Shown piece after piece: positions 1-52,983 of a stretch of 52,983 bases of DNA. Where the stretch lies: assembly GCA_029246105.1 (NCBI GenBank), contig JAQWOA010000029.1:1-52983 (forward strand). Reading direction: 5' to 3'. Numbering within the stretch: position 1 is the stretch's first letter; each line of letters opens with the position of its first letter. The position numbers were made by a program, and so were the translations under genes. The notes under the pieces were generated by a model that was not told where the DNA came from, made no database searches, and saw only the letters and a program-made list of their open reading frames with translations. The DNA comes from Woeseiaceae bacterium. Lineage in GTDB: Bacteria > Pseudomonadota > Gammaproteobacteria > Steroidobacterales > Woeseiaceae.

Positions 1-1164
1 GCTATGGATAAAGTTGGTAAGGAAGGCGTTATTACTGTTGAAGAGGGGTCTGGTCTAGCGAATGAGCTTGATGTCGTTGAAGGTATGCAATTTGATCGCG
101 GTTATTTGTCTCCTTATTTTATCACTGATGCTAACAGCCAACAGGTAGGTCATGATAATCCGTTGATTCTTTTGTATGATAAAAAGATTTCTAACATTCG
201 CGATCTTCTGCCTGTCCTTGAAAGTGTCGCTAAGGCTGGTCGACCTTTGCTTATTATTGCTGAAGATGTTGAGGGTGAAGCACTGGCTACTTTGGTTGTT
301 AATAATATTCGCGGTATCGTGAAAGTTGCTGCGGTTAAGGCACCGGGTTTTGGTGATCGTCGTAAAGCTATGTTGCAGGATATTGCAGTTCTGACTGGCG
401 GTCAGGTCATCTCGGAAGAAGTTGGCCTTTCACTCGAAAAGACGACAATTGAAGATCTCGGTGAAGCTAAGAAAATTCAGATCACTAAGGAAGCGACTAC
501 GATTATTGATGGCGCTGGCAAAGTTAATGACATCAAGGGTCGTGTTGAGCAGATCAACGCTGAAATTGAGGAATCTTCATCGGACTATGATAAGGAAAAG
601 CTTCAAGAGCGCGTTGCTAAATTGTCTGGCGGTGTTGCCGTCATCAAGGTTGGTGCTGCTACTGAAATTGAGATGAAAGAAAAGAAGGCACGCGTTGAAG
701 ATGCATTACATGCTACTCGTGCCGCTGTTGAAGAGGGTGTCGTAGCCGGCGGCGGTGTCGCTTTTATTCGTGCTGTTAGTCAGATCTCGAAGCTAAAGGG
801 TGATAACGATGATCAAAATGTTGGTATTGCAATATTGAAGCGCGCTGTTGAGGAGCCGCTGCGTCAGATCGTTCGAAATGCTGGCGGCGACTCAAGCGTA
901 GTTTTGAATGCCGTTGCTGAAGGCACTGGTAACTATGGCTATAACGCTGCAACTGGCGAGTACGGTGACATGATCGATGCTGGTATTTTGGACCCAACAA
1001 AGGTTTCGCGTTTCGCGTTACAAAACGCTGCCTCTGTGTCCGGTCTGCTGCTTACAACTGAAGCAATGGTTGCTGATGCACCGCAGGAAGATGCTGGTGC
1101 TCCAGCCGGCATGCCAGATATGGGTGGCATGGGTGGCATGGGTGGCATGGGCGGTATGATGTAA
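1..1164 (+). CDS. groL: Chaperonin GroEL, C-terminal part (5' end outside window)
   Basis: This is the large subunit of the GroEL/GroES folding chamber in the cytoplasm, which refolds proteins with ATP. About 387 codons are present, so roughly the first 160 residues lie upstream of the window. Recognisable GroEL stretches are the apical-domain segment around [13 protein letters not shown], the [13 protein letters not shown] motif, and the equatorial-domain segment [12 protein letters not shown]. The protein ends in the flexible Gly-Gly-Met tail (four GGM units) that is typical of bacterial GroEL. The reading frame is open from base 1. A strong intrinsic terminator follows 26 nt after the stop, so this is the last gene of its operon, presumably groES-groEL. 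Nothing is unusual in the visible part. Confidence 0.98.
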
Positions 1165-1190
1165 GCCACTTACTTTTTCAGTAATGCAAG

Positions 1191-1219
1191 AAAGCCCGGT
1201 ACCCACCGGGCTTTTTTTT
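1191..1219 (+). terminator. Intrinsic terminator of groEL
   Basis: A perfect 10-bp stem (AAAGCCCGGT at 1191-1200 with ACCGGGCTTT at 1205-1214) has a 4-nt loop and runs directly into a row of T residues. This is a textbook Rho-independent terminator and it separates groEL from metA. Confidence 0.95.
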
Positions 1220-1322
1220 GGAGGTGGAAAATCTCTTCCGTGTTATCTTTCACAGTTAGTTGATCAATGAGAAGAGTAGTAAAGATAATTTTACAAATAA
1301 TTTTTTAGGAAAAATTAATTAA

Positions 1323-2390
1323 ATGCCATTAGTTGCACACAATCATCTGCCAGTATTCAAGCGTCTTCGGGATCGCGGACAACAGGTTCTTTCTGCGAAG
1401 CGAGCCAAACGACAAGATATCCGAGAGTTGCATATTGGTTTTCTGAATATGATGCCGGATGCAGCGTTAACAGCGACAGAGCATCAGTTTATTCGTCTGA
1501 TTGGCGCGAGCAACCAAATTGCTCAGTTCTATATTTATCCATTCACCATTCGTGAAATGGAGCGTGGTGCTGATGCGATGGAACACATTGATAAATATTA
1601 TTTTGAGTTTTCAGAATTGCGTGAACAAGGATTGGATGCACTGATTATTACAGGCGCTAATCCTGCTAATCCTATTCTTGAGGATGAAGCGCTCTGGAGC
1701 CCTCTGATGGAAATTGTCGATTGGGCATCAGATAACGTGGCCTCGATGCTATGTTCTTGTCTTGCGACTCACGCTTTAGTCAAGTCGAGGCATGATATAG
1801 AAAGGCAGCGACTGCCACGCAAGAGATGGGGAGTATATAATCACACAGTCATCGACCCAAAACACCCGCTAACCTGGGAGATTAATACCCACTTTGATGC
1901 CCCGCACTCTCGTTATAACGATGTCAGTAAAGAGCATTTGGAGAAGGCTGGCATAAAGGTGCTTGCGGAGAGTGAAACTGCAGGTGTTCATCTTGCAGTT
2001 AGTCCAGATCAATTTCGTGTTGTCTATTTCCAGGGGCATCCAGAATATAATGCTGTGAGTTTGTTGAAAGAGTATAAACGTGAGGTGATGAGATTTATTA
2101 ATGATGTGCGTGACACTGAACCGCAATTTCCGCGCAATTATTTTTCTGTTGAAGCAAAAAAGATTTCTTCTGAGTTTCTAGCCAATGCCTTGTTGGCTAA
2201 AACCGCAGGTACTGAAATACCACCTTTTCCAGATATTGAATTGGAGGCTCTGGTTTACAACACTTGGGGCGACACAGGCAAGGCAATAGTCAATAATTGG
2301 CTCGGCTTAGTTTATCAATTAACTAATTTGGACCGGCGTTTGCAGTTTATGTATGGCGTCGATCCTGACGATCCCTTAGGTCTGAAATAA
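1323..2390 (+). CDS. metA: Homoserine O-succinyltransferase family (MetA)
   Basis: It acylates the hydroxyl of L-homoserine with an acyl-CoA, the first dedicated step of methionine synthesis. The 355-aa protein has the glutamine-amidotransferase-like MetA fold. The nucleophile is probably Cys146 in CSCLATHA, and His239/Glu241 in GHPEY complete the triad. The acyl-CoA-specificity loop reads TGANPANP (residues 110-117), whereas E. coli MetA has TGAPLG and acetyl-CoA-using relatives have TGAPVE. The residue aligned with the discriminating Gly/Glu is therefore Ala115, so the donor (succinyl- or acetyl-CoA) cannot be called from this motif. A PLP enzyme that could use the product follows 104 nt downstream on the same strand. 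Family assignment is firm; substrate choice is inferred. Confidence 0.93.
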   Translation: MPLVAHNHLPVFKRLRDRGQQVLSAKRAKRQDIRELHIGFLNMMPDAALTATEHQFIRLIGASNQIAQFYIYPFTIREMERGADAMEHIDKYYFEFSELREQGLDALIITGANPANPILEDEALWSPLMEIVDWASDNVASMLCSCLATHALVKSRHDIERQRLPRKRWGVYNHTVIDPKHPLTWEINTHFDAPHSRYNDVSKEHLEKAGIKVLAESETAGVHLAVSPDQFRVVYFQGHPEYNAVSLLKEYKREVMRFINDVRDTEPQFPRNYFSVEAKKISSEFLANALLAKTAGTEIPPFPDIELEALVYNTWGDTGKAIVNNWLGLVYQLTNLDRRLQFMYGVDPDDPLGLK

Positions 2391-2494
2391 ACGGTTATTT
2401 CATACATTACATGACTGCACGATATGCTATTTTCCGTGTAGTATCGATGTACTTTCTTGAGCTGGATGTCACTCCAAAATAAGAGGAATGTTTC

Positions 2495-3646
2495 ATGGGT
2501 TTTAAGACTAAACAGATTCATTCAGGCGTAACACCTGATCCATTAACGGGGTCTATTTTGACGCCGATTTATCAAACGACCACGTATGTACAAGATTCGG
2601 TAGATGAATACTTGGCTAAGGGGTATTCTTATTCACGCTCGGGAAATCCAACGGTTCGCGCACTTGAGCTTAAAATGACAGATCTAGAAGACGCGACTGA
2701 TTCAGTCTGCTTTGGTACTGGAATGGCAGCTGTTCAAGGTGTAATGCTGGCGTTTCTTAACGCAGGTGATCATGCCATTATTTCTGATGTAGCATACGGT
2801 GGTACATATCGTTTATGTACAAAAATTCTGAGTCGATTTGGTGTCGAATTCACTTTTGTCGATGGGTCTGATCTCGAGGCAGTTGCAGCAGCGCTCAAAG
2901 ACAACACAAAATTATTCTTAACTGAAACACCTGCCAATCCGACGATGAAATGCACTGACATTGCTGGTGTATCGAAAATCGCGAAGCAGGCCGGAGCTCT
3001 TCATGCAGTGGATAACACATACTTGACACCATACTTCCAAAGACCTTTGGAACTTGGCGCTGATATGTCGATATATAGCACAACAAAATATATGGATGGC
3101 CACAATGCAACAGTTGGCGGTGCTGTTGTTTGTGCAACGCAGGAACATGCTGATGAAGTACGTTTTATACAAGGTAGTACCGGCAGTATCATGTCACCAC
3201 AGGTTGCTTGGCTAACGTTGCAGGGCTGTAAGACGATGTCACTTCGATTGGAGGCTCAGTCGACCAATGCGATGGCCATCGCAAAGTACCTTGAAGGTCA
3301 TGACAAGGTAGAGCAAGTTAGCTATCCGGGTTTGAAGTCGTTTTCACAATATGAGCTGGCAACTAGTCAAACTACAGGTTATGGGGCAATGCTTTGGTTT
3401 GAGTTAAAAGGCGGATTGACAGCAGGCAAAAAGCTCATGGACAATATTGATGTCTTTAGCCTTGCTGAGAACCTTGGTTCGGTTGAGTCGCTTATTACGC
3501 ATCCGGTCACGATGACGCATGCAGCTGTTGATAAGATTGAGCGAATTCGAGTCGGAATTATTGACGGACTTGTTCGCGTATCTGTTGGTCTTGAAGATGT
3601 TGAGGATTTGATCGACGCTCTAGATAAAGCTCTCACAAAGATCTAA
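2495..3646 (+). CDS. Cys/Met-metabolism PLP enzyme (cystathionine gamma-synthase-like)
   Basis: This 383-aa fold-type I PLP enzyme belongs to the trans-sulfuration family (MetB/MetC/MetZ/MGL). The PLP-binding lysine is Lys198 in the segment SIYSTTKYMDGH. Other family hallmarks are YSRSGNPTVRALE near residue 50, FGTGMAAVQGV in the cofactor-phosphate loop, and the C-terminal ESLITHPVTMTHA, which contacts the substrate carboxylate. It sits just after metA on the same strand and has a ribosome site (aagagga) before its ATG. The likely role is therefore conversion of acylated homoserine to cystathionine or directly to homocysteine. Motifs do not separate gamma-synthase, beta-lyase and sulfhydrylase reliably, so I leave the symbol blank. 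Confidence 0.9.
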   Translation: MGFKTKQIHSGVTPDPLTGSILTPIYQTTTYVQDSVDEYLAKGYSYSRSGNPTVRALELKMTDLEDATDSVCFGTGMAAVQGVMLAFLNAGDHAIISDVAYGGTYRLCTKILSRFGVEFTFVDGSDLEAVAAALKDNTKLFLTETPANPTMKCTDIAGVSKIAKQAGALHAVDNTYLTPYFQRPLELGADMSIYSTTKYMDGHNATVGGAVVCATQEHADEVRFIQGSTGSIMSPQVAWLTLQGCKTMSLRLEAQSTNAMAIAKYLEGHDKVEQVSYPGLKSFSQYELATSQTTGYGAMLWFELKGGLTAGKKLMDNIDVFSLAENLGSVESLITHPVTMTHAAVDKIERIRVGIIDGLVRVSVGLEDVEDLIDALDKALTKI

Positions 3647-3792
3647 CTTGATATCGATTTTAATTACCTCTATACCTTGCCACTGCATTCCACTTAGACT
3701 GCTAATAATAATTTTTTTGTGGGTGCGGAGTAGCGCTTAATCGAATTTATGCTGGCAGTTGTTGTCAATCTGAGGGTAGTTTTATCGCAGCT

Positions 3793-4410
3793 TTATTCAG
3801 ATATACGCAGTTGGCGCTGCTTCCAATAATATGCAAGACGAACTGTTATTAATGCGAAAAGGATCACTGCATAAACTAGTGGTTCGGTGATATCTTTTTT
3901 AACTTGCCACCAGTAATGCCAGACACTGAGGATGGCAATCACGTAAATCATATTGTGAAGTGATTGCCAGTGTTTATTCATGTATTGGCGAATTGCCATA
4001 AAGGATGTAATTGCTAGCGCAGTTAATAGAACCACAGCAGTGAATCCTAGAGTGATGAAGGGCCTTTCTATAAGGTCTTCGAGAATTTCGTTAAAACGTA
4101 ATTCTTTATCTAGTACTAACCAAACAAAAAAGTGCATGAATGCATAAAAGAAAGCAAAAAGACCGAGCATGCGCCTGAAGTACGATAACCAATTCCAACT
4201 GGTTAATTGCCGGAGCGGCGTGACCGTGAGTGCAATCATAATAAATCGTAAGGCCCAGTTGCCAAAGTGATCGAGTATAGCTTCGATTTGATTGGCACCT
4301 AGGTTACCTGTTATACCAAAAGCATCGCTGATTATTAATAGCAAAGGTAGCAGGCATATGAAAAATATTATTGGCTTCCATATTAGCCGAATTTGTTGCA
4401 GCGTATTCAT
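3793..4410 (-). CDS. msrQ: MsrQ, heme-binding membrane subunit of methionine sulfoxide reductase MsrPQ
   Basis: This is the YedZ-type inner-membrane b-type cytochrome that takes electrons from the quinone pool or flavin reductase and passes them to periplasmic MsrP. The protein is 205 aa with about six hydrophobic segments. His residues fit heme ligation in the central helices (AFMHFFVWLV, SLHNMIYVIAILSVWHYWWQVK). The family start MNTLQQIRLIWKPIIF is intact. The start codon lies 5 nt after the msrP stop, giving the standard msrP-msrQ operon on the minus strand. Length is normal for the family. Confidence 0.94.
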   Translation of the reverse strand: MNTLQQIRLIWKPIIFFICLLPLLLIISDAFGITGNLGANQIEAILDHFGNWALRFIMIALTVTPLRQLTSWNWLSYFRRMLGLFAFFYAFMHFFVWLVLDKELRFNEILEDLIERPFITLGFTAVVLLTALAITSFMAIRQYMNKHWQSLHNMIYVIAILSVWHYWWQVKKDITEPLVYAVILFALITVRLAYYWKQRQLRISE

Positions 4411-4415
4411 AGATA

Positions 4416-5375
4416 CTAAAAATTGCGTTGAAGATTAAAATCTTTGTAGAGATGTGCGACATGCTCGCCATATCCATTGAATATTAATGTTTCGCGTTTC
4501 TTATCGAAGATTCCGCCACCGATGCGACGCTCGCGGGCCTGACTCCAGCGTGGATGATTCACTTTCGGATTCACATTGGCGTAGAAACCATACTCATATG
4601 GGTTTGCCATATTCCAGCTTGTCTTCGGTTGGCTCGACATGAATTTGATGCTGACAATGCTTTTGATGCTTTTGAAGCCATACTTCCAGGGCACTACTAA
4701 TCGGATAGGTGCACCATTTTGATTAGGAATGACTTTGCCATAAAGGCCGACCGCCAAAATTGTTAGTGGATTGGTTGCCTCTTCAATAGTTAGTCCTTCT
4801 CGATATGGCCAATCTAGTGACCAACCTTTTTGACCTGGCATTTGCTCACGATCCTCGAGTGTCTCAAATGAAATATATTTTGCTTTCGATGTAGGCTGAT
4901 AGTGTTTCACGACTTCAGCAAGAGAAATGCCTACCCACGGTATAACCATGGACCAGGCTTCAACACATCGCATGCGATATATTCGTTCTTCAAGATCGAA
5001 AGGCTTCATGAACTCATCGAAGTCAAATACGCCTTTTTTTTCCGCATGGCCAGACACTTTGATTGACCAGGGGCGAGGTTTTAGGCTTGTTGCGTTGGCG
5101 GCTGGGTCGCTCTTACGCAACCCAAACTCATAAAAGTTATTGTATGTGGAGATATCCTCAAAGCTATTTGGTATTTCGTTAGTACTAAGGAAACTTTTGC
5201 TGATGTTTTCGAGTGGGGCCAGTCGAGAGTTGGGCATGATGGCACCAATGGCGCCTGATGAAATAATAGACCCTCCGGCGATCGCACTGGCTCGAATGAA
5301 GTCGCGACGATTGAGGTAATTGGCTTCACTTGTGATTTCGGATGGTCGAATATCATTTGGTTTTCTAATTAGCAC
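4416..5375 (-). CDS. msrP: MsrP, periplasmic molybdopterin methionine sulfoxide reductase
   Basis: This is the YedY-type catalytic subunit, which reduces protein-bound methionine sulfoxide (both diastereomers) in the envelope. The 319-aa protein begins with a GTG codon 7-8 nt after a GGAG ribosome site. A twin-arginine signal follows (RRDFIR at about residues 23-28, then a small hydrophobic stretch [15 protein letters not shown]), consistent with Tat export of the folded molybdo-enzyme. The molybdenum-ligand cysteine is Cys137 in [14 protein letters not shown]. Conserved segments [11 protein letters not shown] and [13 protein letters not shown] belong to the sulfite-oxidase-like fold. It pairs with msrQ directly downstream. 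Confidence 0.96.
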
Positions 5376-5824
5376 AAATTGTCTCCATGGTGATGAAGCC
5401 TATTAGACCAGATATAAACTCGTTTTTTCCAATGATCTTAGCTTTGGGAAATTTTGCTAAATAGCTAGATCATTTAGCTTTAGATATGCTTTTAATTGCC
5501 TCTATAAAAGTACAATAATGGCATTAAAAGACGCTAAAATCGTCTAAATGCATACAAGTTTTTAAAAAAATTATATTTAATTTAATCGATTTTAAGGTAA
5601 TTTAAAGGGTTTTTCGACGAATTTTCAAGATTTTCAGTATAATTAAGGTCATTAATGTTATATCGGCCAATAAATTATCATACGATTGATATCCTAGGGT
5701 TGTTCCTCCTTTATGTAATGACTACAGGGCCTTAGCATTTTGATCATGAAATCTCGAAATATAAGTTTTATGATACAGGCGCGATTAAGTTTAAATCCGA
5801 ATTCATCAAAAAGGATTAGAAATT
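5376..5824. other. AT-rich intergenic stretch between divergent msrP and the MAPEG gene
   Basis: About 450 nt without a convincing gene. It is very AT-rich and must hold the divergent promoters of msrPQ (leftward) and the MAPEG-like gene (rightward), but I cannot pick a clear -35/-10 pair. A short imperfect hairpin (AGACG/CGTCT near 5530) is the only structure I noticed. Confidence 0.5.
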
Positions 5825-6238
5825 ATGAATTTAGAACTTATTTATCCAATGGCTGTAATGGTGTTGTTAACGTTTATCGTATTGATCGTGATGTTTCGAA
5901 GTCGTGTCGCAGCTGTCAAATCAGGTAAGGTTAATGCTGGCTTCTATAAGACGTATCAGGAAGGTAGTGAGCCTCGACAGATTGCACAATTCTCACGACA
6001 TTTCGTCAATATGTTTGAATCACCAACTTTATTTTATGTAGCCTGTACGATCGGAGTTGTCACTGGAAAAAATACGACCATATTGATTGTATTGGCATGG
6101 ATTTACGTCGCATTACGTGCTCTGCACGCTTATATTCATACCGGCAAGAACAGCGTACCACCAAGAATGTACGCGTATTTTTCAAGCTGGTTGGTATTAT
6201 TAGGCATATGGGGAACGCTGGTTGTGGGTGTTGCTTGA
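5825..6238 (+). CDS. MAPEG-family-like integral membrane protein
   Basis: This 137-aa protein has four hydrophobic segments (about residues 5-24, 64-82, 84-100 and 118-136). The order of motifs is that of small bacterial MAPEG proteins, the superfamily of membrane glutathione/eicosanoid enzymes: NMFESPTLFYV after the first loop and RALHAYIHTG in the third region. Bacterial members of this branch have no assigned substrate, so I do not propose one. It starts with ATG behind a weak A/G-rich ribosome site (aaaaggatt). It stands alone, upstream of the ileS T-box leader and divergent from msrP. Confidence 0.82.
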   Translation: MNLELIYPMAVMVLLTFIVLIVMFRSRVAAVKSGKVNAGFYKTYQEGSEPRQIAQFSRHFVNMFESPTLFYVACTIGVVTGKNTTILIVLAWIYVALRALHAYIHTGKNSVPPRMYAYFSSWLVLLGIWGTLVVGVA

Positions 6239-6321
6239 TCAATTGGCGATCATATTCACGAATATAAATGAGGTGATACCGACTGATTTTGGCAAAGAAA
6301 GCTTACGAGATAACCTTGTTG

Positions 6322-6340
6322 CATCATAATCGTTATGATG
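6322..6340. repeat. Inverted repeat upstream of the ileS leader
   Basis: The arms CATCATAA (6322-6329) and TTATGATG (6333-6340) are perfect complements around a 3-nt centre. The element lies about 85 nt after the MAPEG gene and about 60 nt before the T-box stem I. There is no T-run after it, so it is a poor terminator. It could be an operator or part of the promoter region. Confidence 0.6.
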
Positions 6341-6384
6341 GATGCATATTTTCGCTTGTATTTAAGCCCATTGGGCGCTAATTT

Positions 6385-6656
6385 GCTCTTCAAGACGTTG
6401 AAGGGGACGAGTAGGTTGCCTCATCAGGCTAAAGCGACTGGAGGAAGGTGAAAGCTCTGGGCCTGTAGCTGCTGAATATCACCCCTAAGTCGCCTCCTGA
6501 AATGATATTTTGAGTAAGGTTGGCCGAGTGACTCTCGATACGAGTGACGGATTGCTAAATCGATCCAGAGGCGGCACTTATTGTCGTGAAACCGGGTGGT
6601 ACCGCGAATAATTTTCGCCCCGGGTGCTTTAATGCGCCTAGGGCGTTGTTTTATTT
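6385..6656 (+). promoter_or_regulatory. T-box leader (tRNA-Ile-sensing transcription attenuator) of ileS
   Basis: Elements appear in the expected order. Stem I motifs are AGTA (6410-6413), AGCGAC...GGTGAAAGC (6432-6455), and GAATATCACCCC with the isoleucine specifier ATC at 6478-6480. GCGACT (6434-6439) pairs with AGTCGC near 6488-6493. The invariant T-box GGGTGGTACCGCG is at 6594-6606. The antiterminator is CCGGG (6592-6596), a 7-nt TGGTACC bulge, GCG, a 9-nt loop, then CGC and CCCGG (6616-6623). The TGGT bulge can pair with the ACCA end of uncharged tRNA-Ile. The competing terminator is CGCCCCGGGTGC (6616-6627) with GCGCCTAGGGCG (6634-6645), followed by TTGTTTTATTT. The two structures share 6616-6623 and are mutually exclusive. 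Uncharged tRNA-Ile should therefore allow ileS transcription. Such leaders are rare outside Firmicutes and Actinobacteria. Confidence 0.92.
6616..6656 (+). terminator. Attenuator terminator of the ileS T-box leader
   Basis: A 12-position stem with one mismatch and a 6-nt TTTAAT loop is followed by a T-rich tract (TTGTTTTATTT). Its 5' arm overlaps the antiterminator 3' arm, so it can form only when tRNA does not stabilise the antiterminator. The ileS ribosome site (GGAGG, 6657-6661) lies directly after it. Confidence 0.85.
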
Positions 6657-6668
6657 GGAGGATAGGTT

Positions 6669-9600
6669 TTGTCTTTTAAAGAAGTTAAAGGTCGTTATGA
6701 TGGCCCGGTCCTCGAAACAGAGATACTGGAGTTTTGGCGAAAACGCGATATCTTTCAGAAGACACTGGACCAGACTGAAGGCAAAGCACAGTTCAGCTTC
6801 AATGAGGGTCCGCCAACGGCTAATGGTAAGCCTGGTATTCACCATGTATTGGCGCGCAGCTTCAAAGATATTTTTCCACGCTACAAAACGATGCAGGGTT
6901 ATCACGTTCTCCGTAAGGCGGGCTGGGACACTCATGGTCTTCCTGTCGAGCACGAAGTGGAGAAGGAGCTCGGCATCTTTAATAAGAAAGAAATCGAAGA
7001 AAAAGTTGGTATAGCCGAATTTACAAAGCGCTGCCGCGATTCTGTCATGCATTACATCGGCGACTGGGAAAAAATGACGGAGCGCATGGGATTCTGGGTC
7101 AATCTCGACGAAGCTTATTATACGCTTGACAATACCTACATTGAATCTGTCTGGAATCTTTTGCAAAAAATTTGGGATAAGGATCTGATCTATCGTGGTT
7201 ACAAGGTTGTGCCTTACGATCCACGCATTGGCGCAACACTTTCATCGCATGAGCTAGCACTTGGCTATAAGGATGTCGAAGATCCGTCGGTTATAGTGCG
7301 TTTCAAAATGCAGGGCGAGGACAATACTTATTTTCTCGTCTGGACGACAACACCCTGGACGCTACCATCAAACCTGGCCCTTGCTGTTGGTGACGACATT
7401 AATTACAGTTTTTGCGAATCGGAAGGACAGGTACTGATTGTCGCCGAAGCACTTCATGAATCTGTGTTTCGCGATATAGAGTATTCATTGATTAAGACGG
7501 TAAAGGGTGCTGAGCTCGTTGGAAAACGCTATGAGCAACTGTTCGGTTATCTCGCAGTTGATGCACCGAACGCATTTCAGGTTTTCTCTGCCGACTTTGT
7601 CAGTACCGAAAGCGGTACCGGCATCGTTCACATAGCTCCTGCCTATGGTGTTGACGATCTGGCTTTGGGTCAGGCAAATGATCTACCGGTTGTGCACGGC
7701 GTCGGGCTCGACGGGCACTTCATTGATGAAGTGGAACCGGTCAAGGGCCAGTTCTTCAAGGACGCCGACAAACCATTGATTCGTATTCTGAAAGAGCGCG
7801 ACATGATGTTCCGGTCGGAGCGCTACTTACACAGCTACCCATTTGGCTGGCGTACTGGAGACCCGATTTTGTACTACGCGAAGAACGCCTGGTACATCAG
7901 AACGTCAAAATTCCGCGACCGCATGACGGAGCTCAATCAGACGATTAACTGGGTGCCTGAGCATATAAAGGACGGCCGTTTTGGCAACTGGCTTGAAAAT
8001 AATATTGACTGGGCTTTATCACGCGAACGATTTTGGGGAACGCCACTACCCGTATGGACTAATGATTGTGGTGATTATCACTGTGTTGGCTCTATTGGCG
8101 AATTGGAAGAATTAACTGGCAGAGAACTCAGTGAGCTCGATTTGCACCGTCCTTCAGTCGATGAAATCACATTTGAGAAAGATGGCAATACCTGGCAACG
8201 AGTTCCTGAGGTTATTGATTGCTGGTTTGACTCAGGCGCGATGTCTTATGCGCAGTGGCATTATCCATTTGAGAATAAAGATAAATTCAAAAAGAACTTT
8301 CCTGTGGACTACATTTGTGAGGCAATTGATCAGACACGCGGTTGGTTTTATACGTTGCATGCGATATCAACACTCGTATCTGATAGCGTTGCATATAAAA
8401 ATTGTATTTGTCTTAATCTTATCGTTGATAAGGACAGCAAGAAGATGTCTAAGTCTATCGGTAATATCATCAATCCCTATGATGTTTTCGATACGGTGGG
8501 CGCGGATGCTCTTCGTTGGTATTTTCTTGCGCGTCTTTCGCCAGATGTACTGAAGCGTGTATCAGTGGATATCGTTGCTGATGTAGCGAGTTCGTTTATT
8601 AATACATTTTGGAATACTTATGGTTTTTTTGTTCTATATGCACGTCTTGATGATGTAGATCTAAGTAGAAAAATCAATCCTGAAGATCGTCCTGAAATCG
8701 ATCGATGGGCTTTAGCTTTGTTGCACAAAACCATAACGACTGTCACAGATTCGCTCGATAAATTTGACGCAAAGACTGCCGGAGAATCAATCGAATCTTT
8801 TGTTGATCAATTAAGTAACTGGTATGTTCGTCGTAACCGACGTCGTTTCTGGAAATCGACTGACCCTGAAGATACCCAAGCGGCTTATCTGACTTTGTAT
8901 GAATGCCTCGATGCAATACACAAGCTCATGGCGCCATTCGTACCATTCTTATCTGAAAATGTTTATCAAAACCTCGTGAGGAATGTATACCCTGACGCGC
9001 CGGAATCAGTACATATGACGGACTGGCCGGTTGCTGATGCGTCGTGGAAAAACGATGAGTTGCTTTTCGATATTGATATTGTTCAAAAGCTTGTAGGGCT
9101 CGCGAGATCCGCACGCGATCAATCCGGTGTTCGGACTCGACAGCCATTGGCAAGATTATTGATTCGTGCGCCTAGTGACTCTGCTGCAAAGGCTTTAGAT
9201 AAACATCAGGATTTAATTTTGGAAGAACTTAATGTAAATGCAATTGAGTTTATCGCGCGTGATGCAGGTCTCGTGAGTTATCGAATTAAACCCAACCTGC
9301 CGAGAATTGGTAAGCTGCATGGCAGACTCATACCGCTAATTCGTAAAGCACTTGAAAAAGCTGATGGTGGAATGATCGCAAGCGCGGTCGCAAATGGAGA
9401 GACTTTCGATATTGTAGTTGGTGATCAAACTATCACATTTGAAAGCGAAGACGTATTGATCGAAACGACTTCAGCAGAGGGTTATGCTTGTGCGGAAGAT
9501 TTGGGCTACCTGGCAGCTTTGGATACAACTCTTAACGATGAACTTATCAGCCAAGGATTTGCTAGAGAGTTAGTTCGTTCCATTCAGGATGCTCGCAAAC

Positions 9601-9800
9601 AGGCGGGACTTGAAGTGTCAGATCGAATTACTTTGGGCATATCTGGTTCGGCAATAGTTGAGGCTACTTTGGCAGCACATCGTGATTACATCATGAGTGA
9701 GACGTTGGCTACAAAATGGGAAGTAGGTCAATCAAGCCCTCTATATAGTGACGTGAAGGAGCTTGGTGCGGATAGTTGGACTATAGAAATTAATCGTTAG
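6669..9800 (+). CDS. ileS: Isoleucyl-tRNA synthetase, type 2 (IleS2) with GIHH motif
   Basis: This class I aminoacyl-tRNA synthetase charges tRNA-Ile. The 1043-aa length and the opening FKEVKGRYDGPVLETEILEFW match the type 2 (eukaryote-like) IleRS rather than the ~940-aa type 1 usual in Gammaproteobacteria. The first ATP signature reads GIHH (residues 56-59, within NGKPGIHHVLAR) where most class I enzymes have HxGH. The second signature KMSKS is intact (592-596). Editing-domain segments (TTTPWTLPSN) and the WFDSGAMSYAQW region are present, followed by the anticodon-binding C-terminal part. The start is TTG at 6669, 7 nt after a strong GGAGG. The GXHH variant of IleRS2 has been described as hyper-resistant to mupirocin; that property is inferred here. 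The gene lacks the usual ribF/lspA neighbours, which suggests acquisition together with its T-box. Confidence 0.97.
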   Translation: MSFKEVKGRYDGPVLETEILEFWRKRDIFQKTLDQTEGKAQFSFNEGPPTANGKPGIHHVLARSFKDIFPRYKTMQGYHVLRKAGWDTHGLPVEHEVEKELGIFNKKEIEEKVGIAEFTKRCRDSVMHYIGDWEKMTERMGFWVNLDEAYYTLDNTYIESVWNLLQKIWDKDLIYRGYKVVPYDPRIGATLSSHELALGYKDVEDPSVIVRFKMQGEDNTYFLVWTTTPWTLPSNLALAVGDDINYSFCESEGQVLIVAEALHESVFRDIEYSLIKTVKGAELVGKRYEQLFGYLAVDAPNAFQVFSADFVSTESGTGIVHIAPAYGVDDLALGQANDLPVVHGVGLDGHFIDEVEPVKGQFFKDADKPLIRILKERDMMFRSERYLHSYPFGWRTGDPILYYAKNAWYIRTSKFRDRMTELNQTINWVPEHIKDGRFGNWLENNIDWALSRERFWGTPLPVWTNDCGDYHCVGSIGELEELTGRELSELDLHRPSVDEITFEKDGNTWQRVPEVIDCWFDSGAMSYAQWHYPFENKDKFKKNFPVDYICEAIDQTRGWFYTLHAISTLVSDSVAYKNCICLNLIVDKDSKKMSKSIGNIINPYDVFDTVGADALRWYFLARLSPDVLKRVSVDIVADVASSFINTFWNTYGFFVLYARLDDVDLSRKINPEDRPEIDRWALALLHKTITTVTDSLDKFDAKTAGESIESFVDQLSNWYVRRNRRRFWKSTDPEDTQAAYLTLYECLDAIHKLMAPFVPFLSENVYQNLVRNVYPDAPESVHMTDWPVADASWKNDELLFDIDIVQKLVGLARSARDQSGVRTRQPLARLLIRAPSDSAAKALDKHQDLILEELNVNAIEFIARDAGLVSYRIKPNLPRIGKLHGRLIPLIRKALEKADGGMIASAVANGETFDIVVGDQTITFESEDVLIETTSAEGYACAEDLGYLAALDTTLNDELISQGFARELVRSIQDARKQAGLEVSDRITLGISGSAIVEATLAAHRDYIMSETLATKWEVGQSSPLYSDVKELGADSWTIEINR

Positions 9801-10210
9801 AGGGGTGTATAGAAGATTCATAATTGGAGGTACCTGCTTGACCATAGCTCTGCCGCTGGTCACCAGTTCTGCCGCTGGTCACCAGTAAGGAAACAGTCAT
9901 GAGTCAATCGCTATTAACCATTATTTTGGACCTTCGCTTGTCTCATTATTGCACCATGAAATCTTTCTTTTGTTCCGATCGTGCCATTTCAGTCAAAAAA
10001 TTTTCTACTTGCGTGAGCTTCCTAAATTCTGTTATAAAAAACATGCGCAAGAATTTTGATACATAGTGAGTACATAAGGAACTGTGGCTCTGCAGGGGGC
10101 CAGGCTAGAGTAAGTAGTCAACACAACTCCTCAACTCCAAGAAAAAAAGCGTACAAGCTGCCAAAAGGGTATGAGCGGCAATATAAGAATGAAACGCTGG
10201 AGTGATAATA
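9801..10210. other. Intergenic region after ileS; possible short ORFs only
   Basis: Apart from the tandem duplication, the region holds two short open frames on the plus strand. One runs 9899-10066 (55 codons; ATG after AAGGA) and its product resembles nothing I know. The other ends with TGA at 10203-10205, overlapping the GTG at 10202 of the next gene. Its last 20 or so codons (KKAYKLPKGYERQYKNETLE) look protein-like, but I find no convincing start codon. No terminator for ileS is evident. Confidence 0.4.
9849..9886. repeat. Perfect 19-nt tandem duplication containing CTGGTCACCAG palindromes
   Basis: TCTGCCGCTGGTCACCAGT occurs twice head to tail (9849-9867 and 9868-9886). Each copy contains the odd-centred palindrome CTGGT-C-ACCAG. 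It sits 48 nt after the ileS stop, in a 400-nt gap. Confidence 0.9.
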
Positions 10211-10588
10211 ATGAATCACGTCGACCGCTTTCGCATCGCACTTACGATGTTGACTGGGAATGGACATATAAAACAAAGACTTATCAAGGCTTACGAAAGT
10301 AATCTCGTCGCCATAAATGAAGATGAGCTACCTATTTTACTACGTCAATCTTTTGCTGATCTTAGGCATCAGATGCACAGTGTAACTCCTCTAATCGGTG
10401 AGGGGCCTATCTGTGCTTCAGTTCGAAAAATGTCGCTTGATGAGGCTAGTAAATGTGCGGCGTCCATTGTGAGTATGTATGGTGAAATATCTGGAATTGA
10501 GGATACTGTCCCAGTGAAGGATGGAGTTAAGAAACTCATCTCTGATAAGAATCTTGCCGAGCGAATGTTTTGGGCGCAGAGTCACTGA
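10211..10588 (+). CDS. Conserved hypothetical protein, about 125 aa
   Basis: I do not recognise a named family. The product is a soluble protein without signal peptide or membrane segment. Its sequence has the look of a real, conserved protein: an N-terminal RFRIALTMLTGNGHIKQRLIKAYESNL, a central FADLRHQMHSVTPLIGEGPICASVRKMS, and an EASKCAASIVSMYGEI helix. I chose ATG at 10211, which lies 9 nt after TGGAG; an in-frame GTG at 10202 is the alternative. The gene precedes murI by about 90 nt on the same strand. No function is proposed. Confidence 0.7.
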   Translation: MNHVDRFRIALTMLTGNGHIKQRLIKAYESNLVAINEDELPILLRQSFADLRHQMHSVTPLIGEGPICASVRKMSLDEASKCAASIVSMYGEISGIEDTVPVKDGVKKLISDKNLAERMFWAQSH

Positions 10589-10682
10589 GTATTTAGTTTG
10601 ATCTAATTGGGTAATAGATATAGTTCTATAGCTCTGATTCGGGCATTTTTGCGGGATAGCTCGCATAGGGCACAATTTGAAA

Positions 10683-11507
10683 ATGACTACTCATACTGAT
10701 ACCTCATTACCTATAGGTGTTTTTGATTCTGGCGTTGGTGGGTTGACTGTTCTTAAGGCCATTCGTGAAGAATTACCTAACGAGAACCTTGTTTATCTTG
10801 GTGATACTGCAAGACTCCCGTATGGAACCAAGAGTACGGCATCCATTGAAAGTTACGCGAAGCAGGCGACGAAAAAGCTTCGTGAATATAATATCAAAAT
10901 ATTAGTAGTTGCCTGTAATACGGCATCGGCAGCAGCGATTGATACCTTGCAGCAGTATTTGGCTCCCATTCCAGTAATAGGTGTTGTAGAGCCAGGTGTT
11001 GAAGCAGCGATAACGGCGAGTATGGGTGATTCTTATCTTGTGCTGGCTACCGAGGCGACTGTGCGCCTTGGTGCTTATAGCAGGGCCATCAAAAAGCGTG
11101 ATTTAAATGCTAAGGTTCGCGAGCAATCATGTGAAATGTTGGTTGCCCTGGCTGAGGAAGGATGGACCAGCGGCCACATTGCTGATTCGATTGTTAGGCG
11201 ATATTTATTGGAGGCAGAGGACAAAACATTCAAGGCCGACTCAATTATCCTGGGGTGTACACATTTTCCTCTTCTGCGAGATACGATATCGAATATCGTT
11301 GGTGATGTTGTCGTTGTCGATTCAGCGGTTACAACCGCAGCTGTAGTTCGCGAGACTCTGACATCGCATAAAATAATGTCAATGGGTAAGCAGTCTGGTA
11401 CGCTAAAATTATTGGCCACCGATGGCACTCAGCGGTTCGCCCGTATTGGCGGAAATTTTCTTGGCCAATCTTTGACCGCGCAAAACGTCCAGCTTGTCGA
11501 TCTTTGA
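10683..11507 (+). CDS. murI: Glutamate racemase
   Basis: It interconverts L- and D-glutamate, supplying D-Glu for the peptidoglycan stem peptide, in the cytoplasm. The N-terminal GVFDSGVGGLTVLKAI is the family signature. The two catalytic cysteines lie in VVACNTASA and LGCTHFPLL. The GDTARLPYGTKS substrate loop is intact. The protein is about 274 aa from ATG 10683; a TTG two codons upstream is also open. No good ribosome site precedes either codon. Other cell-wall genes (mpl, uppP) lie elsewhere in the window. Confidence 0.96.
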   Translation: MTTHTDTSLPIGVFDSGVGGLTVLKAIREELPNENLVYLGDTARLPYGTKSTASIESYAKQATKKLREYNIKILVVACNTASAAAIDTLQQYLAPIPVIGVVEPGVEAAITASMGDSYLVLATEATVRLGAYSRAIKKRDLNAKVREQSCEMLVALAEEGWTSGHIADSIVRRYLLEAEDKTFKADSIILGCTHFPLLRDTISNIVGDVVVVDSAVTTAAVVRETLTSHKIMSMGKQSGTLKLLATDGTQRFARIGGNFLGQSLTAQNVQLVDL

Positions 11508-11576
11508 TGTTCACTAACTTATGAACTGATTCATCCTATATGATAATTTTTAAATGATTATGTTTTAGAGGAAGCT

Positions 11577-13238
11577 GTGAGTTTCCAATTTTTATTTCGC
11601 CAGTCAAGCGTCATAGCTCTATGCATTATAATAACGTCTTGCGCACCTGAATCAGGGCCAGCAGAGCTGGATACTCGGCCACTCGAATTGGATACACCTC
11701 GGCTTAATAAGTATGCAGACTTCATCCTGACCGCAGATCTTAATAATCTTTCAAATAATCAAAAGAAGATGATTAGTTTGCTGATCGATGCATCAAAAAT
11801 TATGGACAATCTTTATTGGCGTCAGAGCTACGGTGACAATTATAAAACGTGGCTGGAATTGATCGATGATGCAGATATTCGGCGAATTGCAGAGCTAAAT
11901 TACGGCCCATGGGATCGATTGGAAGACAATAAACCGTTTATGGAGAGTGTCGGCGCCAGGCCACTTGGAGCCAATTTCTATCCGACAGATATGACCAAAG
12001 AAGAGCTTGAGAGGGCTTATTTGCCTGGTAAGAATAGTCATTATTCACTTATTCGTCGCGACGAAGAAGGTATGTTAAAACTGATTCCGTATCACGTTGC
12101 CTACAACAATGAACTTAAAGTAGCTGCTAAGTTACTTTACGATGCCGCAGAGCATTCTGACAGTAAAGATTTTGGTAATTTTCTTAAGCTTCGCGCTGCA
12201 GCATTAATTAGCGATGAATATCAGGTTAGTGATATGTTTTGGACGGACGTCCAAGGCAATGATATTGACATTGTCATTGGTCCAATAAAATCTTATGAAG
12301 ATACCTTTCTTGGTTACCGTAAATCCTATGAATCGCATGTACTGGTGAAGGATCTCGAATGGAGTGAGCGACTAAGTCGATTTGCAAGTTTCCTACCAAT
12401 ATTGCAAGAAAGCTTACCGGTTTCGAACGAGTATAAACTGGAAGTGCCAAATTTAAGTTTAAATTTGAATATTTACGATGCTGTTTATTATGCAGGCGCT
12501 AGTAATGTTGCGAATAAAGTTACCGAAAATATGTTTAATGATGAGAGTTCGTGGCCAACAAATAGCAAGCGTCGTTTGCAGCCGAAGAATGTTATGCGTG
12601 CTAAGTTCGATAAGTTCGTCGAACAAATCGCACATGTATTGATTGATCAATCGCAGCAGCCTGATGTGTCTTTCGACGCATTCTTCTTTAACATAATGTT
12701 TAACGAGCTAGCACATAATATTGGCATTAAGAATACGATCGATGGTCGTGGAAAGGTTCGTGAAGTATTGCTCGATATGTCAACGAGCATAGAGGAAGCT
12801 AAAGCCGATATTCTGGGGCTATATATGATTACTGAGCTTCATAAGGCTGGCGAACTCGGCGATGTTGATTTGCATGACCACTATGTAACATTTATGGCGG
12901 AGTCATTCTGTTCAATTCGATTTGGTGCGTTGAATGCACATAGTAAAGCGAAGATACTGCTATTTAATTTTTTTCAGGATCAAGGTGCTTTTGTGCGTGA
13001 TATGGAGAGTGGCCGATATCATGTCGATTTTGATCAGATGAATATTGCGATTACGAGATTGTCACAGTTGTTATTAACGATACAAGGTGATGGTGATTAT
13101 GAAGGTGCAGTTGAGTTTATGGAATCATACGGAACCATCAAATTACAAATGCAGAGTGACCTGAATAGTCTGTTTCAAACGAATATTCCGGTTGGTATTG
13201 CTTTCCGGCAAGGTAAATCAGAGCTTAATATTGAATAG
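11577..13238 (+). CDS. Lipoprotein related to M49 (dipeptidyl-peptidase III-like) zinc peptidases, degenerate zinc site
   Basis: This 553-aa protein starts at GTG after a GAGGA ribosome site. Residues 1-22 form a lipoprotein signal ending in the lipobox ITSC, with Cys22 as lipidation site, so it should be anchored in the envelope. The body resembles the bacterial M49-related family (YADFILTADLNNLSNNQKKMISLLIDASKIMDNLYWRQ is cited only by position: residues about 42-80). The second metal motif EEAKAD is intact at 406-411. The first motif, normally HExxH, reads NELAH (376-380), so the first zinc-ligand histidine is asparagine (codon AAC at 12702-12704). The glutamate and second histidine remain. 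It may be a catalytically dead or altered relative. No operon partner is obvious. Confidence 0.75.
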   Translation: MSFQFLFRQSSVIALCIIITSCAPESGPAELDTRPLELDTPRLNKYADFILTADLNNLSNNQKKMISLLIDASKIMDNLYWRQSYGDNYKTWLELIDDADIRRIAELNYGPWDRLEDNKPFMESVGARPLGANFYPTDMTKEELERAYLPGKNSHYSLIRRDEEGMLKLIPYHVAYNNELKVAAKLLYDAAEHSDSKDFGNFLKLRAAALISDEYQVSDMFWTDVQGNDIDIVIGPIKSYEDTFLGYRKSYESHVLVKDLEWSERLSRFASFLPILQESLPVSNEYKLEVPNLSLNLNIYDAVYYAGASNVANKVTENMFNDESSWPTNSKRRLQPKNVMRAKFDKFVEQIAHVLIDQSQQPDVSFDAFFFNIMFNELAHNIGIKNTIDGRGKVREVLLDMSTSIEEAKADILGLYMITELHKAGELGDVDLHDHYVTFMAESFCSIRFGALNAHSKAKILLFNFFQDQGAFVRDMESGRYHVDFDQMNIAITRLSQLLLTIQGDGDYEGAVEFMESYGTIKLQMQSDLNSLFQTNIPVGIAFRQGKSELNIE

Positions 13239-13360
13239 ATTATTTTGAATTCAACAATGAGGTTGGGTGGTATCGACATAGAATGCAGCCACATCATTGG
13301 TGCAAATCAGGCCGCTTATCAAATCGCAATTATTGCTAAGGTACCTTGTAACATGATGCT

Positions 13361-13966
13361 TTAGTGATTGGTGTCTATCATGCGAAGGAACTCAATACGG
13401 GTTCGCGCATCTTTCCTGAAGGCACCAACCATTTGGCTTGTTACCATTGATACATCAGTCTTATGAATGCCACGTGTTGTCATACACTGGTGTTTGGCTT
13501 CAATGACGACGCCGACGCCTTTTGGCTGTAAAACATCTTGGATACAATTGGCGATTTGCGCAGTCAATTTTTCTTGAACCTGAAAGCGACGAGCAAAAGT
13601 CTCTACGACACGTGCTAGTTTACTTATACCGACAACTTTATTTCTTGGTAAATAGCCGACGTGGGCTTTACCAATTATAGGTGCCATGTGATGTTCGCAG
13701 TGCGATTCAAAAGCGATATCACGGAGTACGATCATTTCATCATAGCCTTCCACTTCTTCAAAGGTACGTTCGAGATATTCGAGAGGGTTCTGGCTATATC
13801 CGCTAAACCAATCTTCATAAGCGCGCGCAACGCGCCTAGGTGTATCGATAAGGCCTTCACGGCGAGTGTCTTCACCTGCCCATAACAATAAAGTTTGGAC
13901 GGCTTCCTCAGCTTGTTTACGACTGGGCTTGCGTGGTTTAGCTTGTTTTTTCTTTTTGAAGGCCAT
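13361..13966 (-). CDS. folE: GTP cyclohydrolase I (type I, FolE)
   Basis: It converts GTP to 7,8-dihydroneopterin triphosphate, the first step of folate synthesis. The 201-aa protein has a lysine-rich N-terminal extension (about residues 3-17) before the enzyme fold. Zinc ligands are Cys90 and His93 in SHCEHHMAP and Cys161 in [26 protein letters not shown] and QEKLTAQIA are further family signatures. It points leftward and converges with the M49-like gene. Later folate genes folB and folK are in this window but about 14 kb away. Confidence 0.97.
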
Positions 13967-14009
13967 GCGTGAATCTTACAGAGCGTTAAGGGTCTTTGGC
14001 TAGTGCAAC

Positions 14010-14594
14010 TTAAATATCAAAGCTGATGCCAGTACTACGGAGACCACAGTAACCGTTAGGATTTTTGGCAAGATACTGCTGATGATAATCTTCAGCATAG
14101 TGAAAAACATCTAATGGAGAGATTTCAGTGGTTATTTGACCTAATCCCACTTTCTTTAATTCGTTCTGATATATAGCGAGCGATTCTTTGGCGATGAGAT
14201 ACTGCTCACCACCACTCGTCTGGATGATAGAGCGATATTGAGTGCCAATATCGTTTCCTTGGCGATTGCCTTGAGTGGGATCGTGATTTTCCCAGAAAAT
14301 TTTAAGTAATTTGATATAGCTAATAACGATTGGTTCATAAATAACCATGACGACTTCGGCATGTCCAGTTGCTCCAGTGCAAATCTGTTTGTAGTTTGGA
14401 TTGGGAGAGTTTCCGCCAGCGAAGCCTACAGCTGTTGAGAAGACACCGTCTGCCTCCCAAAAGCATTTCTCCGCACCCCAAAAACATCCGAGTCCAAATA
14501 TAGCTTTTTGCAATTCTGCTGCAAAGGGCTCCTGAATTGGATTGCCGTTAACGAAATGACAGTTGGGGTTTTTTGCCTGACTATTGCTTATCAC
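14010..14594 (-). CDS. msrA: Peptide methionine-(S)-sulfoxide reductase MsrA
   Basis: It reduces the S-epimer of methionine sulfoxide in proteins, using thioredoxin, in the cytoplasm. The catalytic Cys37 lies in GLGCFWGAEKCFW. The family segments GYAGG-like VGFAGGNSPNPNYKQICTG, GHAEVV and FWENHDPTQGNRQGNDIGTQYRS follow in order. A C-terminal cysteine in NGYCGLRSTG fits the resolving role. The protein is 194 aa with no signal peptide; residues 1-30 are an extension seen in some members. It complements the periplasmic MsrPQ system at 3.8-5.4 kb. Confidence 0.96.
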   Translation of the reverse strand: MISNSQAKNPNCHFVNGNPIQEPFAAELQKAIFGLGCFWGAEKCFWEADGVFSTAVGFAGGNSPNPNYKQICTGATGHAEVVMVIYEPIVISYIKLLKIFWENHDPTQGNRQGNDIGTQYRSIIQTSGGEQYLIAKESLAIYQNELKKVGLGQITTEISPLDVFHYAEDYHQQYLAKNPNGYCGLRSTGISFDI

Positions 14595-14713
14595 TTTCTC
14601 TCTTTTTAATTTTTACTAGGATTGATAGTACGCGACACAACATTGTTGTTCTATGATATCGCTTTTATTTGAAGCGCTCTGTGATTGATTAGATCTGATC
14701 TTAGTCGATTACT

Positions 14714-16129
14714 TTATTTTTTTATTCTTTTCTTTAGTACTTCAAGATCCCTTGATCTATAGAAAAACGGATGCTCGAAAACAATGCCAATAGTTTCCAT
14801 AAGTTTTCCATTGACGATTTTTGGACGATAGATTCTATTGCGAATTTCTCTTTGAATTATTTGCCGCATATCACTAAATTCTGCTGGAAAAACCTCAGAT
14901 TGCAGATTTTGAACGCGGCCACGTGCCGATATATTGTATCGAGCTACGACTCGTCCAGTGATTATATTGTCAGGCGATGTACTCTTATTTGATGGGTTGC
15001 CAGCGTATATCGGCAATTGGTTTGTTCTCATCGGTACAATTGGCAAAGCGCCTGACAATAATTCACTGCGCAAAGACAAGTGTTCCTCATTGATGGACAA
15101 ATATTGCCAGATATCTGCATAGATTCTTCGTGCGCGGCCAATTGATCCTGAGTAAATATAGTAGTCAGCAAGCGCTAACTGTGCAGTCACATATTCGCGC
15201 TCATCAATATCTTCAAATTTTTCTGCTATCCGCGCACTTCGTTTAAAATATGTTTCCCCAGTTAACATTCCTCTGTCACTTTCATCGAAGGTCCTATCGA
15301 TAAAGTAGAGTGATTCACCAAGTTTGCGCAGAGGCTTAATCAGTAGTCTACTATTCTTTTCATAGTTCGATTCAATGATTCGAATTACTTTTCTGTAAGT
15401 TGCTCGTTCGTCTTTATAGTGCCCCGTACGGCTTTGCCAAGCAGCGCGTTTCATTAATAATGGCAATAAACTTATAGGGTCGCTTTCGAAATTCTTAACG
15501 TTCAGGATGTGTATCCTGTCGATAGCATTGCGAGCTTCTTGTATATTTCCTATTCGAATGAAAGTCTCCGCAATTGATTCGAGAATTTCTATTTGGTCAC
15601 GGTTGTGCGGTCCTTCATTAACATGTGTTATATGTGCGGCTTGATAAAATGTTTTATTTGCTTGATCGGGCCTCCCGCTCGCCAATTGAGACGCACCCAA
15701 TCCTTTAAGTGGGCCAATTAATGCTTTATCGAGTGGGCCTTCAACTGCTTCAATAATTTCTATAGCTGATGTGAGGTTCTGAATGGCTGCATTGTATTGA
15801 CCGATTGCATGTTGCACTACACCTAAATTGTTTAGTGCATTAGCTGTTTCCTTGGATCCCAATCCATAAATTCGAATTGCAATTTCGACGATTCTTTTGG
15901 CGGTATTATCTGCTTCATCAAGCGTGCCAGCTTGCATGAGCTTTCTGTAGCGAGCGAATTCTTTGAGTAACTGTTCCTCAGTTGTGATATTTAATTCGTC
16001 GCCCGAAAAAACTGGAAGTAAACTTTCAGTGGTGGCAACTATTTGCTCTGAAGCTCTGATGATTTTATTGACACTAGGGCTCTGCGCTTCTGAAATTGGC
16101 ATAAAGAATACTAATAGCAGTAAAGCCAA
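14714..16129 (-). CDS. Exported TPR protein with C-terminal TonB-like domain
   Basis: The predicted product starts with a hydrophobic segment ending in EAQS, a signal peptide. It continues with TPR-like helical repeats (about residues 50-370) such as ETANALNNLGVVQHAIGQYNAAIQN. The last 90 residues (ITGRVVARYNISARGRVQNL to the end) resemble the TonB C-terminal domain, where the usual YP-x-A region is replaced by RIYRPKI. The called TTG start at 16129 leaves the signal without a basic n-region. Seven further in-frame codons upstream encode KRKTYSK, so the true start probably lies upstream at a non-ATG codon. Role unknown; it may be an envelope scaffold. Next gene upstream is an MscS channel on the same strand. 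Confidence 0.75.
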   Translation of the reverse strand: MALLLLVFFMPISEAQSPSVNKIIRASEQIVATTESLLPVFSGDELNITTEEQLLKEFARYRKLMQAGTLDEADNTAKRIVEIAIRIYGLGSKETANALNNLGVVQHAIGQYNAAIQNLTSAIEIIEAVEGPLDKALIGPLKGLGASQLASGRPDQANKTFYQAAHITHVNEGPHNRDQIEILESIAETFIRIGNIQEARNAIDRIHILNVKNFESDPISLLPLLMKRAAWQSRTGHYKDERATYRKVIRIIESNYEKNSRLLIKPLRKLGESLYFIDRTFDESDRGMLTGETYFKRSARIAEKFEDIDEREYVTAQLALADYYIYSGSIGRARRIYADIWQYLSINEEHLSLRSELLSGALPIVPMRTNQLPIYAGNPSNKSTSPDNIITGRVVARYNISARGRVQNLQSEVFPAEFSDMRQIIQREIRNRIYRPKIVNGKLMETIGIVFEHPFFYRSRDLEVLKKRIKK

Positions 16130-16217
16130 CTTAGAATACGTCTTTCTTTTAATTATTTGTTTTTGAATTTTTTTATCCAGAAATTGAATCGTTCAATATG
16201 TTGCCCTATATAGAAGA

Positions 16218-17087
16218 TTAATCATTAGTTCTTTGATTATATATATGTACATCTTGTTGTGGGTATGGGAAGGAGATGCTTTCTTTATCGAATTGCTTCT
16301 TAATAGCCTCAGTCATATCAAACATAACACCCCAGTAATCTGTAGATTTGACCCATGGCCGTACAACGAAATTGACGCTGCTGTCTGCGAGTTCAGATAC
16401 TGCGATCGTTGTTGCGGGCTCAGCTAGAATTCTTTTATCAGTAGCGATAAGGTCTTGCAATGTTTTGCGAACTTTTTCTAGGTCGTCGTTGTAACTAACA
16501 CCTATCACCATGTCGACTCGTCGTATGTCATTTGCTGAATAGTTCGTTATGACGCTATTCATAATCTGACTGTTTGGTACGATGATTTTTTTGTTATCAG
16601 CCGTATTGAGAATAGTTGTCAAAATTTGCACTTGCTCTACACTGCCCGCGATACTCGCCGCTTCAATCCAGTCGCCGACGCGATATGGCCGAAACAAGAC
16701 GATCAATACACCCGATGCGAAGTTTGAAAGTGATCCTTGTAACGCAAGTCCAACTGCGAGACCAGCAGCACCAAATATTGCGATGAACGATGTAGTTTCG
16801 ACACCCAATGCTCCGATGGATGCAATGATGACTACAATCATTAATGATATTTGTATTAAGTTGCAGATAAAAGTTTCAAGGGTTTTATCGATAGCCTGCT
16901 TCGTCATAATTTTGCTAGTTGCGCCGACTATCAATCGGATAATAAATTTACCGATAAAAAATATCGCAAGTGCAGTGGCAAGCTTTATTGCGAAATCTAT
17001 TCCCAAATCAACACCTTTATCTTTCAAAAGCATCGGCAGTGTTGACCAGTCAAATGCTGTCAATTCGGTTGTTGTGTCTTCATGCAT
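16218..17087 (-). CDS. Small-conductance mechanosensitive channel, MscS family
   Basis: This is an inner-membrane channel that opens on membrane tension during hypo-osmotic shock. The 289-aa length matches E. coli MscS (286 aa). It has three transmembrane helices: about residues 30-50, 70-95 and the pore-lining TM3 with its Ala/Gly-rich pattern FGAAGLAVGLALQGSLSNFASG. The beta-domain motif FRPYRVGDWIEAASIAGSVEQVQ and the vestibule motif VPNSQIMNSVITNYS follow. It is a short standard member without an N-terminal extension. The next downstream gene is the TPR/TonB-C protein, about 90 nt away. Confidence 0.95.
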   Translation of the reverse strand: MHEDTTTELTAFDWSTLPMLLKDKGVDLGIDFAIKLATALAIFFIGKFIIRLIVGATSKIMTKQAIDKTLETFICNLIQISLMIVVIIASIGALGVETTSFIAIFGAAGLAVGLALQGSLSNFASGVLIVLFRPYRVGDWIEAASIAGSVEQVQILTTILNTADNKKIIVPNSQIMNSVITNYSANDIRRVDMVIGVSYNDDLEKVRKTLQDLIATDKRILAEPATTIAVSELADSSVNFVVRPWVKSTDYWGVMFDMTEAIKKQFDKESISFPYPQQDVHIYNQRTND

Positions 17088-17391
17088 CAGAAATATTCTC
17101 TTATTTATTATTCCATAATATATTTGAATCTAGATTGACACCGAAAAAATTGGGCAACCTCTAGGCTTTGATACGCTTTTTTGACATTAAAATAGTATCT
17201 GGCAGATTGCGATCTGCCAAGTAAAGATTACTATCTGGGTGAATCTGTTGATTGAGGGGGTTAATATTGAATCCAAATAAGGCAACTGTGGTCTTGCGTC
17301 GATGGTCTCAGCCTATACAATTAATGATATTTACTTAATGAATCTTATAGAAAGCTCCCTCTATAAATAAGAAGATATTAAAAGCTAAAAA
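17088..17391. other. Intergenic region between divergent MscS and rhomboid genes, with a perfect hairpin
   Basis: The 304-nt gap must hold the divergent promoters. A perfect 8-bp hairpin (TGGCAGAT at 17200-17207, loop TGCG, ATCTGCCA at 17212-17219) is present. A TTGACA hexamer lies at 17181-17186 but no good -10 follows at 17 nt. No gene is evident. Confidence 0.5.
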
Positions 17392-18030
17392 ATGACTCAA
17401 CATATCTACAGTCGTCGACCGACCGGCAATAGCGCAATTCCCGATACTATTTTTATTATTCTAATCATTAATGCCCTACTTTTCAGTCTTCAGCAATTCG
17501 CCCCTCAGTTCACTTTCAAGTTTCTAGCTTTGCAACCGCTGGTTAGTCCACCAGGATACATCACGCATCCGTTCATACCATGGCAATTGGTGACGTATGG
17601 ATTCTTGCATAGCACCAGTTCATTAATGCACATTATTTTCAATATGTTGATGCTTTGGATGTTTGGCCGCGATATTGAAGGACTTATGGGTGCGCATCGA
17701 TTTTTTATCTATTACATGACCTGTGTAGTCGGCGCTGGAATTGTTCAATTACTGGTTGGTGTTCTGCAAGGTGGTGGTGTACCTACGGTTGGCGCGTCAG
17801 GCGGTGTATTCGGTATATTGCTTGCTTACGGCCTGGCATTTCCTGAGCGTCGCATCATGTTGATGTTCCCACCGATTCCGATGAGAGCAAAATACTTCGT
17901 CATCATGCTTGGTATATTCGAGCTTAGCCTTGGTTTTAGTGGCGTCAAAAATGGTATAGCAAATTTCGCGCATCTCGGAGGGATGCTATTTGGTTTCTGG
18001 CTTATAAAATACTGGAGAAAACGGCGTTAG
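17392..18030 (+). CDS. Rhomboid-family intramembrane serine protease
   Basis: It cleaves transmembrane helices within the membrane. The 212-aa protein has about six hydrophobic segments. The catalytic dyad is Ser136 in GASGG and His194 in NFAHLGGM. The oxyanion-side HxxxN motif is His80/Asn84 (MHIIFNMLMLW), and the WR-type loop reads MFGRDIEGLMG. It is a short, minimal bacterial rhomboid without cytoplasmic domain. Its end converges closely (27 nt) with the AGE epimerase gene. Substrates cannot be inferred. Confidence 0.94.
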   Translation: MTQHIYSRRPTGNSAIPDTIFIILIINALLFSLQQFAPQFTFKFLALQPLVSPPGYITHPFIPWQLVTYGFLHSTSSLMHIIFNMLMLWMFGRDIEGLMGAHRFFIYYMTCVVGAGIVQLLVGVLQGGGVPTVGASGGVFGILLAYGLAFPERRIMLMFPPIPMRAKYFVIMLGIFELSLGFSGVKNGIANFAHLGGMLFGFWLIKYWRKRR

Positions 18031-18057
18031 CAAATCTTAGGTATGGTCTTGTTACAT

Positions 18058-19260
18058 TTATTTTTGTGAACGCAGTACCTCATAACATGCGCCCATAGTG
18101 TGATAATCGGTTTTTCCAGCCGGAGATTTTTTATTGTCATATTTCTGGTTATCCCGTGTCAGTATTCGATACCAAGCTCCATACTGATGATCGACCATAT
18201 GTTTCCAACTGTATTCCCAGATTCGACGGTACCAGTCGTGGTAAATTTTTTCATCTGTAGCTTTTGCCAATAGAGCAGCAGCGGCAAAACTTTCGGCTTG
18301 CACCCAGAAATATTTATCATCATCGCAAATCCCCCCCTTAGGAGAGAAGCCATAACAAATACCACCATATTCATCGTCCCAGGCTTTATTCAGAGCGGTA
18401 TCGAATAATTCTCGTGCTCGCTCAAGATGCCAAGCAGCTGGTTGATAGCGATATAAAATTAGTAGTAACTTAGCCCACTCGACTTGATGCCCGGGCTGGA
18501 ATCCCCAAGGGCGAAATAGATGCTTAGGGTCATTCTTATTATATTCCCAGTCAATTTCCCAGTTACGCTTATAATGCTCCCAGATCAATCCATCCGCTTT
18601 TGCGGCCTGCCTAAGCGTAATATTATTTGCCAATTTGGCTGCGCGTTTCAGGTAGCGTGTTTCTTGTGTTGCTTCAAAGGCCCATAACATCGCCTCACAA
18701 GAGTGCATGTTGGCATTCTGACCACGATAAGAATTTATGATACTGAAATTTGCATTGGCCTCGTCTGCATAAAGCTCAAATTCTTTATCCCAGAAGTGCG
18801 TTTCCATTAAATTCCATGCTTTTTCTATAATTTTATACCCTTCCTTGACGCCAGCTAGTACTGCGGTTGAACCAGCAATAATGACAAATGCAAGGCCGTA
18901 ACAGTGATTAGTTGCATCCAGAATCGTATTTTTATCTCGCAGCCAAACATAACCACCTGTTGTTTGTTGATAATGCCATTGCTCAAGGTAATTCAACCCA
19001 TGATGGACCCATTCTTTGTATTTGGGTTGGTTGAAGTAGCGTGCGGCCATCGCATAATTGAAAACAAAGCGAGTGCTACTCACAAGGTGACGTGTAGATG
19101 TATCGTAGACCGTTCCGTCGTCACGAAAATGCTGAAAAAAGCCACCGGTTTCATCGTAAACCCGAGGTTCATAGAAAGCGAGGGTATCGCGGATATGTTT
19201 TTCAAGAAAACTACTACTAGAGGAATTCGGTTTTTGATTCACGTCATAACCTGCAGTCAT
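18058..19260 (-). CDS. AGE-family sugar epimerase/isomerase
   Basis: This 400-aa protein has the (alpha/alpha)6-barrel N-acylglucosamine 2-epimerase family pattern. Recognisable segments are GGFFQHFRDDG near the start, TRHLVSSTRFVFNYAMA, NMHSCEAMLWAFEAT, FRPWGFQPGHQVEWAKLLL, KYFWVQAESFAAAALL and a C-terminal YHTMGACYEVLR. This combination resembles the mannose-isomerase/cellobiose-epimerase side of the family rather than the renin-binding GlcNAc epimerases, but the exact sugar cannot be called. It starts 12 nt after the upstream Gfo/Idh gene, so the two form an operon and probably act on the same sugar or sugar acid. Confidence 0.88.
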   Translation of the reverse strand: MTAGYDVNQKPNSSSSSFLEKHIRDTLAFYEPRVYDETGGFFQHFRDDGTVYDTSTRHLVSSTRFVFNYAMAARYFNQPKYKEWVHHGLNYLEQWHYQQTTGGYVWLRDKNTILDATNHCYGLAFVIIAGSTAVLAGVKEGYKIIEKAWNLMETHFWDKEFELYADEANANFSIINSYRGQNANMHSCEAMLWAFEATQETRYLKRAAKLANNITLRQAAKADGLIWEHYKRNWEIDWEYNKNDPKHLFRPWGFQPGHQVEWAKLLLILYRYQPAAWHLERARELFDTALNKAWDDEYGGICYGFSPKGGICDDDKYFWVQAESFAAAALLAKATDEKIYHDWYRRIWEYSWKHMVDHQYGAWYRILTRDNQKYDNKKSPAGKTDYHTMGACYEVLRSQK

Positions 19261-19272
19261 TTGCCGAAATAC

Positions 19273-20271
19273 CTAAATTTCGATTCGATTTCCTGTCCGT
19301 GCTGATTCAAGGCAGGCTAAAGCTGCAGCCAGCGATCGCTCGCCATCTTCACCTGAACAACCAGGCTCACCCTGCCCTTGGATTGCATCGATAAAAAGAT
19401 AAATAGTTTTATCATCGATAGAGTGTTGTGTCAGCTCAAACTGCTGCTCACCCTCTGCATTTTTTAGAATAACCGGATCACTGAGTTCTCGTCCCAATAC
19501 ATTATTGATTATCAAAGAGCCTTCACTGCCATGAACCTCAATACCATTATCGGCGTATCTTGTTGTGAACGCAGTATGCACTTGTGCGATGAGATCATTA
19601 TCAAAACGAAATACGGCCATATTGCCATCTTCAACCATGTCATGGGTTGCCAATCCGGCATGCTGTGACAGGCTTACAACTTCCGTTGGTTCAGCGTTTA
19701 ATACGCATCGCAACATATCGATGTCATGCACAACGATATCCAGCACTACACCAGCACCGGCGCTAGGATTATTGAGCCGCCAACCCTGAAGATAGTCAGG
19801 AAGGTAAACAGCATGGAAGACGCGTGCTGCAAGTGGTTTTCCAATTGCACCTTCAGAGATCAGTGCACGCATTTTGCAAATGCCATCTCCCACGCGCAGT
19901 TGATGATTAGTCGCTAGCACTACGCCTGCTTCGTGACATGCAGTAATCATTTCCTGGGATTCATTAAGGTTCATCGCCAACGGTTTTTCACACAGTATGT
20001 GTTTTCCCGCTTTTGCTGCTGCTAACACTTGTTGGTGATGTAATTCATTGGTGGTGCTTATATAAACTGCATGAACATCGGTATCTGCTAGTAATTCAGT
20101 TAGTGAACTTGCTGCATGAGGGATATTATTTTCTGCCGCATAAGTCTTGCCACGTTCGGGGTTACTGCTGAATACGCTGACGACTTCACATTCTGGATGA
20201 TTTCGCATCGCTGGTATCATCGTATCTCGTGCAATACGGCTTGCACCTATCAGGCCGATGCCAATAGTCAT
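19273..20271 (-). CDS. Gfo/Idh/MocA-family NAD(P)-dependent oxidoreductase
   Basis: This 332-aa sugar or inositol dehydrogenase-like protein has an N-terminal Rossmann domain starting IGIGLIGASRIARDTM. The conserved lysine is in HILCEKPLAMN (about residues 91-101), and the C-terminal alpha/beta domain covers about 125-332. GAGVVLDIVVHDIDMLRCVL contains the catalytic-region Asp/His pair typical of the family. The family uses NAD(P)H to oxidise or reduce carbohydrate hydroxyls; substrate unknown. It leads a two-gene operon with the AGE epimerase. It is divergent from the DUF1479 gene across a 113-nt AT-rich gap that must carry both promoters. Confidence 0.92.
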   Translation of the reverse strand: MTIGIGLIGASRIARDTMIPAMRNHPECEVVSVFSSNPERGKTYAAENNIPHAASSLTELLADTDVHAVYISTTNELHHQQVLAAAKAGKHILCEKPLAMNLNESQEMITACHEAGVVLATNHQLRVGDGICKMRALISEGAIGKPLAARVFHAVYLPDYLQGWRLNNPSAGAGVVLDIVVHDIDMLRCVLNAEPTEVVSLSQHAGLATHDMVEDGNMAVFRFDNDLIAQVHTAFTTRYADNGIEVHGSEGSLIINNVLGRELSDPVILKNAEGEQQFELTQHSIDDKTIYLFIDAIQGQGEPGCSGEDGERSLAAALACLESARTGNRIEI

Positions 20272-20384
20272 AGAAAAATCCTTTTTTAGATTTTAGAATA
20301 AATAATAACGTATGTTATATGTATTAGTATGTGATTATTGTCTAGTTTAAGTATTTAGTATTATTTTTTTGGAGGCACTCAAAG

Positions 20385-21641
20385 ATGGGTTTGGAGGTAG
20401 ATGATATAAAAACTGAGATAGTTAATTCAAAAAAACTACTCAGGCAAAACGGTATCAACTATACAGAGGTCTTTAAAGACATGAGTGCTTCTCTGAAGCA
20501 GGAAATTGAAGAAATCAAGGCTCTGAGAGATAACGGGTTATCAGTAATACCTGAAATTAATTTCAAATCATTGAGTGACGAGGGATTTAGCGACGACGAT
20601 AGGGCTCTCGTTAAAAAACGTGGCTGTGTAATTATTCGGAATACATTTGAATCTTCGCTCGCGCAGGACTGGAATGAAGAACTAGGGAGCTATATTAAGG
20701 AAGTCGGTTATTACGAAAATCCCGATAAAGGCCTCGATAAATACTTTTCTTCACTTCAGAAGGGTAAATATCACCATCCACAGATTTTCAGTGTGTACTG
20801 GTCAAAGCCACAGATTCAGGCACGCCAACATGAAAATCTGGCCATAGTAAGAAGATTTTTGAACAGCTTATGGAAAAACCATGTTGATGGTAAGCCTGTA
20901 TTTGATCCAAACCGGGAATGTACTTATGCGGACCGAACTCGCAGACGTGAACCGGGTGACAATTCATTGGGGATCAAACCGCATGTTGATGGCGGTTCTG
21001 TTGAGCGCTGGTTGAAAAGTTCTGGTTTTCAATCGGTATATCGACATTTACTGGATGGTAATTGGGAAAACTATAACCCATTCGATGCTGCTTATCGTAA
21101 CGAAACCAGCCAGATTGCATCACCGGCAGTTTGTAGTATGTTTCGCACCTTTCAGGGCTGGATTGCTTTGAGTTCACAAGGTCCAGGCGATGGAACTCTG
21201 CAATTAATACCTAGTACGCGTGTTCTAGGCTGGATGATTTTACGTGCCCTGCAGGATGATGTGCCGGAGGACGAATTATGTGGCGCGCAGCCTGGACGTG
21301 CCTTGTCCTGTGATCCTGAATGGCACGGTCTAGCATTGGAAGGTTTATGTACTATTCCGAAAATGCAGGTAGGCGATAGTATCTGGTGGCATGGGGATAC
21401 GGTTCATGCGGTTGAGGATGAGCATAAAGGAAAGGAATCTAGCAATGTTATCTATGTAGGTGCAGCACCCTATTGTAAGAAGAATGTGAGTTTTCTGGAT
21501 GCGCAGGCTAAGAGTTTTATGTTAGGTGAAAGTTCACCAGACTTTGCACCTGAAAATTATGAGCTGGATTTCGAAGGTCGGGCGCGGATCAGCGACCTTA
21601 GCGAGCTCGGTAAGAAGCAGATGGGTCTCGAGGCTTGGTAA
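20385..21641 (+). CDS. DUF1479 (YbiU-like) protein, probable Fe(II)/2-oxoglutarate-type oxygenase
   Basis: This 418-aa cytoplasmic protein belongs to the YbiU/DUF1479 family. Possible metal ligands are His200 and Asp202 in GIKPHVDGGSVERW and His336 or His341 in WWHGDTVHAVE. That HxD...H pattern, with a jelly-roll-like spacing, suggests a non-heme iron oxygenase. The segment FRTFQGWIALSSQGPGDGTLQLIPS lies between the two halves. It starts at ATG 9 nt after a clear GGAGG. It is divergent from the Gfo/Idh and AGE genes, so a role in the same sugar-related pathway is possible. The reaction is unknown; the metal assignment is my inference from motifs. Confidence 0.85.
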   Translation: MGLEVDDIKTEIVNSKKLLRQNGINYTEVFKDMSASLKQEIEEIKALRDNGLSVIPEINFKSLSDEGFSDDDRALVKKRGCVIIRNTFESSLAQDWNEELGSYIKEVGYYENPDKGLDKYFSSLQKGKYHHPQIFSVYWSKPQIQARQHENLAIVRRFLNSLWKNHVDGKPVFDPNRECTYADRTRRREPGDNSLGIKPHVDGGSVERWLKSSGFQSVYRHLLDGNWENYNPFDAAYRNETSQIASPAVCSMFRTFQGWIALSSQGPGDGTLQLIPSTRVLGWMILRALQDDVPEDELCGAQPGRALSCDPEWHGLALEGLCTIPKMQVGDSIWWHGDTVHAVEDEHKGKESSNVIYVGAAPYCKKNVSFLDAQAKSFMLGESSPDFAPENYELDFEGRARISDLSELGKKQMGLEAW

Positions 21642-21681
21642 GTTTGGGACTATAACAACTAATACATGGTAAAAAGAGAGC

Positions 21682-22257
21682 ATGGCCCGAATCGCATTAA
21701 TACTTTTCGCCATCTTAAGTAGTGCTGCACTTATGGCAGAAATTTTGCAATCTCTTGAAGTCAGGCATGAGGGAAGACATTACCATTTGGTATCCGAGAG
21801 TTATTTGAGTGCACCCATAGAAGAGGTATTCAAGGTATTAGTTGATTATGAACAGTTTGAAAAAATCTAAAGCATTTTTACAGATGCTGGATATATGGAT
21901 CCAAATTCTAATGGCGATTCGGTGGTTTATACGACCATAAGAGGTTGTGTTCTATTTTTTTGTAAAAGCTTTCATCGCATAGAGCGACTTGAATTAAGCC
22001 CACCTGTTTTTATTCGTGCCACTGTTTTGCCAGAGCAAAGTGATTTCCTATATTCGGTTTCCGAGTGGGAACTGGAATCTAGAAATGGTGGAACTTTTAT
22101 TAGATATTCTATGGAAATGGAACCGGATTTTTGGGTGCCTCCCGTCATTGGGCCCTGGGCAATAAAGATGCGTTTGGAGCGCGACGCCCGTCCGGCGTTA
22201 GATAGGCTTGAAAGTGCAGCCCAGGAGAACACTACAGTAAGCACAGCACTGAAGTAA
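21682..22257 (+). pseudogene. SRPBCC (START/polyketide-cyclase-like) secreted protein interrupted by an in-frame stop
   Basis: The frame encodes a signal peptide (ARIALILFAILSSAALMAEI) and a START-like ligand-binding fold. After 62 codons it hits TAA at 21868-21870 in YEQFEKI*SIFTDAGY. The same frame continues without any shift for another 129 codons to the natural end, with family-like sequence GCVLFFCKSFHRIERLE, SVSEWELE and MEPDFWVPPVIGPWAI. A single base change (for example TCA to TAA) explains it. It is either a recent nonsense mutation or a sequencing error. The second half has an in-frame ATG at 21895 but no ribosome site. The gene begins 40 nt after the DUF1479 stop and may share its transcript. 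Confidence 0.82.
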
Positions 22258-22580
22258 TGGAATGTAACAATACCTGCGTTGTGACTGGCTTCGTTTTGAT
22301 GGGTAAGTAATCTTGCGCTTTATGCTGATGTAACGAAGTGCGTTATGGCGATTGGTTCACAGTTCAAAATGACTCAAGACGGGCGGGTACTAGTATATAT
22401 AAAGGGTAGGGTGGCATGGTCTTATGCGTACCCTTAAGGACGAACCCCAATATATGCGGTGCAGTTACTTATCTAAAAGTAATAGTAAGTGGTCACCAAA
22501 TGGTCACCAATACATTTTGTAGAGATGAAAAGCATACCGACACGAAACTATGAAAGCGTTGGTATCAGTTGTTTTTAGGT
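22258..22580. other. Intergenic region upstream of the tRNA, with paired TGGTCACCAA repeats
   Basis: About 320 nt without a gene I can support. It contains two copies of TGGTCACCAA at 22490-22499 and 22501-22510. The position, beside the 3' end of a tRNA gene, would suit an old integration site, but no integrase fragment is recognisable. Confidence 0.45.
22490..22510. repeat. Tandem TGGTCACCAA repeat beside tRNA
   Basis: Two copies of TGGTCACCAA with an 11-nt period. The core TGGTCACCA is the same odd-centred palindrome as in the duplication at 9849-9886. Confidence 0.8.
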
Positions 22581-22657
<77 letters not shown>

Positions 22658-22663
22658 TTCATT

Positions 22664-24475
22664 TTATTCCTCGAGCAGAAAACTCCGTAGCTGATCTGAA
22701 CGTGTTGGATGGCGTAATTTACGCAGTGCTTTTGCCTCAATCTGACGAATACGCTCACGAGTCACATCAAACTGTTTTCCTACTTCCTCTAACGTATGAT
22801 CAGTATTCATATCAATACCGAAACGCATGCGGAGTACTTTTGCTTCACGAGGTGTAAGGCCAGCAAGAACTGAGTGAGTGGTTTTTTTAAGGCCTGAAGT
22901 TGTCGCATTATCGACTGGCGAGTGTACTGTCTGATCTTCGATGAAGTCACCGAGATGGGAATCTTCTTCATCGCCAATTGGTGTTTCCATTGAAATTGGC
23001 TCTTTCGCGATTTTCAATACTTTACGAACTTTATCTTCAGGCATTTCCATTCGTTCTGCCAGCTCTTCGGGCAGAGGCTCACGCCCCATTTCTTGTAGCA
23101 TTTGCCGTGATATACGATTAAGTTTGTTGATTGTTTCGATCATATGAACTGGAATCCGAATAGTTCGAGCCTGATCTGCGATAGATCGCGTAATTGCTTG
23201 GCGAATCCACCACGTTGCATATGTTGAAAACTTATAGCCGCGTCGGTATTCAAACTTGTCAACGGCTTTCATTAAACCGATATTTCCTTCCTGAATTAGA
23301 TCCAGGAATTGCAAGCCACGATTCGTATATTTCTTCGCGATGGAAATAACTAGACGTAAATTAGCTTCAACCATTTCTTTTTTAGCGCGACGAGCCTTGG
23401 CTTCACCAATCGACATTTGCCGATTAATTTCTTTGATTTCTGCAATGTTAATTTGCGTAGCCATTTCGACAGCAATGAACTTTCGCTGGCAACGGATTAT
23501 ATCGTCTTTTAGTTTGGCAAGGATTGATGAGTGTTTGCGTTTAGCGCGAATGTGTTTTTCTATCCATTCATAGTTAGTTTCATTCTTTTTAAAGCTAGAT
23601 ATGAAATCTTTACGTGGCATACCCGCATCGCGGACGCAAATTTGCATAACTGTCCGTTCCTGAGTGCGAATAATTGATACGACATCACGAAGATTACTCA
23701 CAAGAGCATCAAAAAGTTTTGGCGCGAGCTTAAGTTCCATGATTTGATCAGCCATTTCGGATAGCGCTTTAATGGTGCGCTTTTCCTTGAAGCCATACTT
23801 CTCGAGGTACTTCAAACTACGTTTGTAATGACTGCGAATAGCCTTGATACGAGCTTTCACTTCATCTGGATCAGGGCCAAGATCAATAACTTCTTCATCA
23901 TCATCTGATTTTGGTGCGGGTGGTTTAATCTCTTCAGGCTCATTCGGGTCAATAAACCCAATAACGAAATCCTGCATACGAGTTTCATCATTAAAAACCC
24001 TGTCTGCAACTTCAAGTAGCGCTTGAACAGTTGGCGGGAAACTCATCATATGATACTTGACTTGATTCAGGCCGGCCTCTATTCGTTTGGCGATCTCGAT
24101 TTCGCCCTCACGCGTCAGGAGTTCGACTGTGCCCATTTCGCGCATGTACATGCGAACTGGGTCAGTTGTCCGTCCAAATTCCGCATCGACGCTGGCGAGG
24201 GCAGCTTCCGCTTCTTCAGCACCGTCGTCGTCAGTAGCCGTTGCATCTGACAGGGTAATTGATTCAGCATCAGGTGCCTTTTCATGCACAGCAATACCCA
24301 TATCGTTAATCATATTAACTATGTCTTCGATTTGTTCCGAATCTACGATGTCATTCGGCAAGTGGTCATTGACTTCCGCATATGTCAAATAGCCTTGTTC
24401 CTTGCCGCGGGCAATTAATTCTCTTAGTTGCTGTGCTTGCTTGCCGCCTACAGCTACCTTACTTTTTTCGGTCAA
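22664..24475 (-). CDS. rpoD: RNA polymerase primary sigma factor RpoD (sigma-70)
   Basis: This is the housekeeping sigma factor that directs RNA polymerase to -35/-10 promoters. The 603-aa protein has region 1.1 (residues about 10-75), an acidic linker, and region 1.2 ([21 protein letters not shown]). The non-conserved region of about 230 residues that is typical of proteobacterial sigma-70 follows. Region 2 has [57 protein letters not shown] (cited by position, about 365-420), then region 3 and region 4.2 with [20 protein letters not shown]. It follows dnaG by 88 nt, the classical order. Confidence 0.98.
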
Positions 24476-24563
24476 GACAAAACCCCTACGATTATAAGAT
24501 AAAAACGAATAATGTTACTCTTTTCAAAGAATGTGATCTACTTATTTTCATATAATCAGCACG

Positions 24564-26309
24564 TTAGCGCTGTCGCTTCAGCTCTGATTTTTCGTCGTCA
24601 CTCAGGCCTTCAAATCTTTGTTTCTCGATTAAGAATTGAATTCTTTCCTTGCGACCAGCCAGCACTAGCTGTTCCAGGCATTCCTCAAGCTCTGCGACAG
24701 CATTAAATTTTTCGTCAATCGGAATATTTGCAGCAGCCAGTTTATTCAGATGTTGGCCTTGTTCATCATGTCGCCAGCGCTCTAACAGTCCAGCAGTCGT
24801 TATAGTGGGCTCAGATTGTGTGGCTTTAATGAGAGCGAGCAATAAATTAACTCCTACCCTTTTTGAGTCGACCAATTTTTCTATATTAAGTTTCGCTCCA
24901 GCCTCTGGATGATTTAAAATCAAGGTTATCGCTCGTCGAACGACAGAAAGTCCAGCGCTGGCTCTTGGCTCCTGCTGATTCTTTATACGGCGCTGCTCTG
25001 CAATCTGTGATGAATTATTATTTTTCTGATTTGTTGCCATCATCATGTTGAGTTTTTGCCCCGTTAGCCCAACGGCTGCAGCAAGGCTTTCAATTAATAA
25101 TTCTCGATAAACTCCGGTCGGTAATTTTTTAATAAGTGGGGAAGCCATTTCAGCGAGTTTTGCTCGGCCATCTATTGTAGTCATATCCACTTGAGAGCTA
25201 AGCTCATGTATCAGAAACTCAGATAGTGGCAATCCCGAATCTATCAGCTTCATAAACTCGGCGGTGCCATTCTCATTAACGAAAGAGTCTGGGTCATGGC
25301 CGTTTGGCAGAAAAACAAATCGAATTTGCCTTCCTTCGCGGATTTGCGGCAATGCATTTTCAAGCGCTCGCCAGGCAGCTTTTTTTCCAGCATTATCACC
25401 ATCAAATGCAAAATAGATGTTTTCTGTCAGCCGAAATAATTTATTCAGATGATCATTAGTGGTTGCGGTACCCAAAGTTGCGACGGCAAAATCGATGCCA
25501 TGTCTTGCCAGCGCTACAGTGTCCATATAACCCTCCACCACAACTAGACGCTCGATGTGCCTGAGTGCCTGACGGGCTTCATAAAGGCCATAGAGCTCAC
25601 GCCCCTTGTGAAACAGAACTGTTTCAGGAGAATTCATGTATTTGGGTTCGTCATTTCCCATTATCCGGCCACCAAAGCCAATTGTACGGCCACGAGTATC
25701 TCGAATTGGGAAAATGATGCGATCTCGAAAGCGGTCGTAATACTTGCCGTTATCTTTGCGAACAATGAGTCCGCTCGCTAGTAGCCTTTCTTCTGCTTCT
25801 TTGGACTTACCAAAACCATCTAGAACATTGCTCCAACCATCGGGTGCAAAGCCAATACCAAAGCGCTTCGCAGTTGGACCATCAATCCCCCTGTTCTTTA
25901 AATACTCAATCGCTGCTGGTGTTTTTTTAAGGCATGATTGCCAGTGACGTGTTATGGAATCCATGAGCGAGAATAGCTCATCATAGCGCTGCACAGGCTG
26001 ATCACTTTCATTCCGCGGAACCTCCATGCCCATAGAGCTCGCGAGGGTTTCGATAGCATCGATAAAGCTCATGTGATTAAATTCCATAAGGAATCCGATT
26101 GCAGTCCCATTGGCGCCGCAACCAAAGCAATGGTAGAAGCCTTTACTCGGGCTAACGGTAAACGACGGTGTTTTCTCATCGTGGAATGGACAACAGGCCT
26201 TGAACTCACGCCCAGCTTTTTTTAGCTGGATATGGCGACCCACAACCTCGACAATATCTGCTCTAGTGATCAGATCATCAATAAAATCTTGAGGAATTAA
26301 TCCTGCCAT
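24564..26309 (-). CDS. dnaG: DNA primase DnaG
   Basis: It synthesises RNA primers for lagging-strand replication. The 581-aa protein has an N-terminal CHC2 zinc finger (Cys40, His43, Cys61, Cys64 in CCPFHDEKTPSF...FYHCFGCG). A TOPRIM catalytic core follows, with VVEGYMDTVAL and AFDGDNAGKKAAWRA, where the Glu and the DGD aspartates bind metal. The C-terminal DnaB-interacting domain covers roughly residues 440-581. It stands between yqeY and rpoD, the standard macromolecular-synthesis order. The intergenic gaps on either side are about 90-120 nt. Confidence 0.97.
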   Translation of the reverse strand: MAGLIPQDFIDDLITRADIVEVVGRHIQLKKAGREFKACCPFHDEKTPSFTVSPSKGFYHCFGCGANGTAIGFLMEFNHMSFIDAIETLASSMGMEVPRNESDQPVQRYDELFSLMDSITRHWQSCLKKTPAAIEYLKNRGIDGPTAKRFGIGFAPDGWSNVLDGFGKSKEAEERLLASGLIVRKDNGKYYDRFRDRIIFPIRDTRGRTIGFGGRIMGNDEPKYMNSPETVLFHKGRELYGLYEARQALRHIERLVVVEGYMDTVALARHGIDFAVATLGTATTNDHLNKLFRLTENIYFAFDGDNAGKKAAWRALENALPQIREGRQIRFVFLPNGHDPDSFVNENGTAEFMKLIDSGLPLSEFLIHELSSQVDMTTIDGRAKLAEMASPLIKKLPTGVYRELLIESLAAAVGLTGQKLNMMMATNQKNNNSSQIAEQRRIKNQQEPRASAGLSVVRRAITLILNHPEAGAKLNIEKLVDSKRVGVNLLLALIKATQSEPTITTAGLLERWRHDEQGQHLNKLAAANIPIDEKFNAVAELEECLEQLVLAGRKERIQFLIEKQRFEGLSDDEKSELKRQR

Positions 26310-26428
26310 ATGAATTTAAATTTCACTTAGTTACCCGTGAGTCTTAGAGGTTTTATTATTATATGAAGCATAGCCTAATGTTGAGGTTTTGCTAGAGCGC
26401 AAAAAATACACCAGTCTGCGAGGGTAGT

Positions 26429-26878
26429 TTAGTTGGAGTTTAGCCGCTTTTTTATTAAAGCGCTGACAGCACCCATATCGGCTCTACCAGATGCCTTTGC
26501 TTTGATCTGCCCCATAACCTTACCCATATCACGAATATTATTTGCGCCTGTCACCTGAATGACTTCATCGATCATGATGGTTAGCTCATTGGTTGATAAT
26601 TGCGCTGGAAGATATTCATTAAGAATTACGATTTCGGCGCGCTCAATAGCAGCGAGATCTTTTCGATTTCCTTGCTCGAATTGCTTAACTGAATCACGTC
26701 GCTGTTTAACCATTTTGGTTAATACGCCAAGAACGGTGGACTCGTCAGTTTCTTTTCGCTCATCAACTTCAATTTGTTTGATAGCAGCAAGAATGAGGCG
26801 TATTACTCTCAACCGGTCTTTCTTGCCGGCCTTCATGGCAGACTTCATATCTTCCATGATTTGATTTTTAAGGGATAT
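26429..26878 (-). CDS. GatB/YqeY domain protein
   Basis: This small protein carries the YqeY fold that is related to the tail of GatB, the amidotransferase tRNA-binding subunit; its function is not established. The body, from SLKNQIMEDMKSAMKAGKKDRLRVIR to the final RADMGAVSALIKKRLN, matches the family along its full ~149 residues. Relatives start MSLKNQ. Here that position is an ATA codon (26876-26878), with no ATG before ATG 26857. The ATGs at 26927 and 26929 would overlap the rpsU end. So either a rare ATA (or neighbouring ATC) start is used, or translation begins at 26857. A GAGG sits 14 nt before the ATA. It lies between rpsU and dnaG, a common arrangement in Proteobacteria. Confidence 0.88.
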   Translation of the reverse strand: MSLKNQIMEDMKSAMKAGKKDRLRVIRLILAAIKQIEVDERKETDESTVLGVLTKMVKQRRDSVKQFEQGNRKDLAAIERAEIVILNEYLPAQLSTNELTIMIDEVIQVTGANNIRDMGKVMGQIKAKASGRADMGAVSALIKKRLNSN

Positions 26879-26900
26879 TGCGATGCAGCGAACCTCAGAT

Positions 26901-27116
26901 TTAATACAAGCGTGTGCGCCTGGCATCATCGCGAGATATTTTTTTCAGGTGGCGCTTTACGGCTGCGGCTTTCTTACGCTTACGCTCTTGTGTTGGTTTT
27001 TCATAGAATTCACGACGACGTAATTCAGTAAGAATTCCCGCCTTTTCACAGGCGCGCTTAAAACGACGCAGTGCAGCATCAAAATACTCGTTCTCTTTTA
27101 ATCGAACGCTTGGCAT
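26901..27116 (-). CDS. rpsU: 30S ribosomal protein S21
   Basis: This small basic 71-aa protein of the 30S subunit helps base-pairing of the Shine-Dalgarno sequence with 16S r[31 protein letters not shown] and [21 protein letters not shown] are standard S21. It heads the rpsU-yqeY-dnaG-rpoD cluster and is divergent from tsaD across 115 nt. Confidence 0.98.
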
Positions 27117-27231
27117 TGTTTAAGTATTCCGTCCAAATATAAATAAACCCGGCACATGGCCAGGACTCGGTCGCGAATGGTAACCTCACATTTGGCGGTT
27201 TGCAAAGGGTTCAGGTTATTATTTACCTACT

Positions 27232-28254
27232 ATGGCTAATCAAACAATCACTCTTGGAATTGAATCTAGTTGCGATGAGACTGGAGTTGCACTTTATAGT
27301 CTTGAAAAAGGACTGATTGCACACGCCTTGCACAGTCAGGTGGATTTGCATTCTGACTATGGTGGTGTTGTCCCAGAAATCGCTTCTCGCGACCATGTTC
27401 GGATGCTTTTACCTTTGATTCAAAAGGTTATGGATGAAGCTGGCATCGAGAAACCAGATTTAATCGCTTATACGGCGGGTCCGGGCCTGGTTGGAGCTCT
27501 TATGGTAGGCGGCGGCATGGCAAATGGACTAGGACTGGCATGGGGCTGTCCGGTTATTCCTGTGCACCATATGGAAGGACATTTATTGGCGCCCATGTTG
27601 GAAGATAATCCGCCTGATTTTCCGTTTCTGGCTCTTCTAGTATCAGGTGGACACACTATGCTCATTTCTGTTCAGGGACTTGGTGAGTATAAATTGTTGG
27701 GCATGACTCTCGATGATGCGGCAGGGGAGGCCTTTGATAAGACTGCTAAATTATTAAGTCTTGGTTATCCTGGTGGACCATTGTTGGCTGCACTGGCGGA
27801 TGAGGGTGACGACAATGCATACGCTTTTCCGCGACCGATGATGAATAAACCCAATCTGGATTTCAGCTTTAGTGGACTTAAGACAGCGGTAATGCTGCAA
27901 GTTCGAAAATCTGAAGCTAATGGTGAACTCGATGCTAATCGCGCGAATATTGCAGCCTCTTTCCAGCGCGCTGCTGTTGATGTTCTTATCGGTAAGTCAC
28001 TAAAAGCAGCTTCAATTGAAGGCTTGGAAAGGATTGTAATTGCAGGTGGGGTAGGGGCGAATCGATTACTACGCAGTGAAATGGAGCGGCAATTTTCTGG
28101 CGATGTTTTTTATCCAAGATTTGAGTTTTGTACCGATAACGGTGCGATGATCGCGATTGCGGGTGCATTACGGTATTTGGAAGCAACAGACCCTAAAGAA
28201 ATTAAGGCACAGGCAAGATGGTCACTAGAAACGCTGGGCATTCCAGCGGCCTAA
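27232..28254 (+). CDS. tsaD: tRNA N6-adenosine threonylcarbamoyltransferase TsaD
   Basis: It is the transferase subunit that makes t6A37 in tRNAs reading ANN codons, with TsaB and TsaE. The 340-aa ASKHA-fold protein opens [15 protein letters not shown]. Metal-binding histidines lie in [12 protein letters not shown] (about residues 110-121). Further signatures are [43 protein letters not shown] and [11 protein letters not shown], and the last of the metal site is in CTDNGAMIA. It is divergent from rpsU, as in many Gammaproteobacteria, and is followed 15 nt later by folB. Confidence 0.98.
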
Positions 28255-28269
28255 TTCACGGAAGGAACT

Positions 28270-28629
28270 ATGGATAAAATTTTTCTTAGCGAACTTAAAA
28301 TTGATACCGTCATTGGTATTTTTGAATGGGAGCGTCGCATTCGTCAGGCGGTCATCATCGATCTCGAGATGAGTGCAGATATTACGAAGGCTGCTATGAC
28401 AGACAATGTTATTGATACATTGAATTATAAATCCGTCGCGAAACGGATTCAAGAATTCGTAGCTGAGTCGAGTTTTCAGCTTATCGAGACGCTGGCAGAG
28501 CACATTGCAGCGATAATTCGCAATGAGTTTTCGGTGGCGTGGGTTAAAGTTCGAGTAAATAAGCCAGGTGCAATTCGTGGATCAAAAGCGGTTGGGGTTG
28601 AGATTGAGCGTGGCGCGCAGTCAAGTTGA
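28270..28629 (+). CDS. folB: Dihydroneopterin aldolase
   Basis: It cleaves 7,8-dihydroneopterin to 6-hydroxymethyl-dihydropterin and glycolaldehyde in folate synthesis. The 119-aa protein shows FLSELKIDTVIGIFEWERRIRQAVIIDLEM (positions about 5-34), the catalytic Glu of IGIFEWE, NYKSVAKRI, and the catalytic-Lys segment VRVNKPGAIRGSKAVGVEIER. It starts 15 nt after tsaD, and its TGA overlaps the folK ATG. A ribosome site GGAAGGA precedes the ATG. Confidence 0.97.
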   Translation: MDKIFLSELKIDTVIGIFEWERRIRQAVIIDLEMSADITKAAMTDNVIDTLNYKSVAKRIQEFVAESSFQLIETLAEHIAAIIRNEFSVAWVKVRVNKPGAIRGSKAVGVEIERGAQSS

Positions 28630-29117
28630 TGGCAGGCATTTATCTCAGTTTGGGCAGCAATGATTCGCCAGACGTGAACTTAGCGATAGCGATTCGAGAG
28701 CTTGAAGCCCGTTATGGCGAACTTAAGCGATCTGCGGTATACCAAGGCGCAGCTGTCGGCTTTGACGGTGCTGATTTTCTGAACCTTGTCGTGAGCCTTC
28801 AATCAAATCAAACGCCACTAGACATTTGTCATGAGATTGAACTTATTCACAATGTGGCTGGTCGGGTACGAGAAGATAATAAATGGGGGTCACGCTCTTT
28901 AGATATTGATCTATTACTTTATGATGACCTTGTGAGAGATGAGCGGCCAGTACGAGTGCCGCGTGATGATATTTTGCGCTACAGCTTCGTATTGCGCCCG
29001 ATAGCGGAACTGGCACCTAACTTGGTCCATCCTGTGACTGGTAATACTGTTTTAGAACATTGGCTGAATTTTGATGACAAAAACCAACCATTAGAAAGGG
29101 TGAATGTTAATTGGTAA
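28629..29117 (+). CDS. folK: HPPK, 2-amino-4-hydroxy-6-hydroxymethyldihydropteridine diphosphokinase
   Basis: It transfers pyrophosphate from ATP to the pterin made by FolB. The ~162-aa protein has GIYLSLGSNDSPDVNLAIAIREL, the pterin-binding SAVYQGAAVGFDGADFLNLVV, and RVREDNKWGSRSLDIDLLLYDD, where the two Asp residues bind Mg2+, followed by VPRDDILRYSFVLRPIAELAP. I take ATG 28629, which overlaps the folB stop as TGATG and implies translational coupling; an in-frame TTG one codon upstream is also open. Confidence 0.97.
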   Translation: MAGIYLSLGSNDSPDVNLAIAIRELEARYGELKRSAVYQGAAVGFDGADFLNLVVSLQSNQTPLDICHEIELIHNVAGRVREDNKWGSRSLDIDLLLYDDLVRDERPVRVPRDDILRYSFVLRPIAELAPNLVHPVTGNTVLEHWLNFDDKNQPLERVNVNW

Positions 29118-29163
29118 TTAAGGGTTCGTGTAGATATGCTGTTTCGCATACTCACAGCTTTTA

Positions 29164-29922
29164 TTATCCAGTGGAGCGGCCGCCGTCGACTGCTATGATC
29201 TGGCCCGTTACATAGGTCGCATCGCGCATCAAATAAAGTACGCATCCAGCAATATCGGCAGGCTCTCCCGCACGACTCAACGGTATCTGCCTCAGAATGC
29301 TCTGCTGAGTTGCCTTTGTCATTTCATTTTCTGGCCAGATAATCGCACCTGGTGAGACGCCGTTCACACGAACATCTGGAGCAAGTTCTTTTGCCAGTGA
29401 GCGAGTTAGCATCGCAAGTCCTGCTTTTGCAGAGCCGTATAAAACGTGATCAAGCAGAGGCTTATTCGCGTAAATATCTACAATATTAACTATCGCACCA
29501 TTATATTCACGCAAATAAGGTGCAGCTGCTTGCGCTAAAAAAAGTGGTGCTTTTAAGTTACTACCCAAAATGTCGTCCCATTGCTGCTCAGAGATGCTGC
29601 CTATAGGTGTGGGGTAGAAGGTCGAAGCATTATTGACCAGACCATTTAAGCTGCCACCCCAACTGACGACCTCGTCGATCAAAGACGATAGAGTATCCAC
29701 TTTCCTTAGGTCCGATTGAAAAACTGCAGCGGAATTAGGACGTAATTTATTTAATCCAGCTGCAAGTGATTTGGCTTCATCTGCTGAATTACGATAGTGA
29801 ATTGCAATGCGCGCATCGTTTTTATGTAGGCATGTCACAATGGCTGCGCCTATTCGGCGAGCAGCGCCAGTTATAAGAATAACTTTGTCGTCGAGTGTTT
29901 TTTCTGGCATACCATCATTCAT
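29164..29922 (-). CDS. SDR-family pteridine reductase-like protein (FolM/PTR1-like)
   Basis: This ~252-aa short-chain dehydrogenase has the nucleotide motif TGAARRIG (TGxxxRxG, typical of pteridine reductases, instead of TGxxxGIG). It also has NNASTFYPTPIG, the catalytic YGSAKAG (YxxxK), and a C-terminal GQIIAVDGGRS. Next to folB and folK, the likely role is reduction of dihydro- or oxidised pterins to tetrahydro forms. I chose the ATG at 29922 (MNDGMPEK), because the longer open frame would overlap the divergent methyltransferase gene. A second ATG lies four codons later. Confidence 0.88.
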   Translation of the reverse strand: MNDGMPEKTLDDKVILITGAARRIGAAIVTCLHKNDARIAIHYRNSADEAKSLAAGLNKLRPNSAAVFQSDLRKVDTLSSLIDEVVSWGGSLNGLVNNASTFYPTPIGSISEQQWDDILGSNLKAPLFLAQAAAPYLREYNGAIVNIVDIYANKPLLDHVLYGSAKAGLAMLTRSLAKELAPDVRVNGVSPGAIIWPENEMTKATQQSILRQIPLSRAGEPADIAGCVLYLMRDATYVTGQIIAVDGGRSTG

Positions 29923-29940
29923 AAAGACATTATTACGTAT

Positions 29941-31125
29941 ATGCAATACGAACAGCCAGCATCTCTTCCAAAACCCGACCAACTAAGCGGAGCACATTGC
30001 GCGCGGGTTGCACGTCATATCAGCACAAAAATTCAAGAAGCAGGTGGTCAAATTAGTTTTGCAGAGTTTATGCATGAGGCGCTTTACTCAAACGGCCTGG
30101 GTTATTACAGCGCGGGTTCGATAAAATTTGGTAGGGATGGTGATTTCATTACAGCACCTGAAGTGTCGGCAGTCTTTGGTAGAGTTCTGGCGCGCCAATG
30201 CGCTGAGGTCTTAGCTGAGGTTGATAGTGGCGAAATTCTGGAGTTCGGCGCAGGTAGTGGCAAACTCGCTATTGATATTTTATCGGTGCTTGAAGAACAA
30301 GGTATGTTGCCTGTTGCTTACAATATTTTCGAGATCTCGCCGGATCTTGTCGAAAGGCAGAAAAATAGGTTGCAGGCTGAACTACCACATTTAGTGGAGC
30401 GGGTTCGCTGGCTTTCAGTAATACCCATTAATTTTGAAGGAGTAATTATTGCCAATGAGGTTCTTGATGCGCTACCTGTAGAGCGTTTCGTGCGGCGGGA
30501 ATCAGGAATATTCCAGATGCTTGTCTCTCTTAGTGGCGATACATTCGTTTGGGCCGAAACTGAGGCCCCAGAGCAACTAGCCATTGCTGTAGCTAGCATT
30601 GAAAGTGAGATCGCTGAACCTCTTCCATTGGGTTACCGTTCAGAAGTTTGCTTCGCGTCGTCAACTTGGATAGCTGAATTGGCCGAATGCCTGCGATACG
30701 GCGCCGTATTTCTGTTTGACTATGGCGTATCGCAGCGCGAATACTATGCGCCCGATCGTGATGATGGATGGTTGCGCTGTCACTATCGGCATCATGTGCA
30801 CAATGATCCGCTGATACTACCAGGCATTCAGGATCTAACCGTTTGGATTGATTTTTCGTCCGTCGCATCTGCAGCAGTCGCCGGCGGACTCAATATTCTG
30901 GGATACCAAACACAATCCCAATTCCTTATGGGGGGAGGACTCGAAATCGAAATGCAAGGGTTTACCGATTTGCCCGTCATGCAGCAACTCGAATTGTCCA
31001 GTCAGATCAAAACACTTACTCTTCCTGGGGAAATGGGTGAAAACTTCAAATGCATGGCGTTGGGCCGTGGCGATATCACTTTGCCATCGGCATTTAAGTT
31101 CGCTGATAGGACGCAGACACTTTGA
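29941..31125 (+). CDS. SAM-dependent methyltransferase, MidA/NDUFAF7-like (COG1565 type)
   Basis: This 394-aa protein has the MidA layout: an N-terminal SFAEFMHEALYSNGLGYYSAG motif, DFITAPEVSAVFGRVLARQ, the SAM-binding glycine loop EILEFGAGSGKLAIDIL (about residues 98-114), and GVIIANEVLDALPVERF. In mitochondria the relative NDUFAF7 methylates a complex I subunit; the bacterial substrate is not known. It is divergent from the SDR gene with only about 18 nt between the chosen starts, so promoters must overlap coding sequence or one start is downstream. Its TGA overlaps the uppP TTG. Confidence 0.9.
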   Translation: MQYEQPASLPKPDQLSGAHCARVARHISTKIQEAGGQISFAEFMHEALYSNGLGYYSAGSIKFGRDGDFITAPEVSAVFGRVLARQCAEVLAEVDSGEILEFGAGSGKLAIDILSVLEEQGMLPVAYNIFEISPDLVERQKNRLQAELPHLVERVRWLSVIPINFEGVIIANEVLDALPVERFVRRESGIFQMLVSLSGDTFVWAETEAPEQLAIAVASIESEIAEPLPLGYRSEVCFASSTWIAELAECLRYGAVFLFDYGVSQREYYAPDRDDGWLRCHYRHHVHNDPLILPGIQDLTVWIDFSSVASAAVAGGLNILGYQTQSQFLMGGGLEIEMQGFTDLPVMQQLELSSQIKTLTLPGEMGENFKCMALGRGDITLPSAFKFADRTQTL

Positions 31126-31919
31126 CCACATTACAGATCGTCATACTTGCTATTGTGCAGGGCATTACTGAGTTTCTGCCGATTTCAAGCTCGGGGCATC
31201 TCGTGTTGGTGTCGTTCTTATTTGAGTGGGTCGACCAGGGCTTGGCATTTGACGTCGCAGTGCATTTCGGATCTCTTGCAGCCGTGTGTATTTTCTTTCG
31301 AAAAGACTTTGCCTCATTGTTATTAGGAAGTGCACAAATACTCGGTGGTAATATTAAGATGCCCGAGTCAAGAATGGCGCTAGCGATAGCGCTTGCTACA
31401 ATTCCGACTGCAATAGTAGGCCTCTTAGTTATTTCCTGGATAGAAAACAATCTTCGTGATCCAGCCATTATCGTTTATACCTTGTCGAGTTATGGAATCG
31501 TGATGGTATTGGTTGACCACTTTGCCAGCCGTAAAAGGAATATATCGACCATTGGATTGAAGGACGCGCTAATTATTGGCTGCGCCCAAGTGCTTTCACT
31601 AGTTCCTGGTACATCACGCTCGGGTGTAACAATCACAGCAGCACGACTACTAGGCTTTGAGCGGCAAGATGCCGCTCGATTTTCTTTTCTATTGTCAGCG
31701 CCAATCATCTTGCTGGCCGCAGGCTACAAGTTTTTGCAAATGTTAATGAGTGGTGTGACGGTTGCTTGGGGACAATTAGGTTTGGGCGCTTTGATCGCCT
31801 GTATCGTCGCTTATTTTAGTATAGGATTTTTCATGCGGATTGTTACTCGCGTAGGGCTCGCACCATTCGCGATTTATCGATTATTACTGGCCGCTTATAT
31901 TCTTTACGTATTGATTTAG
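31122..31919 (+). CDS. uppP: Undecaprenyl-diphosphatase UppP (BacA)
   Basis: This integral membrane phosphatase recycles undecaprenyl pyrophosphate to the monophosphate carrier for cell-wall and LPS synthesis. The 265-aa protein has two family motifs: QGITEFLPISSSGHLVLV (about residues 11-28, with catalytic Glu and Ser/His) and SLVPGTSRSGVTITAARLLG (about 155-174, with the essential Arg). About seven or eight hydrophobic segments surround them. It begins with TTG overlapping the stop of the methyltransferase (TTGA), which suggests translational coupling. Confidence 0.96.
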   Translation: MTTLQIVILAIVQGITEFLPISSSGHLVLVSFLFEWVDQGLAFDVAVHFGSLAAVCIFFRKDFASLLLGSAQILGGNIKMPESRMALAIALATIPTAIVGLLVISWIENNLRDPAIIVYTLSSYGIVMVLVDHFASRKRNISTIGLKDALIIGCAQVLSLVPGTSRSGVTITAARLLGFERQDAARFSFLLSAPIILLAAGYKFLQMLMSGVTVAWGQLGLGALIACIVAYFSIGFFMRIVTRVGLAPFAIYRLLLAAYILYVLI

Positions 31920-31964
31920 ATTTTTTGTTCTTTTTCTGATTATCAGCCCGATGTGGGTAATGTA

Positions 31965-31988
31965 AAACCTCTCTCGGGTTTCTTTTTT
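31965..31988 (+). terminator. Probable intrinsic terminator after uppP
   Basis: A short stem AAACC/GGTTT with a CTCT-rich loop is followed by TCTTTTTT. A longer pairing (CCCG near 31947 with CGGG near 31975) is also possible. It is located about 45 nt after the uppP stop. The stem is weak. Confidence 0.5.
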
Positions 31989-32012
31989 CACGGTATCATT
32001 TAAACAGACTAT

Positions 32013-33230
32013 TCAGAGTTCCCTAAAGTTTTCTATAGCTTTTACTCTGGCCTCTCGTATAGCAATTGGAATTTTCGCACCCTGATTTTTTTCAGCAATA
32101 GCCTTCGCATTGATCGAAGATGCTACCGCGAGCGCCTCACGCAAAAAATCAGACTGCGGGTAGGCGCGATTTTCGAGACCTGTACGACCTTTTGCATCAG
32201 CCTCGCAAGCGATTAGGAAATGCTCGAATCTTTCAGGGCGACGGAATGCATCAGTCTTTTCAAGTAAATCTAGGATCGATGTGTTACGTAATTCCAGTGC
32301 TCGATGACAATGAGTGTGAAATTGAGCAACTATGATACCCAAATCACAACAAGATTTCGGAATGGGTAGGCGATTACCTAGCTCACGGACGAGTCTAGCT
32401 CCACGAGCCTCATGTCCAGGGTGATTGGGTAGCATATCCTTTGGGGTCGTACCCTTGCCAAGGTCATGGGTAAGCGCGGCAAAGCGCACCGATAATTCAG
32501 GGCTACGTTGTTCGGCTTGATCCAAAACCAGCATTGTATGCAGTCCAGTATCAATTTCTGGGTGCCATTTAGCCGGCTGAGGAACACCGAATAGCGTCTC
32601 GAGTTCAGGTAATAGACGCTCCAGCGCTCCACAGTTGCGTAATACTTCAAAAAACACGCGTGGGTTCTTGCCGCGAAGTGCCTCTTCAGTTTCCCTCCAT
32701 ACGCGATCTGGTGCCAGGGTATCTACTTCACCTGCATCCACCATCGATCGCATAAGTTTCATCGTCCCACTAGAGATTCGAAATTCAAACGACGAAAACC
32801 TGGCCGCAAATTTAGCGACTCGAAGTATTCGCACTGGATCTTCACTAAAAGCATCAGAGACATGTCGAAGCATACGTTTCTCAATGTCCTTTAAACCACC
32901 ATGTGGGTCTATTAGATTGCCTTCATCGTCTTTTGCGATCGCATTAATTGTTAAGTCACGGCGCGAAAGATCCTCTTCTATGGAAACGGTCTCTGAAAAA
33001 TCAAATGTGAAACCGTGATACCCGGGGCCAGTTTTACGCTCCATTCGTGCAAGTGCATATTCTTCGTTAGTCTTTGGGTGAAGAAAAACTGGAAAATCCT
33101 TACCAACTTGTTTGTAACCATTGGCAATTAGAATTTCGGGTGTTGCGCCCACAACACACCAGTCACGCTCTTTTAGCGATATACCTAGTTGTTCATCGCG
33201 AACAGCACCACCAACGAGAAAAATCTGCAT
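32013..33230 (-). CDS. cca: Multifunctional CCA-adding tRNA nucleotidyltransferase
   Basis: It adds or repairs the 3'-CCA end of tRNAs, and in this class carries a C-terminal HD phosphohydrolase domain. The N-terminal nucleotidyltransferase head has FLVGGAVRDEQLG and the catalytic DW in RDWCVVG. EDLSRRDLTINAIA (about residues 105-118) and the nucleotide-choosing DPVRILRVAKFAARF follow. HD motif: FAALTHDLGKGTTP. I prefer ATG 33230 (MQIFLVGG), the usual family start, giving about 405 aa; an upstream in-frame ATG at 33272 adds 14 residues. Neither has a clear ribosome site. Confidence 0.95.
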   Translation of the reverse strand: MQIFLVGGAVRDEQLGISLKERDWCVVGATPEILIANGYKQVGKDFPVFLHPKTNEEYALARMERKTGPGYHGFTFDFSETVSIEEDLSRRDLTINAIAKDDEGNLIDPHGGLKDIEKRMLRHVSDAFSEDPVRILRVAKFAARFSSFEFRISSGTMKLMRSMVDAGEVDTLAPDRVWRETEEALRGKNPRVFFEVLRNCGALERLLPELETLFGVPQPAKWHPEIDTGLHTMLVLDQAEQRSPELSVRFAALTHDLGKGTTPKDMLPNHPGHEARGARLVRELGNRLPIPKSCCDLGIIVAQFHTHCHRALELRNTSILDLLEKTDAFRRPERFEHFLIACEADAKGRTGLENRAYPQSDFLREALAVASSINAKAIAEKNQGAKIPIAIREARVKAIENFREL

Positions 33231-33381
33231 ATCAGAATTGTAACTGACATTTTGATTTAACGTTCCAGCCATTGAGTTGGCAGAGTATTCTTAATAAGAA
33301 TGTCTGAGGTCTTAATAATTCTACTCTTGACGCTATTCGGTTGCTATGAAGTAGTGGATATCTCAATAATGTATCTTTAAT

Positions 33382-34737
33382 CTAGCGAATTTGAAGCAAT
33401 AATGTTCTGTCACCACGACGGATGTTTAGGAATAAAATATCATAACGCGAAGCAATTTCTTGTAAGTCGTCTAAGCTTTTGACTGGCGCTCGATTAACGT
33501 GCGTAATTAAATCGCCAGCGCGAAGCCCTCTTTGCGCTGCTGGAGTACCTTCCTGAACTTCGCTGATTTCAATGCCATTACCTCTTAATTTAGAAGCTAC
33601 AAGGAATGTAGAGCCAGCCAATCCAGGATGAATTTCTTCACCCAGAACGACTTGACTTCGCTTCTGACCTAATTCTGCTTTAGTTGAATACGATTTGTTA
33701 TCACGCATATATCCGATTTCGATTTGTTCGCCGGATCTTAATAAACCGATGCGATTTCTAAGCTGAGGCGCACTGTCAATTTTTTTATCATTTAGATCAA
33801 CGATAATGTCACCAACTTGAAGTCCGGCATGCTCTGCTGTGGAATCAGCTTGTATGCCGGTGATTAAGGCGCCACTGTCAATGTCATTACCCAATGCTTC
33901 CGCATCTTCAGCATCAATCGTCTGAATATTGACACCCAGAAGTCCGCGCCTGATTTCGCCGAAGTCTAAAATTTGTTTCATTATAGACCCAGCGATTTCT
34001 GTAGGTACCGCAAATCCGATTCCAACATTACCTCCTGTTCGACTGATGATTGCTGAGTTAATGCCAATCAATTCACCGTTCATATTGACCAGTGCACCAC
34101 CAGAATTACCTGGATTGATTGATGCATCAGTTTGAATGAAGTCTTCATAGCCATCTCTACTGATGCCTGAGCGTCCGAGTGCGCTGATAATGCCAGAGGT
34201 CACTGTATGGCTTAATCCAAACGGATTACCAATCGCAATGACGAAATCACCTACTCTAACTCCTGTGGAGTCGCCGATGGCCATTTCAGTCAGGCCATCG
34301 GCATCGACTTTGATAACGGCAATGTCTGTAGCTGGATCGGAACCAACGATTTCAGCATCATGGATAGTGCCATCTTTCAACGAAATCTGAATAGCATTCG
34401 CGTCGCTGACGACATGATGGTTTGTGAGGATATGTCCTCGTTCAGAATCAACTATGACGCCGGAGCCAGCACTAGCAATTTCTTGCATACCACTACGGCC
34501 ACCACCATCAGGGAGTCCAAAGAAACGTCGAAAGGCTTCGTTATCAAATGAATTTCGTCTTGCCACAGTTTGACTGACGCGAATATTTACGACTGCAGGT
34601 GATACTTCCTCGACTAATGAAGCGAGGCTGGTGACTGTTTGATCATTGACTCTTTGCGGCAGCGCCGCATTGGCAAGTGATATATAGACCAATGTAATAA
34701 GTAACGTGGGAATGAAAAATTGTGTTTTGAACGTCAT
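33382..34737 (-). CDS. degQ: Periplasmic serine endoprotease, DegQ/HtrA family
   Basis: It degrades unfolded envelope proteins. The 451-aa protein has a Sec signal peptide (residues 1-24, ending ANA), a trypsin-like domain, and two PDZ domains (about residues 260-345 and 360-450). The catalytic triad is His108 in TNHHVV, Asp138 in ATDIAV, and Ser212 in GNSGGAL. The shorter LA loop (FFGLPDGGGRSG) and total length match DegQ rather than DegP. The gene is monocistronic on the minus strand after cca. Confidence 0.94.
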   Translation of the reverse strand: MTFKTQFFIPTLLITLVYISLANAALPQRVNDQTVTSLASLVEEVSPAVVNIRVSQTVARRNSFDNEAFRRFFGLPDGGGRSGMQEIASAGSGVIVDSERGHILTNHHVVSDANAIQISLKDGTIHDAEIVGSDPATDIAVIKVDADGLTEMAIGDSTGVRVGDFVIAIGNPFGLSHTVTSGIISALGRSGISRDGYEDFIQTDASINPGNSGGALVNMNGELIGINSAIISRTGGNVGIGFAVPTEIAGSIMKQILDFGEIRRGLLGVNIQTIDAEDAEALGNDIDSGALITGIQADSTAEHAGLQVGDIIVDLNDKKIDSAPQLRNRIGLLRSGEQIEIGYMRDNKSYSTKAELGQKRSQVVLGEEIHPGLAGSTFLVASKLRGNGIEISEVQEGTPAAQRGLRAGDLITHVNRAPVKSLDDLQEIASRYDILFLNIRRGDRTLLLQIR

Positions 34738-35071
34738 ATTTATTCTCTATCAATGCTGTACATAATGCCCAGAATTAGTATCAAGCAGTTAAACCAATCG
34801 TAAAGTAATAGGTTAAATGAAATTATAGAACTAAATAAAGATTTTTAAACGAACTTATTTGTTTTGATTAGATATATTTCCTTTTTCTACTTTTATTTAC
34901 GATATGAATCGTAATCTATCATTCTAAGGTTGCATAAGCATGGGGAGAATTTCTTAATATAACTATGGGATTGCACTAAAATATCGGGACGCTGAGATGC
35001 CTTTTGAGGAGGATAATATATTGAGAAACTTAGGTATTTTCATGATGTAGGCACTAAAATCAATTTTTAGA

Positions 35072-35095
35072 ACTGCCACTATATCTAGTGGCAGT
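35072..35095. repeat. Perfect 10-bp hairpin with TATC loop
   Basis: ACTGCCACTA pairs perfectly with TAGTGGCAGT around TATC. No immediate T-run follows on the plus strand (a T9 run begins about 15 nt later). It lies 22 nt after the short frame ending at 35050 and about 120 nt before the nrdJ promoter. It could end a short upstream transcript or act as a protein-binding site. Confidence 0.75.
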
Positions 35096-35212
35096 GAAAT
35101 TTCATAAAAGTAACTTTTTTTTTACCATATTTTTAAATAACTTACTTACTAATAATAAATAAGTAATTGATTTTTATCATAAAATAGACTATTAGATAAA
35201 TATATAAAGTGC

Positions 35213-35241
35213 TTGACAGAAGTTCAATTCGGGCATAGTCT
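35213..35241 (+). promoter_or_regulatory. Sigma-70 promoter of nrdJa
   Basis: TTGACA (35213-35218), a 17-nt spacer, then TAGTCT (35236-35241). The -35 is a perfect consensus. Transcription would start near 35248, just before the 8-bp hairpin AGGCACAA/TTGTGCCT. Confidence 0.75.
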
Positions 35242-35252
35242 TGTCTTCACTT

Positions 35253-35395
35253 AGGCACAACATCTTGTGCCTACTCTAAAGGGGAAAAAGGCCACTTAAG
35301 GCTATCGTCGCACGTTTTTTTTAGCTGTCGGCGTGTGGGATTTTTTGCAAAAAAATAAGCTATTCATGATGTTTTCGGAAATAACCGGAGGGGGT
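35253..35395 (+). promoter_or_regulatory. Structured nrdJa leader (candidate nrdJ-motif-type cis-regulatory RNA)
   Basis: The roughly 150-nt leader begins with a perfect 8-bp hairpin (AGGCACAA, loop CATC, TTGTGCCT). GCC/GGC pairing around 35290-35302 follows, then CGCACG pairing with CGTGTG around a T8-containing loop (35310-35338), and an AT-rich hairpin (ATTTTTT/AAAAAAT, 35340-35358). It ends at the GGAGGGGG ribosome site. A conserved 'nrdJ' RNA motif has been reported upstream of B12-dependent RNR genes. Whether this matches its consensus I cannot verify. I do not see a cobalamin-riboswitch B12 box. Confidence 0.5.
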
Positions 35396-35405
35396 AAAAA
35401 GATAA

Positions 35406-37562
35406 ATGAAGTCTGCTGTGAATATGAAAACACACACGGTTACTGACGTTACATTTCAGCCCGCATCACTGGATATATGGGATACGAAATATCGGTTAAC
35501 AGCTAAGGATGGCTCAAAAATCGATGAGAATATTGATGACACCTACAAGAGAGTTGCTAAAGCGCTAGCTGACGTAGAGATCGAATCAAAGCGCGAACAC
35601 TATTTTAAGGAATTTCTCTGGGCGCTTCGTTCTGGGGCAATTCCGGCTGGTCGTATTATTTCCAATGCAGGCGCTCGAGAGCACAAGCCAGCAACTTCTA
35701 CGATTAACTGCACGGTGTCTGGCACTGTTGGTGACTCGATGGGCAGTATTCTCGACAAGGTTCATGAAGCAGGGCTCACTCTAAAGGCCGGTTGTGGAAT
35801 TGGTTATGAGTTTTCAACACTACGCCCAAAGGGAGCCTATGTGACAGGAGCTGGCGCGCATACATCTGGTCCTTTGTCATTCATGGATATTTACGACAAG
35901 ATGTGCTTTACCGTTTCATCGGCTGGTGGACGCCGTGGCGCACAAATGGGTACCTTCGACGTAGGTCATCCGGATGTCGTAGAATTTATTCGTGCTAAAC
36001 GTGAAGATGGTCGCTTGCGGCAGTTTAATCTTTCTTTGCTCGTGACTGATGAATTTATGCAGGCAGTTATCAATGAAGATGAATGGAAACTCGCATTTCC
36101 GGTCACATCGAAAGAGGTTGATGTTGACGGACTTGATGTTTCTGATGAGTCACAGTTTGTATGGCGAGAATGGCCTGAAGTTGGTGATTATGTGTTGAGC
36201 AGTGAGGGCTTAGCAGCATGTAAAATCTATAAGACTTTGCCTGCTCGACGAGTCTGGGACATGATCATGGCACTAACTTATGATTTCGCGGAGCCTGGTT
36301 TCGTGCTTATCGATAAAGTTAATGAAATGAACAATAACTGGTTTTGTGAAAATATTAGAGCAACCAATCCGTGCGGAGAGCAACCATTACCACCATACGG
36401 TTCTTGCTTGTTAGGCTCGGTGAATCTAACGCGCTTTGTCGATAAGCCGTTTACTGAGAATGCTACGTTTGATTGGGGTGGCTTCCGCAAAGTAGTCAAA
36501 GTCTTTACACGAATGCTTGATAATGTTGTTGAGATTAACGGATTGCCATTGCCTCAGCAGCGCAATGAAATTCAGCGTAAACGTCGCCATGGTATGGGCT
36601 TCTTAGGTCTTGGTTCGTCAATTACAATGATGCGCATGAAATATGGTGAGCCCGCCGCCGTTGAATTTACAGAAGAGGTTTCGCGTCAGTTGGCGATAGC
36701 CGGCTGGGAGGAAGCCCTCGAACTGGCTGAAGAAAAAGGGCCGGCACCGATAATGAATGAGAATTTTGAAGTGACCGATGAAATGTTATCTAAGCGTCCT
36801 GAGATGCACAATGACGGTTACAAAGTTGGCGACATGGTGCCAGGACGTATACTGCATGCTCGTTATAGTCGCTATATGCAGTTGGTGGCTGCCGAAGCGC
36901 CAGAACTAATTGAAAAACTCGCCGAAATAGGTGCGCGTTTCACTCACCACAGTTCGATTGCACCGACAGGTACAATTTCTCTATCTTTGGCAAATAATTC
37001 CAGTAATGGTATTGAGCCGAGCTTCGCGCATCACTATTTTCGCAATGTGATTCGAGAGGGTAAAAAGACCAAGGAGAAGGTCGACGTTTTTTCATTTGAA
37101 TTACTCGCTTACCGCGAGATAATTGACGCTGGGGCGATGCCAGGCGGGATGGGTGATGATCTGGGTTCTGGTAATTTGCCAGAATATTTCACCGTAGCTG
37201 ATGAGGTGTCACCAAAACAGCACGTTGATATTCAGGCTGCGGCGCAAAAATGGATCGACTCTTCGATTTCCAAGACGGCAAATGTGCCGACTGATTACAA
37301 CTATGATGATTTCAAAGATATTTACTTATATGCGTATCAGCAAGGCTTGAAGGGCTGCACAACGTTCCGATTTAATCCAGAAGCGTTTCAGGGTGTTCTC
37401 GTGAAAGAGAAAGACCTTAAGAATACGCAGTACAGTTTTACGCTTGATGATGGCTCAAAAGTTGATCTTAAGGGCGATGAAGAGATTGAGTATGATGGTG
37501 AAGTGCATACGGCGGCTAATTTGTTCGATGCTTTAAAGGAAGGCTATTACGGTAAGTTTTAA
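35406..37562 (+). CDS. nrdJ: Adenosylcobalamin-dependent ribonucleotide reductase (class II), catalytic part NrdJa
   Basis: It reduces ribonucleotides to deoxyribonucleotides using a thiyl radical generated from coenzyme B12, with no oxygen requirement. The 718-aa protein has the redox cysteine Cys102 (TINCTVSG). The finger-loop radical site is NPCGE at residues 321-325 (Asn321, Cys323, Glu325), and the second redox cysteine is Cys334 in PPYGSCLLGS. APTGTISLSLANNSSNGIEPSF is the phosphate-binding region. The C-terminal zinc/CxxC tail is missing here and is encoded by the next gene, so the enzyme is split as in Pseudomonas. The ATG follows a GGAGGGGG site. A second ATG six codons on is possible. 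Confidence 0.95.
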   Translation: MKSAVNMKTHTVTDVTFQPASLDIWDTKYRLTAKDGSKIDENIDDTYKRVAKALADVEIESKREHYFKEFLWALRSGAIPAGRIISNAGAREHKPATSTINCTVSGTVGDSMGSILDKVHEAGLTLKAGCGIGYEFSTLRPKGAYVTGAGAHTSGPLSFMDIYDKMCFTVSSAGGRRGAQMGTFDVGHPDVVEFIRAKREDGRLRQFNLSLLVTDEFMQAVINEDEWKLAFPVTSKEVDVDGLDVSDESQFVWREWPEVGDYVLSSEGLAACKIYKTLPARRVWDMIMALTYDFAEPGFVLIDKVNEMNNNWFCENIRATNPCGEQPLPPYGSCLLGSVNLTRFVDKPFTENATFDWGGFRKVVKVFTRMLDNVVEINGLPLPQQRNEIQRKRRHGMGFLGLGSSITMMRMKYGEPAAVEFTEEVSRQLAIAGWEEALELAEEKGPAPIMNENFEVTDEMLSKRPEMHNDGYKVGDMVPGRILHARYSRYMQLVAAEAPELIEKLAEIGARFTHHSSIAPTGTISLSLANNSSNGIEPSFAHHYFRNVIREGKKTKEKVDVFSFELLAYREIIDAGAMPGGMGDDLGSGNLPEYFTVADEVSPKQHVDIQAAAQKWIDSSISKTANVPTDYNYDDFKDIYLYAYQQGLKGCTTFRFNPEAFQGVLVKEKDLKNTQYSFTLDDGSKVDLKGDEEIEYDGEVHTAANLFDALKEGYYGKF

Positions 37563-37576
37563 GTGGTAAGAAATTA

Positions 37577-38281
37577 ATGATCAAAATAGATAAAAAAATT
37601 GTGGGTTATGCGGTAAATCAACCGGAAGCCGAAACGAAAGAGACTAAGAAGGACTTTCCTCGCGAAGGTGGCGGTGATCGAGCTGAAGTAATTCGTATGC
37701 ATGAAAAGCTTGATCGACCTGATATGCTAATCGGGTCCACTTACAAAGTGAAAACGCCAGTTTCCGACCATGCAATGTACGTGACGATTAATGACATCAT
37801 TCTTAATGAAGGTACAGAATATGAGAAACGTCGACCCTTTGAGATTTTTATCAATTCTAAAAACCTCGATCATTATCAATGGATTGTCGCGCTGACTCGA
37901 ATTATTTCAGCAGTATTCCGTAAAGGTGGTGACGTGACATTTTTAGTGGAGGAGCTTAAGGCTGTATTCGATCCGCGTGGCGGTTATTGGCAGCCCGGTG
38001 GCAAATTTATGCCTTCAATTATTGCTGAACTTGGCCATGTTGTTGAAAGGCATCTGATCATGATTGGCATGCTAGCAGCGCCAGAATTGGATGCAGGTCA
38101 GCAACAGTTGATCGCTGAGAAACGTGCAGAGTTTGAAGAATCAAAAAAGCAGCAAGATGCGTTTACTGATAGTACATATCCTGAAGGCGCCCAGCTTTGC
38201 AATAAATGCAGCACCGCTTCTGTGATTATGATGGATGGTTGTCAAACCTGCTTATCATGTGGCGATAGCAAATGCGGTTAG
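37577..38281 (+). CDS. Class II ribonucleotide reductase C-terminal component NrdJb
   Basis: This 234-aa protein corresponds to the C-terminal TSCPD-like domain and cysteine tail of undivided NrdJ enzymes. It carries DHAMYVTINDIILNEG and RRPFEIFINSKNLDHYQWIVALTRIISAVFRKGGD (about residues 78-120). The tail is Cys-rich: CNKCSTASVIMMDGCQTCLSCGDSKCG. That tail would shuttle electrons to the active-site disulfide or bind zinc. It lies 14 nt after nrdJa, so both are certainly cotranscribed and their products should form one enzyme. The equivalent split pair is known from Pseudomonas. Confidence 0.92.
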   Translation: MIKIDKKIVGYAVNQPEAETKETKKDFPREGGGDRAEVIRMHEKLDRPDMLIGSTYKVKTPVSDHAMYVTINDIILNEGTEYEKRRPFEIFINSKNLDHYQWIVALTRIISAVFRKGGDVTFLVEELKAVFDPRGGYWQPGGKFMPSIIAELGHVVERHLIMIGMLAAPELDAGQQQLIAEKRAEFEESKKQQDAFTDSTYPEGAQLCNKCSTASVIMMDGCQTCLSCGDSKCG

Positions 38282-38349
38282 GTTAAGAGTAGCGAACTAT
38301 CGGTGTCGTGCCAGCGACCAATTTCGGACTATCGTGATAAAATCCACAC

Positions 38350-39768
38350 GTGGCTATAACTATTCCTGATTTTTCTAAGACACATGTCGTCGTAGCCGGT
38401 GATGTGATGCTCGATCGCTATCTGTTCGGCTCAACCGATCAAATTTCTCCAGAAGCACCTGTTCCTGTCGTTCATGTCCAAGAAACCGACGACCGACCAG
38501 GCGGTGCTGCTAACGTTGCTATTAATTTGGCGAGTCTCGGCGGCAGTACACACCTCATTGGTATAGTTGGTGAGGATGATGCAGGAAATATATTACAAAA
38601 AATTTTGGTACAAAATGGTATTGAGTGTGATTTTCATCGCGTTATAGATCGGCCAACTACTACTAAAACACGAGTCCAAAGTCGTGGTCAGCAATTAATT
38701 CGTCTCGATGAAGAGAGTACAACGGCCATACATCGTGAAGAAATTGTTAACGCCTTAAGACAATCTATACTGGGCGCCGGTGCAGTGGTTTTGTCTGATT
38801 ATGGCAAAGGCACCTTGAGTAATATTGAAATGATGATTTCTGCTTGTCGGGAAGCAAAAGTGCCTGTTTTAATTGATCCCAAGGGTAGCGATTTTGATCG
38901 TTATCACGGAGCATCTCTGATCACACCGAATCAAGCAGAGTTTGAAGCGGTCGCAGGCGCTTGTGAATCAAATGAAAAACTGGTCAGTCAAGCACGTAGG
39001 ATGATTGATGATCTTGATCTTGACGCGATATTGGTTACTCGAAGCGAAAAAGGAATGCTATTGGTCGAAGCGGGTATGGAGCCAGTATTCCTAAAGACTC
39101 AGGCTCGAGAAGTTTATGACGTCACGGGTGCTGGCGATACAGTTATCGCGATAATGGCTGGTGCGTTGGCCAGTGGTTATGACATGCCATCTTCAGCTGC
39201 TCTGGCAAATATTGCGGCTAGCCTTGTTGTTCGAAAAATTGGTGTAGCAACTGTTACGCCAGGTGAAATCAGCATTGCCTTACATCAACGTGGAGAAGGC
39301 GGACGCGGGGTGGTTGGGCTCGATGAGCTAAAGTTGATGGTATCGGAATCTCGTGAGCGAGGTGAATCGATCATTATGACTAATGGTTGTTTTGATGTAC
39401 TGCATGCCGGTCATGTCTCTTATTTAGAGGAAGCAAAAGGGCTTGGTGATCGTTTGATTATCGCTGTAAACGATGATGCTTCAGTAAAGCGTCTGAAGGG
39501 TGAATCCAGACCCATTAATTCGATTGAGGTTCGATTGCTGGTCCTGGCAGGATTAGCTGCTGTCGATTGGGTCGTGCCTTTTTCTACCGATACGCCGGAA
39601 TCACTGATTGCAGATATTCTTCCAGATGTGCTTGTCAAAGGCGGTGATTATAAGCCAGTTGATATTGCAGGAGCGAGAGACGTTCTTAATAATGGTGGCG
39701 AAGTGCGAGTGTTGGGCTTCCGTGATGGGCATTCGTCTAGTTATATAATTGATAAGCTCCAAGACTAG
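38350..39768 (+). CDS. hldE: Bifunctional heptose-7-phosphate kinase / heptose-1-phosphate adenylyltransferase HldE
   Basis: It supplies ADP-heptose for the LPS inner core. The 472-aa protein fuses a PfkB-type kinase (residues about 1-315; AGDVMLDRYLFG, the DDRPGGAANVA region, and DVTGAGDTVIAIMAG with the catalytic Asp) to a cytidylyltransferase-like domain (about 340-472; TNGCFDVLHAGHVSYL with HxGH). It starts with GTG and has no clear ribosome site. Its stop overlaps the waaA start by one base, so the two LPS genes form a coupled operon. Confidence 0.97.
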   Translation: MAITIPDFSKTHVVVAGDVMLDRYLFGSTDQISPEAPVPVVHVQETDDRPGGAANVAINLASLGGSTHLIGIVGEDDAGNILQKILVQNGIECDFHRVIDRPTTTKTRVQSRGQQLIRLDEESTTAIHREEIVNALRQSILGAGAVVLSDYGKGTLSNIEMMISACREAKVPVLIDPKGSDFDRYHGASLITPNQAEFEAVAGACESNEKLVSQARRMIDDLDLDAILVTRSEKGMLLVEAGMEPVFLKTQAREVYDVTGAGDTVIAIMAGALASGYDMPSSAALANIAASLVVRKIGVATVTPGEISIALHQRGEGGRGVVGLDELKLMVSESRERGESIIMTNGCFDVLHAGHVSYLEEAKGLGDRLIIAVNDDASVKRLKGESRPINSIEVRLLVLAGLAAVDWVVPFSTDTPESLIADILPDVLVKGGDYKPVDIAGARDVLNNGGEVRVLGFRDGHSSSYIIDKLQD

Positions 39769-41045
39769 TGCATTTTTTTTATAATTTTCTTACCTATCTA
39801 TTGCTGATTCCATTTACCTTCTATTGGCTCATTAAAGGTATTGGTAATCGCTCATATTTGGATAGGTTGCCGCAGAGATTTGGATTTGGCTTTCCAAAAC
39901 TTCAAAACAGCATCTGGGTCCATGCTGTTTCAGTTGGTGAGGTGCAGGCAGCAATTCCATTAATTCGTATGCTGACGGAGCGTTTTCCGTCACAGAAAAT
40001 AGTTGTTACTACCGTGACACCAACAGGTGCATCTCGAGTTGCCGAGCTGTTTGGTGAAGCAGTAGTGCATTGCTATATTCCATTCGAATTTCCGAATGCT
40101 ATTCATAGTTTTTTTAATTCGATCGAACCACGAGTAGCCATGATAATGGAGACTGAGATCTGGCCAAACCTTTACCGTGGTTGTGGTACTCGAAATACCC
40201 CTTTGATACTTGTAAGTGCACGTATTTCTGCCAGATCAATCCCAGGTTATCGGCGATTGATGCCGCTTATCCGAGAAACTTTGTCGCATGGCATTATTAT
40301 TGCGGCGCAATCCCAGGCAGATGCTGATCGTTTTGTTGAGTTGGGGGTGAACCCCAAGCGAACGCATGTAATAGGGAACATAAAATTTGACATCGAAAAT
40401 GATCAGGCCATTGTTAGTATGGGTAAAAAAGTACGAAACACACTTTTCCCAAATCGACCGGTTTGGATTGCTGCCAGCACTCATGATGGTGAGGAGCAAC
40501 AGGTCCTTGAAGCACATCGAGCATTACTCAAGACATACCCAGATCTACTGTTAGTTCTTGTTCCGCGGCATCCGGAACGATTCACTGGAGTGAGGGACCT
40601 AATTGAGAAGTCTTCATTTACAGTTATATCTAGAACTGAAGATAAACCTACTACCGCACTTACCGAAGTTTTTCTCTTGGATACCATGGGAGAAGTCCGA
40701 CTTTTCTTTGCAGCCAGTGATATTTCATTTATTGGAGGAAGCTTGGTGCCGATAGGCGGCCACAATTTACTCGAGCCGGCGGTGCAGGGCTTACCAATCA
40801 TCACGGGACCATATTTTTCTAATGCCGAAGGTGTCGCTGAGAGTTTCATTAAGCACAGCGCATGCCGCATCGTCGCGAATGGAGAAGAGCTGACCATTGC
40901 TGTTGCGACTTTATTGGATGATTCAGATACAGCATCGAAGATGGGTGAAAAGGGTCTGAAGATCATTGAGCGAAGCCGTGGTTCGCTAAAACGCCTTTTG
41001 GTATTGCTGGAGCCGCTTCTCAGTGACGAGCAAATTACGGACTAA
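39768..41045 (+). CDS. waaA: 3-deoxy-D-manno-octulosonic acid (Kdo) transferase WaaA
   Basis: It adds Kdo to lipid A precursor at the inner membrane. The 425-aa protein has an N-terminal membrane anchor (residues about 3-22) and the family motif WVHAVSVGEVQAAIPLI, whose Glu is the catalytic base. Further segments are VVTTVTPTGA, EIWPNLYRGC and SFIGGSLVPIGGHNLLEPA. The start is GTG, overlapping the hldE stop by one base (TAGTG). It converges with tolC, whose stop codon overlaps by 2-3 bases. Confidence 0.96.
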   Translation: MHFFYNFLTYLLLIPFTFYWLIKGIGNRSYLDRLPQRFGFGFPKLQNSIWVHAVSVGEVQAAIPLIRMLTERFPSQKIVVTTVTPTGASRVAELFGEAVVHCYIPFEFPNAIHSFFNSIEPRVAMIMETEIWPNLYRGCGTRNTPLILVSARISARSIPGYRRLMPLIRETLSHGIIIAAQSQADADRFVELGVNPKRTHVIGNIKFDIENDQAIVSMGKKVRNTLFPNRPVWIAASTHDGEEQQVLEAHRALLKTYPDLLLVLVPRHPERFTGVRDLIEKSSFTVISRTEDKPTTALTEVFLLDTMGEVRLFFAASDISFIGGSLVPIGGHNLLEPAVQGLPIITGPYFSNAEGVAESFIKHSACRIVANGEELTIAVATLLDDSDTASKMGEKGLKIIERSRGSLKRLLVLLEPLLSDEQITD

Positions 41046-42445
41046 AAGAGCTTTTTTAATTTTTGGGCTTGAGCCTCTTCAGGAGACGCACGATCTCTAA
41101 GCCATTTGTCGATCAATTCTAAATCTTGCACCTGTAATATACCTGCAGACTGCTTCAATCGAAGAACATTCATGATGTAATTGTAACGGCTTTGGTAAAA
41201 ATTCGTGATTGCGGCATGCATAGAAAATTGTGAGTTGAGCACTTCAATAATCGTTCTTGTGCCCACTTCGTAACCGGCTTGTGTTGCTTGCAATGCTGTT
41301 TGACTGGATGTCACCGCTCGATCAAATGCTTTTACGCGACTCATTTCAGCATTAACACCGAGATATGCATCACGAGCTTGACGTTCCGTTTCACGCGTTA
41401 TGCGCTGCAATTGCTCACGGCTAGCACGATGTAGATAGACAGCTTCTTTTACTCGCGATGAATTATACCCACCGGAAAATAATGGCACAGTAAGTTGTAG
41501 TGATATTTGATCACGCGTGTTGGTGTCATCAAAAATATTCGTGGTATTGCCAGAAGTTACGATAAAGTCACCTTCTGATGTTGACTCGCTGGTGCTGACA
41601 ACTAAATCAAGTGATGGATAGTGTCCGTTTCTACGGAACGATATTTCTTCTCGAGCAAGTTTTTCGTCAAGTCGGCTAGCAACGAGATTAAGGTTTTGCC
41701 CTAGTGACAGATTGATCCAGTTTTCTTCATTATTGGGTACAGGATTGAGTAATGGAAAATCTTCACCTGGCGCATTGAGTTTCGTGATGTACTGTCCAGT
41801 AATTTCACGCATAAACTCGCGAGCGTTGGCGAGAGTGCGTTTCGCATCAATTATATCGGCTATCGATTGATCGTAAGCAGCTTGGGATTCTTGCACATCC
41901 GTAATTGCGATCAAGCCAACATCGAACCGTTTCTTTGCTTGCTCTAATTGTCGAGCGATAGCTTCGCCGTTGGCTTGTCTAGACATCAATTTGTCTTCAG
42001 CAGCAAGAACTTCAAAATAGCGCTGCGCTACTCGTATGATAAGGTTTTGCTGCGCCGCTTCGCGAACAGCCTCAGCCTTCGCTACTATTTTATCAGCGCG
42101 TCTGAGGTTAATGATTTGATCCCAACGAAACAAAGACTGTCTGAGACTAACACCCCAATTTGTGTTATTGGAGTCCTGATCAAATGTCCGCTCAATAAAT
42201 CGCAATCCGGAAGTGTTGGTATTGTCCCAATTTCCTGTTGCCTGAATTTGTGGCATTAGGACACCACGTGCCTGTGGCTTGGCTTCAAGTGAAGCGAGTC
42301 GCCTAGCTTCTGCCTCATGGATCTGAGGATCCCCCTGCAAAGCTTGCTGATAGACTTCCAACAATGAGGCTGAATGGGCTGAACTTGCAAGCGTAAAAAC
42401 GCTCAAGGTCAATATTAGTATTCTGATTTTATGAGCTTTTTTCAT
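41042..42445 (-). CDS. tolC: TolC-family outer-membrane efflux protein
   Basis: It forms the trimeric outer-membrane channel of type I secretion and multidrug efflux systems. The 467-aa protein has a Sec signal (residues 1-26, ending AHSA) and two OEP repeats (about residues 28-220 and 235-440). Characteristic pieces are SLLEVYQQALQGDPQI at the mature start and YEVGTRTIIEVLNSQ in the second repeat. Length and start (MKKAHKIRIL) are standard for the TolC type. No inner-membrane partner is adjacent, consistent with a shared outer channel. Confidence 0.94.
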   Translation of the reverse strand: MKKAHKIRILILTLSVFTLASSAHSASLLEVYQQALQGDPQIHEAEARRLASLEAKPQARGVLMPQIQATGNWDNTNTSGLRFIERTFDQDSNNTNWGVSLRQSLFRWDQIINLRRADKIVAKAEAVREAAQQNLIIRVAQRYFEVLAAEDKLMSRQANGEAIARQLEQAKKRFDVGLIAITDVQESQAAYDQSIADIIDAKRTLANAREFMREITGQYITKLNAPGEDFPLLNPVPNNEENWINLSLGQNLNLVASRLDEKLAREEISFRRNGHYPSLDLVVSTSESTSEGDFIVTSGNTTNIFDDTNTRDQISLQLTVPLFSGGYNSSRVKEAVYLHRASREQLQRITRETERQARDAYLGVNAEMSRVKAFDRAVTSSQTALQATQAGYEVGTRTIIEVLNSQFSMHAAITNFYQSRYNYIMNVLRLKQSAGILQVQDLELIDKWLRDRASPEEAQAQKLKKLF

Positions 42446-42813
42446 TCTATTTCCGCTTCAGAATTAAAATTCACAAATATCTTTAGTGTTATGGTCTTAT
42501 AAAACACTAAATCAGTTGGAATATTCTCCTATCGTAACTTAGATGTAAAAGTGCGAACAGATTTCACCTGATTTAAATTATTTTCTTAAAGTGAATTTAC
42601 ATTAATGTACGTCATTCGTTAATGACAACAGATTAATAGCAAAATACAGTATCTCTTTGCAGACTATCTTCGTCAATTCGTGCAGTACTTCCATTATGTT
42701 TATTGTGCCAATAGCAAAAAGCTGAAGGAATCAGAAGAAACTTTCTATACATAAAAATAGCCGCTGAACAAATTCAGCAGCTATTTAATCAAATTGACTT
42801 TTGCTAGTATATT
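42446..42813. other. Intergenic region upstream of tolC, downstream of hppA
   Basis: About 370 nt. It holds the hppA terminator hairpin (42753-42785) and, to its left, the AT-rich tolC promoter region. No gene is supported. Confidence 0.6.
42753..42785 (-). terminator. Intrinsic terminator of hppA
   Basis: On the minus strand AAATAGCTGCTGAA pairs with TTCAGCGGCTATTT (one mismatch) around a 4-nt loop and then runs into T residues. It is about 29 nt after the hppA stop. The A/T flanks make it potentially bidirectional. Confidence 0.85.
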
Positions 42814-44853
42814 TTACATGAGCGGAACCATCAGCAATGCAACGATATTGATGATTTTAATTAATGGATTGATTGCAGGGCCGGCCGTATCTTTATATGG
42901 GTCACCTACAGTGTCGCCCGTGATCGCTGCTTTATGAGCCTCAGAATTTTTACCTCCGCAGTTACCATCTTCTATGTACTTTTTGGCGTTATCCCATGCA
43001 CCACCTCCGGCAGTCATTGAGATAGCAACAAAGAGTCCCGTAATAATTGTACCAAGCAGCACGCCACCTAGTGCTTTAGGTCCGAGCAGTAAACCAACGA
43101 TTAAAGGCACGAGGATTGGTAGTAACGAAGGAGCAATCATTTCCTTGATCGCAGACTTAGTTAGTAAATCAACCGCACGACTGTAGTCAGGTTTGCCAGT
43201 GCCTTCCATGATGCCTGGAATTTCTCTGAACTGACGACGTACTTCGGTAACAACCGAAGCCGCAGCACGTCCAACAGCTTCCATTGCCATGGCGCCAAAC
43301 AGAAATGGCACCATGCCACCTATGAATAGGCCAATGATTACCATGTAATCATTCAGTAGGAACACCGAGTCAATACCAGCTTTATCCAATGCGTTCGTGT
43401 AATCAGCAAATAGAATTAAAGCTGCTAGACCAGCGGAACCAATTGCGTATCCCTTGGTGACAGCTTTGGTTGTGTTACCAACAGAATCGAGTTGGTCTGT
43501 AATTTTACGAACTTCTGCAGGAAGCTCCGCCATTTCAGCAATACCACCGGCGTTATCCGTGATTGGACCGAAAGCATCAAGAGCGACAATTACACCCGTC
43601 ATTGAAAGCATTACTGTTGCTGCAATAGCAACATTGTATAGACCAGCAAGATTGTCACCAGCTGGTGCTAGTTGAAATGCGCCCCATATACTTGCGCAAA
43701 CAGCAAGTACTGGCAATGCTGTTGCTTTCATTGAAATACCTAGGCCTGCAATGATGTTGGTCGCGTCACCGCTTAAGGATGCGTTAGCAATCGTTTTTAC
43801 AGGTCCATATTCAGTACTGGTGTAATACTCAGTAATAACAACCATAGCAGCTGTCAACGCTAGCCCGATAAGTGACGAATAGTAAATACCCATTGCGTTA
43901 CCACTCCCGGCCATCATTTTATTAGTGATGAAGTAGAATGCAATTATGGCCAGAATAGCTGCTACGATCATACCCTTGTATAGAGCACCCATGATTTTAC
44001 CGCCATCTGAGGTTCTAACAAAAAAGGTGCCGATAATTGAAGCTATGATCGATATTGCGCCAAGTACTAGTGGGTAAACAATCGCTTCTGAGCCATAGAC
44101 CACTGCAACCAGGCCACCGAGTAGCATAGTGGCGATGATAGTTACCGCGTAGGTCTCGAATAAGTCTGCAGCCATACCTGCACAATCACCAACATTATCA
44201 CCAACGTTGTCTGCAATAACAGCTGGATTGCGTGGATCATCTTCTGGAATACCAGCTTCAACTTTGCCTACCAAATCAGCGCCAACATCCGCGCCTTTTG
44301 TAAAGATGCCACCACCCAGTCGAGCGAAAATCGAAATTAGAGAGCCACCAAATGCTAGACCAACTAATGCATGAATCGCATCGTCCGTGCTGTATCCCAT
44401 GTCTAATAGAATCATATAATAACCTGCAACACCCAGTAGGCCGAGACCAACAACGAGCATGCCCGTAATAGCACCGCCGCGAAACGCGACATTTAACGCA
44501 GGATTTACACCTAATGTTGCAGCTTGGGCGGTACGCACATTGGCGCGAACTGAAACAAACATTCCAATATAACCAGCTAGAGCAGAGAGGAGTGAGCCGA
44601 TCGCAAATCCTATTGCGATGGTCCAGCCGAGCACTAAAGCTAAAGCGAAAAATATGACAATACCAACCATACCTATAGTCATGTACTGACGATTCATATA
44701 AGCATTGGCACCTTCTTGAATCGCTTGTTGTATTTCTTGCATGCGGTCATTTCCGGTCGGCTGCTTAATGATCCACTGAGTAGAAATAATTCCGTACAGC
44801 ACTGCAAGTAAGCCTGTACCGATCGAGAGCCAAAGGGCCATCTCGTCATTCAT
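42814..44853 (-). CDS. hppA: K+-insensitive H+-translocating membrane pyrophosphatase
   Basis: It couples PPi hydrolysis to proton pumping across the inner membrane. The 679-aa protein is almost entirely hydrophobic (about 16 helices). Substrate motifs [54 protein letters not shown] (about residues 178-230), DNAGGIAEM and the C-terminal [10 protein letters not shown]...[27 protein letters not shown] are intact. The ionic subtype marker reads NTTKAVTKG with Lys463, which is the potassium-independent signature (Ala there means K+-dependent). It is next to pfp, 171 nt away and on the same strand. A strong ribosome site AGGAGATG precedes the ATG. Confidence 0.96.
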
Positions 44854-45024
44854 TAGATCATCTCCTGATATGTGTGAAACTAAAAATGGAACACCATTGC
44901 AGCCGTCGATTGATTATCGGCGTCAAGGTGTCGTTTAATAAATTCTAAGCTTTTTGTTTTTACTTTCATTAGTGGTATTTTTTGACTTCAAATATAAGCA
45001 ATCACAGACCATAATGGCCGCGCA

Positions 45025-46287
45025 TCATACCACAAATTTTATTCCAGTCAGCGGCTTGACCAGCTTGTTTTTAAGCTTTGCGAATTTTGGTAAACCATTG
45101 ATATATGGAGGGTAATTTTCACCCTTTATCAATGGCTCTAGGTAACGTCGGCCTGCTTCAGTGATTCCAAATCCATCCTTTGTAATATAGCGACGGGGCA
45201 GCATTTTTTCTTTATTTGCAATTCGGCTAATTGACGCCGATTCAATTTTCCAGCGATATGGTTTTTGTGAAACACGCTTGATGACAGGCATGACCGCTGT
45301 TTTGTTCTGTAGTGCGTATTGAACAGCCGCTTTTCCGACAGCGTAGGCTTGTCTTACATCAACATCCGATGCGATGTGGCGCGCAGAGCGTTGTAGGTAG
45401 TCAGCAATGGCATAATGGAATTTGTAGCCTAAATTTTGGCGGACCATACTTGCAATAACTGGCGCAACACCGCCAAGCTGGGCATGTCCAAATGCGTCTC
45501 GGGTACCCGCTTCAGCAAGGAATTTACCATTTGCATAGGAAGCGCCCTCGCTCACCACAATCACGCAAAAATCGTACTTCTCCACACAATCCCGAACCTT
45601 CTTGAGGAATTCACGTTTTTTGAACGGTATTTCGGGAAATAAAATGATATGTGGGGCATCTTCAGGATTCTTTCCAGCAAGCCCACCAGCAGCTGCAATC
45701 CAGCCAGCATGACGTCCCATGACCTCAAGTATAAATACTTTGGTGGAGGTTTTTGACATTGATATGACGTCCATAGCCGCTTCTTGTGTTGATACTGCAA
45801 TGTATTTAGCAACGGAGCCGAAGCCTGGACAGTTGTCTGTAACAGGCAAGTCATTATCAACCGTTTTTGGTACGCCAAGACAGGTAACTGGATACCCCAT
45901 ACTCTTGGATATTTGCGATACTTTATGTGCTGTATCCATTGAATCATTGCCACCATTGTAAAAGAAATAACCAATATCATGAGCTTTGAAAACTTCGATT
46001 AAGCGCTCGTATTCGGTCCGATTCTCTTTGAGGCTTTTCAATTTGTAGCGAGCTGATCCGAAAGCCCCACCAGGCGTATACATAAGTGCTGCTATCGATG
46101 CTGCACTTTCTTTACTGGTGTCAATCATATCTTCAGTTAACGCACCGATAATGCCATTTCGCCCAGCGTATACATTTGCTATCTTGTTCTTGTGTTTGCG
46201 AGCTGTTTCAATGACGCCGCAGGCACTAGCGTTGATAACAGCGGTGACACCACCTGATTGGGCATAAAAAGCATTCCGTGCAGACAT
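45025..46287 (-). CDS. pfp: Pyrophosphate-dependent 6-phosphofructokinase
   Basis: It phosphorylates fructose 6-phosphate reversibly with PPi instead of ATP. The 420-aa protein has GGVTAVINASACGVIE at the N-terminus. GGNDS (residues 112-116) has Asp115 where ATP enzymes have Gly, and PKTVDND (140-146) has the Lys found in PPi enzymes. FILEVMGRHAGWIAAAGGLA (fructose-6-P loop) and a late YLQRSARHIASDVDVRQAYAVG follow. Both discriminating residues point to PPi use. It is adjacent to the membrane pyrophosphatase and divergent from adk, so the three genes touch PPi and AMP/ADP balance. Confidence 0.95.
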   Translation of the reverse strand: MSARNAFYAQSGGVTAVINASACGVIETARKHKNKIANVYAGRNGIIGALTEDMIDTSKESAASIAALMYTPGGAFGSARYKLKSLKENRTEYERLIEVFKAHDIGYFFYNGGNDSMDTAHKVSQISKSMGYPVTCLGVPKTVDNDLPVTDNCPGFGSVAKYIAVSTQEAAMDVISMSKTSTKVFILEVMGRHAGWIAAAGGLAGKNPEDAPHIILFPEIPFKKREFLKKVRDCVEKYDFCVIVVSEGASYANGKFLAEAGTRDAFGHAQLGGVAPVIASMVRQNLGYKFHYAIADYLQRSARHIASDVDVRQAYAVGKAAVQYALQNKTAVMPVIKRVSQKPYRWKIESASISRIANKEKMLPRRYITKDGFGITEAGRRYLEPLIKGENYPPYINGLPKFAKLKNKLVKPLTGIKFVV

Positions 46288-46422
46288 TGTGTTTGATTCC
46301 TAGTTACATTGAATTAAGGCGTGGGATGATACCTCGCATTGACCTCAATGTCCTTTCTCGGTAGCGTACTTTGCTTCATTCAATGACTTATAAAAATATC
46401 TAATAGACAAGAGAATCTAAAG

Positions 46423-47064
46423 ATGCGAATCGCACTGCTGGGTGCGCCTGGATCTGGTAAAGGTACTCAGGCAAAAAAATTGATGGCTGATAGAGATATT
46501 CCACAGGTTTCAACGGGGGATATGCTGCGTGAAGCCGTTGCTCAAGGTACGCGCTTTGGTCTTAGGGCAAAAAGCGTCATGGATTCTGGTAATCTTGTTC
46601 CGAACGAAGTTGTTCTTGGAATTATCAGTGAACGACTCGTAAAAAAGGATACTAAAAACGGATTCATTCTTGATGGCTTCCCGCGTACGAAACAACAATC
46701 TCTTGATCTCGAAAATCTTCTAGAAAAAATGGGCACCCCGCTGGATAGGGTAGTTTTAATGGACGTCGATTTTGACATTCTCATGAAGCGTTTAACAGGT
46801 CGTAGAACCTGCTCTCTAACTGGCAAGCTTTTGAATGTCTATTTTTCATCACAAGAAGAGCTGGATGAATGCACGAATGCTGGTGGTGAATTGATTTATC
46901 GCGAGGATGATAATGAAGACACGATTAGGAACCGTCTGAATGTTTATCGTGAAAACACGGAACCTTTGATCGACTTATATCGAGATCGGCAGAAGCTGGT
47001 TACGATAGATGCGATAGGCTCAATCGACGAAGTTTATGAGCGATTGATTGGAGCTTTGATTTAA
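46423..47064 (+). CDS. adk: Adenylate kinase
   Basis: It interconverts ATP + AMP and 2 ADP. The 213-aa protein has the P-loop GAPGSGKGTQAKKL (residues 7-20), the AMP-site STGDMLR and DGFPRTKQQ, and the lid GRRTCSLTGKLLNVYF...LDECTNAGGELIYREDD. The lid keeps only two of the four cysteines that bind zinc in Cys4-type enzymes (second and fourth positions are Thr and Ala). Zinc binding is therefore unlikely unless other residues help. The ATG is preceded by an A/G-rich stretch (gagaatctaaag). It is divergent from pfp across 135 nt. Confidence 0.97.
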   Translation: MRIALLGAPGSGKGTQAKKLMADRDIPQVSTGDMLREAVAQGTRFGLRAKSVMDSGNLVPNEVVLGIISERLVKKDTKNGFILDGFPRTKQQSLDLENLLEKMGTPLDRVVLMDVDFDILMKRLTGRRTCSLTGKLLNVYFSSQEELDECTNAGGELIYREDDNEDTIRNRLNVYRENTEPLIDLYRDRQKLVTIDAIGSIDEVYERLIGALI

Positions 47065-47129
47065 TTTGAAAACACTCGATCTGACAAATGCATTTGTAGC
47101 TAATTATAAATTTTTTCATGTGTTCTGAT

Positions 47130-48203
47130 TTAGAGTAATTGCAGTAGTTTTTCTCCGATTAATTCCCGACGCCAGCCATTGAAAACCCTTGTTTTTTGAT
47201 TTCCCGAAGCAATCACTGATGATAGTTCGCGTTTTGATGCAATTATTTCTGGTGTCAGGTCTAGATCTTTTGCGCACTCTACAACTTTTGACTGCATATC
47301 TTTTAGAAGTATTCTTTGAGGTTCATCAAGTGGCTGCGGCGGCTTATAGTCATTATCACAATCGCATGATGCTGCAATAATATTGAGAATTTTATTACCA
47401 AAGCGGGCTAGTAGTTTAGGTGACATACCTTCGATTTCACAAAGTTTTCTTTCAGAGGCGGGTAACTGGTACGCTATATTGAGCAATACGTTGTCACGGA
47501 TAATCCATTGTCGTGGACGGTTGTGATGGATAGCTTCTTCTTCTCGCCACATGGTGAGGCGCACAGCTGCTTCACGTTTTGCACCTCGAAATTTTTTGGC
47601 GCCTTTTAGGCGATCGATCGCAGTCTCACTAGAAATGTCATATAAAGCTGGGTCGAGTAATAATGCGGAATCCTGATATGCCCAATCCAGCCGCCCTTTT
47701 TGATCTAATTTTTCCGATAAAATATCTGCCGCTTGAAGCAAATACATAACGTCCTCAGCAGCATAATCCAACATGGCTTCGGTGAGAGGTCGGCGTGTCC
47801 AGTCGGCACGCGTATATGACTTGGCTATATCGATATTAAATAATTCTTTAATTAGCCCCGCATATCCTACTTGCATCGGCATGCCGATGAGCCCTGCTGC
47901 TATTTGGGTATCGAATATTTTATTTGGCATCGCATCCACTTTTTGGAAGATCACTTCAACATCTTGACGCGCGGAATGTATGACCAAGTTTTTCGAAAGC
48001 AAAGTTTTCCAAAATTTGGTTTGGCTATTTTCGACTAGTGGGTCAATGCAGAAAATATCATCATGGGTTGAAATCTGAACCAGACAAAGTTGCGCGAAAT
48101 AGGTTTTTTCCCGCATGAACTCTGTATCTACACCAATATATTCATGCTCAGAAATGTTCTGGCTGATGTTGTCAGGATGATTAATGAACTGGTATTTAAG
48201 CAT
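47130..48203 (-). CDS. rnd: Ribonuclease D
   Basis: This 3'-5' exoribonuclease matures tRNA 3' ends. The 357-aa protein has the DEDDy exonuclease motifs: VDTEFMRE (Exo I, with Asp and Glu), HSARQDVEVI (Exo II) and YAAEDVMYLL (Exo III). One or two HRDC domains follow (about residues 205-357). Length is standard. It converges with adk and is divergent from a small membrane protein gene. Confidence 0.95.
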   Translation of the reverse strand: MLKYQFINHPDNISQNISEHEYIGVDTEFMREKTYFAQLCLVQISTHDDIFCIDPLVENSQTKFWKTLLSKNLVIHSARQDVEVIFQKVDAMPNKIFDTQIAAGLIGMPMQVGYAGLIKELFNIDIAKSYTRADWTRRPLTEAMLDYAAEDVMYLLQAADILSEKLDQKGRLDWAYQDSALLLDPALYDISSETAIDRLKGAKKFRGAKREAAVRLTMWREEEAIHHNRPRQWIIRDNVLLNIAYQLPASERKLCEIEGMSPKLLARFGNKILNIIAASCDCDNDYKPPQPLDEPQRILLKDMQSKVVECAKDLDLTPEIIASKRELSSVIASGNQKTRVFNGWRRELIGEKLLQLL

Positions 48204-48247
48204 GATGAGGAGTGTGTTCAGAATTTAGAATTGGAGGTTAACATGCG

Positions 48248-48775
48248 ATGATTGACGGCGTGCTAACTCTATTCAAAACTTTTATTGAGATAATCTTTTT
48301 CTATAAAGGTCCGAGGGACATTCCAAATTCGAGTGTCTTGTTACTGATGGTATTCGTCTTTTGGTGTCTGATCGGTGTTATTGCGTCGATATTTATGGAG
48401 TCTAATCAGACAGGAGGTCTCTTATTTGACTTAATGCTGATTGTATTTGGACTTGCAATATATGCGCTCATTATCAATTCATTTGGGCAGAGTGAACGAA
48501 TCATCCGCTGCTTCACAGCCATTCTTGGTTGTAGCCTGATATTTAGTATTGTCTTGCTTCTGGCACAGGTATGCTTATCTGCAGTACTGACCAGTGATGA
48601 AACCAGACTGGCGGTGCAAATTATATGGTTGTGGTCGATTCCTGTGGAAGGTCATATTATTGCTCGAACAATTGATCGACATTGGGTTTTCGGCTTCCTG
48701 ATTGCAATTACAGTGCTTTTCGCACAGCTGCAGCTTTTTGTTTATTTAAGCCCAATGTTTGGATCGATATCATAG
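48248..48775 (+). CDS. Small integral membrane protein of unknown function, upstream of mpl
   Basis: I do not recognise a named family with certainty. The 175-aa protein has about five hydrophobic segments (roughly residues 28-48, 55-75, 88-110, 120-135 and 142-165) separated by short loops; the YIP1-like layout is a weak resemblance only. A clear ribosome site (GGAGG) lies 10 nt before ATG 48248. It ends 6 nt before mpl and is almost certainly cotranscribed with it, but no functional link is implied by the sequence. Confidence 0.75.
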   Translation: MIDGVLTLFKTFIEIIFFYKGPRDIPNSSVLLLMVFVFWCLIGVIASIFMESNQTGGLLFDLMLIVFGLAIYALIINSFGQSERIIRCFTAILGCSLIFSIVLLLAQVCLSAVLTSDETRLAVQIIWLWSIPVEGHIIARTIDRHWVFGFLIAITVLFAQLQLFVYLSPMFGSIS

Positions 48776-48781
48776 GCTAAC

Positions 48782-50161
48782 ATGCACATACATATACTTG
48801 GAATTTGTGGAACATTCATGGGTGGAGTAGCTGCGCTTGCACGTGCGGCTGGGCATAAGGTTACGGGCTGCGATCTTAATGTTTATCCACCAATGAGCAC
48901 ACAGCTCAAGGAACTCAACATCGATATTCACGAAGGCATTGATGCAGATCAGCTGTCGATTAATCCTGATCGCGTCATCGTCGGTAATGCGATGAGTCGT
49001 GGAAGCGATGTTGTTGAGGCAATGCTAAATAATAGACATCGCTATACATCCGGGCCTGAGTGGCTTGCAGAACAAGTTCTTCATGACCGCCACATAATTG
49101 CGGTTTCTGGTACGCATGGAAAAACTACAACCGCTAGCATGCTTGCCTGGATCCTGGAGGATGCCGGTCTTGAACCTGGATTTTTGATTGGCGGTGTCCC
49201 AATAAATTTTGGCACTTCGGCCCGTTTTGGAAAATCCAAATTCTTCGTAGTTGAGGCTGATGAGTACGACACAGCATTCTTTGATAAACGCGCGAAGTTT
49301 GTTCATTACATGCCACAAACCTTGGTTCTCAATAATCTTGAGTTTGATCATGCTGATATCTACAAAGACATAGATGCCATCTTATGGCAGTTCCATCAAT
49401 TGCTGCGCATGGTGCCAGGGAACGGCAGCATTATTATTAAAGAAGCTGACAAAAATTTGAAGAGTTTGCTTGATATGGGATGCTGGACACCAGTGCAAAC
49501 GTTTGGAGCTTGGAATACCCAGAATAATACTGATTGGGACGCAAAATTCAGCGATAAAATAGAACAAAAAATTGGCATACGAAGCCCAGTAGGTGAGGTG
49601 GCTGAGACACGCTGGCAAATGGGCGGCTATCATAATCTTGACAATGCGATGGCAGCAGTCGCGGCAGCAGTATCTGTTGGCGTAAAATTTGAACATGCGG
49701 TTGACGCATTGTCTCGATTTGAGGGCGTCAAAAGGCGGATGGAGCAAACTGCGACGGTCGCTGAGATTACTATTTATGACGATTTCGCGCATCACCCTAC
49801 AGCAATTGAAGCAACGATAGCATCAATGCGACAGCGTTATATGGGCCATCGAATTGTGGTGGCCATCGAGCTACGATCAAATACTATGAAGCTAGGTGTG
49901 CACAACAATACCTTGGCGAATTCACTTAAAGAAGCTGATCTGATTTGCATGTATCGACCAGAAGATATGAGTGAAGATCTTGCAGCGTCACTCGAGTCCT
50001 TGAATAGTAAGCTGATGATGCATACTGATTATGACGAGCTCGTTAGTGATATGTCTAAGAAGGTATTGAGTGGCGATAAAATTGTGTTTATGAGTAATGG
50101 TGACTTTGGATCAGCTAGACAAAAATTATCTACTCTGTTGCAGAAAAATCATGCCATTTGA
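48782..50161 (+). CDS. mpl: UDP-N-acetylmuramate:L-Ala-gamma-D-Glu-meso-DAP ligase Mpl
   Basis: It reattaches recycled murein tripeptide to UDP-MurNAc. The 459-aa Mur-ligase-fold protein begins MHIHILGICGTFMGGVAALARAAGH, which is distinctive for Mpl versus MurC. The ATP loop is VSGTHGKTTTASML (about residues 108-121), with LIGGVPINFGTSAR, EADEYDTAFFDKR, and the hinge HNLDNAMAA. DDFAHHPTAIEAT marks the C-terminal domain. It indicates a meso-DAP cell wall with recycling. Confidence 0.97.
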   Translation: MHIHILGICGTFMGGVAALARAAGHKVTGCDLNVYPPMSTQLKELNIDIHEGIDADQLSINPDRVIVGNAMSRGSDVVEAMLNNRHRYTSGPEWLAEQVLHDRHIIAVSGTHGKTTTASMLAWILEDAGLEPGFLIGGVPINFGTSARFGKSKFFVVEADEYDTAFFDKRAKFVHYMPQTLVLNNLEFDHADIYKDIDAILWQFHQLLRMVPGNGSIIIKEADKNLKSLLDMGCWTPVQTFGAWNTQNNTDWDAKFSDKIEQKIGIRSPVGEVAETRWQMGGYHNLDNAMAAVAAAVSVGVKFEHAVDALSRFEGVKRRMEQTATVAEITIYDDFAHHPTAIEATIASMRQRYMGHRIVVAIELRSNTMKLGVHNNTLANSLKEADLICMYRPEDMSEDLAASLESLNSKLMMHTDYDELVSDMSKKVLSGDKIVFMSNGDFGSARQKLSTLLQKNHAI

Positions 50162-50210
50162 TCTATTCTAGTTAAACTAGATTCTTGGCAATAGAAAAAT
50201 AGAGAGAGCC

Positions 50211-50750
50211 ATGAAAACAAGAAGAGAATTTGTCCAAGGGTTGATCTTTTCAGTGGGCGGTGCGTCACTGCTTAGCGCTTGCGGTGATGTAGCATCTATT
50301 GTTGCTACAGCACCTGGCGAGAGTGGACGCTTCTATAATAATGAAGAGATGGCACAAATAAGCCGTATTAGTGATCTCATTATTCCTCGTACCGAAACTC
50401 CCGGCGCATTGGATGCCAATGTGCCAGGCTACTTAGATGCCTTGATGTCGGACTGGGCCAGAGAGGAAACGCGCATTGGCCACCGTGAAGCTCTCAAGCT
50501 AATTACAGCAAGACTCGATGATATTAGTGGAGATTTTGCAGGCGCTAGCGAAGCAGATGCGAATATCGCTTTAGCCGAACTTGATGCTATTGCTTTCGCT
50601 GGTGATGAGGCACTTATTGGATACCGGACTTTGAAGGGGTATGTTACTCAGGCCTATTTCGCAACTGAAGAGGGAGCGATGGAAGAGCTGCAATGGCTTG
50701 CAATGCCAGGCCACTGGGATCCCAGTGTAAATATTACAATTGAGGATTGA
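50211..50750 (+). CDS. Gluconate 2-dehydrogenase subunit 3 family protein (Tat lipoprotein)
   Basis: This is the small accessory subunit that accompanies membrane-linked GMC sugar dehydrogenases. The 179-aa protein has a twin-arginine signal (TRREFVQG) with a lipobox LLSAC, giving lipidation at Cys24. The domain continues with EEMAQISRISDLIIPRTETPGALDANVPGYLDALM (about residues 45-80), the family signature. The GMC oxidoreductase starts 19 nt after its stop. By analogy it would help export or anchor the large subunit, which itself has no signal peptide. Confidence 0.9.
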   Translation: MKTRREFVQGLIFSVGGASLLSACGDVASIVATAPGESGRFYNNEEMAQISRISDLIIPRTETPGALDANVPGYLDALMSDWAREETRIGHREALKLITARLDDISGDFAGASEADANIALAELDAIAFAGDEALIGYRTLKGYVTQAYFATEEGAMEELQWLAMPGHWDPSVNITIED

Positions 50751-50769
50751 AAAAAAGGGGTGAAAGGAA

Positions 50770-52476
50770 GTGCCAGAAACTGATTTTGATGCAATCGTAA
50801 TAGGCTCGGGTATGAGCGGCGGTATGTCCGCTAAAGAGTTGTGTGAACGAGGTTTAAAAGTTTTAGTTTTGGAGCGTGGACCAGAGATAATCCCAGAGCG
50901 GGATTATACGGATCAAATGGCACCGTGGGAGAGCCCAAATTTGGATAATGTGCCACAGGATGAAATCGATCAGCACTATAGCAAACAGTATGGTGGTGTA
51001 GCTTATGCCATCAAAGAATCTACTAAGCATTTCTGGGTGAAAGATGACGAGCACCCCTATGAGGAAGCAGAGGGAACTGATTATGACTGGTTGAGGGGCT
51101 ATCATACTGCTGGCCGTTCCATCATGTGGAGTAGACAAACCTATCGACTGGGCCCACAAGACTTCACTGCTAATCAAAAAGAAGGAATCGGTGTTGACTG
51201 GCCGGTCCGCTATGAAGATATTGCTCCCTGGTATGAAAAAGTAGAAACCTTTATTGGCGTTTCGGGCAGTGAAGAAGGGCTTAGCCAGTTGCCCGATAGT
51301 GTTTTTCAGCCTGCATTTGAGCTTACTGATGCAGAAAAATCATTTAAACAAAAAGTTGAGACTACTTTCAATGGCCGCAGCGTAATCCCGGCTCGAATCG
51401 CACATCTTACCAATGCGACTGAGGAGCAACGCTCTCTAGGTAGGAGTAATTGCCAGGCACGCAACCGATGCCATCATGGTTGTGCTTTCAAAGCTTACTT
51501 TTCATCATTGAATGCGACATTACCCGCCGCGGAGCGCACCGGTAATCTTACTATGGTACATAATGCTATCGTACAGGGACTAGATTATGACCCCACAATT
51601 AATCGTGTGAGCGGTGTCTTTGTCGTGGATTCGAAAACTAATGAACACCGTACTTATACCTCAAAAATTGTATTCCTTAATGCCTCCGCTATCGCTTCAG
51701 CGTTGATTCTATTACAGTCAAAATCTGAGAGCTTCCCTACAGGTTTGGCTAATCGCTCCGATCAAGTTGGGCGAAATTTGATGGATCATGTCAGTAGTGC
51801 AAGTGTTGTCGGAATCATGAATGGTTTTGAAAATAAGACTGTTTATGGCAGACGACCCAGCGGTGGTATTTACATTCCTCGCTATGCCAACATTACAGAA
51901 AATGATAAGCCCTATAAGCGCGGTTTCGGCTTTCAAGGTGGGGCGCGACCAATGGGAAATGCAGGCGGCCAAATAGCTGGCCTCGGTCGAGGTTTCAAGG
52001 AAGCCCATAAGCGCCCAGGACCCTGGCGCTTTAATATGGGAGCCTTTGGTGAGCAACTTCCAAATCCAAAAAATCGCGTTACTCTTCATGGATCGCGCAA
52101 GGATCGCTGGGATAGTCCTGTTCCTGTGTTCAATGTCACTTATGGCGAAAATGAGCGTGTCATGCTACGAGAAGCAGTGAAAGATGCTCAGGCAATGTTA
52201 CAAGCCGCTGGCTGCATTAACATAACTACTAGCAATATAGGTCTATCTAAGCCGGGTAACCGTATTCATGAGATGGGTTCTGCTCGTATGGGTCGCGATC
52301 CAGCCACTTCAGTATTGAATGGTTGGAATCAGGCGCACGATATACCAAACCTGTTCATTACAGATGGTGCGTTTATGACCTCCTCGGCCTGCCAGAATCC
52401 GTCGCTAACTTATATGGCATTTAGCGCTAGGGCTGCACACTATGCAGCTGATCTGGTTGCTGAGGGCTTACTTTAG
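50770..52476 (+). CDS. GMC-family FAD-dependent oxidoreductase
   Basis: This 568-aa flavoenzyme oxidises an alcohol or sugar hydroxyl, with electrons likely going to the respiratory chain. The N-terminal FAD loop is VIGSGMSGGMSAKELCERGLKVLVLERGPE (positions about 9-38). Other features are the YHTAGRSIMWSRQTYR substrate-side segment, a CxxxxxCxxxC-like stretch (SNCQARNRCHHGCAFKAYF), and the C-terminal HEMGSARMGRDP...DGAFMTSSACQNPSLTYMA typical of the gluconate/glucoside dehydrogenase branch. It starts with GTG, and GGGG lies about 9 nt upstream. Its substrate cannot be read from sequence; the small subunit and a convergent DUF1080 gene suggest sugar or glycoside oxidation. Confidence 0.92.
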   Translation: MPETDFDAIVIGSGMSGGMSAKELCERGLKVLVLERGPEIIPERDYTDQMAPWESPNLDNVPQDEIDQHYSKQYGGVAYAIKESTKHFWVKDDEHPYEEAEGTDYDWLRGYHTAGRSIMWSRQTYRLGPQDFTANQKEGIGVDWPVRYEDIAPWYEKVETFIGVSGSEEGLSQLPDSVFQPAFELTDAEKSFKQKVETTFNGRSVIPARIAHLTNATEEQRSLGRSNCQARNRCHHGCAFKAYFSSLNATLPAAERTGNLTMVHNAIVQGLDYDPTINRVSGVFVVDSKTNEHRTYTSKIVFLNASAIASALILLQSKSESFPTGLANRSDQVGRNLMDHVSSASVVGIMNGFENKTVYGRRPSGGIYIPRYANITENDKPYKRGFGFQGGARPMGNAGGQIAGLGRGFKEAHKRPGPWRFNMGAFGEQLPNPKNRVTLHGSRKDRWDSPVPVFNVTYGENERVMLREAVKDAQAMLQAAGCINITTSNIGLSKPGNRIHEMGSARMGRDPATSVLNGWNQAHDIPNLFITDGAFMTSSACQNPSLTYMAFSARAAHYAADLVAEGLL

Positions 52477-52523
52477 CAAAGAAATAACAGATAACGCTTA
52501 GCGCCTTTGTATTACGAAGAAGG

Positions 52524-52983
52524 TTATTCTCTAAGATCCAGGGGAAGTAGTTCTAATTTCCTTATTTCAAGAGGATGGCTTTCAGCCTGAACCGAAATAT
52601 AACCTCCAGTCACTGAAACTACTGATCCAGCCTCAATTAGGCGTTGCGCATCGGGATCAGATGGATCCAGCTGAACGCCTGAATACTCAAATACGACCTC
52701 ACCATTTACAAGATGACGAAACGATTCACTCCCACGTACTTGAAGCTCCATACTCACCCATTGATCGCCATGATAAGTTTGAGAAGTTGAGTTGACACAG
52801 TGCGCAGTGATTAGTTTGCCATTCTTTATATAATGCGTTCCGGGGGAGCAAACATTTGCAGTGGGTCGATCATCTATGCCATTGCCGCCCAGCATTTGCG
52901 CCTCTATTGAAACTGGGAATTCTTGATCTAGAGCCATGGATTCTGGAGGCTGGCTGTGAAATAAGATTCCATTATTACGGAAC
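52524..52983 (-). CDS. DUF1080 (3-keto-disaccharide-hydrolase-like) protein, C-terminal part; 5' end outside window
   Basis: The frame is open through the right edge of the window (RNNGILFHSQPPESMALDQEFPVSIEAQML), so an internal ATG at 52937 is not the true start. The beta-sandwich DUF1080 pattern is visible: NGILFHSQ, EAQMLGG, THYIKNGKLITAHCV, DQWVSMELQVRG, HLVNGEVVFEYSGV and GYISVQAESHPLEIRKLEL at the end. Family members are secreted proteins, some of which hydrolyse 3-keto-glucosides. It converges with the GMC dehydrogenase, a family whose members can make 3-keto sugars, so they may belong to one pathway. Confidence 0.85.
   Translation of the reverse strand, partial: FRNNGILFHSQPPESMALDQEFPVSIEAQMLGGNGIDDRPTANVCSPGTHYIKNGKLITAHCVNSTSQTYHGDQWVSMELQVRGSESFRHLVNGEVVFEYSGVQLDPSDPDAQRLIEAGSVVSVTGGYISVQAESHPLEIRKLELLPLDLRE

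Follow-up and report, generated by a model that had tools for sequence, protein, structure and literature searches.

A T-box leader with an isoleucine specifier before a type-2 ileS of apparent Chloroflexota kinship in a gammaproteobacterial genus

Anatomy of the ileS leader

The window, by which we mean the whole 52,983-nt stretch of DNA analysed here, carries on its forward strand a structured leader followed by ileS, which encodes a type-2 isoleucyl-tRNA synthetase (IleRS) of 1043 aa. The protein matches TIGR00392 with 940 bits, the cut-off being 621; the next-best match, MupA/MupB, scores about 838 bits, far under the cut-off of 1900 for these proteins. The features of the locus are as follows.

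6356-6384, + strand: promoter-like element TTGTAT-17-TAATTT directly 5' of the leader (tentative)
6389-6490, + strand: T-box stem I with specifier loop (Rfam alignment; covariation)
6478-6480, + strand: specifier codon AUC (Ile), read from the sequence
6491-6592, + strand: stem II, linker and stem III region of the T-box model (Rfam alignment)
6593-6622, + strand: antiterminator with the 7-nt T-box bulge UGGUACC (Rfam alignment; folding)
6616-6656, + strand: intrinsic terminator, with its stem at 6616-6645 and a T-rich tail; overlaps the antiterminator (folding; covariation)
6657-6661, + strand: ribosome-binding site GGAGG (sequence)
6669-9800, + strand: ileS, type-2 isoleucyl-tRNA synthetase, TTG start, 1043 aa (TIGR00392; tree)

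The Rfam T-box model RF00230 matches positions 6389-6625 of the forward strand with 102.4 bits against a gathering score of 93 (cmscan, E 1.6e-21). The match is full length and uncut (model positions 1-219 of 219), its alignment extends through the stem II, linker and stem III region, and it is the single T-box match in the 1.35-Mb bin. The specifier loop reads GAAT-ATC-ACC, and the T-box core GGGTGGTACCGCG lies at 6594-6606. The antiterminator folds with -9.0 kcal/mol and the terminator stem with -20.6 kcal/mol; the two overlap at 6616-6622 and are thus mutually exclusive hairpins. As in T-boxes generally, this difference in stability points to the terminator as the default structure and to an antiterminator that needs help to form. 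The terminator stem of the window contains one C-A mismatch that is missing in most aligned relatives, and on its 3' side it is followed by TTGTTTTATTT, then GGAGG and then the TTG start codon.

A preliminary description of this DNA had proposed, at 6385-6656, a T-box with an AUC specifier and a transcription attenuator in front of ileS. The model match, the anatomy and the relatives described below all agree with this proposal. Its coordinates fit, and the score lies above, not below, the gathering threshold of the model.

The case for a promoter is less firm. The pattern TTGN3-N16-18-TAN3T occurs in 38 of 43 related leaders, as compared with a mean of 1.8 and a maximum of 6 in shuffled sequences. 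A strict sigma-70 scan of window positions 6230-6700 returned no promoter, and a generic best-hexamer score gave no excess over the same 43 leaders (mean 6.65, shuffled 6.85). Because the enrichment is confined to a pattern that was picked post hoc, after the conserved letters had been viewed, we regard the promoter claim as weak.

With respect to the tRNA partner, tRNA-Ile(GAU) was not among the 30 tRNA loci scanned in the bin of the window, with three weak matches outside those loci, and pattern searches in genus genomes (24, 37 and 25 genomes) returned other tRNAs at most. In two genomes of the same order this tRNA ends in ACCA, to which the bulge UGGU is complementary; the corresponding tRNA of the bin itself was not seen. 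The scanned tRNA loci of the bin likewise lack tRNA-Ala(TGC), and the genes for the two tRNAs stand side by side in the same two genomes of the order. Our suspicion is therefore that this assembly lacks the rRNA operon.

The mechanism that we propose applies established T-box knowledge to the anatomy of the leader. Transcription would start just 5' of stem I, and the AUC specifier would pair with the GAU anticodon of tRNA-Ile. When the tRNA is uncharged, its free ACCA end would pair with the UGGU of the bulge and stabilise the antiterminator, so that RNA polymerase would continue into ileS. Charged tRNA would be unable to pair with the bulge, the stronger terminator would form and transcription would end before the gene. 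Read-through upon isoleucine starvation, carried out by a proteobacterial RNA polymerase, is the predicted outcome.

Conservation, covariation and erosion of the T-box

A total of 60 genomes were searched for the T-box: that of the window, 36 others of the same genus and 23 of other families within the same order. A match is present in 32 of the 37 genus genomes, that of the window included, and in none of the 23 others, the RF00230 gathering score being reached in 4 of the 60. Each genus genome that has a match has exactly one, and in all 31 genus loci fetched besides the window the T-box locus also encodes the same IleRS. The three highest scores of the genus come from small bins of 1.35-1.5 Mb (G000, G004 and G011). 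T-box coordinates and scores are identical in G021 and L016 (Woeseiaceae bacterium PL25a_bin.57), and likewise in G006 and L024 (Woeseiaceae bacterium PL23b_bin.49), from which we take the genus of the window to include genomes named Woeseiaceae. Mean sizes reported for Woeseiaceae MAGs are 3.1 Mb for sediments and 1.7 Mb for the water column (PMC12175321), and the bin of the window, 1.35 Mb at 88% completeness, is near the water-column average.

The five genus genomes counted as misses are of several kinds. The contig of G036 stops 14 bases short of ileS, G017 has no ileS over the cut-off, G032 holds a fused T-box remnant, and in G008 and G013 no T-box was seen before ileS. Additionally, G028 is counted as a match on stem I alone, the 3' part of its leader being replaced by a palindrome that ends in a terminator. 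Broken T-boxes of these forms are seen in L171, where a fusion at 4020-4200 joins the 5' part of stem I to the T-box end, and upstream of ileS in L168, where stem I leads straight into a palindromic terminator with no antiterminator between them.

Beyond the genus, a class-wide sample of gammaproteobacteria gave a T-box in 2 of 369 genomes, both of the window's genus, under strict filters with few candidates per genome, by which weak T-boxes could be missed. Thirteen contigs named as gammaproteobacterial or proteobacterial carry the IleRS closest to that of the window (L013-L024 and L057). The T-box is present in the genomes of ten of them; for the other three, the L022 contig begins within ileS, and L020 and L021 have the type-2 ileS with no T-box match. 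The T-box also occurs in another set of MAGs, the relatives of G070 (L023, titled Arenicellales), where 23 of 60 genomes have it, and the eight loci newly fetched from this set all encode the same IleRS. In L023 and L094, 734 bases separate the T-box core from ileS, and this interval holds an apparent gene that is possibly co-regulated.

For comparative analysis, 43 leaders were picked by the T-box core GGGTGGTACCG and a stem I motif, so that the invariance of these two elements is not independent evidence. The specifier was not used in the selection. Rows without a T-box were left out, as were five leaders that cmsearch identified as T-boxes and the motif search missed (L158, L184, L229, L230 and L233); L016 and L024 were also omitted, since identical coordinates led us to equate their genomes with those of L163 and L157. 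All 43 leaders have ATC as the specifier. The base before it varies (T in 29, A in 7, C in 4 and G in 3) and the base behind it is always A, which indicates that ATC rather than TAT is read as the codon.

Covariation supports both ends of the leader. Stem I was aligned in 38 of the 43 leaders (L227, L228, L231, L232 and L234 were left out), with 94.1% of cells paired and compensatory changes in 17 of 21 pairs, values that none of 500 shuffles reached; controls with the strands slid gave at most 57.5% paired cells and at most 5 such pairs. RNAalifold run on the same alignment recovered 19 pairs, 15 of them with compensatory change. The terminator alignment was limited to the 24 of 43 leaders with simple short terminators, a choice that favours pairing, and gave 95.8% paired cells with compensatory change in 4 of 12 pairs and 11 cells (0 of 500 shuffles). 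Its slid control (-2) fell to 55.2% paired cells, yet 3 pairs and 5 cells were still changed on both sides, against 4 and 11.

In 38 of the 43 leaders, a script detected a hairpin followed by a T-rich run, under the loose rule of at least six T in nine positions. Of the remaining five, L019 and L234 lack a terminator of the usual form, and L175, L176 and L177 have a stem with a poor tail. Long palindromes lie within the terminator hairpin and lengthen it in the leaders of L157, L161, L166, L168, L175 and L181. A core resembling GGTGACAGTGACC is common to the palindromes of L161, L168, L175 and L181, and this likeness suggests that a mobile palindromic element inserts into terminators.

These data bear on how far the leader may still act as a sensor. 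The T-box could be a decaying passenger that arrived with the foreign ileS and has since lost tRNA sensing, its terminator merely lowering ileS expression. Such a history would be consistent with the two genus members in which no T-box was seen and the remnants in two others, with the palindromes inserted in several terminators, and with the mismatch in the window's own terminator and the poor T-run of L176 and L177, the two closest relatives of the window. However, the specifier is invariant and stem I carries compensatory changes, although IleRS identity within the genus falls to about 74%, and the T-box is retained, with the top three scores of the genus, in the small bins. We consequently consider a passenger unlikely.

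It is still less probable, and in our judgement very doubtful, that the leader works as a translational T-box whose sequestrator hides the ribosome-binding site. T-boxes of this type have been described for ileS in Actinobacteria, and L019 and L234, with no terminator T-run and with a G-rich stretch before the start, would fit such an output. In the window, however, the hairpin and T-rich tail end before a free GGAGG over which no sequestrator lies, and the hairpin and T-run recur in the great majority of the leaders.

Ribosome-mediated attenuation by a leader peptide with isoleucine codons is known from the enterobacterial ilv operons. In E. coli and related bacteria, amino-acid attenuation is usually coupled to translation (PMC3766115). 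We reject a leader peptide as scarcely conceivable here: among frames of 6-60 aa with an ATG, GTG or TTG start that lie within 6389-6645 and terminate ahead of ileS, none contains an isoleucine codon, and a complete T-box anatomy occupies the leader. Transcription attenuation by a T-box thus remains our preferred reading of this RNA.

Descent of ileS and probable loss of the native gene

Thirteen copies from gammaproteobacterial or proteobacterial MAGs share 61-85% identity with the IleRS of the window, after which identity drops to about 50% in Anaerolineae; the closest IleRS outside the gammaproteobacteria are those of Chloroflexota. Within the genus, identity reaches down to the value of about 74% given above. 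Two trees were computed from rows hand-picked among the available loci; L032, whose extracted protein stemmed from a wrong hit, was left out. In the 64-row tree, the 18 gammaproteobacterial rows form one clade (support 100) inside a starred set of 40 rows, the rest of which are 21 Chloroflexota and one cyanobacterium. The 42-row site-heterogeneous tree agrees: its 13 gammaproteobacterial rows lie in a starred set of 29, with support of 89 for a grouping of these rows with Ktedonobacter, Chloroflexaceae, Roseiflexaceae and the cyanobacterium. An arrangement that held the 21 Chloroflexota rows together without the gammaproteobacteria was rejected (p-AU 0.011), in a test based on a quick LG+G4 tree and on a group chosen after the first tree.

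By these sequence comparisons, the ileS of the window is a type-2 gene nested within Chloroflexota and not of gammaproteobacterial descent. The preliminary description mentioned neither this descent nor the absence of ileS between ribF and lspA described below. The long IleRS of L053 (titled Oceanococcus) and L173 (genome G056, same order), both from gammaproteobacterial contigs or genomes, are placed elsewhere in the tree and were labelled as other rather than gammaproteobacterial. Separately, a T-box-like leader precedes a type-2 ileS at 3070-3331 of L050, a contig titled Leptolyngbyaceae cyanobacterium and hence outside the usual T-box phyla.

The leaders themselves tell less about the donor. 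A profile built from the gammaproteobacterial leaders scores best against ileS T-boxes of Clostridia (L039, L040, L082 and L062), and some others also rank above Chloroflexota. Proof of a Chloroflexota donor from the leaders was accordingly abandoned, and the protein tree is unsupported by them. Since the leaders resemble T-boxes of Clostridia more closely than those of Chloroflexota, joint transfer is the simplest history and not a proven one; the T-box leader was probably acquired together with the foreign ileS.

Only one ileS over the cut-off is present in 35 of the 37 genus genomes, the other two (G017 and G035) having none, and the bin of the window has no second copy over the cut-off. 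The lower-scoring rows among those listed are, by length and score, fragments of split genes or other synthetases that match more weakly. The place where a native ileS would be expected is closed. In G000 the row is murJ-ribF-lspA, the ribF and lspA frames lying 12 bases apart. Of the 16 genus genomes searched, 12 (G000-G002, G005-G012 and G015) have ribF adjoining lspA with no ileS between them. Among the remaining four, G003 and G014 have no lspA match, and G004 and G013 have a partial lspA with ribF out of view. Eight genomes of the same order were searched as well, seven of them with lspA: ileS stands directly before lspA in six (G037, G039-G042 and G044), and in G043 (locus L246) ribF adjoins lspA with no ileS between. 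Taken together, these arrangements make it most likely that the native ileS of a murJ-ribF-ileS-lspA row was replaced by the foreign type-2 gene and that its place closed as ribF-lspA. G056, from the same family as G043, has a distant IleRS of type-2 length (38% identity) and no T-box match, and this family likely represents a separate, second replacement of ileS.

Foreign descent of the gene also invites the view that the contig is a chimera, or a foreign fragment in a gammaproteobacterial bin, the more so as the bin is a draft of 58 contigs. Yet the T-box recurs across the genus as described, msrP, msrQ, MAPEG and orf10202 flank ileS in relatives too, and the bin has no other ileS over the cut-off. 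The recurrence and the common flanks lead us to reject chimerism, which retains a negligible probability, and the gammaproteobacterial setting named in the preliminary description is upheld on the same grounds. Among the flanking genes, the frame at 10202-10588, 3' of ileS, encodes 128 aa with no NCBIfam or Pfam match; a relative of it is present in 28 of 50 loci, many of which end earlier.

A probably transplanted regulator and its known counterparts

The structural parts of the RNA, their conserved and covarying state, a single ileS over the cut-off, the ribF-lspA junction and the nesting of the protein are direct observations, and they lead us to a combined reading that we hold with high confidence: a canonical class I, transcription-attenuating tRNA-Ile T-box stands before a type-2 ileS of Chloroflexota kinship that has replaced the native gene. 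The gene would have been acquired by an ancestor of Woeseiaceae-related gammaproteobacteria and of at least one further set of MAGs, most simply jointly with its leader, and the native ileS would then have been displaced.

A more extensive scenario strikes us as evenly poised between right and wrong. According to it, T-box and ileS came as one unit from a Chloroflexota-like donor and displaced the native gene; the leader would since have been the only T-box of a widespread marine group, served by a proteobacterial promoter and polymerase, and mobile palindromes that land in the terminator would now be rebuilding or breaking its output hairpin.

The mechanism as such is ordinary, and what is new is the host clade, the covarying spread of the leader and the gene replacement. 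A T-box that is conserved and covarying in a gammaproteobacterial genus and beyond offers a natural test of whether a tRNA-sensing attenuator is transferable as a unit and is able to run with another RNA polymerase. In addition, the spread of the regulator is tied to the replacement of an essential gene, and as close relatives carry it intact, as a remnant or not at all, its loss can be traced.

In the open-licence literature searched, no gammaproteobacterial T-box was named in titles or the openings of abstracts, and the word proteobacteria is absent from the main text of the TBDB paper; automatic annotation of such T-boxes may exist in TBDB or Rfam. T-boxes have been called restricted to Gram-positive bacteria (PMC7270179), while an earlier survey lists them in 2 of 125 proteobacterial genomes, both with leuA (PMC2494555).

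Compared with the class I T-box of Firmicutes (RF00230), the leader of the window has the same stem I, specifier, bulge and antiterminator/terminator switch, and likewise targets an aminoacyl-tRNA synthetase; it differs in its host, a gammaproteobacterial clade, and in being the one T-box match of each genome. The ileS T-boxes of Chloroflexota (e.g., L029, L066 and L027) precede the same gene family. Of the 21 Chloroflexota rows examined, 12 have the motif, and in 9 of these the core lies 64-92 nt from the start codon, as compared with 75 nt in the window. The Chloroflexota genomes searched contain up to 8 T-boxes, with 21 in Ktedonobacter and none in one genome, as against one per genome in the window's genus, and the gammaproteobacterial leader sequences are not specifically closest to theirs.

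The ileS T-boxes with translational output in Actinobacteria have the same target gene as the leader of the window, in which, by contrast, a terminator is the output and the ribosome-binding site that follows is free. T-boxes upstream of ileS are also recorded for some Actinobacteria in the survey cited above (PMC2494555). The leuA T-box of Geobacter sulfurreducens and Pelobacter carbinolicus occurs in organisms then counted as Proteobacteria (PMC2494555); it differs from the leader described here in gene and in amino acid, and its hosts are deltaproteobacteria.

A functional parallel within the class is the SAM-I riboswitch of Xanthomonas campestris, which is reported to bind uncharged initiator tRNA (PMC7270179), and because of it a claim that the class has no known tRNA-sensing leader must be qualified. 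Both are gammaproteobacterial leader RNAs linked to uncharged tRNA, as reported for the riboswitch and predicted for the leader of the window. According to its authors, the riboswitch is no T-box: it has neither specifier loop nor T-box loop, does not need the anticodon and acts on translation (PMC7270179).
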